Origin: SAR92 clade bacterium H231
Lineage (GTDB): Bacteria > Pseudomonadota > Gammaproteobacteria > Pseudomonadales > Porticoccaceae
Direction of reading: 5' to 3'
Length of the DNA stretch: 64,000 bases
NCBI GenBank assembly: GCA_025153775.1
Contig: JAOALC010000003.1
Coordinates: 186,001 to 250,000 of the forward strand
Numbering within the stretch: position 1 is the first letter of the stretch; the number at the start of each line of letters is the position of its first letter. Shown here in pieces: positions 1 to 64,000 of this stretch. Under the pieces are notes generated by a model. It did not search any database and was not told the DNA's origin. It worked only from the letters and a program-made list of their open reading frames with translations. A program made the translations under genes and the position numbers.

Positions 1-347
1 CACTGGCCATCCTGAGCTGGGTGCTGGGAGGTGCCCTGTATCTGGTGCAGCAATATGCTGACGAGCGGTTAAAGTTGCGCCAGGGTTTTTTTGCCACTCA
101 GGTCTCCTGGAACCGATTGCTGGAACGCTACCAGGACTCTCAGGGCTGGGTGCCAGATTCAGACCGCAGCAGCAGACAAACCAAGGGTATCGAGGATCAA
201 ATTGACCAGTCCTGGCGCTGGGAGATGAAGGTTGAGTCGGCCATGGGTGAGGACCTCTATCGCTATGAGGTCAAGGCTGGACCAGAGGGTAGCGCTAGGT
301 TCTCAGGCTCTCTGGCGCTCTATCTTGTCGGCAAGCCGAGCTCATGA
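1..347 (+). CDS. gspI: Type II secretion minor pseudopilin GspI (5' truncated by window edge)
   Basis: The reading frame is open to the left edge (codons from base 3), so only the C-terminal part is present. The visible start is the end of the hydrophobic pilin helix, followed by a Gln/Arg-rich amphipathic stretch and an Asn-Arg-Leu-Leu segment typical of GspI. GspI is a minor pseudopilin at the tip of the periplasmic type II pseudopilus, where it forms a complex with GspJ and GspK. It overlaps gspJ by 4 nt (ATGA), which indicates translational coupling. The prepilin cleavage site lies outside the window. Identification rests on position and fold-like features, and is strongly supported by the following gspJKLM genes. 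Confidence 0.85.
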   Translation, partial: LAILSWVLGGALYLVQQYADERLKLRQGFFATQVSWNRLLERYQDSQGWVPDSDRSSRQTKGIEDQIDQSWRWEMKVESAMGEDLYRYEVKAGPEGSARFSGSLALYLVGKPSS

Positions 348-952
348 GCAGGCATAGCGAGGGCGGTTTTACCCTGATTGAAACAGTGGTTTCAATGCTG
401 TTGCTAGCGGTGATGTCAGTGCTTTCCTATCAGGCCGTGGATGCGGTGCTGGCCACCAATGAGCGCAGCCGTCAGGGCCTGGCCGAAGAGGCGAGCCTGC
501 AGCGAGCCTGGCAAATTATAGGTAGGGATATTATGCATCTGCGAGCACGGCCTTTTGTCGATGGCCTGGGCATGCGCGAACCAGCCTATGTCACGGATAG
601 AAGTGAATTTGGTGTGCGCTTTAGCCGTGGCGGCGGACCCATGGTTAAGTCCAACCCCAGCGGGCTGCGCCGGGTCGAATACAGCATCAACCGCGAGCAA
701 CAGTTGCAGCGCCAGTCCTGGGCAATAACCCAGTCTCCCCGGCAGTCTGAGGGCAGCATATTAATCCTTATGGACAATGTGGATGAGGTGGTTTTCGAAC
801 ATCTCACCAAGGATTTTTTCTACAGCCCCGACTGGCCGCCAATCAATGAAACTCACAGCCTGAGCAGTCTGCCAAAAATGATTCGCGTGACTATCACAGT
901 CGACGGGCTGGGTGAGAGTTCGCGACTGTTTCCCGGCCTGGTAGCCCAATGA
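344..952 (+). CDS. gspJ: Type II secretion minor pseudopilin GspJ
   Basis: This 202-residue protein starts with a classic type IV prepilin leader: seven residues, then Gly8, then Phe-Thr-Leu-Ile-Glu, with Glu at +5 after the cleavage glycine and a roughly 20-residue hydrophobic helix. The prepilin peptidase should cleave after Gly8 and methylate the new N terminus. GspJ joins GspI and GspK in the tip complex of the pseudopilus that pushes folded proteins through the secretin. Length is normal for the family. It overlaps both neighbours by 4 nt, consistent with one operon. Confidence 0.95.
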   Translation: MSRHSEGGFTLIETVVSMLLLAVMSVLSYQAVDAVLATNERSRQGLAEEASLQRAWQIIGRDIMHLRARPFVDGLGMREPAYVTDRSEFGVRFSRGGGPMVKSNPSGLRRVEYSINREQQLQRQSWAITQSPRQSEGSILILMDNVDEVVFEHLTKDFFYSPDWPPINETHSLSSLPKMIRVTITVDGLGESSRLFPGLVAQ

Positions 953-2094
953 GCAGGCTCCAGAGCGGTCGGTATCCCGGGCGTCAGACAGGCGTTGCTC
1001 TGCTGGCCGCGCTTATTTTGATGTTAGCTCTGGTGATCACCATGGGTAATATTTTTTATCGCCATCAGATTGATGTCTCTCAGGCTACAGGTGCTCGGCA
1101 TACGGATCAGGCTATTCTTCTGGCTATCAGTGGGGAAAACTGGGCAAAGCAGCTGCTGAGCGACAGCAGTGACGACCGCGGTGTCGATCATTTTGAGGAA
1201 GACTGGGCCCAGGCCATGCCAATGCTACCCGTGGAGGGCGGCACCCTGACAGGCTGTCTGTCAGATTTGCAGGGTCGAATTAATCTCAATAACTTTAGTG
1301 GCTACACCAGCCAGACACTAAAAGCAGAGATGGGTGCAGATACCAGCGGCTATGCCAGGGTTTGGGAGGCATTGCTGGTCTCGTTGGAGATTGTCGCAGA
1401 CCCGTCCCGCTCGGCGACCATTATCGACTGGCTGGACCCAGACTCAGAATTAATTAATAGCTGGGGCGCGGAGCAGATTGATTACGACGGCTATACGCCG
1501 CCGCGGGTGCCGGCTAACGGGCTAATTACCGATACCACAGAGTTGGCGGCCATAGGTAGCTATCAGGTGGCGGAGGTACAGCGTCTTTTACCCTGGATAA
1601 GTGCACTGCCGCGCGTTACCCCAATCAATATCAACACCGCCTCCACCCAGCTACTGACAGCTCTGGGAGGCAGTATGGGTCTTGAGTTTGAGCAGATGGT
1701 TAGTGAGCAGCGGCCGTTTAGCTCTGTGGATGCATTTCATCAATTTATAGCTGAGCGCACCCAGTTGGCTCTGCCCCTGGTAAAAACCCGTTGGCCCGTC
1801 ACTGTTGTCGGGGTGAACTCCAATTACTTTGAACTTTATTTAGAAGTGACATTGGGGGAGGCACGCATCGAAGTAAAAAGTATAATGGACAGAGCCGGGC
1901 TCACAGAGCCAGTGATACTGGCCCGGGAAATTACCATGGTGCCGGCGAGATTACCGAAACCGGCTTCCTCAGCACTGGATGAACTGTTTGACGACAGCTC
2001 TGACCCAGAGCCGAGTGAAAACCCAGATGAAGACCAGTCTACGGAGACTAATAACGTGCAATCAGCCTGTACAATGATCGGGGAAGCCTACTGA
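949..2094 (+). CDS. gspK: Type II secretion minor pseudopilin GspK
   Basis: This is a 381-residue protein with a short basic leader, a cleavage glycine near residue 15 and a hydrophobic helix. The +5 position is Ala rather than Glu, as is usual for GspK. The large globular domain contains the family motif around Leu-Gln-Gly-Arg-Ile-Asn-Leu-Asn (about residues 106-113) and a helix-hairpin-helix-like stretch with Pro-Ile-Asn-Ile-Asn-Thr-Ala (about 223-230). The acidic, Ser/Glu-rich C-terminal tail (about 345-370) is low complexity. GspK caps the pseudopilus with GspI and GspJ. The stop codon overlaps the gspL start by 1 nt. Confidence 0.95.
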   Translation: MSRLQSGRYPGRQTGVALLAALILMLALVITMGNIFYRHQIDVSQATGARHTDQAILLAISGENWAKQLLSDSSDDRGVDHFEEDWAQAMPMLPVEGGTLTGCLSDLQGRINLNNFSGYTSQTLKAEMGADTSGYARVWEALLVSLEIVADPSRSATIIDWLDPDSELINSWGAEQIDYDGYTPPRVPANGLITDTTELAAIGSYQVAEVQRLLPWISALPRVTPININTASTQLLTALGGSMGLEFEQMVSEQRPFSSVDAFHQFIAERTQLALPLVKTRWPVTVVGVNSNYFELYLEVTLGEARIEVKSIMDRAGLTEPVILAREITMVPARLPKPASSALDELFDDSSDPEPSENPDEDQSTETNNVQSACTMIGEAY

Positions 2095-3233
2095 TGCATC
2101 CATCAGTTGATCATATCCACAGTCTAGACCGCCGCATCACCAATCAGGGCGATGCACTGGGCTCTATTGATGTGCTCAATGCCAGCCCTATGCAGCTGTG
2201 GGTGCCGACCGAGCGCATTGGTTTTCATCAGGTGGATGTGCCTACGGCCCCCGAGCGCAAATGGTCCCAACTAATACCCTGGCTGCTGGAAGACCGCATA
2301 CTGCAGCCGGTCGAAGAGATGCACTTTATTATCACCGGCCGTTCCCCTGACAACCAGCTGCAAGTATTGGCGGTGAGTCGTGAAGATATGCGGCACTGGT
2401 GCCGGGTCGCTGAAAATTCTGCAGTGGCGGCCAGCAGCATGGTGCCAGATTACTTGGCGCTGCCCTGGGAAGCCGGTCGCATCAATGTGGGTTGGCGCGA
2501 GGGAACCATTCTGGTGCGCAGTGGCACAGATCAGGGTTTTGCCGCTAGCCCAGATATGGCCTGGGCAATGATTGATCGCCTGATTCAAGGCGCCGACATT
2601 GAGCCCAGGTTGTCTATCTCTATACCAGATCAGAGTCTGGTGCCTGAGCATCTTGTGCAGATGGCGGATATTAATGACTCCATTATCGACTGGGAATTTG
2701 CCGATATTCCCGCAGCACCTAATTTATTGCAGGGGGAGTTTAGGCCCCGCAGTCGGCATAGCAGTCAGACTAGTTGGCTGCCCATAGCTGGGCTGGCTGT
2801 TTTAGCTCTGGTTTTGCTGTTTGCCTATCTGCAGATTGCCAATAGCCAGCTCAGCAAGCAGGTGCAGCAACTAGAGCAGCAGCTGGTATCTGGCAGCTCA
2901 AAATTATTTGGCACTGGCAATATCAAAGCGGCAGGTGCCAGAGACCTGGCCGAGCAGCGCCTGAGCTATCTGTTTGCGCAACAACAGAGTTTGAGTACTG
3001 GCGCCCTTGCCGGATTAACTGCTCTGGATGGCCTGATGACTGACTGTGGCTGTAATTTAGTATCTATGACAGCAGATGCCGACAAGCTGTCGCTGGTGAT
3101 TGATAATGGCGGCAAACTAAAGGCCAAGGCGCTGAATATTCCGGGTTACCAAACCTCAATTACCCTGCAGCCCAACAGGGGGGCAGAGTCTATTGTGCTG
3201 ACCCTGATCTCGAGCGCAGGAGGTGGGCGATGA
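2094..3233 (+). CDS. gspL: Type II secretion inner-membrane protein GspL
   Basis: This 379-residue bitopic protein has a cytoplasmic actin-like domain (about residues 20-220, with a Trp-Leu-Leu-Glu-Asp motif), one transmembrane helix at about residues 228-246 and a periplasmic ferredoxin-like domain after a Gln-rich coiled-coil segment. GspL recruits the ATPase GspE to the inner-membrane platform and pairs with GspM. It overlaps gspK by 1 nt and gspM by 4 nt. Length and topology fit the family well. Confidence 0.92.
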   Translation: MHPSVDHIHSLDRRITNQGDALGSIDVLNASPMQLWVPTERIGFHQVDVPTAPERKWSQLIPWLLEDRILQPVEEMHFIITGRSPDNQLQVLAVSREDMRHWCRVAENSAVAASSMVPDYLALPWEAGRINVGWREGTILVRSGTDQGFAASPDMAWAMIDRLIQGADIEPRLSISIPDQSLVPEHLVQMADINDSIIDWEFADIPAAPNLLQGEFRPRSRHSSQTSWLPIAGLAVLALVLLFAYLQIANSQLSKQVQQLEQQLVSGSSKLFGTGNIKAAGARDLAEQRLSYLFAQQQSLSTGALAGLTALDGLMTDCGCNLVSMTADADKLSLVIDNGGKLKAKALNIPGYQTSITLQPNRGAESIVLTLISSAGGGR

Positions 3234-3721
3234 AAGCTTTACTAGCCAGGGTGCAGGATAAATTTGCCAGTCTGCAACAGCGGGAAAAGCTGTTTGTCTG
3301 TGGCGGAGCAGCTGTAGTTTTACTGGCTCTGCTGTACACAGCACTGATACCCCAGCTGGACCGAAATACTGATTTAGCCCACCAGCAAAAACAACTTCAG
3401 GCCGATATACTCTGGCTGCAGCAACAGCAAGCGGTGGTTTCTCGGCTAACCAATAGCTGTTCATCCTCAACAGCCTCAGTAGAATCTGCTAGAGACCTGT
3501 TGACTAAACTGATTCGCCGCAACCAACTGCGACTGAAAAATTTGCGCGAAGTCGGCGATGGCCTGGTGCTGAGCTTTAGCTCCAGCGATGCCAACCGCAC
3601 AGTGCGCATTGCACATCAGATTGCCTGTCAGGGGTTTGTGGTCGACAGTATCCAGGTGACTGAGGGAGCCAACCAACCCAATCTCTGGGATGTGAGTATG
3701 GAGGTTAGCTATGTCAATTAG
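3230..3721 (+). CDS. gspM: Type II secretion inner-membrane protein GspM
   Basis: This 163-residue protein has a short cytoplasmic N terminus containing the Gln-Gln-Arg-Glu motif before a transmembrane helix (about residues 21-40). A Gln-rich coiled coil and a small periplasmic ferredoxin-like domain follow. GspM binds GspL and stabilises it in the assembly platform. The gene overlaps gspL by 4 nt and the following gspC by 11 nt. Recognition is by topology, length and position after gspL. Confidence 0.9.
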   Translation: MKALLARVQDKFASLQQREKLFVCGGAAVVLLALLYTALIPQLDRNTDLAHQQKQLQADILWLQQQQAVVSRLTNSCSSSTASVESARDLLTKLIRRNQLRLKNLREVGDGLVLSFSSSDANRTVRIAHQIACQGFVVDSIQVTEGANQPNLWDVSMEVSYVN

Positions 3722-4541
3722 TCGCAGGCTTCTGGATCGCCCCTCCAGCCAACTTGCCCGTCTTGCCCTGGTGGCTGCGCTGCTGGTTGCCTGTCTGTAT
3801 TTGGCTGTCTCCATACTGTTGCAATTTATCCCCTCTGCTGACAGAGAGTTGAGAGATATCGCCCGGGCTCCCTCGGCAAAAGCCCTTTACTGGAACTGGT
3901 TTAGCAGCAACTCCCTGGTTGCCGAGACCAACAGGGTAGAAAAACATGGCGAGCTGCCAGAGGCCAATATTAACGCCGTACTTCTGGGGGTTATGATGGG
4001 CGGCGAAGATTCTCTGGCGACACTAAAGTTTAATGGCAAGCCAGAGGCGGTATATCGCGTTGGTGACGACCTAAGTTCCGGCTTTAGTTTGGTGGATATA
4101 GAGTCCTTCAGAATTGTGGTGCGCAAGAATGGTATCAACCAACAGGTGCTGATGAAAAAGCCTAAGGGCATTATCGAAACTCAACAGGTATCGCCAGCAG
4201 AAAACTCTACTGAATCCTCCAGCCAGCCCGAGGAGGGTTTTGCTCTGGCCAATATGTTTGGCGCCGTACCTGTAATGGCTGGCAATGGTGCGGGGCTTAA
4301 ATTAAATAACCTCTCAGCAGAGTTAACATCTTTAGCCGACTTGCAAGAGGGCGACGTAGTGGTTCAGGTAGATGGCAAGTCAGTGCAGGAGCTGATGGCC
4401 AATCCAGCTCAGTGGGTCAGCTACAGTAGTAACAACAGCCTGCCCGTTACCGTTATGCGGCAGGGCCAGGAAGAGATTATCTATGTCAATGCTGCCAGCC
4501 TGTCAGCGAAAATATTACCGAATCTTGGATTAACCCGATAA
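3711..4541 (+). CDS. gspC: Type II secretion protein GspC
   Basis: This 276-residue protein has an N-terminal transmembrane helix (about residues 15-40) and a periplasmic homology region (about 85-150, with Leu-Leu-Gly-Val and a Gly-Asp-Asp-Leu turn). A linker and a C-terminal PDZ-like half (about 175-270, with a Leu-Gln-Glu-Gly-Asp-Val-Val motif) follow. GspC links the inner-membrane platform to the secretin GspD through the homology region. A GGAGG site sits 6 nt before the ATG, inside the end of gspM. In most operons gspC and gspD are the first genes. Here they follow gspM. Confidence 0.92.
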   Translation: MSISRRLLDRPSSQLARLALVAALLVACLYLAVSILLQFIPSADRELRDIARAPSAKALYWNWFSSNSLVAETNRVEKHGELPEANINAVLLGVMMGGEDSLATLKFNGKPEAVYRVGDDLSSGFSLVDIESFRIVVRKNGINQQVLMKKPKGIIETQQVSPAENSTESSSQPEEGFALANMFGAVPVMAGNGAGLKLNNLSAELTSLADLQEGDVVVQVDGKSVQELMANPAQWVSYSSNNSLPVTVMRQGQEEIIYVNAASLSAKILPNLGLTR

Positions 4542-4542
4542 A

Positions 4543-6489
4543 ATGACAACGAAAATAACTAAGCGGACAAACATTATGGCAGCCGGTTCTCAGCGTAAAG
4601 GGCGCAGTCTTATTGCATGGCTAGGCTCCCTGATTTTTACCCTCTGCCTTGTTGTAGAGGCCAGCGCCGAGGAACAGGTGCGCATTAATTTTCGCGATGC
4701 GGATATTCGCAGTGTGATTGAGAGTGTTGCCGAGATCACTGGCAAGTCTTTTGTGCTGGATCCCCGCGTCAAAGGCAAAGTCACTATTATCGCCCCAGAT
4801 CCCATAGATTCAGCTCTGCTGTATCCAGCGGTGCTGTCCGCCATTCAGGTGCAGGGATTTCAGGCCATAGAAGACGGCGCTGTGATTCGTGTTGTGCCCT
4901 TTAATCAGGCATTTAATTTTGCCGGTGGCACAGGTAACAACCAGCTGCAAACTGAAGTGCTGAAAATTAAATATGTGCAGGCCGCCACTATGGTGCCAGT
5001 ACTCAAGCCCATGATGAGTAGCGGTGCACGACTGCAGGCCTTTAACGAAAGTAACTATCTGGTTATCTCTGATATTCGCACCAATGTCGACCAGGTCAAG
5101 CGCCTGATCGCGCAGATGGATGACCCGGATCACAGTGCCGTTGAGGTAATTAATCTGGAACATATTTCGGCAGCCGAAGCCGTGCATATTGCGGGTCAGT
5201 TAAAGCAGCTGCAAAAACAGGATCTGTCGCTGGTTGAAGACGGGTTAAATAACCGCGTGATTGTCAGCGGCCCAAGCATTGCCCGAACTTCATTTAAAAC
5301 CATGCTTAAGTCTCTGGATTTGCCCTCGACCAAAAAAGGCAGCGTCGAAGTGATTTATCTGGATTATTCCCGCGCCTCAGAAATGAAACCCATAGTTGAG
5401 GGCATGTTGCAGTCGGATATCTTTTTGCGTCTGGCCGGTGAAGCTGGCGCCAAAGATAAGGCTAAAGCTGCTTACAAAATTGAAATCGATGAACTCAATA
5501 ATGCTCTGGTGGTAGCCGCACCCTCTGCAGTGATCCGCGAGATTAAAAATGTGGTTAGCAAGCTGGACCTGTCCCGGCCCCAGGTATTAATCGAGGCGGT
5601 GATTGCAGAGCTGTCGGAGTCCCAGGCGAAAACCCTGAGCACTGAACTGGCCTATGCCAGCAAGCGCCGTGGCGGCTACCTGACTAATTTCGATCAGCTG
5701 CTCGGCTCACTGCTTGGACTGGGAGTCAGCGGTCAAACAGACTCGAGCACATTAGCATCCGCGATTGGCAGCCTGCCCCAGTCGGCACTGGGCGTGGCTG
5801 GCGACTTTGATCAAGAGACTGGCAAAGGCATGGGTATTTTGATTCAGGCTTTGAAAACCGACGGCGCCACCAATATTCTCTCCACACCCTCGGTGGTGAC
5901 ATTGGACAATGAAGAAGCCGTTTTAACCGTGGGTGAAGAGGTACCCTTTGTCACCGGCAGCTTCTCCAGTATTAGCAGTAACACATCCAATGGCAATCCA
6001 TTTACTACAGTTAATCGGGAAGAAGTGGGCGTGATGTTGAAGGTTAAGCCCCAGATCAGCAAAGGCAATGGTGTGCGGCTGGAAATTGAGCAGGAGTCCT
6101 CTAAGGTTAAGAGTGGTGAGCCCGGTTTGCAGACCACATCCAAAAGCACTATGCAGACCAATGTGATGATTCAGGATGGAGAACTGCTGGTACTGGGTGG
6201 CCTGATTGAAGATCAGACTTCAGGCAATGCCTCAAAGGTTCCGCTGCTGGGAGATATTCCTCTACTGGGCCGACTGTTCCGCTCCTCAGTTAAAGGGGAT
6301 ACCAAGAAGGTGTTGATGATGTTTATCCGTCCGACCATTATTCGCACCGCAGAAGATGCCCGCAAGCTATCCAAAAATAAGTTTGAGCATCTGATCACCA
6401 GAGATTTAAACGGTAAAAAAGAAGGCCCGCTCACCAAGCAGCTGGAAGAGTTTATGGACAACCAAGAGGCAGACAAGTCAACCGAGTAA
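4543..6489 (+). CDS. gspD: Type II secretion secretin GspD
   Basis: This 648-residue outer-membrane secretin begins with a long n-region and a signal peptide ending Ala-Ser-Ala at about residue 43. The N0 domain starts at about residue 46 (Arg-Ile-Asn-Phe-Arg-Asp-Ala-Asp), and three N1-N3 repeats and the beta-barrel domain follow. Barrel motifs include Val-Leu-Ile-Glu-Ala-Val-Ile-Ala-Glu and the terminal Val-Pro-Leu-Leu-Gly-Asp-Ile-Pro. The pentadecameric channel lets folded exoproteins leave the periplasm. It starts 1 nt after gspC. An in-frame ATG at 4576 is an alternative start that would shorten the leader. Confidence 0.95.
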   Translation: MTTKITKRTNIMAAGSQRKGRSLIAWLGSLIFTLCLVVEASAEEQVRINFRDADIRSVIESVAEITGKSFVLDPRVKGKVTIIAPDPIDSALLYPAVLSAIQVQGFQAIEDGAVIRVVPFNQAFNFAGGTGNNQLQTEVLKIKYVQAATMVPVLKPMMSSGARLQAFNESNYLVISDIRTNVDQVKRLIAQMDDPDHSAVEVINLEHISAAEAVHIAGQLKQLQKQDLSLVEDGLNNRVIVSGPSIARTSFKTMLKSLDLPSTKKGSVEVIYLDYSRASEMKPIVEGMLQSDIFLRLAGEAGAKDKAKAAYKIEIDELNNALVVAAPSAVIREIKNVVSKLDLSRPQVLIEAVIAELSESQAKTLSTELAYASKRRGGYLTNFDQLLGSLLGLGVSGQTDSSTLASAIGSLPQSALGVAGDFDQETGKGMGILIQALKTDGATNILSTPSVVTLDNEEAVLTVGEEVPFVTGSFSSISSNTSNGNPFTTVNREEVGVMLKVKPQISKGNGVRLEIEQESSKVKSGEPGLQTTSKSTMQTNVMIQDGELLVLGGLIEDQTSGNASKVPLLGDIPLLGRLFRSSVKGDTKKVLMMFIRPTIIRTAEDARKLSKNKFEHLITRDLNGKKEGPLTKQLEEFMDNQEADKSTE

Positions 6490-6498
6490 TTTTGCGCT

Positions 6499-8223
6499 AT
6501 GAGTATTTATCTCAAGCATTTTGGCCTGGTTCGAGAACCTTTCTCGATTGTGCCCGATCCTGGCTTTCTCTACCCCAGTAATCACCACCGCCAGGCCGTT
6601 GCCCATCTAAAGTATGGCCTGGATAGGGAAGGTGGTTTTATTCTGCTGACGGGAGAAGTGGGCACAGGCAAAACCACATTGACCCGCACCATGCTCAAAC
6701 GCCTGCCAGCCCATGTGCGGGTGGCCTATGTTCTCAATAGTAAGCTTGAAGTCAGTGACGCACTGGCAAGTATCTGTACTGAGCTATCTATAGAGTTGCC
6801 TGGCAACAGTAGCCTGTCATTTACAAAACTCTGCACCGACGCGCTCAACCAGGATTTACTCCAGGCCCATGCCCAGGGCAAGAAAACATTGATTGTAATT
6901 GAAGAGGCGCAAAACCTTACCTCCGAGGTTTTGGAGACACTGCGGTTGTTGAGTAATCTGGAGACCCATACCCATAAGCTGCTGCATATTTTACTGGTGG
7001 GGCAGCCGGAGTTGCTGGAAATATTGGCCCAGAAAGAGTTGCGTCAGCTTAATCAGCGGGTGGTCTCTAGATTTCATTTATTGCCCTTGGACAAAGATGA
7101 CCTGGCCAACTATGTCAATCATCGCCTGCACCGTGCCGGTGCAAAACAACCGATCTTCGACAGTGCCTGTATGTCGATGCTTTACAGACTAACCAAAGGA
7201 GTACCCAGATTAATTAATCTGGTCTGCCAACATTCTCTGCTGGCCGCCTATTCCACCGAAGCCAGAATCATCACCCCAAAATTGATTAAACAGGCTTCCG
7301 TAGAAATACTTGGCGAACAAAAGTCATCCCAGCCTCTGGTAAAGTACTGGCCCCATGGGCTGGCAGCTGCACTGCTTGCAATAGTCGTCTGGCTTATCGC
7401 CGCCGGATCTGGGATCGAGAATCAAGAGCCCTCAGCTTATCAAGAGCCCTCAGCGGAAAAAGAGCCCTCAGCTAATAAAGAGCCCTCAGCGGGTAAGGAG
7501 CCCTCAGCTTATCAAGAGCCCTCAGCGGAAAAAGAGCCCTCAGCTAATAAAGAGCCCTCAGCTTATCAAGAGCCCTCAGCGGATAAAGAGCCAATATCAC
7601 TACCCACCGCACCAGTTCCAACAGCCCAAACCCCAAACCTAAACCCATTTGCCGAATTACTGGGTCTCTGGTCAGTGACGGGCACAGAGGTCTACTCCCA
7701 GGAAGACTTTATTGCGCTGGCCGAATTTCAGGGTCTGCAATCCCATCAAATCTCTGACGCCGAGGTGATTGATCTAGAGATAATTAATCGTCCCGGTATT
7801 GTGCGACTGCAGACCCAAGCCGGCTATCTAAAGAGCTACCTGCTAACTCAGATCGACTCCTCAGGATTTACGGTTACCAGCGGCTCCGACAGCCAACTAT
7901 TGGATGCCCAGGCATTTCGCGATATCTGGTCGCGCAGTTTTATCTATCTCTGGCGACCCCCTATCGAGGTTGAGCGCCTAGCGCTGGGGGACACAGATGC
8001 GCAGGCTGTAAGCTGGCTGCAATCCCAGCTGCAGCAGGTAGATCAAAGCGCAGAAGCAATTATTAGCGGCGGCCGCTACACCCAGGCTATTGCCAACCAG
8101 GTACTGAAATTTCAGCGCGAACAGAATATTACCGCTGACGGAGTGGTTGGAAGGGAGACCCTGCTGCGACTCAATCAATTAACCAGAGCCGATATTCCGC
8201 TGCTGACCGAGGGTAGCAACTGA
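6499..8223 (+). CDS. gspA: GspA/ExeA-type AAA ATPase with peptidoglycan-binding domain
   Basis: This 574-residue membrane protein has a cytoplasmic AAA ATPase domain (Walker A at residues 52-60, Gly-Glu-Val-Gly-Thr-Gly-Lys-Thr-Thr; Walker B region 131-140 with a Glu-Glu pair). A transmembrane helix lies at about 287-304, followed by a periplasmic hexapeptide-repeat linker (310-369) and a C-terminal peptidoglycan-binding domain (about 499-562). In Aeromonas, ExeA with ExeB binds peptidoglycan and helps the secretin insert and multimerise. It sits 9 nt after gspD and overlaps gspB by 1 nt. The Glu-Pro-Ser-Ala repeat linker is an unusual local expansion. Confidence 0.9.
   Translation: MSIYLKHFGLVREPFSIVPDPGFLYPSNHHRQAVAHLKYGLDREGGFILLTGEVGTGKTTLTRTMLKRLPAHVRVAYVLNSKLEVSDALASICTELSIELPGNSSLSFTKLCTDALNQDLLQAHAQGKKTLIVIEEAQNLTSEVLETLRLLSNLETHTHKLLHILLVGQPELLEILAQKELRQLNQRVVSRFHLLPLDKDDLANYVNHRLHRAGAKQPIFDSACMSMLYRLTKGVPRLINLVCQHSLLAAYSTEARIITPKLIKQASVEILGEQKSSQPLVKYWPHGLAAALLAIVVWLIAAGSGIENQEPSAYQEPSAEKEPSANKEPSAGKEPSAYQEPSAEKEPSANKEPSAYQEPSADKEPISLPTAPVPTAQTPNLNPFAELLGLWSVTGTEVYSQEDFIALAEFQGLQSHQISDAEVIDLEIINRPGIVRLQTQAGYLKSYLLTQIDSSGFTVTSGSDSQLLDAQAFRDIWSRSFIYLWRPPIEVERLALGDTDAQAVSWLQSQLQQVDQSAEAIISGGRYTQAIANQVLKFQREQNITADGVVGRETLLRLNQLTRADIPLLTEGSN
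7426..7599 (+). repeat. 18-bp in-frame tandem repeat encoding an Glu-Pro-Ser-Ala-x-x linker
   Basis: Nine near-identical 18-bp units (gagccctcagc plus seven variable bases) and a degenerate tenth unit lie head to tail in the gspA linker. The two variable residues run YQ, EK, NK, GK, YQ, EK, NK, YQ, DK. A YQ-EK-NK trio therefore repeats, which implies duplication of a three- or four-unit block. Units keep the reading frame, so copy-number change would alter only linker length. Confidence 0.95.
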
Positions 8224-8741
8224 TGTCCTATATTCTCGATGCTCTAAAAAAAGCCGAGCGAGATCGCTTGCGCGAAGACCCTAAAGAGCTGGATGATTTT
8301 GCTAGCTCTAACTGGGATCCCTATCAGCAAGAACCTAAATCTGATGTACTGAAATATATAATTCTGCTGCTCTGTATTATTGTTGCGGTGATTGGCCTAG
8401 TGATTTATTCCGAGTTATTAACCAGGCCTCAGATACAGCCGCAACCGCCAGCCGCAGAGATCACCAAGCAGGCCCCTGCGCCCCAACCTATTAGGCAGTC
8501 TCTAGCACCAGCACCTGTTAATGTAAGTCAGCCGGAGCCAAAATCTCTGGCACTGCCAGAGCTGCAAATTTCGGGGCATATGTATATGGCAGAGGGCTCG
8601 GCTTCCAATCGGCTGTTTGCCAACGGTGGAAGTTTTCGCCAGGGTGATAAGCTGGATAATCATTGGACTCTGATTGCCGTGGGTATCGACGGTATTGAAA
8701 TCAGTGCCGGTCAGCGCAGAGAGTTTGTGCCCTATAGGTAA
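8223..8741 (+). CDS. gspB: Type II secretion assembly protein GspB
   Basis: This 172-residue protein begins with the hallmark Met-Ser-Tyr-Ile-Leu-Asp-Ala-Leu-Lys-Lys-Ala-Glu. A transmembrane helix follows (about residues 45-62), then a Pro/Gln-rich periplasmic linker and a C-terminal GspB domain (about 110-172). GspB partners with GspA for secretin assembly at the cell wall. It overlaps gspA by 1 nt and ends 3 nt from the end of the convergent aceK, so no terminator fits between the two operons. Confidence 0.93.
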   Translation: MSYILDALKKAERDRLREDPKELDDFASSNWDPYQQEPKSDVLKYIILLLCIIVAVIGLVIYSELLTRPQIQPQPPAAEITKQAPAPQPIRQSLAPAPVNVSQPEPKSLALPELQISGHMYMAEGSASNRLFANGGSFRQGDKLDNHWTLIAVGIDGIEISAGQRREFVPYR

Positions 8742-8744
8742 GGG

Positions 8745-10514
8745 CTAGTCGGAAAACACTTCCAGTATAGAGTCTTTGCCGCGATCAAAGCGCTTGGCGC
8801 GACGGTAGGGAAAGACATCGACCACATAGCCATTGCGAATCTGCTCTTGCAGCCCGGTCCAAAAACTAACCTGATAAAGTTCGCCGTGAATTTCTTCAAA
8901 CATTTTTCTCGCTTTAATATTGCCCGAGAAAAATAAACGAAACTCCTCGGGAAAAATATCATCCGGCCCCACTGTATACCAGGTGCCAGATTGCATCTCT
9001 TCCTGTTCAGTGCGGGGCTGCGGAATCTCGCGGAAATTACAGTCAGTCAATGTAGCAATCTCATCGTAATCATAGAAAACCACACGGCCATGGCGGGTGA
9101 CACCGAAATTCTTTAATGGCATATCACCGGGGAAGATATTAGCTGCCGCCAGCTGCTTGATGCAGTTGCCGTATTCCTCCATGGCGTTGCGAATCTGATC
9201 ATCGTCGGCTGTCTCCAGATAGATATTGAGCGGGGTCATGTAACGCTCGGTATAGAGGTGCTTGATAACCAGTTTATCGCCGCGTATTTCGATTGAGGAG
9301 CTGGCCACTTTATGCAGTTCTTCGATCAGCTCGTCAGAGAAGCGATCCAGAGGAAAAACCAGGTTGTCAAATTCCTGGGTATCAGCCATGCGGCCAATGC
9401 GGTCGTGGCGAGATACCAGGCGGTATTTTTCCCGCACCGTTTGATGAGTGACTTCCTTGGGGGGTGCGAACCTGTCTTTAATAATCTTAAATACAATATT
9501 GTAGGAGGGCAGGGTAAACACAGTCATCACCATGCCTTTGATACCTGGCGCCACAATAAACTTGTCGCTAGAGTTTTCCAGATGACCTACCAGCTGTCGG
9601 TAGAATTCAGTTTTTGCATGCTTGGGAAAACCCAGGCTGTTATAGACCTCATAGTCCAGCTTGCGGGGCATTAATGTTTTTAGAAAGTGCGCATACTGGT
9701 AGGGCAGAGGCGCATCCACCATAAAGTGGTTGCGGGTAAAACTGAATACAACACTGAGATCATCGTCATTAAACAGCGCTGTATCCACATAGAGCTGTCC
9801 TTTCTCGGTGTTGAGAAAAACCAGTGCCATGGGAAAAGTCTGATCGCCATCGACCACCCGACCCACCATATAGGCTGCCTTGCTGCGGTAAAAGGTAGAT
9901 TCCAAAATATCAAACTTTAGCTGCTCTGGCGTACCCAGAAGTTGTGGTGCTACTTCCTGATTAAAGACCTCGGTAATACAGTCAAGATCCAGCTCTATAT
10001 CTTCGCCCGGCAGGCTAAACTCAGATTCTTTAAGGATACGTCTAAAGGTATCTCGAAGACCCTCGCCCTCATAGCGCACAAAGATACTGTACTCGGCTTC
10101 TGGCGCCTCAATCAGTTGTGATGAGAGTACATAGATAATATCGTCGCTAATCTTGTCATGATCATGGATATCACTAAATACCGAGTTAAAGAAAGTCTCG
10201 GCAATTTCAAAGTTGGGGAAATTAAATACTAGCTGAGTGTAGGCCAGTTTGGCTTCGCTCCACAGATGAAGATTGGCAATATCTTTGTTGGTCACCATTT
10301 CCAGATACTGAACAGTCTGAGCTACTTTGGTTTTGTAGAGCTCCAGGCGATCCACATTGGCCTGCTGCACCCCATGCCAGTCTGCTTTTTCAAATCGAGC
10401 CTTGGCACTGAGGGTAGAGTTTAGATAGTCGGCAAAATAGCTGCGAAAACCATTGAGAATGGTTTTGGCCATACGCCGCGCGGTGGAGTTGTGAGTAAGT
10501 AGCTGTCCTGCCAT
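8745..10514 (-). CDS. aceK: Isocitrate dehydrogenase kinase/phosphatase AceK
   Basis: This 589-residue bifunctional enzyme phosphorylates and dephosphorylates isocitrate dehydrogenase. It thereby sets the split of isocitrate between the TCA cycle and the glyoxylate shunt. The ATP-binding stretch Ala-Pro-Gly-Ile-Lys-Gly-Met-Val-Met (about residues 322-330) and the kinase catalytic core with Asp-Met-Pro-Leu-Lys-Asn-Phe-Gly plus Tyr-Asp-Tyr-Asp-Glu (about 465-488) are intact. Length is normal. aceA and aceB are not next to it, unlike in the enterobacterial aceBAK operon. It lies 9 nt downstream of a replication-type gene on the same strand. Confidence 0.97.
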   Translation of the reverse strand: MAGQLLTHNSTARRMAKTILNGFRSYFADYLNSTLSAKARFEKADWHGVQQANVDRLELYKTKVAQTVQYLEMVTNKDIANLHLWSEAKLAYTQLVFNFPNFEIAETFFNSVFSDIHDHDKISDDIIYVLSSQLIEAPEAEYSIFVRYEGEGLRDTFRRILKESEFSLPGEDIELDLDCITEVFNQEVAPQLLGTPEQLKFDILESTFYRSKAAYMVGRVVDGDQTFPMALVFLNTEKGQLYVDTALFNDDDLSVVFSFTRNHFMVDAPLPYQYAHFLKTLMPRKLDYEVYNSLGFPKHAKTEFYRQLVGHLENSSDKFIVAPGIKGMVMTVFTLPSYNIVFKIIKDRFAPPKEVTHQTVREKYRLVSRHDRIGRMADTQEFDNLVFPLDRFSDELIEELHKVASSSIEIRGDKLVIKHLYTERYMTPLNIYLETADDDQIRNAMEEYGNCIKQLAAANIFPGDMPLKNFGVTRHGRVVFYDYDEIATLTDCNFREIPQPRTEQEEMQSGTWYTVGPDDIFPEEFRLFFSGNIKARKMFEEIHGELYQVSFWTGLQEQIRNGYVVDVFPYRRAKRFDRGKDSILEVFSD

Positions 10515-10523
10515 AGGCTGGGC

Positions 10524-11186
10524 CTAGTTTAATAACCGCTTAAGTTGATCAAGCTGTTGGCGATTGTGTTTTTTACTGGCCATTACCTGAGATGTTTCCG
10601 GCAGAGCCTGGGGAGGCTCGATAATAAATTCTTCACCAGCCACAACCAGATCACAGTACTGGTTGTAGACCTGAGTAAAAGCGGGCAGAGCTTTGGACTC
10701 CACTTCATTGGCCAGCAAATGCCAGCCACAGTCTCTGGCCGCCAGATAGACCGCTGGGTGAGACCATTTCTGTTCAGCTTTTGGGCTGGGCTTATTGCAG
10801 GCTTCTTCATAGGCTCTGCGGACACTGGGCAGATTTGAGGGCATGCCGGCAGAGCGACAGGCATTGAGCATTTTATGCAATGTAGGCAGGTACTCGCTGT
10901 CGGCAATAATTCTCTCTGCCGCGGCAAGAATCACCTCTGGGCCAAAGTCGCTGAGTTTGGACAGCCAGAGTTTTTTGGCCAGGTTTTCTGACTTGGTATT
11001 GTCGCCAAAGGCTGCATAGTACTGATTGTGATAATTAACCTGAAACAGGGCAAAAATCTGATTGATAGCATCAATCAGTTCAGGGCTAGCTGGTGGGGCT
11101 TTAGCTTGCCCAGCTGCGGTCTGAGAGCGCGTCGATGATGCTGCGATCCCGGATGCGACCTTCTGAATTAGATCCTTGGTTGCCAT
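10524..11186 (-). CDS. Lambda P-like replicative helicase loader (DopE-like)
   Basis: This protein of about 220 residues resembles phage replication protein P. It has a poorly conserved N terminus, then a helical domain with Leu-Trp-Leu-Ser-Lys-Leu (about 70-75), a Leu-Pro-Thr-Leu-His-Lys-Met-Leu stretch and a Tyr-Glu-Glu-Ala-Cys segment. Lambda P loads the DnaB helicase. Domesticated lambda O/P pairs, named dopC/dopE, have been proposed as chromosomal helicase loaders in bacteria lacking DnaC and DciA. This gene follows a DnaT-domain gene and overlaps its 3' end by 86 nt. The ATG at 11186 is chosen. A GTG at 11195 adds three residues. Family assignment is from pattern recognition only. Confidence 0.7.
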   Translation of the reverse strand: MATKDLIQKVASGIAASSTRSQTAAGQAKAPPASPELIDAINQIFALFQVNYHNQYYAAFGDNTKSENLAKKLWLSKLSDFGPEVILAAAERIIADSEYLPTLHKMLNACRSAGMPSNLPSVRRAYEEACNKPSPKAEQKWSHPAVYLAARDCGWHLLANEVESKALPAFTQVYNQYCDLVVAGEEFIIEPPQALPETSQVMASKKHNRQQLDQLKRLLN

Positions 11187-12237
11187 GACTAACACTCGCT
11201 GACTGAGATTGGTTGTGTCGCGCCCACTGACGCTTTACATATTGCAAAAATTTGGTACTCCAGGAACCATGTGGCGTGCCATTTTCCTGCCAGTAGAGAA
11301 CAAACTCGGGAATAATCTGCTGCGCAAATTGACGATCAATATTGGCCATCTGCAGAACATCATAAACGGTTTCTTTCGGCTGCCACTGATCGGGAATAGC
11401 TCTGGGCATGCTGTCCTGATCCATCATACCAGTGTAAAACTGCCATTGACGGCGCACATGATGAATAAATTTTGAATCCCAGGTGCTGGAGACATCGCCA
11501 CGATCGCGCCAGTAGAGAATAAACTCCGGCACCGCATCCTCAATAAAGTTGGGATTGATGCCACCCTGTTTAATCAGAATATCCAGGGCATCTGCCGAGG
11601 GTCGCCATTCACTGGTGACAGAGATTTCACGGCTGCGCTGGTGATGTTTGCTTGCCGCCTGCTGCCACTGACGCCATACCTCTTTGATATATTTTGACTC
11701 CCAACTATGACGAGGCACGTTGCGCTCTCGCCAGTAAGCCACAAACTGGGGAATCTGTTGTTGGGCAAACTCGCGGGTTACACCCAGCTGAGCCAGCTGT
11801 CTGAGAGCATCATCGCTCGGCTGCCAGCTACCGCCAATGGTTTGCGCTCCGTGGGGGATATTGCTGGCTGGGTTGGGTTGGGCTCTGGGGCCCCCTGTCT
11901 GTCGCGGGCTAGTCTGTTGGGTTGAGGCCTGAGTTGCTGATACTTCATTAAAAGCAAAACGAAAGTCCTGGTGCGCAGAAAAAGCGCCGCCTATCAGTAA
12001 CAAGCCTTTCTCATGGAGGCTCGCCGACAGGCGCCGAATATCTTCTTCACGCCAAAATGGTGTCAGACTCAGCAGCTTTTGCCCTGAGATAGTGACCCAG
12101 TTAAACCCGCTGCTGCTCAGTGTATCGCCATGGGCAATACATTCCTGCAGCAGCTGCAATAGCACCGCTTCCTCAAGACCCAGCGTGGCCGCCAGACTGG
12201 GTGAGATTACAATAGGTTTTTCGGGAATTAGCGACAT
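11101..12237 (-). CDS. DnaT-domain replication protein with three tandem DnaT repeats (DopC-like)
   Basis: This 378-residue protein has an N-terminal winged-helix-like domain (about 10-97, with Leu-Gly-Leu-Glu-Glu-Ala-Val-Leu-Leu-Gln) as in phage replication initiators. Three copies of a roughly 54-residue DnaT-type ssDNA-binding domain follow at 138-191, 211-265 and 285-339. Each runs Trp-x-Pro ... Pro-Glu/Gln-Phe-x-x-Tyr-Trp ... Trp-x-Ser-Lys-Phe/Tyr ... Arg-Gln-Trp. DnaT domains act in primosome assembly. Next to a lambda P-like gene, it probably helps DnaB loading at the origin or at restarting forks. The last 86 nt are shared with the downstream gene in another frame. Confidence 0.75.
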   Translation of the reverse strand: MSLIPEKPIVISPSLAATLGLEEAVLLQLLQECIAHGDTLSSSGFNWVTISGQKLLSLTPFWREEDIRRLSASLHEKGLLLIGGAFSAHQDFRFAFNEVSATQASTQQTSPRQTGGPRAQPNPASNIPHGAQTIGGSWQPSDDALRQLAQLGVTREFAQQQIPQFVAYWRERNVPRHSWESKYIKEVWRQWQQAASKHHQRSREISVTSEWRPSADALDILIKQGGINPNFIEDAVPEFILYWRDRGDVSSTWDSKFIHHVRRQWQFYTGMMDQDSMPRAIPDQWQPKETVYDVLQMANIDRQFAQQIIPEFVLYWQENGTPHGSWSTKFLQYVKRQWARHNQSQSASVSHGNQGSNSEGRIRDRSIIDALSDRSWAS

Positions 12238-12298
12238 CGGAATACTCTATCAGAAAGCCAGCTTATGAACGAGAGAATCCTGAGGCCGGGAACATTTT

Positions 12299-12979
12299 TT
12301 AGCTGGCCCAGCCGCCGCTTACCGGAAACACCTGACCCACAAAGCAGTCGGCGGCATCGGAACAGAGATAAGCGGCAAACTGGGCATCTTCGTCCATGGA
12401 CACCAGTCGCCCCAGTGGGACTTCTCTCGCCAGCCGTTCCTGAAAAGCCGGGTTGGCCTTGGTCTCAGCGGAGAAGTAAGTGGGGTTGTCGACAAAGTTT
12501 TGAGCAATGGCATTGATCTGAATGCCCTGAGGGGCCATCTCAACTCCCGCGGCCTGCACATAAGCTAGCTGTGCGCCGCGGGCAGCACTGTAGGTGGAGG
12601 CGCGCTTCATACCGCGCAGGGCCGAGGCGCTGCCCATCAGCAAAATCTTGCCAGACTGACGTGCCATCATCTGGGGCAGCACTGCGGTGACCAGTCGTGG
12701 CAAGGGGTCAACCAGAGCAGCAAAAACTGATTGCCACTCCTGTGACTCAACCCTGTCCAGCTTGGTGAAGGGGGCGGGCACCGCCAAATTAATTACCAGC
12801 ACATCTATGGTGCCGGCGGCTGCAATAATCTCGCCGGGCAGTGCAGGATCGGTCAGAAGCTGATTGTCGGTGATTACCTCGGCGCCCATCTCGGCAAAAA
12901 CTTCGCAGAGCTTTGGGCCCATAAAGGTATCGGCCTGAGTGACTAAAATTCGTTTACCCTTTAGATCATTGGTAATCAT
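12299..12979 (-). CDS. Halohydrin dehalogenase-like SDR-fold enzyme
   Basis: This 226-residue Rossmann-fold protein lacks the SDR cofactor glycine motif and the catalytic Lys. It carries both signatures that define halohydrin dehalogenases. The first is Thr14-x4-Phe19-x-Gly21 in place of the NAD(P) loop, which forms the halide/nucleophile pocket. The second is the triad Ser117-x12-Tyr130-x3-Arg134. These enzymes reversibly convert vicinal haloalcohols into epoxides and open epoxides with nucleophiles, without cofactor. Length (about 225-255 in the family) fits. The C-terminal Trp near residue 224 is also typical. It overlaps the upstream GNAT gene by 4 nt, so the two are likely co-transcribed. 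An inactive or divergent SDR is the alternative. Confidence 0.8.
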   Translation of the reverse strand: MITNDLKGKRILVTQADTFMGPKLCEVFAEMGAEVITDNQLLTDPALPGEIIAAAGTIDVLVINLAVPAPFTKLDRVESQEWQSVFAALVDPLPRLVTAVLPQMMARQSGKILLMGSASALRGMKRASTYSAARGAQLAYVQAAGVEMAPQGIQINAIAQNFVDNPTYFSAETKANPAFQERLAREVPLGRLVSMDEDAQFAAYLCSDAADCFVGQVFPVSGGWAS

Positions 12980-13476
12980 AATTGGTCTTCCGCTGAAAAG
13001 TGGCTGGCAAGTGTGTTTAGGGCATCGCCGGTTACACGATTGACGGTCCAGTCATCCATTGGCTCGGCGCCCAGAGACCGGTAGAAATCTATAGCTGGCT
13101 GATTCCAGTCTAGCACCCACCACTCCAGCCTGCCGCAGTTGCGCTCCAGTGCCAGATTAGCCAGATAGGCCAGCAATGTTTTGCCAAAGCCTCTGCCGCG
13201 CATCTCTGGCTGAATATAGAGATCTTCCAGATACAGGCCAGGCCGACCCAGAAAAGTGGAATAGTTGTGAAAGAATAGTGCAAAGCCCAGGGGTTGCCCC
13301 TGATGCTCGGCAATCACCACCTCGGCATGAGGTTTGTCGCCAAATAGAGACGACTCCAGTGCAGCCACATCGGCCACCACTTCATGAAGCAGTTTTTCAT
13401 AGTCGGCCAGCTCCCTAATAAATTTAAGAATTAATGGGCAGTCTTGGATATTGGCCTGACGTATAGATAATGACAT
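12976..13476 (-). CDS. GNAT family N-acetyltransferase (diamine/thialysine acetyltransferase-like)
   Basis: This 166-residue single-domain GNAT protein has the acetyl-CoA pyrophosphate-binding loop Gln-x-x-x-Arg-Gly-x-Gly-x-Gly/Lys at about 90-100 (Met-Arg-Gly-Arg-Gly-Phe-Gly-Lys). The preceding Leu-Glu-Asp-Leu-Tyr-Ile strand and the later Trp-Val-Leu-Asp-Trp-Asn-Gln-Pro-Ala-Ile-Asp-Phe-Tyr resemble spermidine/thialysine acetyltransferases. Substrate cannot be told from sequence. It is divergent from radA with a 120-nt gap that holds a LexA box, and it overlaps the halohydrin dehalogenase-like gene by 4 nt. Confidence 0.85.
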   Translation of the reverse strand: MSLSIRQANIQDCPLILKFIRELADYEKLLHEVVADVAALESSLFGDKPHAEVVIAEHQGQPLGFALFFHNYSTFLGRPGLYLEDLYIQPEMRGRGFGKTLLAYLANLALERNCGRLEWWVLDWNQPAIDFYRSLGAEPMDDWTVNRVTGDALNTLASHFSAEDQL

Positions 13477-13540
13477 AGGGAGTCAGCTATTGATGTTAGT
13501 TTTTGTGTCCCATATCTTATCGTTCAAGCAGGACTTTTAT

Positions 13541-13560
13541 TACTGTACATAATAACAGTA
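13541..13560. promoter_or_regulatory. LexA (SOS) operator upstream of radA
   Basis: The 20-bp sequence TACTGT-N8-ACAGTA, N8 being ACATAATA, is a near-perfect match to the gammaproteobacterial LexA box (CTGT-N8-ACAG with flanking TA). It lies 37 nt upstream of the radA TTG start and 65 nt upstream of the divergent GNAT gene, so it could repress either or both. No other copy was noticed in the intergenic gaps I read. Confidence 0.85.
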
Positions 13561-13596
13561 ATAGGCTTAAATAAGACTTAATAATGGGAGAGTACC

Positions 13597-14964
13597 TTGG
13601 CGACAAAATCCAAATCAGCCTATGTGTGTAATGACTGTGGCGCCGACTATCGCAAATGGCAGGGCCAGTGTGGTGAGTGTAGCGCCTGGAATACCCTGTC
13701 TGAAGTGCGTCTAGGGCCTGCGGCCCGCAGCGGCAAGATTTTGCGTCCGGGGTTCGCTGGCGCTGTAGATGGTGCGGTAAAAACCTTGGCGGAAATTGCG
13801 CTGGATGAAATTCCCCGCATCAGCACAGGCACCGGCGAGCTAGATCTGGTGCTGGGCGGAGGCCTGGTTCCAGGTTCGGCTATTTTGGTGGGCGGTGAGC
13901 CTGGCGCCGGCAAGAGTACATTGTTGCTGCAGACTCTATGCAAGCTGGCAGAAAATAATACCGCGCTCTATGTGACTGGTGAGGAATCTCCCCAGCAGGT
14001 GGCCATGCGTGCCCGGCGCCTAGATTTACCAGCGGACAAGCTGGAAATTATGGCCGAGACCTCGGTGGAAACTGTCTGTGCTATAGCTGAACAGAAGCGC
14101 CCCAAAATTCTGGTGGTGGACTCTATACAGGTGATGCATATAGAAGAGGTGTCCTCGGCCCCCGGCAGTGTGTCCCAGGTGCGCGAGAGCGCCTCTATGC
14201 TGGTGCGCTTTGCCAAGCAGACCGGAACTGTATTAATTCTAGTGGGCCATGTCACCAAAGACGGCTCTTTGGCTGGCCCTAAAGTATTAGAGCATATGAT
14301 TGACTGTTCGCTGATGCTGGAGGGTTCCAGCGACTCCCACTTTCGCACATTGCGCAGTAATAAAAACCGTTTTGGCGCGGTCAATGAACTGGGTGTTTTT
14401 GCCATGACCGACAAGGGTCTAAAAGAAGTGGCCAATCCCTCAGCGATATTCCTGCAGCGTGGAGAGGAGGTGTCCTCTGGCTCTGTGGTGATGGTGGTCT
14501 GGGAAGGCACCAGGCCCCTTTTAGTGGAACTGCAGGCGTTGGTAGACGATAGCCATCTGGGCAACCCGCGGCGAGTGACTGTGGGTCTGGACCACAATCG
14601 ACTGTCGATGTTGCTGGCGGTGTTACATCGTCACGGTGGTATATCTGTGGGCGATCAGGATGTCTTTGTCAATGTGGTGGGCGGGGTCAAGGTATTAGAG
14701 ACCAGCGCAGATCTAGCCTTGATCCTGTCAGTGATTTCCAGCTTCCGTGACAATTCACTGCCCCAGGACCTGGTGGTATTTGGCGAAGTGGGGTTGGCCG
14801 GTGAGATTCGCCCTGTGGCCAATGGTCAGGAGCGTTTGCGCGAGGCAGCCAAGCATGGCTTTACGCGCGCCATTGTGCCTGCAGGCAATGCTCCCAAGCA
14901 GCCTATTAAAGGTATGAAAGTTATTCCAGTGCGCCGTGTTACTGAGGCTCTGGAGGCTCTGTAA
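13597..14964 (+). CDS. radA: DNA repair protein RadA
   Basis: This 455-residue RecA-like branch-migration helicase acts in recombinational repair. The N-terminal zinc finger has Cys11, Cys14, Cys25 and Cys28. Walker A is at 99-108 (Gly-Gly-Glu-Pro-Gly-Ala-Gly-Lys-Ser-Thr), the RadA-specific Lys-Asn-Arg-Phe-Gly motif is at 256-260, and a Lon-protease-like domain fills the C terminus. The start is TTG, set by a GGGAG site 6 nt upstream and by the family N terminus. The LexA box just upstream suggests damage-inducible expression. Confidence 0.97.
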   Translation: MATKSKSAYVCNDCGADYRKWQGQCGECSAWNTLSEVRLGPAARSGKILRPGFAGAVDGAVKTLAEIALDEIPRISTGTGELDLVLGGGLVPGSAILVGGEPGAGKSTLLLQTLCKLAENNTALYVTGEESPQQVAMRARRLDLPADKLEIMAETSVETVCAIAEQKRPKILVVDSIQVMHIEEVSSAPGSVSQVRESASMLVRFAKQTGTVLILVGHVTKDGSLAGPKVLEHMIDCSLMLEGSSDSHFRTLRSNKNRFGAVNELGVFAMTDKGLKEVANPSAIFLQRGEEVSSGSVVMVVWEGTRPLLVELQALVDDSHLGNPRRVTVGLDHNRLSMLLAVLHRHGGISVGDQDVFVNVVGGVKVLETSADLALILSVISSFRDNSLPQDLVVFGEVGLAGEIRPVANGQERLREAAKHGFTRAIVPAGNAPKQPIKGMKVIPVRRVTEALEAL

Positions 14965-15000
14965 GCGACTAAAACTATTTGACCAGCAATTTATTAATTC

Positions 15001-15047
15001 AGCTGATTGACAATAAATCAGCGCAAGAGTAGATTGCCCACTCTTGC
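15001..15047 (+). other. Two intergenic hairpins between radA and the B12 riboswitch
   Basis: Two stem-loops lie back to back: GCTGATT/AATCAGC with a 7-nt loop, and GCAAGAGT/ACTCTTGC with a 9-nt loop. Neither is followed by a T-run, so they are not good intrinsic terminators. They may protect the radA mRNA end or belong to a Rho-dependent end. Confidence 0.4.
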
Positions 15048-15049
15048 TT

Positions 15050-15290
15050 CGGCAATAGGTTCTCCTGCTTAGCGAACATAAGTTTGGGCTAAACAGGAGT
15101 GAAACGGGAAATCGGTGCGCCTGACCATAGATTGGTCTTATGGCAATGCCGATACTGCCCCCGCAACGGTAAATAAGAATATTTGATTGTATGACCACTG
15201 TGCACCAAGGCATGGGAAGGTAATCAAATAGAGAGACTAGTTCGACGCTAGCATCTCACTTATGAGTCCGGAGACCGGCCTATCGCTATG
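15050..15290 (+). ncRNA. Cobalamin (B12) riboswitch
   Basis: The leader contains the adenosylcobalamin riboswitch elements in order. These are a gaaacgggaaatcggtg segment, the core cccccgcaacggtaaat, a ccactgt ... gggaaggtaat element, and the B12 box agtccggagaccggcct at 15265-15281. About 110 nt downstream comes the btuB start with AGAGGA in front of it. A CGCTC/GAGCG hairpin (about 15373-15388) sits just before this ribosome binding site and could be part of the expression platform. High coenzyme B12 should shut off btuB and probably the downstream transport genes. Confidence 0.93.
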
Positions 15291-15400
15291 CAGACAAACC
15301 GCGGGGTGCGGTCTTGCGCTGATTGACAGTCTCTGTCCCTCTGCCTGTACGCCCCTGTTTATATTTATTATTCGCTCGGGTGTGAGCGTTAGAGGAAATC

Positions 15401-17317
15401 ATGAAAAAATCATCTATTCTTGCGACGGCAATAACGCTGTCAGCATCATCCTTTTTTATTCCAGCAGTTATCGCGGCTGAAGCAGATATTCAGGAAGTTC
15501 TGGTCAGCGCTTCTCTGGTGCCTATTGCGGCCAATAAATCAGCCAATGCTATTACGGTAATTGATAGAGAACAGCTAAAAAACCGTGCAGCCCTGAGTGT
15601 CAGTGATCTTTTGCGCGACGTGCCTGGGCTGGCTGTGAGCCGCAGTGGTGTGCAGGGTTCTCAGACTCAGATCCGTGCTCGCGGTGCCGAGGCTAATCAT
15701 CTGTTAGTGCTAATCGATGGCGTTGAAGCCAATGACCCGTCCCAGAGCGACGAACTTAACTGGGGAGTGATGGCCGCTGATGATATTGAACGTATCGAAG
15801 TAATTCGCGGCCCGCAGAGTTCTATGCGCGGCAGTGACGCCATGGCTGGAGTGGTTAATATTATTACCCGCAGTGCCAGCGAGCCTTTTAGTGCCGCGGC
15901 ATTTACAGAGGCTGGTAGCTTCTCGACACAGCGCAGTGGCTTTAATGTTGGCGCCAAGCAGGGCAGGGTTGATGCTCGTCTGGGCTACAGCAATATGCAG
16001 ACCGACGGAGAAAATATCTCTCGTACCGGTGACGAGAAGGATGGCTATGAAAACAGCAGCCTTAACTTTAAGGCTGGACTACAGGTCAGCGATGAACTGC
16101 GAATTTCAGTGGCTGCCCGTCACTCAGACGGCATGAATGAATTTGATGCGGATAATGATTTCGATGGTTTTGTCGAAGACCAGGACAGTGTTTCGGAATT
16201 CCGCAATAGCACCATGCGTGTGCAGGGTGATTACAGTTCTGCGGATGGACGCTGGCAGCATAAGTTGATGGTTGCTCAGTCCAATAATGATAACGAAGCC
16301 TTTGCCAACGGTACTCTGGGCAATGTAACTGCCTCAACCAAAGATCAAGTTCAGTATATTGGTTCCCTGTTTTGGAACAATGGCGCGCAGCGACTCTCTG
16401 TGCTCGCCGAGCGCGAAGAAGAGGATTTCCAGCAGCGTGGTCCATTGAGTTGGGGTCTTGATCCCAACCAGGATCGCGAACGGGATACAGACAGCTATGC
16501 CCTAGAGCTGCGCACCGAAATTTCCGATGATCTAACGGTTGCGGCCAGTGGTCGCTATGATGATAATTCAGAGTTCGACAGCGCCAGCACCTTCAGAGTT
16601 GAAGCCATATACCAGCTCAATAATAGCCTCCGCCTGCGCTCTGCCTATGGCACAGCAGTTAAAAACCCCACATTTACTGAGCGGTTTGGCTTTTACACTA
16701 ACTTTATCGGCAATCCTAACCTTGAGCCTGAGGAGTCTTCCAGCTGGGAGCTAGGTATAGACAAGCAGATGGGAGAGTTAGACCTGTCAGCCACATTGTT
16801 CGATGCCGAATTGGAAAATGAGATTGATGGTTTTGTCTATGACCCGGCAACCTTTGCCTATACCTCTGGCAACAAAGAGGGCACAAGTCAGCGCCAGGGT
16901 GTTGAGCTAACGGCCTCTGTGGCTATGAGCGATAGGCTGGTTATCAATGCAGCCTATACTTACACAGATTCAGTTGAGGCCGATGGTGCAGGTGGCTATA
17001 GAGATGAGATACGTCGGGCTCGCCATACTGGCAGTCTGAATCTGGCCTGGCAGGCAATGGATAATCTGCAAATTAATACCAATGCCCAGTACAACGGTAG
17101 TCAGACTGATGTGTACTTCCCACCATGGCCAGCACCGTCTCAAACAGTGACCATGGACGATTACAGGCTGATCAATATCAATGCCAATTACAGCGCATCA
17201 GATCAGCTAGATATCTACCTGCGTCTGGATAACCTTCTGGATGATGACTATGAAGAAGTGTTTGGCTACCAGACACTGGGCTTCGGCGCCAGCCTAGGGT
17301 TGCGCTTTAGCCTTTAA
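15401..17317 (+). CDS. btuB: TonB-dependent cobalamin receptor BtuB
   Basis: This 638-residue outer-membrane protein has a signal peptide ending Val-Ile-Ala-Ala at about residue 24-26 and a TonB-box-like Glu-Val-Leu-Val-Ser-Ala. The plug domain contains Asp-Val-Pro-Gly-Leu and Ile-Arg-Gly-Pro-Gln-Ser-Ser-Met. A 22-strand beta barrel follows and ends in a terminal Phe-Ser-Leu. It should take up B12 and other corrinoids using energy from TonB. The riboswitch upstream and the cob/btu genes downstream support the substrate. After the stop, a CAGCCCG/CGGGCTG stem-loop (about 17347-17373) without a T-run separates it from the next gene. Confidence 0.93.
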   Translation: MKKSSILATAITLSASSFFIPAVIAAEADIQEVLVSASLVPIAANKSANAITVIDREQLKNRAALSVSDLLRDVPGLAVSRSGVQGSQTQIRARGAEANHLLVLIDGVEANDPSQSDELNWGVMAADDIERIEVIRGPQSSMRGSDAMAGVVNIITRSASEPFSAAAFTEAGSFSTQRSGFNVGAKQGRVDARLGYSNMQTDGENISRTGDEKDGYENSSLNFKAGLQVSDELRISVAARHSDGMNEFDADNDFDGFVEDQDSVSEFRNSTMRVQGDYSSADGRWQHKLMVAQSNNDNEAFANGTLGNVTASTKDQVQYIGSLFWNNGAQRLSVLAEREEEDFQQRGPLSWGLDPNQDRERDTDSYALELRTEISDDLTVAASGRYDDNSEFDSASTFRVEAIYQLNNSLRLRSAYGTAVKNPTFTERFGFYTNFIGNPNLEPEESSSWELGIDKQMGELDLSATLFDAELENEIDGFVYDPATFAYTSGNKEGTSQRQGVELTASVAMSDRLVINAAYTYTDSVEADGAGGYRDEIRRARHTGSLNLAWQAMDNLQINTNAQYNGSQTDVYFPPWPAPSQTVTMDDYRLININANYSASDQLDIYLRLDNLLDDDYEEVFGYQTLGFGASLGLRFSL

Positions 17318-17427
17318 AGGCTGTCGGTTAACATTGGCAGATGATTACAGCCCGTTGCAGTGGTGGCGGGCTGGGTAGTCAGTAGAGACGGTTTTGTCTA
17401 TGCTGATTTGCCGTAGGAGGAAACCCT

Positions 17428-18342
17428 GTGAAAATAGTTTCGTTGTTGCCCAGTGCTACAGAACTAGTCTGCGGCTTAGGCCTGCGCGATCAGTTGGTGG
17501 GTGTATCCCATGAATGCGATTATCCCGCCTCTGTGGTTGGTTTGCCGGTGCTCACCAGCTCGCGGATTCCCGAGGGGTTGGATAGCGGTGAAATAGACCG
17601 CCTGGTAACGGATCAGCTCAAGAACGACGAGGCGCTCTATGATTTGGTGATGGAGCCGCTGATCGAGCTTGAGCCCGATCTAATCGTGACTCAGGCCCTG
17701 TGCGATGTCTGTGCAGTGTCTGGCAACGATGTGGCCCGAGCTATCGGCAGTTTGCCTGGTGAACCCAGGGTGGTGAATCTTGAGCCCATCTGCCTAAATG
17801 ATGTGTTGGATACAGTAGATCTGCTCGCCGAAGCTGCCGGCTGTATAGAACAGGGCAAGCGCTACAGAGCAGAATTGCAGGGGCGCATTGATACTGTGGC
17901 AGCTCGCTCAGAAAAGATTGCAGATAAACCCAGAGTTGCGCTGCTGGACTGGCTGGACCCACTGTTTGATGGCGGTCACTGGAGCCCGGAAATTATTGAT
18001 CTGGCTGGCGGTGAGCCCTGTTTTGGTGCCAAGCAAGAACCCTCGCAGCGCCGCGACTGGGAGCAGTTAATCAACGCCAATCCGGAGGTGATTTTTATTG
18101 CTCTGTGCGGCTTCAACATGGAGCGTTCTATGCAGGATGTGGAGCAATTTCTTGCCTGCGACGGCTTTGCTGCGCTGCAGGCTGTGTCTCACACCAAAAT
18201 TTTTCTGGTGGATGGCAATGCCTACTTTAGTCGCCCCGGCCCTAGGCTGGTGGATGCGCTAGAAATTATGGCTAATGCATTGCATCCCAGTATCCATTTG
18301 TTGCCAGCGGGTTTACCCGAGGCGACCAAAATCATTGAATAA
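17428..18342 (+). CDS. Leaderless BtuF-like cobalamin-binding protein
   Basis: This 304-residue periplasmic-binding-protein-like (class III, helical) protein starts directly with Lys-Ile-Val-Ser-Leu-Leu-Pro-Ser-Ala-Thr-Glu, so it lacks a signal peptide and is probably cytoplasmic. The GTG start is fixed by a TAGGAGGA site 7 nt upstream. A Cys-Asp-Val-Cys motif lies near residues 92-95. Related proteins are often annotated as cobalamin-binding proteins beside B12 genes. A role in handling or salvage of corrinoids inside the cell is inference. A second, exported BtuF is encoded at 20766. It lies 12 nt before cobO. Confidence 0.75.
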   Translation: MKIVSLLPSATELVCGLGLRDQLVGVSHECDYPASVVGLPVLTSSRIPEGLDSGEIDRLVTDQLKNDEALYDLVMEPLIELEPDLIVTQALCDVCAVSGNDVARAIGSLPGEPRVVNLEPICLNDVLDTVDLLAEAAGCIEQGKRYRAELQGRIDTVAARSEKIADKPRVALLDWLDPLFDGGHWSPEIIDLAGGEPCFGAKQEPSQRRDWEQLINANPEVIFIALCGFNMERSMQDVEQFLACDGFAALQAVSHTKIFLVDGNAYFSRPGPRLVDALEIMANALHPSIHLLPAGLPEATKIIE

Positions 18343-18354
18343 GGTTACAGCCCA

Positions 18355-18969
18355 ATGACAGACGAACAGGCAAAAAAAGACAGCAGCCATAAAACCAAAA
18401 TGCAAAAGCTAAAAGAGAATGTAGATTCTTCAATTGCTGCTGCGGATACTGAGCGCGGGGTATTTATCCTGCTCACCGGCAATGGCAAGGGCAAGTCTAG
18501 CTCTGCCTTTGGCATGGTGATGCGCGCCCTGGGTTATGGCTACAAAGTCGGTGTGGTGCAGTTTATTAAGGGCGCCCAGTTGTCCGGCGAAGAGCTGTAT
18601 GTGCGCGATCACTGTCCCCAGGTGACGTTTCAGCAGATGGGCACGGGCTTTACCTGGGACACTCAGGATCGCTCTGCAGATATAGCTGCAGCGGAAAAGA
18701 GCTGGGCAGTGGCTGAAAAAATGCTTAGCGATAAAAGCTATCACCTGGTGGTGCTCGACGAGCTAACCTACATGCTGAGCTTTAAATACCTGGATCAGGA
18801 GATGATTTTCAAAGCGCTTAAAAATCGCCCCCAGAATCAATCTGTGGTGGTGACAGGCCGCGGTGGCGGCTCAGTACTGGCCGATATGGCAGATACAGTC
18901 TCTGAAATCAAAGAAGTAAAACATGCCTATAACTCTGGTGTAATGGCTCGTAAGGGCGTGGACTATTAA
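18355..18969 (+). CDS. cobO: Cob(I)alamin adenosyltransferase (CobO/BtuR)
   Basis: This 204-residue P-loop ATP:corrinoid adenosyltransferase attaches the 5'-deoxyadenosyl group to cob(I)alamin or cob(I)inamide after uptake. The P-loop Thr-Gly-Asn-Gly-Lys-Gly-Lys-Ser-Ser lies at about residues 41-49. The family segments Val-Val-Gln-Phe-Ile-Lys-Gly and Val-Leu-Asp-Glu-Leu-Thr-Tyr are present. The first 30 residues are charged and low in conservation. The TAA stop directly abuts the btuC start codon. Confidence 0.95.
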   Translation: MTDEQAKKDSSHKTKMQKLKENVDSSIAAADTERGVFILLTGNGKGKSSSAFGMVMRALGYGYKVGVVQFIKGAQLSGEELYVRDHCPQVTFQQMGTGFTWDTQDRSADIAAAEKSWAVAEKMLSDKSYHLVVLDELTYMLSFKYLDQEMIFKALKNRPQNQSVVVTGRGGGSVLADMADTVSEIKEVKHAYNSGVMARKGVDY

Positions 18970-19989
18970 TTGCGCCACTTCTCCGCACCAAGTTTAATCT
19001 GGGCGCTGGCAATACTGTTGCCAGTGGCCGCACTGGTGTCTATCACTGTGGGCACCGTGGATATATCCCTGTTAGATGGATTAGCTGCGCTGACTGGCGG
19101 CTCGATTAACTCTCAAACCCATACCATTCTTATCGATATTCGCCTGCCCCGTATTCTGTTGGCTATTACTGTAGGCGCTGTGCTGGCCAGTACAGGTGCA
19201 GTTATGCAGGGGCTGTTTCGCAATCCCCTGGCCGATCCCTCTCTAATCGGAGTGTCCAGCGGAGCCTCTGTGGGTGCCAGTCTGATGATTGTTACCGCTG
19301 GCGGCTTTATTAAGTCGGGAGCATTACTGGGCCTATCTCTGGTGGCAGTGGGCGCCTTTGTGGGCGGCTTTGCGGCCACATTGCTGGTTTACCGTTTGGC
19401 AACCTCCGGTATTGGTACCTCAGTGACCACCATGCTATTAGCGGGCATAGCCATAGGCGCACTGGCGGGCGCACTAAATAGTTTACTCAGTTATTTTTCT
19501 GATAATGATATGTTGCGTCAGATTAGTCTCTGGCAAATGGGCAATCTCAGCGGTGCCAGCTGGACAAAGGTCATTGTTATGGGCGCGGTTGCCCTGTTGT
19601 TGATGGGCCTGTTCCCCCGCGAGAGCAAGGCGCTCAACGCATTATTGCTGGGAGAGTCTGAAGCTCGTCACCTGGGTATTGATGTGCAGCGAGTAAAACG
19701 TCGCCTGATTGTACTCACGGCTCTAGGGGTGGGTGTCTCTGTGGCCCTGGCAGGGCTGGTGGGTTTTGTTGGTTTGATTATGCCCCATATTGTGCGCCTG
19801 GCCATTGGTCCAGATCATCGCTGGTTAGTGCCGGCCTCAGCCCTTGCGGGCGCCACATTACTGGTGATTGCCGATAGCCTAGCGCGCATTGTTGTGATTC
19901 CAGCCGAGCTGCCCACAGGCATTTTAACCGCGCTGCTGGGAGCGCCTTTTTTTGTCGCGCTGTTGCTGCAACAGCGCAGGGATGTGTGA
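18970..19989 (+). CDS. btuC: B12 ABC transporter permease BtuC (FecCD family)
   Basis: This 339-residue polytopic permease (about ten helices) has the FecCD family motif Gly-Leu-Phe-Arg-Asn-Pro-Leu-Ala-Asp-Pro near residue 78. The cytoplasmic coupling region Leu-Gly-Glu-Ser-Glu-Ala-Arg-His-Leu-Gly is at about 226-235. It forms the inner-membrane channel with BtuD. The TTG start follows the cobO stop with no spacer, and btuD starts 3 nt after its end. The substrate is inferred from the B12 context, since haem and siderophore permeases look alike. Confidence 0.9.
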   Translation: MRHFSAPSLIWALAILLPVAALVSITVGTVDISLLDGLAALTGGSINSQTHTILIDIRLPRILLAITVGAVLASTGAVMQGLFRNPLADPSLIGVSSGASVGASLMIVTAGGFIKSGALLGLSLVAVGAFVGGFAATLLVYRLATSGIGTSVTTMLLAGIAIGALAGALNSLLSYFSDNDMLRQISLWQMGNLSGASWTKVIVMGAVALLLMGLFPRESKALNALLLGESEARHLGIDVQRVKRRLIVLTALGVGVSVALAGLVGFVGLIMPHIVRLAIGPDHRWLVPASALAGATLLVIADSLARIVVIPAELPTGILTALLGAPFFVALLLQQRRDV

Positions 19990-19992
19990 CCT

Positions 19993-20766
19993 GTGAGCCT
20001 GGTGGCCGACAATATTTCACTGCATCTGGCGGGCTTTGACCTGCTGCGCAATATTAGTCTTGAGGTTGAGACTGGCAAGGTGACAGCCATAGTGGGTCCC
20101 AATGGTGCGGGCAAATCCAGTTTGCTCAAGGTGCTGACGGGGGAGATGGCAGCCACCAAAGGCCAGGTGTATCTCAACAATCGGCTGTTGCAGCACTGGC
20201 CACTGTTGGATAAAGCGCAACTGCTGGCAGTTCTGCCGCAACACACAATGTTGAACTTCCCCTTTACTGCAGATGAGGTGGTCGGCCTGGGGCGAATTCC
20301 TCACAACACCGGACTGAGCAAAGATAGGGAGATTATTACTGAGGCTCTGGATCTGGTAGATGCAAGTTATTTGCAAAAGCGCCTGTATACCCAGATGTCT
20401 GGCGGGGAAAGACAGCGGGTCCAGTTGGCGCGAGTGCTGGCGCAAATCTGGCAGGCCAGTCATCTGGGGGACCAGTTTTTAGTGCTCGACGAGCCCACCT
20501 CGGCCTTTGATCTGTCCCATCAGAAACTCACTCTGGATATTGTGCGTCAACTGGCTGATAAATCTGTGGGAGTGGTAATGGTTGTCCATGACCTAAATCT
20601 GGCAGCTCGCTGTGCCGATAATCTTGTGGTTATTGATGCCGGTGTGATCGCCGCTCAGGGTAGCCCGGAAGCTGTTCTAACGGAGGCTCTAATCGACAAA
20701 GTATTCGGGGTGAAGTCAATTATTGCCCAGCATCCAGAGACCAAAAGACCACTGGTGATCACTTAA
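19993..20766 (+). CDS. btuD: B12 ABC transporter ATP-binding protein BtuD
   Basis: This 257-residue ABC ATPase has Walker A Gly-Pro-Asn-Gly-Ala-Gly-Lys-Ser-Ser (about 36-44), signature Met-Ser-Gly-Gly-Glu (about 135-139), Walker B Leu-Val-Leu-Asp-Glu-Pro-Thr-Ser and switch His (Val-Val-His-Asp). It starts at GTG and overlaps btuF by 1 nt. The sequence is also close to haem importer ATPases (HmuV). The B12 assignment comes from the operon. Confidence 0.9.
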   Translation: MSLVADNISLHLAGFDLLRNISLEVETGKVTAIVGPNGAGKSSLLKVLTGEMAATKGQVYLNNRLLQHWPLLDKAQLLAVLPQHTMLNFPFTADEVVGLGRIPHNTGLSKDREIITEALDLVDASYLQKRLYTQMSGGERQRVQLARVLAQIWQASHLGDQFLVLDEPTSAFDLSHQKLTLDIVRQLADKSVGVVMVVHDLNLAARCADNLVVIDAGVIAAQGSPEAVLTEALIDKVFGVKSIIAQHPETKRPLVIT

Positions 20767-21683
20767 TGCGCAGCTTGCTTCTGTCAATGCTATGTTTTTC
20801 CTGGTCAGCGGCAGGGGCTATTGTTGTGATGGATGACAATGGACAGGAGGTTCGGCTCGAGCAACCTACTCAGCGCATTGTCAGTCTGGCGCCCAATATT
20901 ACTGAGGTACTGTTTTATATTGGGGCAGGCGAGCAAATTGTGGGCGCCGACGAATACAGTAATTATCCACAAGCCGCAAAAAGTATTTTACGGGTCAGTA
21001 ACCATGCAGCGGCAAACTATGAATTGATACTGTCCCTGAAGCCAGATCTGGTGATTGCCTGGCAGTCTGGCAACGGCGATAAGATTATAAATCCGCTGCG
21101 CAAACTGGGTATTCCGGTATTTGTGGTGGAAACGCGCAAGATGGAGGCTATTCCCAACCTGCTGCGGCGTTTTGGTCAGCTTACCGGAAATCAGGATAGC
21201 GCAGAGCAGCGAGCTAATGAATTTAGTCAGAGATTAGAGGCACTGCGCGCTGCGCAAAGTAATAAGCCGCCGGTGAGAACGTTCTACCAGATATGGGACG
21301 AGCCTCTGATCACTCTAAATGGCAAACATATGGTCAGCGATGTGATATCTCTCTGCGGAGGCGAAAATATTTTTGCCGACGCCGCGCCTCTGGTGCCCTA
21401 TGTCAATATTGAGTCGGTTGTAGCTGCAGACCCGCAGATGATTATTGCCGGAGGCAGTCAACAAGAGCAGCCCCGCTGGTACAGCAGTTGGCAGCAGTGG
21501 CAGGGCATATCAGCGGTAATCAACAAACAGATTTATCTGGTGCCTTCAGATCTAATGCAGCGCCATTCAGCGCGTATTCTAGAGGGCGCTGAAATAATGT
21601 GTGACTATATGGACAGCGCCCGCGGCAAGATAAGGAAAGCGCCCGCGGCCACACATATAAAGCGCCTGCGGCCATACATATAA
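20766..21683 (+). CDS. btuF: B12 ABC transporter substrate-binding protein BtuF
   Basis: This 305-residue class III periplasmic binding protein has a cleavable signal peptide (about residues 1-18, ending Ala-Ala-Gly-Ala). The Arg-Ile-Val-Ser-Leu-Ala-Pro-Asn-Ile-Thr-Glu motif begins the first lobe. It should deliver cobalamin to BtuCD. The last 16 or so residues (Lys-Ala-Pro-Ala-Ala-Thr-His and on) are encoded by copies of a 23-bp repeat. The C terminus may therefore be a recent extension past the normal family end. Confidence 0.9.
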   Translation: MRSLLLSMLCFSWSAAGAIVVMDDNGQEVRLEQPTQRIVSLAPNITEVLFYIGAGEQIVGADEYSNYPQAAKSILRVSNHAAANYELILSLKPDLVIAWQSGNGDKIINPLRKLGIPVFVVETRKMEAIPNLLRRFGQLTGNQDSAEQRANEFSQRLEALRAAQSNKPPVRTFYQIWDEPLITLNGKHMVSDVISLCGGENIFADAAPLVPYVNIESVVAADPQMIIAGGSQQEQPRWYSSWQQWQGISAVINKQIYLVPSDLMQRHSARILEGAEIMCDYMDSARGKIRKAPAATHIKRLRPYI

Positions 21684-21696
21684 AGCGCCCGCGGCC
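21636..21696 (+). repeat. 23-bp tandem repeat at the btuF 3' end
   Basis: Two complete units (aaagcgcccgcggcc plus an 8-nt AT-rich spacer such as acacatat) and a third unit lacking the spacer lie head to tail. A degenerate core copy lies at 21614-21625. The first units are inside the btuF reading frame and the third follows its stop. Each core holds the short palindrome CCGCGG. Confidence 0.9.
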
Positions 21697-21697
21697 A

Positions 21698-21728
21698 ATA
21701 AAAAAGCCGCTAACAATGTTAGCGGCTT
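21698..21728 (-). terminator. Intrinsic terminator of amtB
   Basis: An 11-bp perfect stem AAGCCGCTAAC/GTTAGCGGCTT with a 3-nt loop is followed, on the minus strand, by a run of T residues (the A-run at 21699-21705). On the plus strand no T-run follows directly, so it mainly serves amtB, with possible weak use for the btu operon. Confidence 0.85.
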
Positions 21729-21812
21729 CGAATGTCCCTTTTTTTCACTTCGTCAAATCTGAATAAAACGATAGTGTTCGGACTGTTATATATTGTTCCC
21801 CTGATTTTCTTA

Positions 21813-23123
21813 TTATAGGTCATACCCCCTCTCGTTATGCTCTGTGAGATCGAGACCATTTGTTTCATCTTCTTCGCTGACACGTAATACTAACAGCTTA
21901 TCAACCAGTTTCAACAGTATAAATGTTGCTATACCTGTGTAGACGAACGTCGAGGCAATACCCACAAGTTGAACATAGGTCTGAGAGGCCATGTTCATTC
22001 CTTCGTTATAACCCTGTCCGCTGAATACGCCCAGCGCATCAGAGGCAAAAATACCTGCATAGAATGTACCCAGGATACCGCCAACACCGTGTACCGGGAA
22101 TACATCCAGAGAATCATCAATTTTAAAGCGCTGCTTGATTGCCTGAGTGGCGTAGTAGCAGATAATGCCGGCGCTAAAGCCGATAATTAGAGCGCCAGCT
22201 GGGCCAACAAAGCCAGAGGCAGGTGTAATGGTACCCAGACCAGCAACCATGCCGGTAACAATACCCAGTACCGAAGGCTTACCATATTTGACCCACTCCA
22301 TCATCATCCAGGCCAGTGATCCCGAAGCCGCTGAGATATGGGTAACCAGCATGGCCATACCTGCATCACCATTGGCCGCCAAAGCAGAGCCGGCATTAAA
22401 GCCAAACCAGCCAACCCAGAGCATACCGGCACCGGTCACCGTCATAGTCAGATTGTGAGGAGGCATTGCCTGGGTGGGGAAGCCTCTGCGGTTGCCCAGC
22501 ACCAGTGCGGCAACCAGAGCGCCAACACCTGCAGTGATATGCACAACTGTACCACCGGCAAAGTCCAGCAGGCCCATCTCACCGAGCCAGCCACCACCCC
22601 AAACCCAGTGAGTAATAGGCGCGTAAACCACAACCAGCCAGAGGGCGCTGAACAGCAGCATGGCACTAAAACGCATGCGCTCGGCGAAGGCACCTACAAT
22701 CAACGCAGGGGTAATCACTGCGAAGGTCATCTGAAACATAGCGAATACAGACTCGGGAATATCGCCAGCCATAGACTCTTCTTTGATATTGCCCATCAGT
22801 AAATTATCTAGGTTACCAATCCAGGCATTCATGGAGCCGCCGTCGCCAAAGGCCAGACTATAGCCAAAGGCAAACCAGATCAGAGAAGCCATACAGGTAA
22901 TGGCAAAACACTGCATCAATACGGACAGGGCATTCTTAGAGCGAACCAGGCCGCCATAGAACAGCGATAAACCAGGTATGGTCATAAATAGCACCAGAGC
23001 TGTAGATGTCAGAATCCAGGCTGTATTGGCGCCGTTTAAATCATCGGCAAAAACCTGAGTAGACAGGGCGCTTAAAATAATCGCAAGAATGCCTCGGCTG
23101 AGGTATTTATTGTTGGCTAGCAT
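21813..23123 (-). CDS. amtB: Ammonium transporter AmtB
   Basis: This 436-residue ammonium channel has a signal-peptide-like N terminus (ending Gln-Val-Phe-Ala at about 27) and 11 predicted helices. It carries the Amt motifs Phe-Tyr-Gly-Gly-Leu-Val-Arg, Ala-Gly-Gly-Thr-Val-Val-His-Ile (first pore His) and Val-His-Gly-Val-Gly-Gly (second pore His). The ATG at 23123 is preferred over one 36 nt upstream because AGGGG precedes it and the mature family start fits. Upstream are a sigma-54 promoter and an NtrC-like site, which suits induction under nitrogen limitation. No glnK lies beside it. Confidence 0.97.
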   Translation of the reverse strand: MLANNKYLSRGILAIILSALSTQVFADDLNGANTAWILTSTALVLFMTIPGLSLFYGGLVRSKNALSVLMQCFAITCMASLIWFAFGYSLAFGDGGSMNAWIGNLDNLLMGNIKEESMAGDIPESVFAMFQMTFAVITPALIVGAFAERMRFSAMLLFSALWLVVVYAPITHWVWGGGWLGEMGLLDFAGGTVVHITAGVGALVAALVLGNRRGFPTQAMPPHNLTMTVTGAGMLWVGWFGFNAGSALAANGDAGMAMLVTHISAASGSLAWMMMEWVKYGKPSVLGIVTGMVAGLGTITPASGFVGPAGALIIGFSAGIICYYATQAIKQRFKIDDSLDVFPVHGVGGILGTFYAGIFASDALGVFSGQGYNEGMNMASQTYVQLVGIASTFVYTGIATFILLKLVDKLLVLRVSEEDETNGLDLTEHNERGYDL

Positions 23124-23245
23124 GATGTTTCCCCTAAGAAACGCACTAAAAGTGTGCACAAATAATGATCCAGCAGCAAAATATGCACCACTATAGATCG
23201 AAAAATTGTCTTAAGGCCTGAAATCCAGACCTTAGGAGTAAAAAT

Positions 23246-23261
23246 AGCAAAATCTATGCCA
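23246..23261 (-). promoter_or_regulatory. Sigma-54 (-24/-12) promoter of amtB
   Basis: On the minus strand TGGCAT-N5-TTGCT matches the consensus TGGCAC-N5-TTGCA, with the required GG-N10-GC spacing. It lies about 120 nt before the amtB start codon. The cognate sigma factor RpoN is encoded at 61276-62823 in this window. Confidence 0.75.
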
Positions 23262-23304
23262 GACCAGGCAAAGCATGCACTGATATGAACCATTTTTAGC
23301 GGCG

Positions 23305-23321
23305 AGCACCAGATGGGTGCT
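23305..23321. promoter_or_regulatory. NtrC-type activator binding site upstream of amtB
   Basis: The perfect palindrome AGCACC-N5-GGTGCT matches the NtrC (GlnG) site pattern GCACC-N5-GGTGC. It sits about 45-60 nt upstream of the -24 element, a usable place for an enhancer-binding protein. Confidence 0.65.
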
Positions 23322-23374
23322 TGGGGGTGCCCTATTATTGGGCTCTCTGCTGTCTAGCTCTGTCTATACTAGAT

Positions 23375-23407
23375 GTATATCAGAGGTATATCAGAGGTAT
23401 ATTGGAG
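23375..23407 (+). repeat. Three 11-bp direct repeats (gtatatcagag) before the DUF4404 gene
   Basis: Two identical units and a third variant (gtatattggag) run directly into the ribosome binding site of the next gene. The third unit contributes the GGAG of the Shine-Dalgarno. Slippage here would change the leader. Confidence 0.8.
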
Positions 23408-23413
23408 GCAATT

Positions 23414-23689
23414 ATGGTTGATAGCGACGATTTAAAGGCCAGGCTGCGGATACTGAGAGCCAGGCTTGAGAATGCGACTGGCGTGAGCCCTTCCGAGAGG
23501 GATCTGTGGACCAGCTTAATGAAGGAGATTATTGCCATTAGCGAAGCAAAAAAGCCTGCAAATAATTCCGCTCACAGGAGTTTAAGAGAGCTGTGGGAGC
23601 AAAAGAGTTCTGCCTATGAGGTGGATCATCCGGAAATCGCCTATATGGTGCGTCAAGTGCTGGACATGTTGGCTAAAATGGGGATTTAA
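23414..23689 (+). CDS. DUF4404 family protein
   Basis: This 91-residue soluble helical protein ends in the family signature His-Pro-Glu ... Val-Arg-Gln-Val-Leu-Asp-Met-Leu-Ala-Lys-Met-Gly-Ile. An Arg/Glu-rich helix lies near the N terminus. The ATG at 23414, with GGAGG 5 nt before it, is preferred to a longer open frame from 23321. The function of the family is unknown to me. It is divergent from amtB, so the region between could serve both. Confidence 0.75.
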   Translation: MVDSDDLKARLRILRARLENATGVSPSERDLWTSLMKEIIAISEAKKPANNSAHRSLRELWEQKSSAYEVDHPEIAYMVRQVLDMLAKMGI

Positions 23690-23739
23690 TGGCCGCTGCG
23701 ATATAATTCACAAAAACATAGATATTCCGGTGTACGACC

Positions 23740-24330
23740 TTGCATAGACTCTTAGCTGTAACTTTGTTGATAACTGGGCTCAGTGGCTGTACCTCTGGGC
23801 CAACCCCAAGTAAAGTCGCTCCCAATGGCGAATATATAGGCTGGTATTGCGAAGGTGATATCAGCTCTGATGAGCACTGGCGCTGTGACAAAAAGACCCT
23901 CAAAGAGGGTTTGCTAGTCACCACGGCCACTGCTGTTGAGGCGGTAGTTGAGTCAGCGTCTGAGCCTGCCAGCCCCGTTGCATCTGAGACCACCCCAGTA
24001 GCTGCCACCCCAGGCCCAACTGCGGATGCGGTTGATCCAGAGCCTCAGAGCTCTGCGCTGGAAGTGCAGGACTCCACTGATCCAACTTCTGGATATACTA
24101 TTCAGCTAGGCGCTTTCGACAGCCCGGAACAGGCCCAAACTGTTGTCGCTGGCCTCGGATTAGAGGGTGATATAAAGATCAGAGAAATCCTTTCCAGAGG
24201 CACAACCTTTTCCGTGATTCTAATGGGTCATTACTCCAGCCGCAGCCAGGCCAATGCAGTGGCTGAGACTCTAGGCATTAACTACTGGGTACGCTCAATG
24301 AGGTCTCTCGCCGATGCAGCAGCCCAGTGA
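23740..24330 (+). CDS. SPOR-domain lipoprotein
   Basis: This 196-residue protein has a lipoprotein signal peptide with lipobox Leu-Ser-Gly-Cys (Cys17), an Ala/Pro/Thr/Glu-rich linker (about 65-110) and a C-terminal SPOR domain (about 115-185, starting Tyr-Thr-Ile-Gln-Leu-Gly-Ala-Phe). SPOR domains bind denuded peptidoglycan at the septum. The start is TTG, since no other start precedes the hydrophobic segment. The gene overlaps msrC by 17 nt. Confidence 0.8.
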   Translation: MHRLLAVTLLITGLSGCTSGPTPSKVAPNGEYIGWYCEGDISSDEHWRCDKKTLKEGLLVTTATAVEAVVESASEPASPVASETTPVAATPGPTADAVDPEPQSSALEVQDSTDPTSGYTIQLGAFDSPEQAQTVVAGLGLEGDIKIREILSRGTTFSVILMGHYSSRSQANAVAETLGINYWVRSMRSLADAAAQ

Positions 24331-24844
24331 CAGATCCGTTAGTTCAAGACTAAAGGCATTTGCTGATTCTAAACCTGGAACTCCAAGCAAAAGTGCAGAG
24401 ACCGATTACGGGCTGATAAGCAAGCAGCTGGCGGGGTTAATTGATGGCGAGAGCGACCGTATAGCCAATCTGGCCAACTGCTCGGCACTGCTGTGGCAGG
24501 AGTTGTCTGGCATCAATTGGGTGGGTTTCTATCTACTTAAGCGCAATAGACTGATTCTGGGCCCATTTCAGGGCAAGCCGGCATGTACCAGAATTAACAT
24601 GGGTTCTGGCGTCTGTGGTACAGCAGCGACTATGGGTAAAACCGTGATTGTTGCCGATGTTCATCAGTTCCCTGGACATATTGCCTGCGATGCAGCCTCC
24701 AAGTCGGAGATTGTTGTGCCCATGATAAAAGATGGCCAGCTAATCGGCGTACTTGATATAGATAGCCCCAGCGTGGATCGTTTTGATCACCTCGATCAGC
24801 AGGGGCTTGAAAATTTGCTGCAGGTCTTAATTCCTCAGCTGTAA
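24314..24844 (+). CDS. msrC: Free methionine-(R)-sulfoxide reductase (GAF domain)
   Basis: This 176-residue GAF-fold enzyme reduces free methionine-(R)-sulfoxide. The three redox cysteines of the family are present: Cys91 (Ala-Cys-Thr-Arg-Ile), Cys101 (Gly-Val-Cys-Gly-Thr-Ala) and Cys125 (His-Ile-Ala-Cys-Asp-Ala). An N-terminal extension of about 25 residues precedes the domain. It arises from the overlap with the lipoprotein gene, and a later start is possible. Confidence 0.93.
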   Translation: MQQPSDRSVSSRLKAFADSKPGTPSKSAETDYGLISKQLAGLIDGESDRIANLANCSALLWQELSGINWVGFYLLKRNRLILGPFQGKPACTRINMGSGVCGTAATMGKTVIVADVHQFPGHIACDAASKSEIVVPMIKDGQLIGVLDIDSPSVDRFDHLDQQGLENLLQVLIPQL

Positions 24845-24888
24845 AACCTAAAACAACAAATGTAAGCCGAAGTATTCGGGGGAACACC

Positions 24889-25731
24889 ATGGAATATGCC
24901 AAACTACTGCCTGCGCCCTTAGTGTTTAAAGCTTTTAAATACACTGTCTATACATTATTGACTCTAAATATCTTTCTGTTTTACCAAGAGGAGAGCCTGG
25001 CCACAGCTCAGACTTTTAGCCAGGGTATTAGTCTGCAAAATATTATCCAAGGCTTTGCCGCAACCATTGATACTGCAGCCTGGGTTCTGTTGCTGTTGGT
25101 TTTTGAACTGGAAACCTCTCTCTTGGATGACCGAGTTTTGCGCAGGCCTGGGGTGCAGACCGCCTTTTTGGCTATTCGCGCCTTTTCCTATGGCTTTATT
25201 CTCTACGCCTGTTACGGCTACCTGAGCAAAATACTGCTGACTTACAATATATCTCCCTTTGAGGTTGCAGATGTCTGCTCTCTTGTAGGTCAGGGGTTTG
25301 CCAGTATCCACACCCTAGATGAGTACCCGCCTCTAGATGCGCAGAGCTGTAGCAGATTGGCAGAGGCTGGGCTCTACAAGTTAAATGGGCAGCAGCTGAT
25401 TGGCTCTGCCTCAGACTGGCGGGCGATTCAGTGGCTGGCCTGGGTGGATGTGATTAACTCTGTCACCTGGATTATAGTGGTGGTTGTTTTGGAAGTGGAT
25501 GTCTGGCTCCAGCTGCGTGGGCGTTTTTCAGGTTTGGTGATGGCTGTCAGCAAGTATTTTAAAATGGTTCTCTACAGTATTTTGCTTGCCGCCGCGGCCT
25601 ACTGGTGGCTGCTGGGGGATTTTCTTGATTTCTGGGACAGCTTTTTATGGATTGTGGCCTTCTTCTTTATTGAGCTAAACCTATTTCAGTGGCAGGCAGA
25701 GACAGAGGCGGAAGCCTCTGTGCCTACATAG
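24889..25731 (+). CDS. Multipass membrane protein of unknown function
   Basis: I do not recognise this 280-residue protein. Six or so hydrophobic segments are visible (about 15-32, 60-77, 95-118, 183-200, 225-242 and 248-268). A soluble loop of about 60 residues lies between helices 3 and 4, containing Cys-Ser-Leu-Val and Ser-Cys-Ser-Arg. Several Glu/Asp residues lie within or next to helices (Val-Leu-Glu-Val-Asp-Val-Trp, Phe-Glu-Leu-Glu-Thr). Its 3' end overlaps the convergent thioesterase gene by 8 nt. Confidence 0.7.
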   Translation: MEYAKLLPAPLVFKAFKYTVYTLLTLNIFLFYQEESLATAQTFSQGISLQNIIQGFAATIDTAAWVLLLLVFELETSLLDDRVLRRPGVQTAFLAIRAFSYGFILYACYGYLSKILLTYNISPFEVADVCSLVGQGFASIHTLDEYPPLDAQSCSRLAEAGLYKLNGQQLIGSASDWRAIQWLAWVDVINSVTWIIVVVVLEVDVWLQLRGRFSGLVMAVSKYFKMVLYSILLAAAAYWWLLGDFLDFWDSFLWIVAFFFIELNLFQWQAETEAEASVPT

Positions 25732-26152
25732 GAATAATTGCCAGAATAAGCTTGGCCAGGCAGGTTAGTTTGCCCTCTTCATTCTCTAGGCGAATCTCCC
25801 AGACATGTGAGCGCCTCCCCAGGTGAACAGGGCGCGCTGTGCCCACTACTAGACCAGAGGTTACTGGGCGCAAATGGGTTGCACTGACTTCCTGCCCCAG
25901 ACATTTGAATTTAGCCATATCAATGACATGGGCACCGGCGACGCTACCCAGAGTCTCTGCAAGCACCACATTGGCACCGCCGTGCACTACCTTGTAGGGT
26001 TGAAAGGTGCGGTGATCAGCGGGCATGGTGCCACGCAAGAAATCGTCGCCCACTTCAATGATATTAATATCCAGATGCTCGCCAATGGTGCCCGAGTTCA
26101 TTGGGCCATTGATCTGCTCCATATCGGGGACGCGGTGCCAGATGCTGCTCAT
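25724..26152 (-). CDS. Hotdog-fold thioesterase (MenI/YdiI-like)
   Basis: This 142-residue PaaI/YdiI-type acyl-CoA thioesterase has the hotdog helix motif Val-Val-His-Gly-Gly-Ala-Asn-Val-Val-Leu-Ala-Glu-Thr-Leu-Gly (about 55-69), with the catalytic Glu. The substrate is unknown. Candidates are aromatic or fatty acyl-CoA. It lies 40 nt downstream of ettA on the same strand. Confidence 0.88.
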   Translation of the reverse strand: MSSIWHRVPDMEQINGPMNSGTIGEHLDINIIEVGDDFLRGTMPADHRTFQPYKVVHGGANVVLAETLGSVAGAHVIDMAKFKCLGQEVSATHLRPVTSGLVVGTARPVHLGRRSHVWEIRLENEEGKLTCLAKLILAIIPM

Positions 26153-26192
26153 AGTCTTTCCTTTTTATTGGGCTCTCTGTCCCGGCGGTTGG

Positions 26193-27857
26193 TCAGGATT
26201 TTAGTCGCTTGTGCTTCACTCGTTTTGGCTGAGCATCCTCACCTTTGCGGGCAATAAAGTCCTCGTGATATTCACTGTAATTACCCTCGAAGAACACCAC
26301 TTCGCTATTGTCCTCGTAGGCCAAAATATGAGTGGCAATTCGATCCAGGAACCAGCGGTCGTGGGATATAACTAATACGCAGCCAGGGAAAGAAAGGACC
26401 GCTTCTTCCAGAGCGCGCAGGGTTTCAATATCCAGATCATTGGAGGGTTCATCGAGCAGCAGAACATTGGCTCCCTGCTTGAGCGTATTGGCCAGATGCA
26501 AACGACCTCGCTCACCACCGGACAGCTCACCAACCCGCTTCTGCTGATCATTGCCCTTAAAATTAAAGCGACCGGCATAGGCGCGTGAAGACACCTCATA
26601 GTTGCCAATCTTGAGAATATCATGGCCTCCAGAGATTGCTTCCCAAACGCTGTGGCTATCATCCAGAGCATCTCGACTCTGTTCAACATAGGCCACCTTT
26701 ACTGACTCACCCAGGCTGATAGTTCCGCTGTCTGGCTGCTCAGTGCCGGCGATCATGCGGAACAGAGTAGATTTACCAGCCCCGTTGCCACCGATAATAC
26801 CTACTACGGAAGCTTTGGGAATAGACAGCGACAGGTCTTCAATCAGCAACTCATTGCCAAAGCCCTTGCTGACTTTATCCAGTACGATCACCTTGTCACC
26901 CAGGCGCTCACCAGGAGCAATATAGATTTCATTGGTTTCGTTACGCGCCTGAAACTCTTGGGAATTCAGCTCATCAAAACGGGCCAGACGGGCTTTGTTC
27001 TTGGCCTGTCGGCCCTTGGGATTTTGACGCACCCACTCCAGTTCCTGTCTGATGGCTCGCTGACGGGAGACCTCCTGCTTGGATTCGGTTTCAAGACGCT
27101 TACCCTTGGCCTCTAGCCATGTGGAGTAATTGCCCTCATAGGGAATACCGCGACCCCGGTCCAGTTCGAGAATCCAGCCGGCCACATTGTCGAGAAAATA
27201 GCGATCGTGAGTCACAGCCACAACCGTACCGGAAAACTCTTCTAGGAATTTTTCCAGCCAGAATACGGATTCTGCATCCAGGTGGTTGGTAGGCTCGTCG
27301 AGCAATAGCATATCCGGGCGCGAAAGCAGCAGGCGACAGAGTGCAACACGGCGTTTTTCACCACCGGACAGGGAGGTCACATTGGCATCCCAGGGTGGCA
27401 GGCGCAGTGCATCTGCGGCCACGTCTAGCGCATGATCCAGATTATGAGCATCCCAGGCCTCAATAATAGCCTCCAGCTCACCCTGTTTTTTAGCCAGGGC
27501 ATCAAAATCTGCGTCGGGCTCTGCATAGTCCAAATAAACCTGATCCAGACCCCGCAGTGCATCCACAGCTTCGCGCATGCCGTCTTCAACATTGCCACGC
27601 ACATCTTTTTCGGCATCCAGCTGAGGTTCCTGCGCCAGATAGCCGATCTTAATGCCGGGCATAGGTCGCGCCTCACCCTGAATATCAGTGTCCAGTGCGG
27701 CCATAATTTTCAACAAAGTGGATTTACCGGCACCGTTCAGACCCAGCACACCAATCTTTGCACCGGGGAAAAATGACAGAGAGACATCTTTGAGAATTTC
27801 GCGCTTTGGGGGAACAATTTTGCTCACCCGGTTCATCGTGTATACGTATTGTGCCAT
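26193..27857 (-). CDS. ettA: Energy-dependent translational throttle protein EttA
   Basis: This 554-residue ABC-F ATPase binds the ribosomal E site and gates the first elongation step according to ATP level. It has two ABC domains: Walker A Gly-Leu-Asn-Gly-Ala-Gly-Lys-Ser-Thr near 38 and Gly-Gly-Asn-Gly-Ala-Gly-Lys-Ser-Thr near 356. Both Leu-Ser-Gly-Gly-Glu signatures, the arm insertion and the linker with Arg-Gln-Asn-Pro-Lys-Gly-Arg-Gln are present. The N terminus (Ala-Gln-Tyr-Val-Tyr-Thr-Met) is diagnostic of EttA. A second ABC-F gene (yheS) lies at 33953. Confidence 0.97.
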   Translation of the reverse strand: MAQYVYTMNRVSKIVPPKREILKDVSLSFFPGAKIGVLGLNGAGKSTLLKIMAALDTDIQGEARPMPGIKIGYLAQEPQLDAEKDVRGNVEDGMREAVDALRGLDQVYLDYAEPDADFDALAKKQGELEAIIEAWDAHNLDHALDVAADALRLPPWDANVTSLSGGEKRRVALCRLLLSRPDMLLLDEPTNHLDAESVFWLEKFLEEFSGTVVAVTHDRYFLDNVAGWILELDRGRGIPYEGNYSTWLEAKGKRLETESKQEVSRQRAIRQELEWVRQNPKGRQAKNKARLARFDELNSQEFQARNETNEIYIAPGERLGDKVIVLDKVSKGFGNELLIEDLSLSIPKASVVGIIGGNGAGKSTLFRMIAGTEQPDSGTISLGESVKVAYVEQSRDALDDSHSVWEAISGGHDILKIGNYEVSSRAYAGRFNFKGNDQQKRVGELSGGERGRLHLANTLKQGANVLLLDEPSNDLDIETLRALEEAVLSFPGCVLVISHDRWFLDRIATHILAYEDNSEVVFFEGNYSEYHEDFIARKGEDAQPKRVKHKRLKS

Positions 27858-28081
27858 GGAGATAACTATAGGTTATTAAGAAGTGAATTAAGTGCAAAGC
27901 CTATGTTTTGAAGCTGTTGCTAAAACGTACGCCATTCTAGCTGAAAGCGGTGGGATAAAGAATCAGCTGGGATAAAAACAATAGATTTAATACGCCTAAA
28001 TTATTCAAAAGTGGATATAAATCAACAGGTTAGGTGGTTTTATTCGTAGAAATAACATGTTAGGGTCAGACCGCTTTATTC

Positions 28082-28138
28082 ATGAGCGAGCAACAAATCA
28101 ACGAAAGTAAATTTCACAAATATGGGGTTTCAACATGA
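28082..28138 (+). CDS. Possible 18-residue leader peptide
   Basis: A short frame MSEQQINESKFHKYGVST ends in a TGA that overlaps the next gene's ATG (ATGA). This is the usual form of translational coupling. No strong ribosome binding site precedes it (AGGG is too far away). The rest of the gap 27858-28081 is AT-rich and holds nothing else that I recognise. Confidence 0.3.
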   Translation: MSEQQINESKFHKYGVST

Positions 28139-28452
28139 ATGCTTTAAAAATCATACGTCTGATAGTTCTGGCCGTTGCGGTTGTAGGCGCGTTTGTAGCT
28201 ATTCCTGAGGCTGCTTTAATTATGGCGGTTCTGGGTTTGGTTATGGGCGTGATGGGTGATCTGGCCGATAGTAGTAACAGAACCTATATGCTGGTATTTG
28301 TTGTCACTCTGGCAACGGTTTCCGGCGCTGCCGGACCTCTGCCAGTAATAGGCGGTCCAATCAGCGATATTATGGGTAATCTCAGTACCATTATGAATGC
28401 CGCAGCTCTGGGCATTATTCTAAACGCCATCAAAGAGCGTGTAATGGAGTAA
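28135..28452 (+). CDS. Small hydrophobic membrane protein
   Basis: This 105-residue protein is almost wholly hydrophobic, with about three helices (8-24, 28-42 and 52-72) and a short amphipathic C terminus. A GGGG site lies 7 nt before the ATG. A strong intrinsic terminator follows, so the gene is probably transcribed alone. I do not recognise the family with confidence and propose no function. Confidence 0.75.
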   Translation: MNALKIIRLIVLAVAVVGAFVAIPEAALIMAVLGLVMGVMGDLADSSNRTYMLVFVVTLATVSGAAGPLPVIGGPISDIMGNLSTIMNAAALGIILNAIKERVME

Positions 28453-28467
28453 CAGCCATTGTGGGGA

Positions 28468-28497
28468 AAGCCCGGGTGTCAGTGCCCGGGCTTTTTT
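28468..28497 (+). terminator. Intrinsic terminator
   Basis: A GC-rich stem AAGCCCGGG/CCCGGGCTT with an 8-nt loop is followed by a T-run on the plus strand. It closes the 28135 gene. Confidence 0.92.
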
Positions 28498-28574
28498 ATA
28501 CCCGGAAGATTCTTGAATAGCCTCAGTTTGCCCTCTATGTTTAAAACTCAATAAATAAACTTAGGAGACAGTGG

Positions 28575-29000
28575 ATGTTTAAGCAAACCTTGTTGGCCAC
28601 GGTGGCAGTATTTGTTCTGTGGTCTGTCATAGATTTTTTAGTGCATGGCGTATTGCTTCACTCCGCCTACCAAGAGACGCTGCATCTGTGGAGGCCCGAA
28701 GACCAGATGCATGCATTACTGATGTCCGCCGTGACATTGTTCTTTGGTTTTACGCTGATAGTTACCTACGGCTACTATGTGGTTCCCAAGTCATTGGCAA
28801 CAGGCCTTGGGTTCGGCGTTGTCCTTGGTATTGGCGTGGGTGCGCTGACCGGTCTGGGGTCCTTTGCCTATATGCCGATACCCCTTTATCTCGCCCTAGC
28901 CTGGTGCCTGGTCAATTTTGTCAAAATAGCACTGGCTGGATTGATTGCTGGGCAGTTGATAAAAGAGCCCGCCACAGAAGTTGGCGGCAGCTCCTTTTAG
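28575..29000 (+). CDS. Conserved small membrane protein
   Basis: This 141-residue protein has four predicted helices (about 5-25, 48-68, 76-98 and 100-125). A His/Trp-rich loop lies between helices 1 and 2 (Leu-His-Leu-Trp-Arg-Pro-Glu-Asp). GGAG lies about 10 nt before the ATG. It resembles uncharacterised membrane proteins of marine gammaproteobacteria. No function can be proposed. Confidence 0.7.
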   Translation: MFKQTLLATVAVFVLWSVIDFLVHGVLLHSAYQETLHLWRPEDQMHALLMSAVTLFFGFTLIVTYGYYVVPKSLATGLGFGVVLGIGVGALTGLGSFAYMPIPLYLALAWCLVNFVKIALAGLIAGQLIKEPATEVGGSSF

Positions 29001-29069
29001 ACTGAGGTCATGGTCACTGCTGGGCACAGGTGAGCAATTAAGTCTGGACCCAGCACCACAATCATCGAT

Positions 29070-30302
29070 TTAGTCCAGCAGAGTAAAACTCATACCTGCA
29101 TGGTTATTGAGGCGGTCGATTAGCAGGTCGCCCATGGCGGTGGAGGGTGTCCAGAAACCACCGGCTTTATCTTCCTTGTCTAGGTCAAAGGCCAAGCAGA
29201 GCCCTGCCTGAGCAAGCATTTTTGCTGTGCAGCCATAGCCTGGGTCGCGATCGCCAGTCACCTTGGCTGTCAGTTTGTCACCTTTATCATTTTTGCCCAT
29301 TAACTCAATATCAAAGAAGCCGTTGAGCTGGTCCTGCAGGCTGGGCCCTTCGCCTGGTTTGGGAAGTACAAATTTATTCATTAGATTACGGATTGGATCA
29401 AGAATCATACTGCCAGCAAAGGCAGCTAGGCCAGCTGTCAGGGCTATGGCTTTTATTCTACCGCCATTGCCTGCGCCAGTTAGCATGGCTTCCCCGTAGC
29501 TAAAATCTTTTCCGAAGGCCATGCGGCGCAATGTATTAGAGCGCAGAACCACCCGGGCATTAATGGCTTCCATAATAAAAGGCGCGGACCAGCTACCAAA
29601 GTCAGAATCGTAGGTCGGGCCCTTAACACTGGTCTGTTTAATGCTGTAGCTGTGCTTCTCTGGGCACAGAATATAGGGGTTGGCCATCTCTCTGCGCACC
29701 TGAGGATCAGCCTTGGCTGCGACAATCATCTCCGCCATGCTGGCAATAGTGCCGCCGGAGGCACCGCCCTTCATAGCTTTGACACGCAGTCTCACCTGAT
29801 TGAAATATTTGCCAAATTGCTTTTTGCCTTCGCGCTGCAAAAAGTGATTACCCAGATCAGAGGGAATAGAATCAAAACCACAGCAGTTGACGATTCGTGC
29901 GCCAGACTTTTTAGCAGTTTTTTCATACTTGAGGATCATCTGCTTGATCCAGTAGGCTTCACCGGTTAAGTCGCAGTAATCATTGCCATTTTCAGCACAG
30001 ACCTTAACCAGGGTTTCGCCATAGAGGACATAGGGCCCCACTGTGCTAACAATGACTCTAGATTTTTTGCACATATCTTCTAGGGCCGGTTGGTCCATAG
30101 AGTCTGCAACAATAATAGGCAGCTTGGCTGCACCTTCACCCAGGGAGCTGCGCAGCTCATTGAGCTTAGCTTCTGAGCGGCCAGCGATAGCCCATTTAAT
30201 TTTTCGGCTCAGCCCTATATGGGTAAATAGGTATTCGGTGAGTATTTGGCCGACAAAACTGGTGGCGCCAAAAATAACAAGGTCAAATTTCTTAGTAGCC
30301 AT
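29070..30302 (-). CDS. Saccharopine dehydrogenase-like oxidoreductase
   Basis: This 410-residue protein has an N-terminal Rossmann motif (Phe-Gly-Ala-Thr-Ser-Phe-Val-Gly, about 11-18). The layout is that of the saccharopine dehydrogenase/trans-acting enoyl reductase family, with Val-Ser-Thr-Val-Gly-Pro-Tyr and Cys-Cys-Gly-Phe-Asp-Ser-Ile-Pro-Ser-Asp motifs. Family members reduce lipid intermediates in mycobacteria. The substrate here is unknown. It is divergent from the GST gene with a 77-nt gap. Confidence 0.85.
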   Translation of the reverse strand: MATKKFDLVIFGATSFVGQILTEYLFTHIGLSRKIKWAIAGRSEAKLNELRSSLGEGAAKLPIIVADSMDQPALEDMCKKSRVIVSTVGPYVLYGETLVKVCAENGNDYCDLTGEAYWIKQMILKYEKTAKKSGARIVNCCGFDSIPSDLGNHFLQREGKKQFGKYFNQVRLRVKAMKGGASGGTIASMAEMIVAAKADPQVRREMANPYILCPEKHSYSIKQTSVKGPTYDSDFGSWSAPFIMEAINARVVLRSNTLRRMAFGKDFSYGEAMLTGAGNGGRIKAIALTAGLAAFAGSMILDPIRNLMNKFVLPKPGEGPSLQDQLNGFFDIELMGKNDKGDKLTAKVTGDRDPGYGCTAKMLAQAGLCLAFDLDKEDKAGGFWTPSTAMGDLLIDRLNNHAGMSFTLLD

Positions 30303-30379
30303 TGGTAGTATTTTTTCCTGAAATGCTGATTTATAGTGTTGGTTATTATTCTGTTATTGGTTCGAGTGAGCCCATTAAA

Positions 30380-31012
30380 ATGCCGCCAGTTCTCTACTCT
30401 TTTCGCCGCTGCCCCTATGCTATAAGGGCGCGTATCTGCCTGCATTACGCGAGTATAACTGTAGAACTGCGGGAAGTCTTTCTCGCTGACAAACCAGAGG
30501 CCATGTTGGCCCTATCGAGCAAGGGAACTGTGCCTGTACTTCAGCTGGCAGATCAGGTTTTAGATGAGAGCATTGATCTGATGTATTGGGCATTAAGTCA
30601 ATCGGACCCGGATGACTGGCTGCGGCAGGAGCTACAACAGCAGACCCTATCATTAATCGAAGAGAATGACGGCTCCTTTAAAACGCACCTTGATCACTAC
30701 AAATACTGGGACAGATACCCAGCTGAGCCCCAGGCCTTTTATCGCCAGCAGGCCGAGCAATTTCTGGGTAGGCTAGAGGGACTTTTGGAAACCAACTCTT
30801 TTCTGCTGACCGATGCACCGACAGTGGCGGATATTGCTATTTTTCCTTTTATCCGCCAGTTCGCCTTTGTGGATAAACATTGGTTTGATCAGGCGCCCTA
30901 TGGTCATTTGCAGAGATGGTTGGATTACTTTCTAAATTCACGCCTGTTTACAGCCATTATGGATAAATCACCAGCCTGGCAGCCAGGGGATAAGCCGAAG
31001 CTATTCCCCTAG
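30380..31012 (+). CDS. Glutathione S-transferase-like protein
   Basis: This 210-residue protein has an N-terminal thioredoxin-fold domain (Tyr-Ser-Phe-Arg-Arg-Cys-Pro-Tyr-Ala at about 6-14, Gly-Thr-Val-Pro-Val-Leu, Glu-Ser) and a helical C-terminal domain with the Asp-Ile-Ala-Ile-Phe-Pro-Phe N-capping box. The ATG at 30380 is chosen over an upstream frame from 30302 because it matches the domain start. Its specific role is unknown. It ends 17 nt from the convergent M6 peptidase gene. Confidence 0.88.
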   Translation: MPPVLYSFRRCPYAIRARICLHYASITVELREVFLADKPEAMLALSSKGTVPVLQLADQVLDESIDLMYWALSQSDPDDWLRQELQQQTLSLIEENDGSFKTHLDHYKYWDRYPAEPQAFYRQQAEQFLGRLEGLLETNSFLLTDAPTVADIAIFPFIRQFAFVDKHWFDQAPYGHLQRWLDYFLNSRLFTAIMDKSPAWQPGDKPKLFP

Positions 31013-31029
31013 CTGGTGGAGGACGATAC

Positions 31030-33816
31030 CTAGTAGGCCCAGTCAATAACAACCTTGGCCTTAGCGCTATCCGGTGCATTGGGGCCGGGCTGTAGCAATC
31101 TGAAGTTTAACCCTGCCTCCGGAATGTCAGCGCCGCCAAACGGTAGCCTAGGGTTTTGATAGCGATTGGGTCGTGCATCGGTAAACGAACTCACCGCGGG
31201 AAAGCTCTCTGCGGATTCCGCCACCATCTTGCCATCTTGGATGCCCCAGATGACCAGGCCGTTATTAAAAGGCTCGAGCGCAAAGGGTGCGTCTGCAGAG
31301 TGGCGATTGCGCAGTGCGCGATCATAGAGCCGATACTGGGTCTGACCATTGCGAATACGCAGATCAAACAAAGTAGATACCCCCTTGTATTTGAGTCTGT
31401 CCTTACCGGGCAATACGCTATTGATTAATGTGTAGCCATACATCAGCTGGCGACCATTCCAGCTGATAGATTCTACCGGTGGCAACCCATTGACTAGAGA
31501 CTCAGAGCATTGCTGGCGATCTGCGGCTGTTACATCACTGGAGTAGAATGCAGGCCGTCGCTGGTGACACATAACATCCACAAAGCTTTCGTGCAGCCAG
31601 GGTTGAGCTGTTTTATCAAACTGATAGAAACGCCAGCCGTCGATTTCTTTTTTATATTCCGGTGGCACGCTGGGTAGATCAAATTCTTGAGGGTTGGCAT
31701 CAACTAGCAGAAGGAAACCGCGGCCAGGACCAAATTGAGCGGGTTCGTTTTGGCTCCACAGATATTCGCCATTGTAGTACCAGGCGAGAACCCCGGGGCG
31801 GTAGTTGACATTAAATGCTTTGAGATCGCCGTTTTTGTCGGGGAAAAATGAAAAGCCTGGTTTGGCTATATTGGCATCATAGTTGGTGACCTTATCGAAA
31901 GAGGCGTAGGGGTCACGATATTCCAGCAAGTAAAAATGTGGTACGGGCAGATGATGTTTCCCGCTCGACAGGGTAAAGCCCTCATTACTCCAGCCTGCCA
32001 GTTTATTGCTCTCAAAGTCTTCCAGATAACCAATAGCATCAAGACGAATATTATCCACCAGTGCGCCATCTTCTACTGCAGCGCCATCGGCAAAGTAATG
32101 CAGGCGGAAATCCATAATTTGGCCGCGGTAGGGCTCCAGATCAAATTCCACCTTAACCCAGTTAGCTGTTTCGCAGGGGTCTACGACTTGCTGGCCGACA
32201 CGATCTTCTGCCAGCGCCTTATCTGCATCCGGGTTGCAGCCTGGCGCTGTCTCCACTTTGCCGTCACCATCGAGATCTCCAGAGCGACCGGTCAGGCCGG
32301 GAAGAGAGCCTGCGCCCTCATGGCCTTTTTGTGAGGGCATTACGCTCAGTTTATCGGCGGCACTGTCCTTGTCGTTTGGCATAAGGCGCTGATAGTCGTC
32401 CTCGCCGGCCCTGGCTTCAATATATAAATAATCCCAGTCGGCCTCGATTTTAAACCAGGCATCAAGGCTCAGTATTAGAGGCTGATCCTCAGCCACTGTA
32501 CTGAGGTCGAAGCTTCTGCTCAGGTAGCGATTCATATCATTGCCCTGACCTGTATAAATGGCCTGTTGACCCTGATCTTTCTCCAGGGGGCCGAGATTCA
32601 GGTCACGGAACTTAGGTGGCAGAACTACCATGGCGGCATCGCAAACGCCGGCTTGCACTGTATCGCCCAATTTATTGGACCATTCATTCATGGTCTTTAG
32701 ATAAAACGACTGACGCTTATCGCCGCCAAAATCCTGGGGTCTAACCACGCAGGGCTGTAGCCACCCCAGCACCATGCGCGACCAGGCACTCATCTCCTGA
32801 GGTTGAGGAGAGGCTGTCGATGACATTGAATCCCAGGAAGCGGTGGAATTATTGGTCTGCCTCGCATAGATATCCGGCAGGCCCAGGCTGTGGCCAAACT
32901 CATGGATAAAGGTTGCCACCTCGGTGTACTCAGACTGCATGTTGTAGTCATAGACCCAGAGTCCCTCTGTAATTTTGCTGCCGCCGCGCCCGTTTATCAG
33001 ACCCTCAACCCTAGGCCCATTGCCGATATCTGTGCTCAGTGAGCCACGGTGCGGCCAGATTCGATCGGCACATTGACGCTCTTCCAGTGGCAGTGTCTCC
33101 AGAGTCTCGGCGGTGGCATTGGCATTGAGTTTTTCGCTGAGTTTGTACAGGCCCTGACAGGACGCCTGTCCCTTGCCTGCATAAATAATTACCAGATGAT
33201 CTAGATAGCCATCGGCTTCATTGCGGGCCCCATCGCCGTCGAAGTCCATGGGGTCCCAAATATCATAGTCAGTCCAGGGAAAACCGGGATTGTCAGCATA
33301 GGCAGCTGTTAAAACGTCCGACACTAACTTGTCGGTCATGGCATCGTTGCGCCAGCTGCCGTCACTGTTTTGCAGCGGGCGCCCGTAATACGACAGTGGC
33401 TTCTCAACTCGCACCGTCGGCAGAACCTTGCCTGTGACATTATATTGGCCCTTGGATTGGTGGCGGTAGTAATGGGATAGGGTGCCTTCAGCGGGCCTGT
33501 TAATGGAGCCATCGAAGAGGAGCTTTTCAAAGTACTGGCGATTCTTCTTGTTTTGCTTTTTATCTCCGGCAAAGCGGTCATAGTCGAGATCGGGAAAAGC
33601 CACACTGATTACCAGTAGTTGATGAGGCCGCTTCGCGGTCGCCAGCACCGGTTTTATAGAGTCGGTTTTGATCTGCGGGTGGCCCAGCTTGTCAAATTGC
33701 TGGCTAGCTAGATTATCGATCAGCCTCTCTGCTTCCAGGTCAATGGCCACAGCCAGGCAAGAAAGCAGCAAAATGCCGGTGGACAGTAATAATTTAGTGG
33801 CGACATTAAGGCGCAT
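31030..33816 (-). CDS. Secreted M6 family metalloprotease (immune inhibitor A-like)
   Basis: This 928-residue protein has a Sec signal peptide (about 1-24) and a prodomain. The zinc site His305-Glu-Phe-Gly-His309-x2-Gly312-x2-Asp315 lies in the peptidase domain. A long C-terminal part includes beta-rich domains and an Asp-Leu-Asp-Gly-Asp-Gly-Lys calcium-loop-like motif near residue 515. InhA-type proteases degrade extracellular proteins. A type II secretion substrate is a reasonable guess given the operon at the left end, but that is not shown by sequence. It is transcribed away from yheS. Confidence 0.93.
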   Translation of the reverse strand: MRLNVATKLLLSTGILLLSCLAVAIDLEAERLIDNLASQQFDKLGHPQIKTDSIKPVLATAKRPHQLLVISVAFPDLDYDRFAGDKKQNKKNRQYFEKLLFDGSINRPAEGTLSHYYRHQSKGQYNVTGKVLPTVRVEKPLSYYGRPLQNSDGSWRNDAMTDKLVSDVLTAAYADNPGFPWTDYDIWDPMDFDGDGARNEADGYLDHLVIIYAGKGQASCQGLYKLSEKLNANATAETLETLPLEERQCADRIWPHRGSLSTDIGNGPRVEGLINGRGGSKITEGLWVYDYNMQSEYTEVATFIHEFGHSLGLPDIYARQTNNSTASWDSMSSTASPQPQEMSAWSRMVLGWLQPCVVRPQDFGGDKRQSFYLKTMNEWSNKLGDTVQAGVCDAAMVVLPPKFRDLNLGPLEKDQGQQAIYTGQGNDMNRYLSRSFDLSTVAEDQPLILSLDAWFKIEADWDYLYIEARAGEDDYQRLMPNDKDSAADKLSVMPSQKGHEGAGSLPGLTGRSGDLDGDGKVETAPGCNPDADKALAEDRVGQQVVDPCETANWVKVEFDLEPYRGQIMDFRLHYFADGAAVEDGALVDNIRLDAIGYLEDFESNKLAGWSNEGFTLSSGKHHLPVPHFYLLEYRDPYASFDKVTNYDANIAKPGFSFFPDKNGDLKAFNVNYRPGVLAWYYNGEYLWSQNEPAQFGPGRGFLLLVDANPQEFDLPSVPPEYKKEIDGWRFYQFDKTAQPWLHESFVDVMCHQRRPAFYSSDVTAADRQQCSESLVNGLPPVESISWNGRQLMYGYTLINSVLPGKDRLKYKGVSTLFDLRIRNGQTQYRLYDRALRNRHSADAPFALEPFNNGLVIWGIQDGKMVAESAESFPAVSSFTDARPNRYQNPRLPFGGADIPEAGLNFRLLQPGPNAPDSAKAKVVIDWAY

Positions 33817-33952
33817 TTGAGTCTCCTGACTGGGGTTCTGTTATAATTATCAACAAGGATTATGACCCGCGCTATTTGTTCTGTGCAACAAAATATCCGT
33901 CTGTCTATAAGGCCCGGAATAACCAATAAAACCAACAATCAATAGACCATCT

Positions 33953-35845
33953 ATGATTTCAATGACAGAGATAGAGCTGCGCCGTGGCACTAAGGTGCTT
34001 CTCAGTGATGCGGAGTTAGTGATTCACCCGGGTCAGCATATAGGCATTATTGGCGCCAATGGCTGCGGCAAGTCGAGCCTGTTTAAATTGCTTTTAGGGC
34101 AATTAGTGCCCGATGCGGGCAATTTATTTATTCCCAGTGACTGGCGCATTGCCCATATGGCTCAGGAGCTGGCGAGCTCTGAACGCAGCGTCTTAGACTA
34201 TGTATTGGATGGTGATCCTGAGTTGCGTCGCGCGGAAGCTGCTATTGAGCAGGCGCTGCAGCTTGAGGACAATAATCGCCTGGCTGTGGAATATGAAAAA
34301 ATGGACGGGATCAATGGCTTTGACGCTCATTATCGGGCCGAGCAATTACTCCATGGTTTAGGGTTTCATCAGACTGAGGTTAATCGTCCGGTAAGCAGCT
34401 TCTCTGGTGGCTGGCGTATCAGGTTAAATCTCGCCCAGGCGCTGATGAGCCCATCTGATCTATTGATGCTGGATGAGCCTACCAACCACCTGGATCTGGA
34501 CGCCACCCTATGGCTTGAGCAATGGTTAAAAGCTTACCCTGGCACTCTGCTAATTATTTCCCACGACCGTGATTTCATTGACAATGTTGTCGAGCGCATT
34601 GTGCATATTGAGCATGCCAAATCCATAAGCTATAAGGGTAATTACTCAGCCTTTGAGCGCGTGCGTGCCGAGCGACTGGCGTTACAGCAAGCCAGTTTTG
34701 AAAAACAACAGAAACGCCGCAAAGATGTAGAAGCCTTTGTTGCGCGCTTTCGCTACAAAGCCTCAAAAGCGAAGCAGGCTCAGAGCCGCATCAAAGAGTT
34801 GGAGCGAATGGAAGATATTGCTCCGGCTCATATTGATTCGCCCTTTTATTTTAAATTTCCCGAACCCAAAAAAGCTCACAGTGCACTAGTGAATATTAGT
34901 CAGTCAGTATTAGGCTACGGTGAAACCGAAATATTATCCCAGGTAAATTTTGATTTGCAGCCGGGCACCAGAATTGGTTTGTTGGGGCCCAATGGTGCAG
35001 GTAAATCCACTTTAATTAATAGCCTGACTGGTGATCTGGATTTATTGTCCGGGCAGCGAGTCTATGGTGAAAATATTAAGATTGGTTATTTTGCTCAGCA
35101 TCAACTTGAAGTTTTAGACTTGCAGGCCAGCCCATTTTTACATTTACAGCGCATAACACCCAAGGCCACAGATCAGGAGATAAGGAATTTTTTAGGTGGG
35201 TTTGATTTTCATAATGATAAAGCTCTGGATCCGATTGGCGATTTTTCCGGAGGCGAAAAAGCTCGTTTAGCTCTGGCGCTAATTGTATGGCAAAAGCCAA
35301 ATTTACTGCTATTAGATGAGCCCACTAACCACCTTGATCTCGAGATGCGCCATGCGTTGACAATGGCTCTGCAAGATTATGAAGGAGCCTTGGTGGTGAT
35401 CTCTCACGATCGGCATTTGCTGCGCAATACCGTAGATGATTTTTATCTGGTGGCCGATGGTCGAGTGGCAGAATTTGATGGCGATTTAAAAGATTATCAG
35501 GACTGGCTTAAAAACTTTTCCAGAGATATAAAGCAGACTGAACCCGTTGTTGTTGAGGCTGCTGTAGATAAAAAACTAGCCCGCCAGCAATCGGCGGAGA
35601 GCCGCAAAAAACTGGCACCTCTAAATAAACAGAGCAAAAAACTAGAGGCGAAAATAGAGAGCAGCCAACGGGAGCTTGCAAAAGTAGAGGCCCGCTTGGC
35701 CGATGCAGAAATATATGACGACAACCATAGGCAGGAGCTTAAAAAATGCCTATCTGAACAGGCTGCAATAAAAAAGACATTAGCGGCATGGGAGGAGAGC
35801 TGGCTAGAAACTCAAGAGCAGATTGAAAATATGACGGAGCAATAA
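33953..35845 (+). CDS. yheS: ABC-F ATPase YheS
   Basis: This 630-residue soluble twin-ABC protein of the ABC-F class is thought to act on ribosomes. Walker A motifs are at about 35-44 (Gly-Ala-Asn-Gly-Cys-Gly-Lys-Ser-Ser) and about 345 (Gly-Pro-Asn-Gly-Ala-Gly-Lys-Ser-Thr). Signature Ser-Gly-Gly motifs are near 150 and 433. The C-terminal 100 residues form a charged coiled coil. The first in-frame ATG is used. Another at 33962 is equally plausible. Confidence 0.93.
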   Translation: MISMTEIELRRGTKVLLSDAELVIHPGQHIGIIGANGCGKSSLFKLLLGQLVPDAGNLFIPSDWRIAHMAQELASSERSVLDYVLDGDPELRRAEAAIEQALQLEDNNRLAVEYEKMDGINGFDAHYRAEQLLHGLGFHQTEVNRPVSSFSGGWRIRLNLAQALMSPSDLLMLDEPTNHLDLDATLWLEQWLKAYPGTLLIISHDRDFIDNVVERIVHIEHAKSISYKGNYSAFERVRAERLALQQASFEKQQKRRKDVEAFVARFRYKASKAKQAQSRIKELERMEDIAPAHIDSPFYFKFPEPKKAHSALVNISQSVLGYGETEILSQVNFDLQPGTRIGLLGPNGAGKSTLINSLTGDLDLLSGQRVYGENIKIGYFAQHQLEVLDLQASPFLHLQRITPKATDQEIRNFLGGFDFHNDKALDPIGDFSGGEKARLALALIVWQKPNLLLLDEPTNHLDLEMRHALTMALQDYEGALVVISHDRHLLRNTVDDFYLVADGRVAEFDGDLKDYQDWLKNFSRDIKQTEPVVVEAAVDKKLARQQSAESRKKLAPLNKQSKKLEAKIESSQRELAKVEARLADAEIYDDNHRQELKKCLSEQAAIKKTLAAWEESWLETQEQIENMTEQ

Positions 35846-35993
35846 TTTTATAAAATACAGAAGAGCATAATCAATTATGTTAAACAGACCTATGTGAATT
35901 TAGCTCAGAGCTAGATTCAAATCCTGGTCAGGCTATCAGGCTATCAAATAGGGGATGTTTTACTAGGTGGTTACCAAAAGGGATGGTGGTGTT

Positions 35994-36503
35994 ATGTTTA
36001 ATAAATCGAAAGTCATAGAAAAATATCATTCAGCTGTGGAGAAAATTGCCATGGCTGACAGTCAATCGGGGAGTCAAAACCTTAAATTACTACCAGGAGC
36101 TTCCAGCATGATTGGTGTAGATGTCAAAATCGATGGCAAAATTGTCAGTGAACAAAATCTCGTTATTGAGGGTGCAGTTAAAGGCAGTATTACCGCTAAA
36201 AAGGCTGAGGTGTTAGTTGGAAAAACTGGCTCGCTAACAGCCAATATTTCTGCCAAAGTTGTGCGCATTGAAGGTACAGTAACAGGGGATATTTGCGGTA
36301 GCGAAAATGTAATTATTGCCAATACGGGCAATGTGCTTGGTAATATAGATTCGCCGCGGGTTAGCCTAGAAGATGGTGCCAAGTTTAAAGGCAGCATAAC
36401 AATGGATCCGGATGAGAGCACAGTGACGGACCTGCCACTCGGGTCTCCCGCTGAACTCAAAGCTCATCGCGCTGGCAATAAAGCTGGTGCTCAGATCTCC
36501 TAA
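35994..36503 (+). CDS. Bactofilin (polymer-forming cytoskeletal protein)
   Basis: This 169-residue protein has the DUF583 right-handed beta-helix core (about 40-140). Its repeats are of the type Ile-Glu-Gly-x-Val-x-Gly and Val-Arg-Ile-Glu-Gly-Thr-Val-Thr-Gly-Asp. Bactofilins polymerise without nucleotide and scaffold cell-wall or envelope enzymes. The ATG at 35994 has a GGTGG-rich site before it. A start 27 nt upstream is less likely. It is probably co-transcribed with the gene 18 nt downstream. Confidence 0.9.
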   Translation: MFNKSKVIEKYHSAVEKIAMADSQSGSQNLKLLPGASSMIGVDVKIDGKIVSEQNLVIEGAVKGSITAKKAEVLVGKTGSLTANISAKVVRIEGTVTGDICGSENVIIANTGNVLGNIDSPRVSLEDGAKFKGSITMDPDESTVTDLPLGSPAELKAHRAGNKAGAQIS

Positions 36504-36521
36504 AATCTAGTTTTTTAAATT

Positions 36522-37136
36522 TTGCTATCCAGCCCTACTTTAGCCAGCAACCTGATTGGGGAGCTTTTTGAGCAGACCAGCTCTCAACATCGGCTGCTGG
36601 TTTTAGATATGGGTTACCCCTCGCCCACAACAGTAAAATTTTTTAATCAGTACAAATGTCGGCTAAATTTTCTCGACCTTATTAACCCAGAGTTTTTGTC
36701 CGCATGCCCGACAGAAGCGGGCCACTCAGTGCTAGTGGACTATTTCCGTGCGGGCTTAGATATTCAGCCGGAAGTGATTATTGATATCTGTCTATTTTGG
36801 GACTTCTTTAATTACCTTGATCGCAGATCTCTGAGCGCATTTATGCAGGCCCTGGCTCCCCATATTAACTCCCAGTCCAGAGGTTACTGCCTGGGTGTGC
36901 TAAGCGCGCGCAACCAACTTCCCTATTGCCAATATGGCATAGATAGCCGAGCTTCCCTGAGTCAGATACCACTGGCAGGGCATAGGTCACAGCTATACAC
37001 CCATACTCAGCGAGACTTGAGTGAGCTGCTCAGTGATTTTGAAGTAGATAAAAGTCGCCTGATGCCCGATGGTCGCGTTGAATATCTATTGGCCAAAAAT
37101 GTACTACCAAGACAGTCTAAGCCTGTGATCTTTTAA
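36522..37136 (+). CDS. Hypothetical protein downstream of bactofilin
   Basis: This 204-residue protein from a TTG start has an uncertain start with no clear ribosome binding site. The strand Leu-Leu-Val-Leu-Asp-Met-Gly-Tyr at about 25-32 and a later Val-Ile-Ile-Asp-Ile-Cys-Leu-Phe-Trp-Asp-Phe-Phe-Asn-Tyr-Leu-Asp resemble a class I methyltransferase fold. The glycine-rich SAM loop is degenerate, so activity is doubtful. The 18-nt spacing suggests an operon with the bactofilin. Confidence 0.6.
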   Translation: MLSSPTLASNLIGELFEQTSSQHRLLVLDMGYPSPTTVKFFNQYKCRLNFLDLINPEFLSACPTEAGHSVLVDYFRAGLDIQPEVIIDICLFWDFFNYLDRRSLSAFMQALAPHINSQSRGYCLGVLSARNQLPYCQYGIDSRASLSQIPLAGHRSQLYTHTQRDLSELLSDFEVDKSRLMPDGRVEYLLAKNVLPRQSKPVIF

Positions 37137-37233
37137 ACCATCAGATCGGATAAACCGCTTCTATGTATCACTGAGTGGGGCTAAACTCCCTATCTTGATA
37201 TGTTAATAACCATAAATGGTCTTAGGGGAAAAT

Positions 37234-37950
37234 ATGAAGCAGGGGATTATTGTAGGCGCCAGTTCAGGCATTGGCTGGGAGTTGGCTGTGCAGTTGGCGG
37301 CTCAGGGATATCAACTGGGATTGATGGCCCGCCGTGACGGTTGTCTGAACAAGCTGGCGGATAGTTTGCCTGGAGAGCATTTTGTGCAAAAAACTGATGT
37401 GGCCAATGCCGAGCAAGCAGTAAAAGAATTGACTAGCCTTTTAGACAAAATGGGCGATGTAGATTTGATTATTGTGAACTCAGGAGTGGGCAGCAAAGAA
37501 CGCTTATTAGACTGGGAAGTGCAGCGCCAAATGATCGATGTCAATGTGCGTGGCTTTGCCGCTATGTCCCTCACGGCTATGAATTATTTTGTACAACGTG
37601 GCGGCGGCCATCTGGTGGGTATCTCCTCTGCTGCTGCGCATTTTTCAGGAGGCCTGACACCCACTTACAACGCGACCAAAGCCTTTGCCTCTAACTACTT
37701 AAATGGGCTGCGTTCGCGAGCCGCTCGTTCAAAGATGCCGATTAGCGTCACCACCGTCGAGCCTGGCTATGTAGAGACCGCCATGGTTGAGGGCCGTCCT
37801 ATGTGGCTGGCTCCGCTGGAGAAAAGTGTGACCCAAATGGTCAGGGCAATTAATAAGCGAAAGAATCATGTTTTCATTACCAAGCGCTGGCGCTATGTGG
37901 CGCTGCTACTGGATATTATGCCCAACGCACTGATTCGAAAATTTATGTAA
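37234..37950 (+). CDS. Short-chain dehydrogenase/reductase
   Basis: This 238-residue classical SDR has cofactor motif Gly-Ala-Ser-Ser-Gly-Ile-Gly (about 8-14), Asn-Ser-Gly-Val-Gly, catalytic Ser-Ser in Gly-Ile-Ser-Ser-Ala-Ala, and Tyr-Asn-Ala-Thr-Lys. Position 34 onward (Met-Ala-Arg-Arg) suggests NADP use. The substrate is unknown. The ATG at 37234 is set by AGGGGA 5 nt before it. Unlike the halohydrin dehalogenase-like protein at 12299, all canonical SDR residues are present. Confidence 0.9.
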   Translation: MKQGIIVGASSGIGWELAVQLAAQGYQLGLMARRDGCLNKLADSLPGEHFVQKTDVANAEQAVKELTSLLDKMGDVDLIIVNSGVGSKERLLDWEVQRQMIDVNVRGFAAMSLTAMNYFVQRGGGHLVGISSAAAHFSGGLTPTYNATKAFASNYLNGLRSRAARSKMPISVTTVEPGYVETAMVEGRPMWLAPLEKSVTQMVRAINKRKNHVFITKRWRYVALLLDIMPNALIRKFM

Positions 37951-37998
37951 CCGGTCAAATAACCATGAGTGAAATAAGAGTCAGCTCTGTGGACAGCA

Positions 37999-38706
37999 GT
38001 GAATCATAGCCGCCGCGGACTGCTAGCGGCAGTCAAAAAAGGCACATTGGATATGCTGCCTCTAAGTCTGGCCGTGCTTCCCTGGGGAATTCTATTTGGT
38101 TCTCTGGCGGTGCAGCGGGGTTTTAGCTGGCTTGAGGCGCAGCTTTTTTCGGCGGTTATTTTTGGCGGCGCAGTGCAAATTGTTACTGTTGAATTGATCG
38201 CTAACAATGCCTCACTGGTGACTGTGCTGTTCAGTGCCCTTGTTATTAGCTCTAGACACTTTCTCTATGGCCTGACACTGCGCGAGCGGCTCAGTCCCAA
38301 GCCATTGCGATGGAGGCTGAGTCTGGGCTTCCTGTTAACTGATGAACTGTTTGCGGTATCCGGTGATCGACGAGCCTATAAAACTCGCTTTCGGCTCTAT
38401 TATGCCCTGGGTGCCGGGGGCAGTTTTTATCTTGCTTGGAATCTTTGGACACTGATTGGTATTGTCGCCGGAGCCTCATTGCCAGACCTCACAGAGCTGG
38501 GTCTAGATTTCGCAATAGCCGCAACATTTATAGCACTGGTGGTCCCCGAAATTAAGTCACTGGCGAGTCTGGTGTCGGTGCTGGTAGCAGCCCTATCTGC
38601 AGTAGTCTTTAGTCTTTGGCAGTTCGAACTGGGGCTAGTCTGTGCGGCGGTGCTAGCTATGTTCGCCGGTTACTTTACTGAGATCATCAGGGGCAGACCA
38701 GGATGA
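37999..38706 (+). CDS. azlC: AzlC family branched-chain amino acid exporter subunit
   Basis: This 235-residue membrane protein has Asp-Met-Leu-Pro-Leu-Ser and Pro-Trp-Gly-Ile-Leu-Phe-Gly near the N terminus and about six helices. Ser-Ser-Arg-His-Phe-Leu-Tyr-Gly is typical of AzlC. With AzlD it forms a small branched-chain amino acid exporter (YgaZH type). The start is GTG. It overlaps azlD by 4 nt. Confidence 0.92.
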   Translation: MNHSRRGLLAAVKKGTLDMLPLSLAVLPWGILFGSLAVQRGFSWLEAQLFSAVIFGGAVQIVTVELIANNASLVTVLFSALVISSRHFLYGLTLRERLSPKPLRWRLSLGFLLTDELFAVSGDRRAYKTRFRLYYALGAGGSFYLAWNLWTLIGIVAGASLPDLTELGLDFAIAATFIALVVPEIKSLASLVSVLVAALSAVVFSLWQFELGLVCAAVLAMFAGYFTEIIRGRPG

Positions 38707-39008
38707 TATTACTGACCATCATACTGTTGGCCTGTATTACTTTTGGCACTCGCTATCTGTTTCTCGAGGGTCGACTGCCTATCCGACTCGGGCCAAACCT
38801 AAAACATTTGCTAAGCTATAGTGGTCCGGCAGTATTAACCGCCATTACAGCACCTATACTGTTTGTTCATAATCAGCAGTTGGACACAGCGGCCGATAAT
38901 CCCTACCTGTGGGGCGCAGCGGTGGCCATACTGGCTGCCTATAAAACCCGCAGCGTCTACTGGACCATAGGCCTGGGTATGCTGGTCTATATATTGGTGG
39001 CCTACTAG
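38703..39008 (+). CDS. azlD: AzlD family transporter subunit
   Basis: This 101-residue protein has three or four helices, with the Gly-Thr-Arg-Tyr-Leu-Phe (about 13-18) and Tyr-Ser-Gly-Pro-Ala-Val-Leu-Thr-Ala (about 38-46) motifs of AzlD. It is the small partner of AzlC, coupled to it by an ATGA overlap. Confidence 0.92.
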   Translation: MILLTIILLACITFGTRYLFLEGRLPIRLGPNLKHLLSYSGPAVLTAITAPILFVHNQQLDTAADNPYLWGAAVAILAAYKTRSVYWTIGLGMLVYILVAY

Positions 39009-39146
39009 CCAGGGGCTCTAAACAGCCCTGATTACGGAGTACCCAGAGGTCACCAAAACAGCTTGGTTTGGCGTAGAGGGAACTGCGGCACAGTAGCATC
39101 GTTGATATTATTTAATCCTAAATAAAAGTGAACAGAGCAATTAATT

Positions 39147-40289
39147 ATGATTCCAAGAAACCTCTATGACTCCGACCACGAAATGTTCCGCGACAGCCTG
39201 CGCAAGTTTCTTGAAGTAGAAGCCATGCCCCACCACGAACAGTGGGAAAAAGACGGCATGGTCAGCGATGAGATTTGGCTCAAGGCCGGTGAGCAGGGTT
39301 TTTTATGCCCCATGATCCCGGAAGAATACGGTGGCTTGGCAACAGATTTTCGCTATAACTGCATCGTCAACGAAGAGATTGGCCGCTCTGGTTGCACCGG
39401 CCTAGGCTGGACATTGCACAATGATATTACCGTGCCCTATATTGTTCGCTACGGCAGTGAAGAGCAGAAGAAAAAATACCTGCCGCGTTTTATCACTGGT
39501 GAGCTGATTACAGCAATTGCCATGACCGAGCCCGGCGCAGGGTCAGACTTGCAGGGCACCAAAACCACGGCAGTACTGGATGGCGACCACTACATACTTA
39601 ATGGTTCCAAAACCTTTATCACCAACGGCCAAAAAGCTGGGCTGGTGATTGTAGTGGCGAAAACAGATAGCTCCGCAGGGTCAAAAGGCATTAGCCTATT
39701 CCTTGTAGAGGCAGACTTGCCAGGGTTTAGCAAAGGTAAAAACCTCAACAAGCTGGGCTTAAAAGCTCAGGATACCTCAGAGCTCTTTTTTCAGGATGTA
39801 AGAGTCCCCAAAGAAAATCTACTGGGTGAAGAGGGCCGCGGATTTATCTATCTGATGCAAGACCTGCCTCAAGAGCGCCTGTCCATTGCAGTGGGTGCTG
39901 TGGCCAACGCCAAGGCTATTTTGGAGGCGACTATTGATTACACTAAAGAGCGTAAAGCTTTTGGTACCACAGTGGCCTCATTCCAGAACACACAGTTCAA
40001 GCTGGCAGAATTGTCGGCAGAGATAGACTGCGCAGAAGTGTATACGGACCGCTGCACCGAGTTGTTGCTAGACGATAAGCTCGATACGGTGACGGCCTCA
40101 AAAGCCAAGTTACTGACTACAGATCTGCAGTGTAAAGTGGCTGATGAATGCTTGCAGCTGTTTGGGGGCTGGGGTTATATGTGGGAATACCCAGTCTGTC
40201 GCGCCTTTGCCGACTCTAGAATTCAGCGTATTTATGGCGGCACCAATGAGATTATGAAGTTAATTATCTCGCGAGAATTGATGAAGTAA
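39147..40289 (+). CDS. Acyl-CoA dehydrogenase
   Basis: This 380-residue flavoenzyme of the medium/long-chain acyl-CoA dehydrogenase family has Ala-Met-Thr-Glu-Pro-Gly-Ala-Gly-Ser-Asp (about 130-139), the FAD-binding Arg-Lys-Ala-Phe-Gly segment, Gln-Leu-Phe-Gly-Gly-Trp-Gly-Tyr and Arg-Ile-Tyr-Gly-Gly-Thr-Asn-Glu-Ile. It oxidises acyl-CoA to 2-enoyl-CoA. The substrate chain is unknown. It is a single gene with its own terminator. Confidence 0.95.
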   Translation: MIPRNLYDSDHEMFRDSLRKFLEVEAMPHHEQWEKDGMVSDEIWLKAGEQGFLCPMIPEEYGGLATDFRYNCIVNEEIGRSGCTGLGWTLHNDITVPYIVRYGSEEQKKKYLPRFITGELITAIAMTEPGAGSDLQGTKTTAVLDGDHYILNGSKTFITNGQKAGLVIVVAKTDSSAGSKGISLFLVEADLPGFSKGKNLNKLGLKAQDTSELFFQDVRVPKENLLGEEGRGFIYLMQDLPQERLSIAVGAVANAKAILEATIDYTKERKAFGTTVASFQNTQFKLAELSAEIDCAEVYTDRCTELLLDDKLDTVTASKAKLLTTDLQCKVADECLQLFGGWGYMWEYPVCRAFADSRIQRIYGGTNEIMKLIISRELMK

Positions 40290-40318
40290 AAACTTCAGTA
40301 GCATTGTGGTTAGACAGA

Positions 40319-40346
40319 AACGCCCCTTTAAAGGGGCGTTTTTTTT
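40319..40346 (+). terminator. Intrinsic terminator
   Basis: The perfect inverted repeat AACGCCCCTTT/AAAGGGGCGTT is followed by a run of eight or more T. It ends the acyl-CoA dehydrogenase transcript and lies 10 nt from the end of the convergent aldolase-like gene. Confidence 0.93.
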
Positions 40347-40355
40347 GATTGGCAA

Positions 40356-41090
40356 TTAGTCTTTATAGGAAGGGTCGATCTTTTCAATTAGGCGGGTAAG
40401 GGCTTTAAACTCCAATTCTCCGCTTGGGCCGCCCATGGCTTGCATAGCCATCAGTTGCTCTGACTTGGCTAGGATCTCTGGCCCGACGGGAATATTGGGT
40501 CGTCCGGTTGAGTCTGTGGTTACCTGGACCTGACAGGCGCGCTCCATGGCCCATAGGTTTTGGAAAGCTTCAGGAATGGTTCGGCCACCAGCCAGCAGGC
40601 CATGATTGCGCAGAATCATCAGGCTTTTGTCACCCAGGTTGGCAATCAGACGGGGCTTCTCTTCATCATTGACGGTAATGCCCTCAAAGTCATGGTAGGC
40701 AATTTGGTTGTGCAGCAGTGCTGAGTAAAAATTGTCGGTACGCAGCCCCTCTTGGGTGCAGGCTACTGCCATACCTGCATTGGTATGGGTGTGGGCAATA
40801 CATTGTATATCTGGCCGCGCGGCATGGATAGCGGTATGGATAACAATGCCCGCTGGATTTACTGCATAGTCTGTATGTTCAACAATATTGCCGTCTATAT
40901 CGACTTTTACCAGATTAGAAGCAGTGACTTCTCTGTAATGCAGACCATAGGGGTTGATTAGGAAATGGTGTTCTGGGCCTGGAACCTTGGCGGTGATATG
41001 GTTGTAGATCATCTCGCTCCAACCCATATGGTCGAAGATTCTGTAGCAGGCTGCCAGCTGTACTCGCAGTTCTTGTTCTGTCTGTGCCAT
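40356..41090 (-). CDS. Class II aldolase/adducin family protein
   Basis: This 244-residue protein has the zinc ligands His-Thr-His (Ala-His-Thr-His-Thr-Asn-Ala-Gly, about 98-105) and the Leu-Arg-Asn-His-Gly-Leu segment (about 158-163). The N-terminal Asn-His-Ile-Thr-Ala-Lys motif is present. Members cleave phosphorylated sugars or act as decarboxylases, and many are uncharacterised. The specific reaction cannot be assigned. Confidence 0.9.
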   Translation of the reverse strand: MAQTEQELRVQLAACYRIFDHMGWSEMIYNHITAKVPGPEHHFLINPYGLHYREVTASNLVKVDIDGNIVEHTDYAVNPAGIVIHTAIHAARPDIQCIAHTHTNAGMAVACTQEGLRTDNFYSALLHNQIAYHDFEGITVNDEEKPRLIANLGDKSLMILRNHGLLAGGRTIPEAFQNLWAMERACQVQVTTDSTGRPNIPVGPEILAKSEQLMAMQAMGGPSGELEFKALTRLIEKIDPSYKD

Positions 41091-41166
41091 GGATGTTCTC
41101 CCTGTGCTGCGCTCTGTCAGCCGTATTATGATGAAGCTTTTATTTATCAGCCATTATAGCCCTAAA

Positions 41167-42147
41167 TTACCTGGCAGCACCGATCAACTGTTTGGCCGCA
41201 GCCCAGCCTGATTGAACTGCACCTTCAAATCTTGGACCGGCAAAGGCATCGCCGGCCAATACCAATGGTGGCAGGTCGGTGGACTCGCTGACCAGCATGC
41301 AGGGGGCGTCATCTACAACTGTGGGTTTACTGTAACGCCAGCCATGAACCTGGTATTCGGTAACCTGGGCGCTGCCAAGATAAGGCGCCGCCGCATCAAT
41401 TAGTTGCTGCCCAATGTGCATTCGCTCGCCGTTCAGATTCTCAGCGCTAAATGTAGCGCTGCCATGAATAGTTACCGCCGGAACCTGTGAGACGCCTTTT
41501 TGCAGATTATCGCTGATCCAGGCTATAGGGCCCTCTTCCAGAGCTATAGCGCCCGGGGCGGGCAGGGCGGTAGGCCCGTCGAGTACTGCCATCACTGCTA
41601 TGCAGCTTTCATAGGCGATATTTTCTAAGCGAGCTAACTTGTCTGCCGGCAGTGCAATATCTGCCAGTAGCTCTAGAGTCTGGGGTACGGGTGAGGTAAT
41701 AATGAGTTGCTTGGCGGATAGGCTATCGCCATTATCCAGAGACACAAGCCAGCTGGCCTGCTGTTGCGCTATGGAATCTACTCTGGTGGTGCGCAGCACA
41801 TCTAACCCAACAGCCAGATACTTGGCCACCGCCGTCATACTGGGTACGCCGCGATATCTGGGATGGCCATTGGGCTGTCCCGGGTAGCTGCTATACCATT
41901 CCTCTGCAACACCGGCTTTTATCCAGCTGGCAATAGCTGCTTTAAATCTGGGTTCTCTAGCGGTCATAAACTGAGCGCCATGATCGAAGCTGGCATCGCC
42001 GATACGTCGTCCCGCCAGCCGGCCGCCCAGGCCTCGGCCCTTATCTACTAATAACACCTGATGACCTGCTTGCTGAAGGTCGTTAGCGGCACTGAGGCCA
42101 GCCAAGCCGGCACCAATAATTAAAATATCAGTTGTGGAGTGGGGCAT
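41167..42147 (-). CDS. FAD-dependent amine oxidase-like (renalase-type) oxidoreductase
   Basis: This 326-residue flavoprotein has dinucleotide-binding Gly-Ala-Gly-Leu-Ala-Gly-Leu (about 12-18), Gly-Arg-Gly-Leu-Gly-Gly-Arg-Leu-Ala-Gly-Arg and Phe-Asp-His-Gly-Ala-Gln-Phe. These are typical of the renalase-like group. The C-terminal Ala-Gly-Asp-Ala-Phe completes FAD binding. The substrate is unknown. Its start lies 2 nt after the stop of a DUF2256 gene, so the two form an operon. Confidence 0.88.
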   Translation of the reverse strand: MPHSTTDILIIGAGLAGLSAANDLQQAGHQVLLVDKGRGLGGRLAGRRIGDASFDHGAQFMTAREPRFKAAIASWIKAGVAEEWYSSYPGQPNGHPRYRGVPSMTAVAKYLAVGLDVLRTTRVDSIAQQQASWLVSLDNGDSLSAKQLIITSPVPQTLELLADIALPADKLARLENIAYESCIAVMAVLDGPTALPAPGAIALEEGPIAWISDNLQKGVSQVPAVTIHGSATFSAENLNGERMHIGQQLIDAAAPYLGSAQVTEYQVHGWRYSKPTVVDDAPCMLVSESTDLPPLVLAGDAFAGPRFEGAVQSGWAAAKQLIGAAR

Positions 42148-42149
42148 AA

Positions 42150-42317
42150 TTATTGGTCTTTGTGAGTGGGTTGTTTGCGGGCCTCTGTCTTGCAGCGCAC
42201 TGAGCAGTAGCGCACCTCATCCCAGACTTTTTGCCATTTTTTGCGCCAGGTAAACGGGCGCTCGCACATGGGGCAGACTTTGCTGGGCAAGTCAGTTTTT
42301 TTACGCATTTTTGCCAT
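42150..42317 (-). CDS. DUF2256 zinc-ribbon protein
   Basis: This 55-residue basic protein has Cys15-x2-Cys18 (Val-Cys-Pro-Met-Cys) and Cys38-x3-Cys42, with Arg-Pro-Phe-Thr-Trp-Arg-Lys-Lys-Trp between them, which is the DUF2256 pattern. The four cysteines probably bind zinc. DUF2256 genes often sit beside flavoprotein or photolyase-related genes. Here the gene is followed 2 nt later by the FAD protein. It lies 33 nt downstream of the dioxygenase gene. Confidence 0.85.
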   Translation of the reverse strand: MAKMRKKTDLPSKVCPMCERPFTWRKKWQKVWDEVRYCSVRCKTEARKQPTHKDQ

Positions 42318-42350
42318 GGCTGGATTATGACAGGTTTTGCCGGCCTCAGG

Positions 42351-43178
42351 TTAAGCGGCAGCTAGGGCTGTTCCTGCCAGGGTGATGCGATGCATTAGTC
42401 GCATCTGGCCCTGATAGTCATTGTCGGCCATATGCCAGGTGCAGCGGTTGTCCCAGAAGGTGACAGAGCCTGGCTGCCAGTTAAAGCTGCAGGTAAATTG
42501 TGGCTGACTAACATGGCCATATAGCTCGTCCAGCAACTCGCGGCTCTCGGCAAACTCCCAGCCTTCGAACTGAATAGTGTGACCAGGGTTTACGTAAAGG
42601 ACTTTGCGGCCACTCTGGGGGTGCCGAATCACCACTGGGTGAGTGGCATCTCCCACCCGATCCATACCCCCCAGTTGGTCGGCCAGATCGGTCATACGGT
42701 AGAGACCATTTTCCCCATAAAGATGGGTGTTGGAGTGCACGGCGCGCAGGTTTTCGATGCGCTTTTTTAAGGTCTCTGGCAGGGCATCATAGGCTGCTGC
42801 AAGGTTGGCAAAATGGGTATTACCGCCGGTTGCTGGCAATGTGCGGGCCACCAGAATACTGCCCAGTGCAGGCTCATAGTCGTAGGAATGATCTGTGTGC
42901 CAGCCACTACCAATATTGGTTTGCTGAGTTTTTTCTTTGCGCACTTCGGCAATCTCTGGGTGCTCTTCTGTAGTTTTAAAAAATTTGTTCACCACAATGG
43001 TGCCAAAGCGACGGGCAAAGCGCAGGTGTTCTTCAGGAGGCAGTTGTTGGTCGCGGAAAAAAAGTAGGCCATGTTCGGTGAATGCGCTGCGCAGTTCAGT
43101 TAGCTCTATGTCGGTCATGGTAGCTAGCTGGAAGTCGCTTACAACAGCGCCGCAGTTTTCGAAAGGGGATACTCGCAT
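42351..43178 (-). CDS. TauD/TfdA family 2-oxoglutarate-dependent dioxygenase
   Basis: This 275-residue non-haem iron enzyme has the facial triad His94-x-Asp96 and His249, with a downstream Arg (260 or 264) for 2-oxoglutarate. The TauD-type Thr-Gly-Gly-Asn-Thr-His-Phe segment is present. Family members hydroxylate taurine, alkyl sulfates, aryloxyacids or carnitine precursors. Substrate cannot be read from sequence. Confidence 0.93.
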   Translation of the reverse strand: MRVSPFENCGAVVSDFQLATMTDIELTELRSAFTEHGLLFFRDQQLPPEEHLRFARRFGTIVVNKFFKTTEEHPEIAEVRKEKTQQTNIGSGWHTDHSYDYEPALGSILVARTLPATGGNTHFANLAAAYDALPETLKKRIENLRAVHSNTHLYGENGLYRMTDLADQLGGMDRVGDATHPVVIRHPQSGRKVLYVNPGHTIQFEGWEFAESRELLDELYGHVSQPQFTCSFNWQPGSVTFWDNRCTWHMADNDYQGQMRLMHRITLAGTALAAA

Positions 43179-43230
43179 GGCGATCTCTTATTGTTTTTAT
43201 AGGGGGTTATTGGAGCACTTTATGGGGCGG

Positions 43231-43258
43231 CTGTCATCCTAAGCGAAGCGAAGGATCT
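43231..43258. repeat. Short dispersed-type repeat (gtcatcct...gaagcgaaggatct)
   Basis: The sequence around gtcatcctaagcgaagcgaa followed by ggatct resembles a small repeated element seen in intergenic regions of many bacterial genomes. It is partly palindromic (atcct ... aggat). It lies in the 502-nt gap 43179-43680, which otherwise holds only the small membrane peptide gene at 43395-43502. Confidence 0.5.
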
Positions 43259-43394
43259 AAGCAGACATGGGTCGCACCCAATTTCAGGCCGCGAACCCTG
43301 TCCAGCTAAACTATCTGTTTGGCTTACCAGAGGTCTTAGGCATGTGATTGCGACAGTGCTCTTTGATATGGAAACTTTGGTTATCGCCGTCTTG

Positions 43395-43502
43395 CTATGG
43401 CACCATCGACAGCAAAACAATAATGATCAGGCAAAGTACCGGGGGAATAGCCAGTAGCGCCGATACAAATATAATGACATGACGATCCAGTTTTACCATC
43501 AT
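43395..43502 (-). CDS. Tiny single-helix membrane peptide (35 residues)
   Basis: A perfect AGGAGG lies 8 nt before an ATG that opens a 35-residue frame. It has a basic start (Met-Met-Val-Lys-Leu-Asp-Arg-His) and then one long hydrophobic helix to near the end. The sequence looks like a genuine small membrane protein. I do not recognise it. The second ATG at 43499 is an alternative start. Confidence 0.55.
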   Translation of the reverse strand: MMVKLDRHVIIFVSALLAIPPVLCLIIIVLLSMVP

Positions 43503-43680
43503 CCCAGTTACCTCCTGTTGATCTAAGCAAGAGGCAGAGGTTATGTCAGCTACCGGAATGTTTCTTTGATTTATATCTATTAATTATTAATGGCGCGAAA
43601 TGTCTACCACTAGCAGGCGCAGTTGCGTTGTCAGTGATCAATCTTAACCTAACTATGCGGCGTCCCTGCCCATAGATTAT

Positions 43681-44061
43681 TTACTTATCTAGGCTCCATA
43701 TACCGGGGCCGCGCGCTGCAATAAATAAAAATGCAAAGCAGTACAGTGCTGCAAGTTCACCGCCATTTAACATAGGGTGAATATTGTTTAAGCCATGAAC
43801 CATCCAGTAAGCCACTGCCATGGTGCCGCTACAAATAAAGGCTGCGGGTCTGGTGAATAAACCAATCATAACTAATAGGCCACCCACCAGCTCAATGGTG
43901 CCAGCTGAATACATTAGCGGGTTCAGCGGATAGGGAAAGTCCTTTGGATAGTTAAACAGTTTTTGTGCACCGTGCCAGATAAATAAAAATCCGGTGACAA
44001 TTCTGAGCAGTGCATAGGCCTGATCTTCGCGACCCTCTAGCAGGTTATCTAGAAACTTCAT
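43681..44061 (-). CDS. DoxX family membrane protein
   Basis: This 126-residue protein has four helices, with Leu-Leu-Arg-Ile-Val-Thr-Gly-Phe-Leu-Phe-Ile-Trp-His-Gly and Glu-Leu-Val-Gly-Gly-Leu-Leu as in DoxX/DoxD-like proteins. The ATG at 44061 with AGGGG 7 nt before it fits the family start. A longer frame reaches 44154. DoxX proteins are linked with redox or oxidative stress functions, which remain unproven here. Confidence 0.88.
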   Translation of the reverse strand: MKFLDNLLEGREDQAYALLRIVTGFLFIWHGAQKLFNYPKDFPYPLNPLMYSAGTIELVGGLLVMIGLFTRPAAFICSGTMAVAYWMVHGLNNIHPMLNGGELAALYCFAFLFIAARGPGIWSLDK

Positions 44062-44194
44062 TTTTGTACCCCTAGTTTTTGTTTTATCGAATTTACCGAT
44101 GGATTTATAGCAGCATTTTAGGGGTTGTGTCATTAATTTATCAGTTGTGCCCATGGGGCCATGGCCGCCAGATTTTTTAGAGCCAGTTTTGCGC

Positions 44195-44488
44195 TCAGTT
44201 GGCGCCGGCGGATTTTAGGGCGATCACATAGTCGCTGCCGTGACCGTGGTGGCTGGCGATTTGGGCCAATGTATTGCCGTCCGGATTGGTGGCATTCAAG
44301 TCGTGACCGGCCTGGGTAAAGAAGCTTAAAAAGGTGGTGAAATTATCAATATTCATGCCGCGGTAGGCTTTTTCCAGCAGGTGAAAATCTGTACTTACAC
44401 CTGCGGGCGCCTGGTAATCCAAGAAACTTTTTACCCTTGCGTCATCAAAAACTTCACCTAGAACCTTTTCTTTATCTTTTTTAAGCAT
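44195..44488 (-). CDS. PA4642 family protein
   Basis: This 97-residue soluble protein has Asp-Phe-His-Leu-Leu-Glu-Lys-Ala-Tyr-Arg-Gly and Gly-His-Asp-Leu-Asn-Ala motifs, with a C-terminal Ala-Leu-Lys-Ser-Ala-Gly-Ala. It resembles the uncharacterised Pseudomonas PA4642 family. The function is unknown. It follows gatB by 17 nt on the same strand. Confidence 0.75.
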   Translation of the reverse strand: MLKKDKEKVLGEVFDDARVKSFLDYQAPAGVSTDFHLLEKAYRGMNIDNFTTFLSFFTQAGHDLNATNPDGNTLAQIASHHGHGSDYVIALKSAGAN

Positions 44489-44505
44489 GATCTTCCTTAA
44501 TATTT

Positions 44506-45975
44506 TTACAGTAGTTCGTTGAGCTTTTTGGCTAATATTTGATTGACCTGCTGTGGGTTAGCCTGGCCTTTGGACGCTTTCATAATTTGGCCCATAAACC
44601 CGCCGAGCTTTTTCTTGCGCTTGGCTTGGTCGGTGTTGATATAGTCATCCACCATAGCCTGATTAGCGGCCAGTACATCAGCGACCATCTGTTCTAACGC
44701 ACCGCTGTCAGAGACCTGCTTGAGGCCCCGTGCTTCAATAATCTCATCGGCACTGCCTTCACCGGTCCATATACCTTCAAACACTTCTTTAGCCATTTTA
44801 CCACTGATGCTGTTATCGGCAATTCTGGCGATCAAACCACCCAGTTGTTCTGCGCTGACAGGACTATTGGCTATGCTGATAGCCTCGCTATTAAGTCTTG
44901 CAGCTAGTTCGCCCATGGTCCAGTTGGCAGTCAGTTTGGCGTTGCCGGATTTTTCTGTAGCAGTTTCGAAATACACTGACATACCAGCGTCGCTACCCAG
45001 TATATCCGCATCATAATCTGACAGACCGTACTGTTTGACAAAGCGCGCCTGCCGGGCGTCGGGCAGTTCGGGCAGGTTGCGGCGCAGTGTTTCGATGGTT
45101 TCATCTGTCACTACTACCGGCAGTAGGTCGGGGCAGGGGAAGTAGCGGTAGTCGTTGGCTTCTTCTTTACTGCGCATGGAGCGAGCGGTCTTAGTCTCGC
45201 CGTTGTAAAGGCGCGTTTCTTGAGTGATGCTGCCGCCGTCTTCGAGCAGGTCGATCTGCCGGTCAACTTCCTGGGCGATACATTCTTCCATAAACTTAAA
45301 GGAGTTTAGGTTTTTGGTTTCGGTTCTGGTGCCTAGTTTGTCGCTGCCACTTGGCTTGACTGAGATATTCACGTCAAAGCGCATGCTGCCCTGGGACATT
45401 TCGCCGTCGCAGATGCCGATGCTGGTGACAATGCTGTGCAGTTTTTTTGCGAAGGCCACGGCCTCTTCGGCGCTGGTCATATCTGGTTCAGAGACAATTT
45501 CAATCAGCGGGGTACCGGCGCGATTTAAGTCGATACCGGAGGTACCGCTGCGAAAGTCGCCCTCATGCAATGATTTACCCGCATCCTCTTCTAGGTGCGC
45601 ATGATGAATACGGATGTTCTTGGTGCTGCCATCGGCCAGCTGTATTTCAACATTACCGCGCCCTACTATGGGCTTTTCCAGCTGGGTAGTCTGGTAGCCT
45701 TTGGGCAGGTCGGGGTAGAAATAATTTTTGCGCTCAAATGCTGACTCTTTGCCAATCTCGGCATCTACTGCCAGGCCAAACATCACCGCGTAGTGCACGG
45801 CCTGTTTATTGAGCACGGGTAAGGTACCGGGCATGGCCAGGTCTATGGCACAGGCCTGAGTGTTGGGCTCTGCACCGAATGCGGTGCTGGCGCCTGAAAA
45901 GATTTTGGTTTTGGTGGCCAGCTGCACATGCACTTCTAGGCCAATGACGGTATCCCAGCCGCTTATACTTTGCAT
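44506..45975 (-). CDS. gatB: Asp-tRNA(Asn)/Glu-tRNA(Gln) amidotransferase subunit GatB
   Basis: This 489-residue subunit binds the mischarged tRNA and activates it for amidation. The family block Gly-Leu-Glu-Val-His-Val-Gln-Leu is at 11-18, the cradle domain carries the Tyr-Pro-Asp-Leu-Pro-Lys-Gly-Tyr-Gln segment, and a helical tail domain (Lys-Ala-Ser-Lys-Gly-Gln-Ala-Asn near the end) completes it. The start overlaps the gatA stop by 1 nt. Asn and/or Gln are thus probably charged by the indirect route. Confidence 0.98.
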
Positions 45976-47429
45976 TATGCAATGCCCTCCGGTGCCAGAT
46001 TGTGCCAGTGGGTTACCTGCTGATACTGGTGAGCTACATTGAGCATCAATGCCTCGTCGAAGTAGTTGCCAATAATCTGCAGGCCAACTGGCTTGTTGTC
46101 TACCATACCGCAGGGCACAGACATGCCGGGCAGACCAGCCAGATTAGTGGCAATGGTGTAAATATCTTCCAGATACATGGCCACTGGGTCGTCGCCTTTA
46201 GAGCCAAACTTAAACGCAGGCGAGGGGCAGGTGGGCCCTAAAATAACATCCACTTGCTCGAAGGCCTGGGTAAAATCCTGCCGTATCAGCTGGCGTACCT
46301 GCTGAGCCTTGCCATAATAGGCCTGGTAATAGCCTGCCGACAGGCAGTAGGTGCCAATTAATATGCGGCGCTGCACCTCTTCGCCAAAGCCCTCGGCTCT
46401 GGTTCTGCTGTACAAATCTTGCAAATCTTTTGGGTCTTCGCAGCGATAGCCATATTTAACACCGTCAAAGCGCGACAGGTTGGCCGAGGCTTCGGCTGGG
46501 GCTATTACATAGTAGGCTGGCACAGATAGGCCTGAGTTGGGCAGGCTGATATCAACCAGCTCTGCACCCTGGGCTTCCAGGTCAGAGAGGGCCTGACGCA
46601 CAGCCTGTTCAGTGCCTTTGTCCAGCCCCTCAGAAAAGTATTCGCTGGGGACCCCAATCTTTAAGCCCTTAATGGAATTGTTGAGAGAGGCGCTGTAATC
46701 ATCAATTTTATGGTCAATGCTGGTGGAGTCCTTGTCATCTAGGCTGGCCATACAGCTTAGTAGCAGTGCGCAGTCTTCTGCGGTGCGTGCCATGGGGCCG
46801 GCCTGATCCAGACTTGAGGCAAAGGCGATCATGCCCCAACGGGATACTCGGCCATAGGTGGGCTTTAAGCCGGTGATGCCGCACAGAGCTGCGGGTTGGC
46901 GTATGGAACCCCCGGTATCTGTGGCTGTGGCTGCTGGTGCCAGGCGGGCTGCGACTGCGGCCGCTGAACCCCCGGACGAGCCGCCGGGTACGCAGTCGGT
47001 GGACCAGGGATTTTTCACCGGGCCATAAAAGCTAGTTTCGTTGGAGGAGCCCATGGCGAACTCGTCCATATTGGTTTTGCCCAGCACCACGGCCCCGGCC
47101 TGCTCGAAGTTTTCGACCACTGTGGCATTGTAGGGTGGGATAAAGTTGTCCAGCATCTTGGAGCCGCAGCTGGTGCGCACACCTTTGGTGCAGAAGATAT
47201 CTTTATGCAAAATAGGTACCCCACAGAGGGCGGGGGCGCCACCTGCGGCCAGGCGTTTGTCGGCCGCGATGGCGGCTTTTAAGGCCTGGTCTGCGGTCAC
47301 TGTAATCACGGCGTTATAATCTGGGTTTAAGGCGGCTATACGGTCTAAAAAGTGCTGGGTCAGCTCAACACTGGAGAAGGCTTTACTCTGTAGCCCTCTG
47401 ACAAGCTCGGCAATGGTTAGGTTATACAT
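45975..47429 (-). CDS. gatA: Aspartyl/glutamyl-tRNA amidotransferase subunit GatA
   Basis: This 484-residue amidase-signature enzyme releases ammonia from glutamine and channels it to GatB. The Ser-cisSer-Lys triad motifs are present: Leu-His-Lys-Asp-Ile-Phe, Gly-Gly-Ser-Ser-Gly-Gly-Ser and Asp-Thr-Gly-Gly-Ser-Ile-Arg. It is the middle gene of gatCAB, 8 nt after gatC. Confidence 0.98.
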
Positions 47430-47437
47430 GCTGGTCT

Positions 47438-47725
47438 CTACTCGATGACTTTGGGCACTAGAAACAGGCCCTCTTCGGTATCTGGTGCAATAGCTTGCAG
47501 TGCTTGGCGCTGATTGAGCTCGGTCACCTCATCTTCGCGCAGACGTTGGGTTCCCTGCATAGGGTGAGATATGGCCTCAACACCACTGGTATCTGCAGCT
47601 TGCAGCTGATCTACAAGCTCTAAAACACTGCCCAGACGCTCAGTCACCTCGGCAATGGTGCTCTCATCAATAGCAATGCGCGCCAGGGTGGCCAGCTTTT
47701 CAATTTCTTGCCGCTTAATGTTCAT
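47438..47725 (-). CDS. gatC: Aspartyl/glutamyl-tRNA amidotransferase subunit GatC
   Basis: This 95-residue protein wraps and stabilises GatA. The family start (Ile-x-Lys-Leu-Ala-x-Leu-Ala-Arg-Ile) and the end (Leu-Phe-Leu-Val-Pro-Lys-Val-Ile) are clear. It is the first gene of the gatCAB operon, divergent from mreB. Confidence 0.96.
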
Positions 47726-47943
47726 TATTTTGGTCTCTGGGTTGTCTGAGCTGGAGTCTATTCCAGTGGCAGGCAGTTTAACTCAATTACAGGGCTTAGA
47801 TTAAGGGGAAAAACCGCTAAAATCGGCTATTTTCATGGTTTTTGCTTTCTTTTGCCGATCTTTTAAAAGAGTAGTAGGAAGTTTTGTCCAAGATCGGCTA
47901 GAATTCCGTTCAATGTGCACAAAGTGGCGCGGCAGAAGCTGAT

Positions 47944-47974
47944 TTGTTCGCTGCAGGCTGTTAAATAATTATAC
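47944..47974 (+). promoter_or_regulatory. Candidate mreB promoter
   Basis: In the 306-nt gap between gatC and mreB (47726-48031), a TTGTTC -35-like element (47944-47949) is followed by an AT-rich -10 region TAATTATAC (47966-47974). It lies about 60 nt before the mreB start. Two copies of a tcggct motif in A/T-rich context, about 65 nt apart, lie further upstream and are unexplained. The promoter call is weak. Confidence 0.35.
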
Positions 47975-48025
47975 AAAATTCAAACCGGTTGTGGTCCGAT
48001 TACACAGGCGGTTATTAAGGACTAG

Positions 48026-49069
<1,044 letters not shown>

Positions 49070-49123
49070 TAGGGTTGGGCGCCAGGTTAGTGGCCATTAG
49101 GTAGTCTTTTTAGGAGCGGACTT

Positions 49124-49972
49124 ATTAAAAGCGTATTCTCAAAGTCCGGCTCACCAGTGCGAAAAGTTCTTATCGTTGGGTTGATGGCGTTTGGTCTGAT
49201 GACCCTGGACGCCTACACCACCTGGCTATCTCCCATTCACAATGTTGTAGATCATCTGGTGAGACCCTTTCACTGGCTTTCCAATATTCCCGATCGCGTA
49301 CTGGAATGGGGTGAGGTCAATACCGAGCCGCGCTCCGATATTCAGAAAGAAAATGCCCGTCTAAAACAAGAGAGCCTGATTCATCGCGGCCAGTTGCAGC
49401 GCATGTCGGAATTAGCCGCAGAAAATTTGCGCCTGCGCCAGCTGCTCAATGCCACTGAACTACTGATGGACAGTGTGCTGGTGACCGAGGTCATAGGTGT
49501 TTCTCCCAATCCCCAAAGCCATACTGTGACCATTGATCGCGGCAGCGATGACGGCGTCTATGTGGGCCAGCCTATACTGGATGCCGAGGGGCTGATGGGG
49601 CAGATTGTCTCTGTTTATGACAGTCACAGTGTGGCTCTGCTGATTACCGACAGCAGCCACGCACTTCCTGTGCAGGTGCTGCGCAATGGTGTGCGATCAA
49701 TTGCCGAGGGTACCTCTGACTACAATCTGATGAGGCTGCGATTTGTGTCACCCACCTCAGATATTCGCGAGGGTGACCAGATGGTGAGCTCTGGGCTTGG
49801 CGGGCGCTTCCCGGTGGGCTATCCGGTGGGTACTGTGACCAGCATTACTCAGAAACCTGGTGAGAGATTTGTTGATGTTGAGGTGGACCCATCCGCTGAG
49901 CTCGACCGCAGTCGCCACCTGCTGCTGGTATTTACCGTGGGCGAGACTGATTCAAATGGAGCCCTGCGTTGA
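49124..49972 (+). CDS. mreC: Rod-shape protein MreC (apparent ATT start)
   Basis: This is about a 282-residue periplasmic protein with one N-terminal helix and a coiled coil (about 70-110). The beta domain carries Gly-Asp-Gln-Met-Val-Ser-Ser-Gly-Leu-Gly-Gly-Arg-Phe-Pro. The GTG at 49157 is the usual-codon option, but it has no ribosome binding site and cuts off family residues. ATT at 49124 has AGGAG 7 nt upstream, and the resulting Lys-Ser-Val-Phe-Ser-Lys-Ser-Gly-Ser-Pro matches the MreC N terminus. MreC scaffolds elongasome proteins. Confidence 0.9.
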   Translation: MKSVFSKSGSPVRKVLIVGLMAFGLMTLDAYTTWLSPIHNVVDHLVRPFHWLSNIPDRVLEWGEVNTEPRSDIQKENARLKQESLIHRGQLQRMSELAAENLRLRQLLNATELLMDSVLVTEVIGVSPNPQSHTVTIDRGSDDGVYVGQPILDAEGLMGQIVSVYDSHSVALLITDSSHALPVQVLRNGVRSIAEGTSDYNLMRLRFVSPTSDIREGDQMVSSGLGGRFPVGYPVGTVTSITQKPGERFVDVEVDPSAELDRSRHLLLVFTVGETDSNGALR

Positions 49973-50445
49973 ATCCGGTCAATTATATTATCCCAGTGAT
50001 TTTCTCCCTGATGGTTGCGGTATTTTTGCAACTTATGCCCTCGACTGGCAGCTGGTTACTGTGGAAGCCCAACTTTCTGCTGCTGATGGTGATTGCCTGG
50101 ATTCTGTATATACCCAATCAATACGGCATTGGCTTTGCCTCTGTGGTGGGACTTTTTGCTGACGCCCTGTTCCGGACCCCCCTGGGCCACTATGTACTGG
50201 TATTTGCCCTCTGCGGCGCTATTGCCTATCTGCTGAGTCGTTGGCTGACCTATTTCTCTATGTTTCATCGAGCGTTTCTGGTTTTTGTGCTGGTGATATT
50301 TGGTGAGCTGGTGGGAGCGGCATTATTTTCCATATGGGATATTCCCAAAAACCTCAGTCATTTACATATTCTGGGTTTTACCTCGGCTATAACCTGGGTT
50401 CTAGTCGACAGGTTTGTCGCCAGAATTCAACTGCATCACCGTTAA
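49969..50445 (+). CDS. mreD: Rod-shape membrane protein MreD
   Basis: This 158-residue membrane protein has about five helices and the Pro-Asn-Phe-Leu-Leu-Leu and Gly-Leu-Phe-Ala-Asp-Ala-Leu motifs. The TTG start overlaps the mreC stop by 4 nt (TTGA). MreD stabilises MreC in the elongasome. Confidence 0.95.
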   Translation: MNPVNYIIPVIFSLMVAVFLQLMPSTGSWLLWKPNFLLLMVIAWILYIPNQYGIGFASVVGLFADALFRTPLGHYVLVFALCGAIAYLLSRWLTYFSMFHRAFLVFVLVIFGELVGAALFSIWDIPKNLSHLHILGFTSAITWVLVDRFVARIQLHHR

Positions 50446-50476
50446 TTTTGACGCATTGTTATTGCGAGGACATCTG

Positions 50477-51070
50477 TTGCTAGATCCCCATATTCTATTG
50501 GCCTCTGCCTCGCCCCGGCGCTCTGAGCTGCTCACACAGATCGGAGTGCGGTTTGCTCAGCTGCCTGTGGATATAGACGAGAGCCAAAACCCCGGTGAAT
50601 CCCCGGTTGACTATGTCAGCCGCATGGCTGTGGAAAAAGCTCAGAGCGGTTGGGCCAGGCAGACCGGTCTATTACCTGCCCTGGGGGCCGACACCACAGT
50701 AGTCTGCGGCGAGCAGATTTTTGGTAAACCAGTAGACCAACAGGATGCACTCAATATGCTGTCCCGGCTTTCGGGAGCTACTCATCAGGTTCTCTCGGCG
50801 GTGGCCATTTGTCGAGGGGATGAATTGGCTTTTAGGCTGTCAAAAACCTCAGTGCGTTTCCGATCAATTTCTTCTGCAGAATGCCTTAGCTACTGGCAAA
50901 CTGGAGAGCCCATAGACAAAGCTGGGGCCTATGGAATTCAGGGAATGGGCGCAGTCTTTGTTGCTGACATAGAAGGCAGTTATAGTGGAGTGGTGGGATT
51001 GCCTCTTGCCCAGACAGCAGAGCTACTAAACTTATTTAAGATACCTGTCTGGCAGACCCTAGAGCCCTAG
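50477..51070 (+). CDS. Maf family dTTP/UTP pyrophosphatase
   Basis: This 197-residue Maf protein has the N-terminal Leu-Ala-Ser-Ala-Ser-Pro-Arg-Arg motif and Gly-Ala-Asp-Thr-Thr-Val-Val with a Gly-Lys-Pro loop. These are typical of the YhdE nucleotide pyrophosphatases, which remove dTTP/UTP or modified forms. The TTG at 50477 is chosen because GAGGA lies 6 nt before it and it meets the family start. A frame from 50414 would add 21 unconserved residues. Confidence 0.93.
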   Translation: MLDPHILLASASPRRSELLTQIGVRFAQLPVDIDESQNPGESPVDYVSRMAVEKAQSGWARQTGLLPALGADTTVVCGEQIFGKPVDQQDALNMLSRLSGATHQVLSAVAICRGDELAFRLSKTSVRFRSISSAECLSYWQTGEPIDKAGAYGIQGMGAVFVADIEGSYSGVVGLPLAQTAELLNLFKIPVWQTLEP

Positions 51071-51124
51071 AGGCAGTCAGATAAAAATAATAGTTAAAAC
51101 CTTTTAATCTTTGCGGAACAGAGT

Positions 51125-52600
51125 ATGAGTCGAGAAATTCTTATCAATATTACGCCGATGGAAACTCGCGTAGCCTTGGTAGAAAACGGCGTGCCGCAAG
51201 AAATTTCTATAGAGCGCAATCAGAAGCGCGGTCTGGTGGGTAATATTTATAAAGGCAAAGTGGTTCGTGTGCTGCCCGGCATGCAGGCCGCATTTGTTGA
51301 TATAGGGGTTGAGCGAACTGCTTTTCTGCATGTGGACGACCTGTATTTTAATAGGGGTGACAGTGGCTCCGATAAGGAGACAGGCTCTCCAGATATTAAA
51401 ACGTTGCTCCACGAGGGGCAGAAAATATTGGTGCAGGTTATTAAAGACCCTATCAATACCAAGGGCGCTCGCCTCACTGCCCAGCTTTCTGTTGCTGCGC
51501 GCTACCTGGTGTATATGGACAGGAGTACACACACAGGCATCTCCCAGCGCATTGAAGATGAAACTGAGCGAGAGCGATTAAAAGAAGTTATCAGCTCAAT
51601 TCTGGCAGAGGATGAGCAGGGCACAGGTGGCTATATTGTGCGCACTGCGGCAGATGGCGTCAGTGGCAATGAACTGGCATCGGATATCCGGTTCTTGCAG
51701 CGCCTGTGGCGGCATATTGAACAGGCCAAAACCGAGGCGGCGACGCCCAGTTGTCTCTACGAGGAGTTGCCCCTCTATAAGCGGGTGCTCAGGGATATGG
51801 CCTCTGAGGATGTTGAAAAAATACGGGTCGACTCCAGGGAGGTGCTCACTGAACTGGTCAACTTTGGCAATAAATTCAGCCCGGAAATTGCCAGTCTGGT
51901 TGAGCATTATCCCGGTGAGCGCCCGCTGTTTTATCTGCATGGGATCGAGGATGAAATTAGTAAGGCCCTGCAGCGCGATGTGCCTCTGAAGTCTGGTGGT
52001 CATCTGGTGATAGATCAGACCGAAGCCATGACCACCATAGATGTGAATACTGGCGCATTTGTAGGCCATCGCAATCTTGAAGAGACCATTTACAAAACCA
52101 ATCTTGAAGCCGCTGCGGCAGCGGCGCGACAGGTACGGATGCGCAATTTGGGTGGCATTATTATTGTCGATTTTATCGATATGCAAAGCGCAGAGCATCG
52201 CCGTCAGGTGCTGCGAACCTTTGAGAAGGCCCTGGATCGCGATCGTGCCAAGAACAAAATTTCCGGTGTCACCGAGCTGGGTCTGGTGCAGGTTACTCGC
52301 AAGCGCACTAGCGATAGTCTTGAACATGTGCTCTGTCACAGCTGTCCAACCTGTGAGGGGCGCGGTTCAATCAAGTCGGCCGAGACTGTGAGTTATGAAG
52401 TGCTGCGAGAGATTCTGCGCGTAGCCCGAGCCTACGAGTGCGACCAGCTTCGCGTGCTGGCCTCGACTGCGGTGATAGAGCGGTTACTGGATGAGGATTC
52501 CGCTCAGGTTGCCGATCTTGAAGAGTTTATAGGCCGCACTATCCAATTTCGCTCCGAGGCACAGTTTGCCCGCGAGCAGTTCGATATTATCCCGGTTTGA
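51125..52600 (+). CDS. rng: Ribonuclease G
   Basis: This 491-residue endoribonuclease of the RNase E/G family has an S1 domain (about 38-115), an RNase-H-like and a DNase-I-like catalytic core with Asp-Val-Asn-Thr-Gly (about 303-307), and the zinc-link Cys-Pro-Thr-Cys-Glu-Gly-Arg-Gly near 405. It processes 16S rRNA 5' ends and some mRNAs. The position between maf and yhdP is conserved. Confidence 0.97.
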   Translation: MSREILINITPMETRVALVENGVPQEISIERNQKRGLVGNIYKGKVVRVLPGMQAAFVDIGVERTAFLHVDDLYFNRGDSGSDKETGSPDIKTLLHEGQKILVQVIKDPINTKGARLTAQLSVAARYLVYMDRSTHTGISQRIEDETERERLKEVISSILAEDEQGTGGYIVRTAADGVSGNELASDIRFLQRLWRHIEQAKTEAATPSCLYEELPLYKRVLRDMASEDVEKIRVDSREVLTELVNFGNKFSPEIASLVEHYPGERPLFYLHGIEDEISKALQRDVPLKSGGHLVIDQTEAMTTIDVNTGAFVGHRNLEETIYKTNLEAAAAAARQVRMRNLGGIIIVDFIDMQSAEHRRQVLRTFEKALDRDRAKNKISGVTELGLVQVTRKRTSDSLEHVLCHSCPTCEGRGSIKSAETVSYEVLREILRVARAYECDQLRVLASTAVIERLLDEDSAQVADLEEFIGRTIQFRSEAQFAREQFDIIPV

Positions 52601-52609
52601 GAATAACTG

Positions 52610-55600
52610 ATGAACAGTAAGCTAAGCACAGTATTACAGCGACTGAACCGGTGGTTCTGGCTGACTGGCGCCCTGCTTATTATTGGCACGGTTATCTTTA
52701 TTGTTATTGGTCGCCAGTCGATTACTAGTATTGACCAGCTGCGGCCTACACTGCAGCAGGCGATCGCCGATAGCATAGGTATGCAGGTCAATCTCGGCGA
52801 ACTTAAAGGTGAATGGCCCCACCTAAAACCTATTATTGAGATTGAGAAGGTTGAGCTGGTTGCCAAAGACAGCAGCAGTGCAATGGTTCTGGATCGCGGC
52901 CGTGCCAATCTGGATGTTTTTTCTACGCTTAGATATGGCGTGCCCATCTGGCGCGAGCTCAGTGTAGAAAAGCTGGCCCTAACGCTGGTTGAAGATAGCT
53001 CTGGTCGCTGGGGTCTCAAGGGGCTGACCACAGAGACAGAGACGGATCTAAGATTTATTACCGACCCTATTTTCTATAGTCGTCTTATCCTACTGGAACA
53101 GGTGACTGTGGATCTGCAATTCTTTTCTGGAAAGCTGATACAGGTTCATGGCGACGATGTGCAGCTGGAAAATGATACAGATTTCCATCGCGCAGAGTTG
53201 TCGCTGCGGCTCTCTGATCAGGATACGCCAGCCTATGTTCTGATCGAGGGTCAGGGCGATCCTGGCGACTTAGCATCATTTCATGCAGATGGTTATTTAC
53301 AGTTAGATAATTTTAATATTTCCAAACCACTGGTGCGGATTATTAAGCCCCTGCTGCCAGCGCTATTTGCCAATTTATCGGAGTTCCAGGCCAACGCCAG
53401 TGGCGAAATATGGATCGATTTTCATCCGGGCAGTGCTCTGGATTTTGAGGGCAGTCTGGCAGTTAGCGAAATCCCCCTAGACTGGCTGGCCGATGTGCCC
53501 CCGGTGCAGAATATCCGCACTGAACTGACGGGCTGGTACACGCCCGGGTCCGATTGGGGAGCCAGACTGCAGGGCTTTGATTTTAGCTGGTCTGATGCCG
53601 AAATTGAGCCTTTAGATCTGGTGTTTAATCAGCGTCTGGGCTCTAGATGGCAGGATTTTGATGTGTCATTCAACCACCTTGATTTGACGGTGCTCACCGA
53701 TTTGCTCGGCCAGTCACGCATTCCCTCCGAGCAAATTCTCAGTATTATCGACCAGATGCGTCCACAGGGAGAGCTGGACGCCCTGACACTGGGTCGCAAT
53801 GAGCAGGGCTACTTCGCTTCGATGAATCTCAATGCTGTGGATGTGCAGCCCTATAGAGGTGTGCCCGGCGTCAAAGGTCTCAGTGGTTATGTAGAGGTCA
53901 GTGAGCAAGGCGGGCTGTTTCATGTAGCTGACAATGATGGCTTTGAGGTGTTCTTTCCCAAGCTATACCCAGATTACCTCAGGGTAGATTCTGCCGTTGG
54001 TACCACCTTTATGGATTGGCAGGCCGAGACTAAGACTCTGATACTGCGCAGTGAGCCCGTGCTGGCTAAGATGGACCTAGGAACCAGCCAGATTATGTAT
54101 TCCATAAAGACGCAACTGCCATCAGGGGGCGTGGCGCCGGAGCTCAATCTAGTGATTGGCGGCCGCGATTTAGATGCGGCCTATGGCAGTAAATACTTGC
54201 CCTCTAAACTGCCAAAAACCCTTTCCAACTGGCTGCAAACAGCACTGCTTGGAGGCAATATTAAAGAATTCGGGCTGCTGTTTCGCGGAGGGCCACCCAG
54301 GGTAGATCGCGCCGCGAAAACCACCCAGATACTGTTTGATATGGAAAATGCAGATATTAACTATCACCCCGACTGGCTGGGTATGCGCGACCTGGAGACT
54401 CTGGTGTTGGTGGATGATGGTCTTGCCGAGAGCATTGTCACCAGTGGCAAAATTGGCGATGCCAATATTTTATCTGCCACTGCTGTCTATGATGCTGAGT
54501 TGCCGGTGGAGCAGCGCAGACTCAGAGTCAATGCTGCTGTCAGCAGCCAGTTGTCAGCCGCCGTAGAAATTCTTGCTAAGTCTCCCCTAAATAAAAATAT
54601 AGGCCCGCTGGGAGAGTGGAGCTTTGCCGGTGAGACGGACATTAGTCTGGACCTAAAAATTCCTCTAGTCAGCGCAGCTATGCGCAAGCAGGGCATCAAA
54701 GGTGATTATCAGATCAGTACGGTGCTAGATAACGCAGAAATTGCTATCCCCAATTCCCCTATTGCCGCGCAAAAACTCTCTGGTGCCATACAGTTCTCTG
54801 TGGCCGATGGCCTGCAGGCAGAAAATATATCAGGCTTGTTTTGGGGGCAGCCATTAACCACAAAATTATACAGCGCCAATGGAGAGCAGAAGATTGGCTT
54901 TAGTACCGGGGTCAGGCCCCAGAGTCTGAGTCAGTTGGTAGACTTCCCCTGGCCAGAGGTGCTCAGCGGCACTATCTCTATCGACGGTTTAATAAGCCTG
55001 CCCAAACTTGCTGAGAACAAACCGCTGCGCGTACAAATGCTCAGTCAGATGCAGGGGGTGCAGGTGGATTTGCCCGTGCCACTGGGCAAGGCGGCCGACC
55101 AACCCAGAGCCCTGGACCTAACATTATTTTTTGATCGCGAGTTGCGGCGACTTGAGGCCCAGTTTGGCGACAAATTAAGCGGTCAGCTGAGTTTTGCCGG
55201 GGGGCAATTGACTGGGGGGCTGGTGAACTATGATCGACCCCAGGTGACCTCAGGCCCCAATCAACTGATACTGGCCGGTTACCTGCCCACTACTGATCTG
55301 GCTGTCTGGCAACCGGTTATTGAGCTATTTGCCCGCAATATAAAGCCAGCCTCTGAGGATAGTCCAAGGCTGTGGCAACCGCTGCTTGATCTGCAGTTTG
55401 ATCAGCTCGAGTTGGCGACCTTCAAGCTGGATAATATTAACTCTGAGATCAGTTTTAACGATGAGGGCACCCGAATTCAATTCACCAGCCAATTGGCTGA
55501 TGCTGTAGTCAGTTTGCCGGCGGACAAACAGTCTGTGCCCAAGGTTGAATTGAGTCGCCTGTCTCTACCCAGCGCCCTGCTGCAGGAAAAAATTGGCCAG

Positions 55601-56551
55601 CAGGCGCTAGATCCCCGAACCTTCCTGGCCGCAGATATATCCATTGATCAGCTGTCAGTGGGCGATGTGCACTGGGGTTCGCTGGGCTTTGAGTTGCGTC
55701 CTGAGATTTCTGGAGCTGCAGTTAACAATATTAATGGCAACCTGTTTGGTATTCAGCCTGGGCTCTTTGCCGATGAACCAGCCACGGAATTTTTCTGGAG
55801 TTTTGATGGCAGCAATCATGGTAGCCGTCTGGTGGGCCCCATAGGCGTTGGCAATATTGGCGATATGTTTACCGCCTTTGATATTGCCAAGGTGGTGGAC
55901 AGCAGCTCAGGCAAAATGACGGTTGATTTAGCCTGGAACGACAAGCCCTGGAATATTTCTCGAGAAAATATCAGCGGTGAATTTCGGCTTAGGTTAGAGG
56001 ATGGCAGTTTTTATAAGTCACCCGGTGGTGCCGATGCGGCACTAAAGCTGATCAGTCTGTTAAATTTTGCCAACTGGTTGCGACGTCTACAGTTAGATTT
56101 CTCCGATGTTGTAGGGCAGAACCTGGCCTACAACAACCTCACAGGAAATATTCAGTTTGATAATGGTGTAGCCAAACTGACGGATCCCTTAAAAATGAAG
56201 ATGCCCTCTGGTCGCATGAGTATGGGGGGAGCCTTTGATCTGAGCAGGGAAACCGTAGATGCCCAGTTGGTAGCCACACTTCCTGTAGCTACTAATCTGC
56301 CCTGGGTCGTGGCGCTATTGGGTGGATTGCCTGCGGCTGCCGGCGTCTATGTGACCAGTAAATTAGTGGAGAAGCAGGTCGACAGACTGTCTAGTATTAG
56401 CTACAAAGTGTCTGGACCCTGGGATGATGTGGAAGTGGCTGTGGATAGAATTTTTGCCGCTGAGCTGAAAAATACTGAGGCTAAAGAGTCCGGTGCTGTG
56501 GATCCCGCAGACAGAGCCTCACCAGAGGCTGGGGGTCAACAGCCCCAATGA
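52610..56551 (+). CDS. yhdP: YhdP family AsmA-like lipid-transport protein
   Basis: This 1313-residue protein has one N-terminal transmembrane helix (about 15-35) followed by a very long periplasmic beta-rich region with DUF3971 and the AsmA-like C-terminal domain. A basic/acidic tail ends it. YhdP, TamB and YdbH are thought to bridge phospholipids from the inner to the outer membrane. It lies 9 nt after rng and overlaps the nitrilase gene by 4 nt. Confidence 0.93.
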   Translation: MNSKLSTVLQRLNRWFWLTGALLIIGTVIFIVIGRQSITSIDQLRPTLQQAIADSIGMQVNLGELKGEWPHLKPIIEIEKVELVAKDSSSAMVLDRGRANLDVFSTLRYGVPIWRELSVEKLALTLVEDSSGRWGLKGLTTETETDLRFITDPIFYSRLILLEQVTVDLQFFSGKLIQVHGDDVQLENDTDFHRAELSLRLSDQDTPAYVLIEGQGDPGDLASFHADGYLQLDNFNISKPLVRIIKPLLPALFANLSEFQANASGEIWIDFHPGSALDFEGSLAVSEIPLDWLADVPPVQNIRTELTGWYTPGSDWGARLQGFDFSWSDAEIEPLDLVFNQRLGSRWQDFDVSFNHLDLTVLTDLLGQSRIPSEQILSIIDQMRPQGELDALTLGRNEQGYFASMNLNAVDVQPYRGVPGVKGLSGYVEVSEQGGLFHVADNDGFEVFFPKLYPDYLRVDSAVGTTFMDWQAETKTLILRSEPVLAKMDLGTSQIMYSIKTQLPSGGVAPELNLVIGGRDLDAAYGSKYLPSKLPKTLSNWLQTALLGGNIKEFGLLFRGGPPRVDRAAKTTQILFDMENADINYHPDWLGMRDLETLVLVDDGLAESIVTSGKIGDANILSATAVYDAELPVEQRRLRVNAAVSSQLSAAVEILAKSPLNKNIGPLGEWSFAGETDISLDLKIPLVSAAMRKQGIKGDYQISTVLDNAEIAIPNSPIAAQKLSGAIQFSVADGLQAENISGLFWGQPLTTKLYSANGEQKIGFSTGVRPQSLSQLVDFPWPEVLSGTISIDGLISLPKLAENKPLRVQMLSQMQGVQVDLPVPLGKAADQPRALDLTLFFDRELRRLEAQFGDKLSGQLSFAGGQLTGGLVNYDRPQVTSGPNQLILAGYLPTTDLAVWQPVIELFARNIKPASEDSPRLWQPLLDLQFDQLELATFKLDNINSEISFNDEGTRIQFTSQLADAVVSLPADKQSVPKVELSRLSLPSALLQEKIGQQALDPRTFLAADISIDQLSVGDVHWGSLGFELRPEISGAAVNNINGNLFGIQPGLFADEPATEFFWSFDGSNHGSRLVGPIGVGNIGDMFTAFDIAKVVDSSSGKMTVDLAWNDKPWNISRENISGEFRLRLEDGSFYKSPGGADAALKLISLLNFANWLRRLQLDFSDVVGQNLAYNNLTGNIQFDNGVAKLTDPLKMKMPSGRMSMGGAFDLSRETVDAQLVATLPVATNLPWVVALLGGLPAAAGVYVTSKLVEKQVDRLSSISYKVSGPWDDVEVAVDRIFAAELKNTEAKESGAVDPADRASPEAGGQQPQ

Positions 56552-57366
56552 AAACTATCGCCGCCGTTTTACAGCTAAAACCCCAGGGCTCGGTGGCTGA
56601 AAATTTGCTGCATGCGCAGAGTCTGCTACATGAAGCAGCTGAAGCCGGTGCCCAGCTAGCTGTGCTGCCAGAAAATTTCGCCTACTATGGCCAAGCAGAT
56701 TTTCTTGCTGCGGGACGCGCTGAGTCTGATGATTCGGGGCCAGTGCGTCAGTTTTTGGCCCGGCAGGCTAAACAGCATGGGCTCTGGCTGGTGGGGGGAA
56801 CTCTTCCTGTGGCTGAGTCCAAGCCGCGATCTTTTGCTCGTTGCTATGTTTTTAGTCCCCAGGCAGAGGCTGTGGGTCACTACGATAAAATCCATCTGTT
56901 TGACGCCGATGTGGCTTCCCAGGAGGGCAAGAGTGCCTATCGCGAGTCAGATGATTTTAGTGCCGGAGAGCTGGTTAAAACAGTGCCTACAGAACTGGGA
57001 GTGCTCGGACTAACGGTTTGTTACGACCTTAGATTTGCCGAGCTTTTCCGCAGATTGGCCAACTTAGGGGCCGAGATTATCACTGTGCCCTCGGCCTTTA
57101 CCGCGATCACTGGCGAGGCTCATTGGCAGGTGCTGTTGCGAGCTCGCGCTATTGAGAATCAGCTATTTGTGCTGGGTGCCAATATGGTAGATCGGTGTCA
57201 CGAGACTCGCGGCCTGTGGGGCGGCAGTGCAATTATAGATCCCTGGGGCAATGTCTTGGCTTCACTGGACGATCAGCCTGGTATTGCAGTAGCTGAGATC
57301 GATCTAGATCTTATCGGGCAGCACAGAAGTAAGATGCCCACAGCTCAGCATCGCAAGCTTATTTAG
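56548..57366 (+). CDS. Carbon-nitrogen hydrolase (Nit/omega-amidase type)
   Basis: This 272-residue nitrilase-superfamily amidase has the complete catalytic triad Glu42, Lys114 and Cys158 (Leu-Thr-Val-Cys-Tyr-Asp-Leu-Arg). The layout matches bacterial Nit1-like proteins, known to repair deaminated glutathione or hydrolyse omega-amides. In related genomes tldD follows it. Here convergent yjgA follows after 12 nt. Confidence 0.92.
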   Translation: MKTIAAVLQLKPQGSVAENLLHAQSLLHEAAEAGAQLAVLPENFAYYGQADFLAAGRAESDDSGPVRQFLARQAKQHGLWLVGGTLPVAESKPRSFARCYVFSPQAEAVGHYDKIHLFDADVASQEGKSAYRESDDFSAGELVKTVPTELGVLGLTVCYDLRFAELFRRLANLGAEIITVPSAFTAITGEAHWQVLLRARAIENQLFVLGANMVDRCHETRGLWGGSAIIDPWGNVLASLDDQPGIAVAEIDLDLIGQHRSKMPTAQHRKLI

Positions 57367-57378
57367 TAAGCAGTTAAA

Positions 57379-57909
57379 TTATTCTGAAAGTTCTCTGAGA
57401 TAGGCAAACAGTTTGCGAGCAGCGGCTGGAGGTTTGTTTTTTTCCATTTCTCTGCTGGCCGTGCGCTGCAGATTGCGCAACTGTTGTCGATCGCTCTCTG
57501 GGTGAAGCTCAATAAAGTCCTCTATAGCTCTGTGGCCCTCATTGATAATGCGATCGCGCCACTGTTCCAGTTGAGCAAAGTGCTGCCTGTAGGTCTGGGA
57601 CTGATGATCCATACGTTCCAGTGTCTCTTGGATAGTACTGATATCTAGGGTACGCATCAGCTTGCCTATATATTGCAGATGGCGGCGCTTGGCCTCGCGA
57701 CTTTTGAGCCGTCGCGCTTCTTGGATGGCCTGTTCGAGAGCTTCGGGCAGGTTAAATTTTTCCAGCTGGCCGCTGGGCATTTCCACCAGCTTTTTGCCCA
57801 TATTCTGCAGGGCCTGGCTATCTCGCTTAAGCTGGGATTTGCTGGGCCCGTCATACTCCTGGGGTCCTGAATTCTCAGCTAGGTCTGACTGATCTGGAAG
57901 TTCTGTCAT
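57379..57909 (-). CDS. yjgA: YjgA/DarP ribosome-associated protein
   Basis: This 176-residue highly charged helical protein has Lys-Ser-Gln-Leu-Lys-Arg-Asp (about 24-30), Leu-Pro-Glu-Ala-Leu-Glu-Gln-Ala-Ile and Lys-Arg-Arg-His-Leu-Gln-Tyr-Ile-Gly-Lys-Leu-Met-Arg. DarP joins late 50S assembly intermediates in E. coli. It overlaps mgtE by 4 nt, so it is co-transcribed with it. Confidence 0.95.
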   Translation of the reverse strand: MTELPDQSDLAENSGPQEYDGPSKSQLKRDSQALQNMGKKLVEMPSGQLEKFNLPEALEQAIQEARRLKSREAKRRHLQYIGKLMRTLDISTIQETLERMDHQSQTYRQHFAQLEQWRDRIINEGHRAIEDFIELHPESDRQQLRNLQRTASREMEKNKPPAAARKLFAYLRELSE

Positions 57910-59252
57910 GATAAAAACGCCGCTGCTAGCCCAAGGAAAGATACAAAGCCCACTATATCGGTGACCGTAGTTAGAATCACTGAGCCCGCCAGTGCAGGAT
58001 CTATTTTGATAGAACGCAGCAGCACCGGCAGCAATGTACCGGTCAGAGCAGCAGCCATCAGGTTAATGGCCATTGCTGCGCCAATAATCAGGGCCATGGT
58101 GATATCCTGAAACCACAGGGAGACCACAGCGCCCACTATTAGCGCATACAGCAATCCGTTGACTGCGCCCACGGTAAATTCTTTGCTTAACAACCAGGAC
58201 AGATTGCCGCGTTCTACCTGGCCGAGAGCCATGCCGCGAATCATCACAGTCAGGGTCTGGCTGCCAGCTACACCACCCATGCTGGCGACAATAGGCATAA
58301 GGATGGCCAGAGCCACCACTTTGTCCAGAGTCTCTTCAAACATGCTGATCGCCGTGGAAGCTAATATGGCGGTGATCAGGTTGACGCCCAGCCAGAGAGC
58401 CCGTCGCGGCGCAGTGCGCGCAATGGGTGAGAAGGTGTCCTCTGTATCACTCAAGCCAGCCATTGCCAATAATGAGTGGTCGGCATCCTCTACGATAACA
58501 TCGACAACATCATCGATGGTGATGCGACCAAGCAGATGATTTTGATCGTCAACTACTGGTGCTGACACCAGATCATAGCGCTGGAACAGCTGGGCCACAT
58601 CTGAGTCGGTAAGATTGACGTGAATTGCCTGAACCTCGGTATTCATGACTTCGCGCACTGTGGTGGTTGGGCTGGAGGTCAGCAATTTACCCAGGGATAG
58701 GTTGCCGAGAAAGACGTCTCTGCGACTGACCACAAATAGATTATCGGTAGTATCTGGTATCTCTTCGAAGCGGCGCAGATAACGAAGCACTACATCTACA
58801 GAGATATCCGGGCGCACAGTGATTACCTCGGTGTCCATCAGGCCACCAGCTGTGTCTTCCTTGTAAGTAAGCACTGACTCAACCCGGTGCCTATCTTGCA
58901 CGGACATAGCCTGTAGCACTTCGGGAATTACCCTGTCTGGCAACTGCTGAAGGATATCAACTATATCGTCTACATCCAGACCCTCAGTCAGCGAGGCAAC
59001 TTCGGCACCGTCCATCTCGTTGAGAAACTCAATCTGAATTTCATCGGACAGCTCTTGAATCACCTCACCGGAGATTTCTGGATCCACTAGTTCCCAAAGA
59101 ATACGGCGGAATTTGGGGGGAGCGGTCTCTAATTGATGAGCAACATCTGGGGGCGCTAAATTATTCAGTGTATGGCTTACCTGATTCAGCGTGGCTGAAT
59201 CAATGGTGGTGCCTAATTTGGCCAGCAAGTTATTTTCTGCGATATTGCTCAT
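57906..59252 (-). CDS. mgtE: Magnesium transporter MgtE
   Basis: This 448-residue Mg2+ channel has an N-terminal superhelical domain (about 30-130), two CBS domains (about 135-255) and five C-terminal helices (about 285-448). These include the pore segment Ala-Ser-Met-Gly-Gly-Val-Ala-Gly-Ser-Gln and the final Asp-Pro-Ala-Leu-Ala-Gly-Ser-Val-Ile-Leu-Thr-Thr. A minus-strand terminator lies just upstream, separating it from ptsO. Confidence 0.96.
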   Translation of the reverse strand: MSNIAENNLLAKLGTTIDSATLNQVSHTLNNLAPPDVAHQLETAPPKFRRILWELVDPEISGEVIQELSDEIQIEFLNEMDGAEVASLTEGLDVDDIVDILQQLPDRVIPEVLQAMSVQDRHRVESVLTYKEDTAGGLMDTEVITVRPDISVDVVLRYLRRFEEIPDTTDNLFVVSRRDVFLGNLSLGKLLTSSPTTTVREVMNTEVQAIHVNLTDSDVAQLFQRYDLVSAPVVDDQNHLLGRITIDDVVDVIVEDADHSLLAMAGLSDTEDTFSPIARTAPRRALWLGVNLITAILASTAISMFEETLDKVVALAILMPIVASMGGVAGSQTLTVMIRGMALGQVERGNLSWLLSKEFTVGAVNGLLYALIVGAVVSLWFQDITMALIIGAAMAINLMAAALTGTLLPVLLRSIKIDPALAGSVILTTVTDIVGFVSFLGLAAAFLS

Positions 59253-59262
59253 AGCTGTTCCC

Positions 59263-59286
59263 TAAAAAAACCGCGTGACAGCGGTT
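59263..59286 (-). terminator. Intrinsic terminator after ptsO
   Basis: On the minus strand AACCGC/GCGGTT with a 6-nt loop is followed by a T-run. It lies between ptsO and mgtE and would end the rpoN-hpf-ptsN-rapZ-ptsO transcript. Confidence 0.85.
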
Positions 59287-59367
59287 ATCGGGCCTGAGAA
59301 GCCGCCATTTTAGCGGGCAAAAGAGTTCACTGATACTGTTTACTGAAATCAGTGCTGTTTATTAAGA

Positions 59368-59637
59368 CTATTCTCCCTCACCAAAGTAATTTGCAAGCAG
59401 TGCAGTGATTTCATCACAGGCGACCTGTTCATCTGGGCCGTCGAACTCAAAAATAAGTTCTGTGCCCCGGTTGGCGGCCAACAACATCAGAGACATAATA
59501 CTTTTTGCGTCCACCAGAGGTTCTTGCTTGCCGGTGCGCACTGCGCACTGATGATGGGCTGCTGCACTGGCCAGCTTGGTCGCAGCCCGGGCGTGCAGCC
59601 CCAGTTTATTGATCACAGGCAGCTGACGGCGAATCAC
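59368..59637 (-). CDS. ptsO: Nitrogen PTS phosphocarrier NPr
   Basis: This 89-residue HPr-like protein carries phosphate on His15 in Leu-Gly-Leu-His-Ala-Arg-Ala-Ala and shows the Lys-Ser-Ile-Met-Ser motif. In the nitrogen PTS it receives phosphate from PtsP (outside the window) and passes it to PtsN. It overlaps rapZ by 4 nt. Confidence 0.95.
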   Translation of the reverse strand: MIRRQLPVINKLGLHARAATKLASAAAHHQCAVRTGKQEPLVDAKSIMSLMLLAANRGTELIFEFDGPDEQVACDEITALLANYFGEGE

Positions 59638-60497
59638 TGTGCTAGCTCCTTGTGCACAACCTGAACATAGGGCTGCTCCTTGGAGAAATGTTCGCAGAGG
59701 CGGTTGGCCATATAGACTGATCTGTGCTGTCCACCGGTACAGCCAATGGCCACGGTGAGATAGCTGCGGTTATTGGACTGAAATTTAGGAATCCATCTGG
59801 TCAGGTAGCCAATAATATCGGCGAGCATGGAGGCCACGTCAACCTGTGCTTCCAGAAACTCAATTACCTCTGGGTCGCGACCTGTTTTGGCACGCAGTTC
59901 ACGCTTCCAATGGGGGTTGGGCAGACAGCGCACATCGAAAATAAAGTCGGCATCCTCGGGGGTGCCGCGCTTAAACCCGAAGCTCTGAAACAGTATAGAC
60001 ATATGCTGCACGCTGTGGGGAACCACGGTATTTTTGACCAGATCTCTCAGCTGATGAAGCGACAGCCCAGAGGTGTCTAAAACGCGATCTGCAATATCTG
60101 AGATGGGCGCCAGCATGTCTTTTTCGAGGTTAATAGCTTCCTTGAGATTGATATGATCCGAACTCAGTGGATGCTTGCGCCTGGTTTCGCTGTAACGACG
60201 CAGCAGATCTGCACTGTGGGCAGCTAAAAAGATAACGCTGACGTCTACACCAGTACCAGCAATCTGCTGGAGTATCTGGGGTATTTTATTTAAGTCGCCG
60301 ACCAGATTGCGGGCATCGATACCCACGGCAATTTTTAAATCGGTCATGCTATTGCTTTCGGATTTAAGCTGGGCAATCAACTCGGGCAACAGGCCAGCGG
60401 GCAGGTTGTCAATGCAGGTGAAGCCCACGTCCTCAAGAATATTGAGGGCCGAGCTCTTGCCGGACCCTGATCTACCGCTGATTACAACAAGGCGCAT
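59634..60497 (-). CDS. rapZ: RNase adaptor protein RapZ
   Basis: This 287-residue protein has Walker A Gly-Arg-Ser-Gly-Ser-Gly-Lys-Ser-Ser (about 8-16) and a C-terminal domain with Gly-Cys-Thr-Gly-Gly-Gln-His-Arg-Ser (about 248-256). RapZ senses glucosamine-6-phosphate and guides RNase E to the GlmZ RNA in E. coli. The ATG at 60497 is chosen over 60557 because a GGGGAG site precedes it and it matches the family start. It follows ptsN by 2 nt. Confidence 0.95.
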   Translation of the reverse strand: MRLVVISGRSGSGKSSALNILEDVGFTCIDNLPAGLLPELIAQLKSESNSMTDLKIAVGIDARNLVGDLNKIPQILQQIAGTGVDVSVIFLAAHSADLLRRYSETRRKHPLSSDHINLKEAINLEKDMLAPISDIADRVLDTSGLSLHQLRDLVKNTVVPHSVQHMSILFQSFGFKRGTPEDADFIFDVRCLPNPHWKRELRAKTGRDPEVIEFLEAQVDVASMLADIIGYLTRWIPKFQSNNRSYLTVAIGCTGGQHRSVYMANRLCEHFSKEQPYVQVVHKELAQ

Positions 60498-60499
60498 GG

Positions 60500-60967
60500 C
60501 TAGCTCCCCCGCTCTAGCTGAATAGCGGTGGTGAATAGCTCTTCGCTGCTGCCGCACTGGCGCAGCGTTTCTCTCGATGATTCAGTCTGCATTAGCTTCG
60601 CTATTCTGGCCAGTGTCGCCAGATGTTCATCGTTCTTTTCTTCCGGCACCACCAGTGCAAAGATAAGGTCTACTGGCTGATCATCCGGGGCATCAAAATC
60701 CACAGGCTTCTGCAGTTTTATCAGGCAGCCATGGATGCGGTTGAAGCCGGAGGCGCGACAATGGGGTATAGCCACACCTTCGCCAATACCTGTGCTGCCC
60801 AGTCGCTCCCGGGCGACCAAATTGTGGAATAGCCCGTCGCTCTGTTCTGAGTCTCCACCCAGCTGCTGGGTAATAAACACTGACAGATTTTCCAGAACAC
60901 GCTTTTTGCTACCACCAGCCAGATCACATTTGGTCATTGTTGGGGTCAGGACATCGGTGATTTTCAT
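60500..60967 (-). CDS. ptsN: Nitrogen PTS EIIA protein PtsN
   Basis: This 155-residue EIIA(Ntr) has the phospho-His69 in Gly-Val-Ala-Ile-Pro-His-Cys-Arg. It regulates potassium and nitrogen-linked functions according to its phosphorylation state. It sits between hpf and rapZ in the conserved rpoN cluster. Confidence 0.96.
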   Translation of the reverse strand: MKITDVLTPTMTKCDLAGGSKKRVLENLSVFITQQLGGDSEQSDGLFHNLVARERLGSTGIGEGVAIPHCRASGFNRIHGCLIKLQKPVDFDAPDDQPVDLIFALVVPEEKNDEHLATLARIAKLMQTESSRETLRQCGSSEELFTTAIQLERGS

Positions 60968-60975
60968 TGCTGAGA

Positions 60976-61263
60976 CTAATGGCCCCTGTGCTTCTCTTTA
61001 TGTTTGATTAGCTGCCGATCCAGTTTATCTGTCAGCGCATCAATTGCCGCATAAAGATCTTCATGCTCGGCGTTGGCGAACAGATCACCGCCAGTAACAT
61101 GCACCGTAGCCTCAGCTTTCTGAGCTAGCTTATCGACGGTTAAAATAACGGATGTGCTGGTGATTTGTTCGGAGTGTCTTTCCAGTTTGGAAAGTTTATT
61201 GGTGACATAGTCGCGGATGGGGTCGGTAATATCTAAATGGTGTCCACTGATTGTCATTTGCAT
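60976..61263 (-). CDS. hpf: Ribosome hibernation promoting factor (short form)
   Basis: This 95-residue short HPF has the core Leu-Asp-Ile-Thr-Asp-Pro-Ile-Arg-Asp-Tyr-Val and Leu-Tyr-Ala-Ala-Ile-Asp-Ala-Leu-Thr-Asp-Lys-Leu-Asp-Arg-Gln. It binds the 30S decoding centre in stationary phase and leads to 100S dimers. It is 12 nt from rpoN. Confidence 0.96.
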   Translation of the reverse strand: MQMTISGHHLDITDPIRDYVTNKLSKLERHSEQITSTSVILTVDKLAQKAEATVHVTGGDLFANAEHEDLYAAIDALTDKLDRQLIKHKEKHRGH

Positions 61264-61275
61264 GCAGTTCTCCTT

Positions 61276-62823
61276 TTACTTTGCATTTTCAAATCTTTTT
61301 CTCTGGCTTGAGGAGGGGATTCCCATACTCTCACGGTACTTGGCCACAGTGCGTCGAGCCACCTGTATTCCCTGTTCCTCTAATAATGAGGTCAACCTGT
61401 TGTCGCTCAATGGTTTGGCTGGTTGCTCCGCACTGATCATTGTTTTTAGGATAGCGCAAACTGCTGTGGATGAACACTCTCCGCCACCGGATGTTCCAAC
61501 ATGGCTGGAAAAAAAGTACTTGAGTTCGTAAATACCCTGGGGTGTGGCCATATATTTACTGGTGGTCACACGGGAAATAGTGGATTCATGGAGATCCAGT
61601 TTGCTGGCGATATCAGACAGCACCATGGGTTTCATGGCCACAGGGCCGTGATCTAAAAAGCCTTGCTGCAAATCGATAATGGTCATAGCCACGCGCATCA
61701 GGGTTTCGTTGCGGCTCTCTAGGCTACGCAGGAACCAGCGCGCCTCAGCGAGATTGTTTTTCAAAAATTGATTTTGGTCGCTATTGTCTGAGCGTTTGAT
61801 CAAATTGCTGTAGGTGTCATTGATTCGCAATTTCGGCATATTGCTGTCATTGAGCTGAACACGCCAGCGCCCGGCAATTTTTTCTACGTAAACATCTGGC
61901 ACTATATATTCAGCATCGTTGACAGCCAGTGCCTCCCCGGGCCGCGGGTTAAGGCTGCGAATCAGCGACAGAGCCTCTTGAGTCTCTTGGTCACTGTAAC
62001 CGGTTTTTTTACTTAGCCGGCTGAGTTCGACCGAGGCTATATCGGCGATAAATTCTGAGGTCAGGCGCTTGGCTTGGTCTATATAGGGAGTGTCTAGGCT
62101 CAGCTGATTTAACTGAATTAGCAGGCTCTCGCGGATGTCACGGGCAAATACTCCAGGGGGATCGAACTGCTGCAGGCGTTTGAGCACAGCGACCAGTTCG
62201 TCCTCTTCCAGGGCATCTTCAGGATCCTGGTAATCTATATGATGGGTAATATCCTCAAGATTGCTATTGATAAATCCATTGTCATTGATGGCATCTATAA
62301 AAGCTTGGGCTATCTCGCGGTCGCGATCGGAGAAGGGGGTCAGGTTGAGCTGCCAGTGCAGGTGGTCTTGCAGTGACTCTGTCACCTGATACACCTGCTC
62401 CAGATTTATCTCGCCACCGCCGCTACTTGCAGGTGCGGGACTACTGTAGACCTCATCCCAGTTAGCATCTACGGGCAAGTCCTGAAAACTGTCCTTGTCC
62501 CAGTCGCTCGAGGCCTCGGATTCAGTGACTGTTAATTCGGTGGCATCTGCTGCGGTGCTGTGGAGGCTGGGGTCGTCGGTATCAAAGTTGACGTCCTGGT
62601 CCTCTGTGCTGGGTTTTTCTGCGTCCTGTTGCTCGCTGTTTTGCTCCTGGGAATCAGGTTGACCCTGGTCTTCATCCATTTCCAGCAACGGGTTGCTATA
62701 GAGCTGTTCTATCACCTCTTGCCGCAGCTCGAGAGTCGACAGCTGGAGCAGTTTGATGGCCTGCTGTAACTGCGGCGTCATCGTAAGCTGCTGGCTGATC
62801 TTGAGCTGTAAGCCTGGGCGCAT
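61276..62823 (-). CDS. rpoN: RNA polymerase sigma-54 factor
   Basis: This 515-residue sigma factor has the Gln/Leu-rich activator-interaction region I (Leu-Thr-Met-Thr-Pro-Gln-Leu-Gln-Gln-Ala-Ile), an acidic linker rich in Gln, Glu and Asp (about 45-110), the core-binding region and the C-terminal RpoN box (Ala-Arg-Arg-Thr-Val-Ala-Lys-Tyr-Arg-Glu). It should read the promoter in front of amtB. Confidence 0.98.
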   Translation of the reverse strand: MRPGLQLKISQQLTMTPQLQQAIKLLQLSTLELRQEVIEQLYSNPLLEMDEDQGQPDSQEQNSEQQDAEKPSTEDQDVNFDTDDPSLHSTAADATELTVTESEASSDWDKDSFQDLPVDANWDEVYSSPAPASSGGGEINLEQVYQVTESLQDHLHWQLNLTPFSDRDREIAQAFIDAINDNGFINSNLEDITHHIDYQDPEDALEEDELVAVLKRLQQFDPPGVFARDIRESLLIQLNQLSLDTPYIDQAKRLTSEFIADIASVELSRLSKKTGYSDQETQEALSLIRSLNPRPGEALAVNDAEYIVPDVYVEKIAGRWRVQLNDSNMPKLRINDTYSNLIKRSDNSDQNQFLKNNLAEARWFLRSLESRNETLMRVAMTIIDLQQGFLDHGPVAMKPMVLSDIASKLDLHESTISRVTTSKYMATPQGIYELKYFFSSHVGTSGGGECSSTAVCAILKTMISAEQPAKPLSDNRLTSLLEEQGIQVARRTVAKYRESMGIPSSSQRKRFENAK

Positions 62824-62910
62824 AGATAAAAATCGATTTATAAAGACAGATGCAATTTTAGTGCCGATTTATACTGTCTGGCAATCATCCATTTGTGAAT
62901 TAGGCCATTA

Positions 62911-63636
62911 TTAGAGAGTAAAATGCTCTCCGAGGTAGGTTTTTCGAACTTTTGCGTCATTTAGAATATGTTCTGTGGTGCCTTCGGCGATTACATGACC
63001 CTCACCTATTATGTAAGCGTGCTCACAGATATCTAAGGTTTCCCTGACATTGTGGTCGGTGATCAGAACGCCAATGCCACTATCGCGCAGATGGCGAATA
63101 ATATTCTTAATATCATTGACCGAAATAGGGTCGACTCCGGCGAAGGGCTCATCCAGTAAAATAAACTGTGGATTTGCCGCCAGAGCTCGGGCAATTTCTA
63201 CCCGCCGTCGCTCGCCACCAGACAGGCTCATGCCGGTATTTTTGGCCAGATGGGAAATATGAAACTCATGGAGCAGATCTTCCAGTCGCCCACGTCGCTG
63301 CTGGCGGCTGAGTTCAGCGTTAGTCTCCAAAATAGCGAGAATATTGTCCTCCACACTGAGCTTTCTGAAGATTGAGGGTTCCTGAGGCAGGTAGCCCAGG
63401 CCACGCCGAGCGCGGCCATGCATGGGAAGGGCGGTGATATCCTGCCCGTCGACCGTCACTGCGCCACCATCCTGAGCAACCAGGCCAATAATCATATAGA
63501 AACAGGTCGTTTTGCCCGCCCCATTGGGACCCAGCAGGCCGACTATCTCTCCCTGTTTTACCGACAGGGACACATCTTTGACCACTGGTCTTTTACCATA
63601 GGATTTGGCCAGGTTGCGCGCTTCTAAAATTGCCAT
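62911..63636 (-). CDS. lptB: LPS transport ATP-binding protein LptB
   Basis: This 241-residue ABC ATPase has Walker A Gly-Pro-Asn-Gly-Ala-Gly-Lys-Thr-Thr, signature Leu-Ser-Gly-Gly-Glu-Arg-Arg and Walker B with Asp-Glu-Pro-Phe-Ala-Gly-Val-Asp. It powers LPS extraction from the inner membrane with LptFG. Its start overlaps the lptA stop by 1 nt. Confidence 0.97.
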
Positions 63637-64000
63637 CAGGGACTGGTCTCCTGTTGACTGTCAGTTGCAGAATTCTCTTGGGTAGAGGGAGGTATCACAA
63701 GTTGAATGCGTTTTTGGTTAGCTCGGTCTCCGCCCTTGGCCTTCCAGGTTTCATTTTTTAAATCATAGGTAATATGCTCACCTTTAATCAGGGTGCCATT
63801 GCGCGACAGAGAAGCATTGTTTTTGAGGTTGATCTGATCGTCGGCAAGCCGATATTCAATCACCTCACCTCGAGCTATCACCATGCCGCCCTCAGCCTGT
63901 GGCTGCTGCTGATAACTGGCGGGCGAGCCCAGAGACACTATACGACTGACCTTATTGTCTTTGTAGTGAATGGTCACTCTGTCCGCATCAATCAATACTG
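63636..64000 (-). CDS. lptA: LPS transport periplasmic protein LptA (5' truncated by window edge)
   Basis: The frame runs off the right edge, so only about the last 120 residues are seen. They include OstA/beta-jellyroll repeats with Gly-Ser-Pro-Ala-Ser-Tyr-Gln-Gln and Ala-Arg-Gly-Glu-Val-Ile-Glu-Tyr, then a Gln/Ser/Thr-rich tail. LptA forms the periplasmic LPS bridge. The neighbouring lptB confirms the call. Confidence 0.9.

Follow-up and report, generated by a model that had tools for sequence, protein, structure and literature searches.

A D-type halohydrin dehalogenase gene in the SAR92 genus of strain HTCC2207

Described halohydrin dehalogenases

In two papers, the classical NAD(P)-dependent SDRs are recognized by a T-G/A-x3-G/A-x-G cofactor motif and by S-x10-14-Y-x3-K (PMC11976700), and motif 1 of the halohydrin dehalogenases (HHDHs), T-x4-F/Y-x-G, is described as standing where SDRs have the Gly-rich loop and as lining an anion pocket at their NAD(P) site (PMC4989007, PMC11976700). 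The same papers assign a role to each catalytic residue of the HHDH family: the serine positions the hydroxyl, the tyrosine is the base and the arginine lowers the pKa of the tyrosine (PMC4989007, PMC11976700). HHDHs are homotetramers according to PMC4989007, where it is also reported that activity was confirmed for a selection of 19 enzymes picked by motif, that HheD through HheD6 were experimentally verified and that HheD19 to HheD38 share 57-95% identity with verified D enzymes.

The protein considered here is encoded in SAR92 clade bacterium H231, within a 64,000-nt stretch of DNA that was analysed as a whole (the window). Its closest PDB sequence is 7b73 (398 bits, E 7e-119), followed by 8xxb (299 bits) and HheB (181 bits), while the FabG reductases do not exceed 73 bits. 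By their titles, 7b73 is HheD2 and 8xxb is HheD8. HheD2 comes from HTCC2207, a marine gammaproteobacterium, and the printed 7b73 segment was found exactly within the translated gene of that strain. With it the window protein shares 182 of 222 aligned residues (82%); none of the 40 substitutions falls at a motif or catalytic position, where every residue is the same. HheD8 belongs to the same subtype and is 62% identical to the window protein in the structural match, the 8xxb chain being a triple mutant with three engineered changes named in its title. HheB (PDB 4zd6), which is of another subtype and of Corynebacterium origin (title of 5b12), shares the short architecture (227 amino acids) at about 45% identity, and its motifs are the same except for a Y in motif 1 where the window protein has F. 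HheC (PDB 1pwx) has the reaction class, the catalytic triad and the logic of the halide pocket in common with the family of the window protein, but it is distant in sequence (70.5 bits) and longer, with a C-terminal extension. The kind of enzyme is thus already known: the crystal structure of a sibling has been solved, and about four-fifths of the residues are identical in both proteins.

The hheD gene and assignment of its product

The gene, hheD, lies on the minus strand, where an ORF of 226 codons with its ATG at 12979 fills positions 12299-12979; in the same frame, the plus strand of this segment is interrupted by stops. The product, a D-type HHDH of 226 amino acids, carries motif 1 as T14-x4-F19-x-G21 and motif 2 as S117-x12-Y130-x3-R134, and these residues stand in the translated ORF exactly where the sequence-only reading, which had proposed a candidate HHDH, had put them. 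Q160 and D198, which we take to be residues important in HheD2, are present as well. That reading had regarded the two motifs as diagnostic of HHDHs. Their joint presence is no chance match: they occur together in one of the 58 window ORFs of at least 150 amino acids, namely hheD, and in none of 417 other called ORFs of at least 200 amino acids from the fetched homologue loci, among which 8 show motif 1 within the first 60 residues and 28 show motif 2. The motif and catalytic residues are invariant across 38 aligned sequences. Within the genus, motif 1 is present in 19 of the 20 copies, the match in the remaining genome (G005) starting only at residue 15.

An AlphaFold model of the monomer, built on 38 aligned sequences, has a mean pLDDT of 83.1 and a pTM of 0.83. 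It shows an SDR-like Rossmann fold and is matched best by the four chains of 7b73 (TM 0.89, rmsd 3.5-3.6), then by HheD8 and HheB, with FabG behind; its weak stretches lie around 121-130, which holds Tyr130, and at 161-170, 181-190 and 221-226.

HHDHs and SDRs share this fold, and the general profile libraries name SDR families only. In Pfam the protein matches adh_short_C2 above the cut-off (104.7 bits), and all NCBIfam models listed (25 of 183), which are SDR families, fall under their cut-offs. Such results would suit an ordinary NAD(P)-dependent SDR in which the two motifs had matched by chance, an outcome that the sequence-only reading had itself named as fatal to its proposal. The identity to HheD2 in practice refutes this alternative; the Gly-rich cofactor motif and the S-x10-14-Y-x3-K pattern of the classical enzymes are absent from the window protein, which has Arg where Lys is expected; and both motifs are kept in all 81 homologues considered (the window protein and the best 80 of 317 relatives from a genome scan). 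The genome of the window also encodes SDRs of its own, found as 20 weaker matches. The seven of these that were examined are 24-30% identical to the window protein and all have Ser-Tyr-Lys, and five of them contain the searched Gly-rich pattern; of the other two, one is a fragment and one has a variant loop.

In a phylogenetic tree, 41 rows (40 D-type enzymes and HheB) were separated from the others with a support of 100/98, and 43 HHDH rows were separated from the seven own-genome SDRs with 99/93, on long branches. The window protein groups with HheD2 inside a supported SAR92 set, and HheB, with its long branch, falls within the D enzymes, which blurs the boundary between subtypes D and B in this tree. 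The tree was built without HheA and HheG, and HheC and 6a41 entered it as partial rows (printed alignment segments only); because many of the outer branches are long, only the near placement is to be trusted. The identity to HheD2 also lies within the 57-95% range of subtype D. By sequence and fold the window protein is an HHDH, and hheD is a new member of subtype D in the genus of HTCC2207 (SAR92/Porticoccaceae); the ordinary SDR is an extremely unlikely alternative. Taken together with the mechanism, role and genus history discussed below, a cofactor-free D-type HHDH is the best explanation and almost certainly the right one.

Proposed mechanism

The residues of the window protein are the same as those of a solved sibling at 82% identity, which makes its chemistry very likely: judging from HheD2 and the remaining family, it very probably interconverts haloalcohols and epoxides. 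By this analogy, Ser117 would hold the substrate hydroxyl, and Tyr130, its pKa lowered by Arg134, would serve as acid/base. The loop T14-F19-G21, standing in place of the Gly-rich NAD(P) loop, would form the halide or anion pocket. Vicinal haloalcohols would be converted to epoxides in a reversible reaction, and epoxides could in turn be opened with halide, azide, cyanide or nitrite as the nucleophile. The cellular task of the enzyme would most likely be to clear natural haloalcohols or to act on a related small epoxide/anion pair, any natural substrate named here being a guess.

Genomic neighbourhood and the GNAT gene

Directly upstream of hheD and on the same strand lies a GNAT acetyltransferase gene (12976..13476, minus, 166 amino acids), with which it overlaps by 4 nt (ATGA). 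The best solved relatives of the GNAT protein are 2fe7, a probable N-acetyltransferase, and 12jc, a thialysine acetyltransferase. The upstream flank is formed by the divergent radA (13597..14964, plus, 455 amino acids; named by sequence reading). On the other side, 61 nt past the stop of hheD, follows a dnaT-like gene (11101..12237, minus, 378 amino acids) with three matches to the DnaT DNA-binding domain; it is overlapped by a 223-aa ORF without a Pfam match (10524-11195, minus), and aceK comes next (8745-10514, minus). The order radA, GNAT, hheD, dnaT-like is the same at the HheD2 locus of HTCC2207, but there the two middle genes are separated by 21 nt, whereas they overlap in the window.

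Some features of the flanks were observed in passing. Among the 43 genus loci that were read, the dnaT-like gene, whose protein is chromosomal, was seen in 41 and the 223-aa ORF in 40. In a deep branch of small genomes, aceK is missing at its usual place (loci L202, L204, L205, L206 and L207, from genomes G044, G030, G031, G018 and G049, respectively); it was found there in the other loci reaching far enough, G040 excepted. Beyond aceK, the plus strand at 6499-8741 encodes an AAA ATPase with a peptidoglycan-binding domain and then a small protein with a T2SSB match below cut-off, which we take to resemble a GspA/GspB-type pair.

The sequence-only reading had offered the overlap with the GNAT gene as a lead to function. 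Whole-genome searches found GNAT in 25 of 50 genus genomes, including all 20 with hheD. At the level of loci, 42 were anchored at radA and one (G011, without a radA match) was read via GNAT; of these 43, 20 carry GNAT and hheD, five GNAT alone and 18 neither. Seven genomes were left out at this site, six with radA unmatched (G009, G010, G017, G035, G037, G045) and one as a fragment (G023), and neither gene was found in them by whole-genome searches. The junction between the two genes varies among the 20 loci: the 4-nt overlap occurs in seven, a further seven have the genes +21 nt apart, and the values -1, +2, +31 and +53 occur once each. The two remaining values, -49 for G005 and -681 for G032, are artefacts of the script or stem from fragmentary matches.

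The constant position of GNAT directly upstream of hheD in all 20 genomes, together with the 4-nt overlap in the window, could point to a two-gene functional unit, in which the acetyltransferase might, for example, acetylate an amine that arises from, or is damaged by, an epoxide or haloalcohol. Several observations speak against such a unit. GNAT occurs without hheD in five genomes at three separate positions of the tree, hheD persists in a genome (G022) whose GNAT match contains an internal stop, and the overlap is limited to seven of the 20 junctions. Moreover, all 16 loci from SAR92 in the genome scan carry GNAT, but no close GNAT was found near hheD in the fetched flanks, several of them short, of 64 loci outside SAR92, where the two weak matches were 29-31% identical (at best 31% over 84 amino acids). 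Adjacency by itself can account for the joint inheritance. A two-gene unit is therefore very unlikely, and the pairing is the synteny of one lineage and no general partnership; the overlap first noticed is real in the window, and as a lead to function it is weak.

Inheritance within the genus

The hheD gene is present in 20 of the 50 genus genomes. It is followed by the dnaT-like gene in 18 of these, the contig of G022 ending at that point and none being seen in G040. A tree built from the flanking proteins requires four changes for hheD and two for GNAT, of which supported branches force four and one, respectively; this species tree is unrooted, and three of its rows are less than half filled. 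Most simply, GNAT and hheD arrived once, jointly, between radA and the dnaT-like gene, and in this simplest history hheD was then lost alone about three times, namely in G011 (a genome that is 74% complete), in G024 and in G028/G047/G048. The gene may already have been present in an ancestor older than the genus. None was found in the other 13 genera sampled from the family, which gives one of 14 genera and 20 of 112 genomes.

The dN/dS ratio of hheD was about 0.02-0.10 in nine picked close pairs (Nei-Gojobori, some with dS above 1), a range that resembles that of the neighbouring genes. In the genus, hheD is inherited under purifying selection. Its inheritance in 20 species genomes, this selection and a history of one arrival with repeated loss together disfavour a recent enzyme for man-made chemicals.

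Distribution in other lineages

When 84,980 species genomes were scanned, 317 stretches were found to code for a relative (E <= 1e-3). The 80 best-scoring ones are 66-90% identical to the window protein; among these are SAR92, beta-proteobacteria, Competibacter, Thiothrix, Marinobacter and Desulfobacterota MAGs. The phylum was also sampled evenly, with seven candidates scored per genome; five of the 397 genomes had an HHDH, the window's own counted, and among plasmid records there was one match at E <= 1e-25, with 41% identity, from Novosphingobium resinovorum. The family had been called rare at the outset, which agrees with the phylum sample and sits less well with the 317 relatives. D-type hheD is patchy and its neighbourhoods change, and it looks to have spread by transfer between lineages.

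Hosts unexpected for an enzyme linked to haloalcohols or epoxides were also noted: the D-type homologues of L025, L051 and L085 lie on contigs titled as Desulfatitalea or Desulfobacterales MAGs, presumably sulfate reducers.

Among the 80 fetched loci, 13 neighbour clusters recur in at least three loci outside SAR92, with a maximum of five (the SDR/HHDH cluster excluded); some of them are Dechloromonas/Azonexus synteny and others mix distant hosts. Apart from synteny at the genus level and a loose group of alpha/beta hydrolases, no recurring neighbour family was found there. When 20 neighbours picked by eye were scanned with Pfam, three had no match, three were alpha/beta hydrolases and the others differed. 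Genes for alpha/beta hydrolases, a fold that includes the epoxide hydrolases, adjoin hheD in unrelated loci (L029:6679-7500, L045:3418-4185, L082:5000-5947). All NCBIfam models listed for them were under their cut-offs. The best PDB matches were an alpha/beta hydrolase fold protein for L082 and a probable hydrolase for L029, epoxide hydrolase and haloalkane dehalogenase entries ranking lower. That these hydrolases act as an epoxide sink in other lineages is a weak lead and not a pattern.

Natural role

Among the papers listed by searches of the open-licence literature on natural role or gene context, none dealt with HHDHs. Beside hheD in the window, where the neighbours are radA, GNAT, the dnaT-like gene and aceK, no gene of a haloalcohol or epoxide pathway is evident, and the genome has no match to the N-terminal domain of epoxide hydrolases (EHN, PF06441), the sole epoxide hydrolase family searched.

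The genome of the window contains five strong matches to Trp_halogenase (PF04820), all outside the window on contigs C2 and C4, as two close pairs and a single one. At least one protein of the flavin halogenase type was found in 38 of the 50 genus genomes, with no association with hheD: 14 of the 20 genomes with the gene have one, as do 24 of the 30 without.

A purely marine role in bromohydrin turnover fits poorly with the close homologues on contigs of sulfate-reducer MAGs. The physiological reaction might instead be the opening or formation of an epoxide with a non-halide anion (nitrite, cyanide or cyanate), dehalogenation being incidental. The family takes such nucleophiles in vitro, according to PMC4989007 and PMC11536340; the contigs that bear close homologues include some titled as bacteria from sludge, soil and groundwater and as sulfate reducer MAGs; and in L051 a formate/nitrite transporter gene stands directly upstream of the homologue. 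A single neighbour in one MAG makes no pattern, however, and outside SAR92 no other recurring neighbour family was found; we consider this reading unlikely.

The motif residues, the catalytic residues and many further positions are invariant from SAR92 to beta-proteobacteria and to the MAGs of sulfate reducers, despite the changing neighbourhood. We tentatively suggest, at somewhat less than even chances, that the enzymes of subtype D are long-standing residents that share a single natural substrate, and not recent ones for man-made chemicals. If this is true, a common and as yet unnamed small haloalcohol or epoxide would be made across many habitats. For the question of why bacteria retain D-type HHDHs, the hheD gene of the window offers a modest lead, and related species with and without it at one fixed site provide a natural comparison toward the native substrate.
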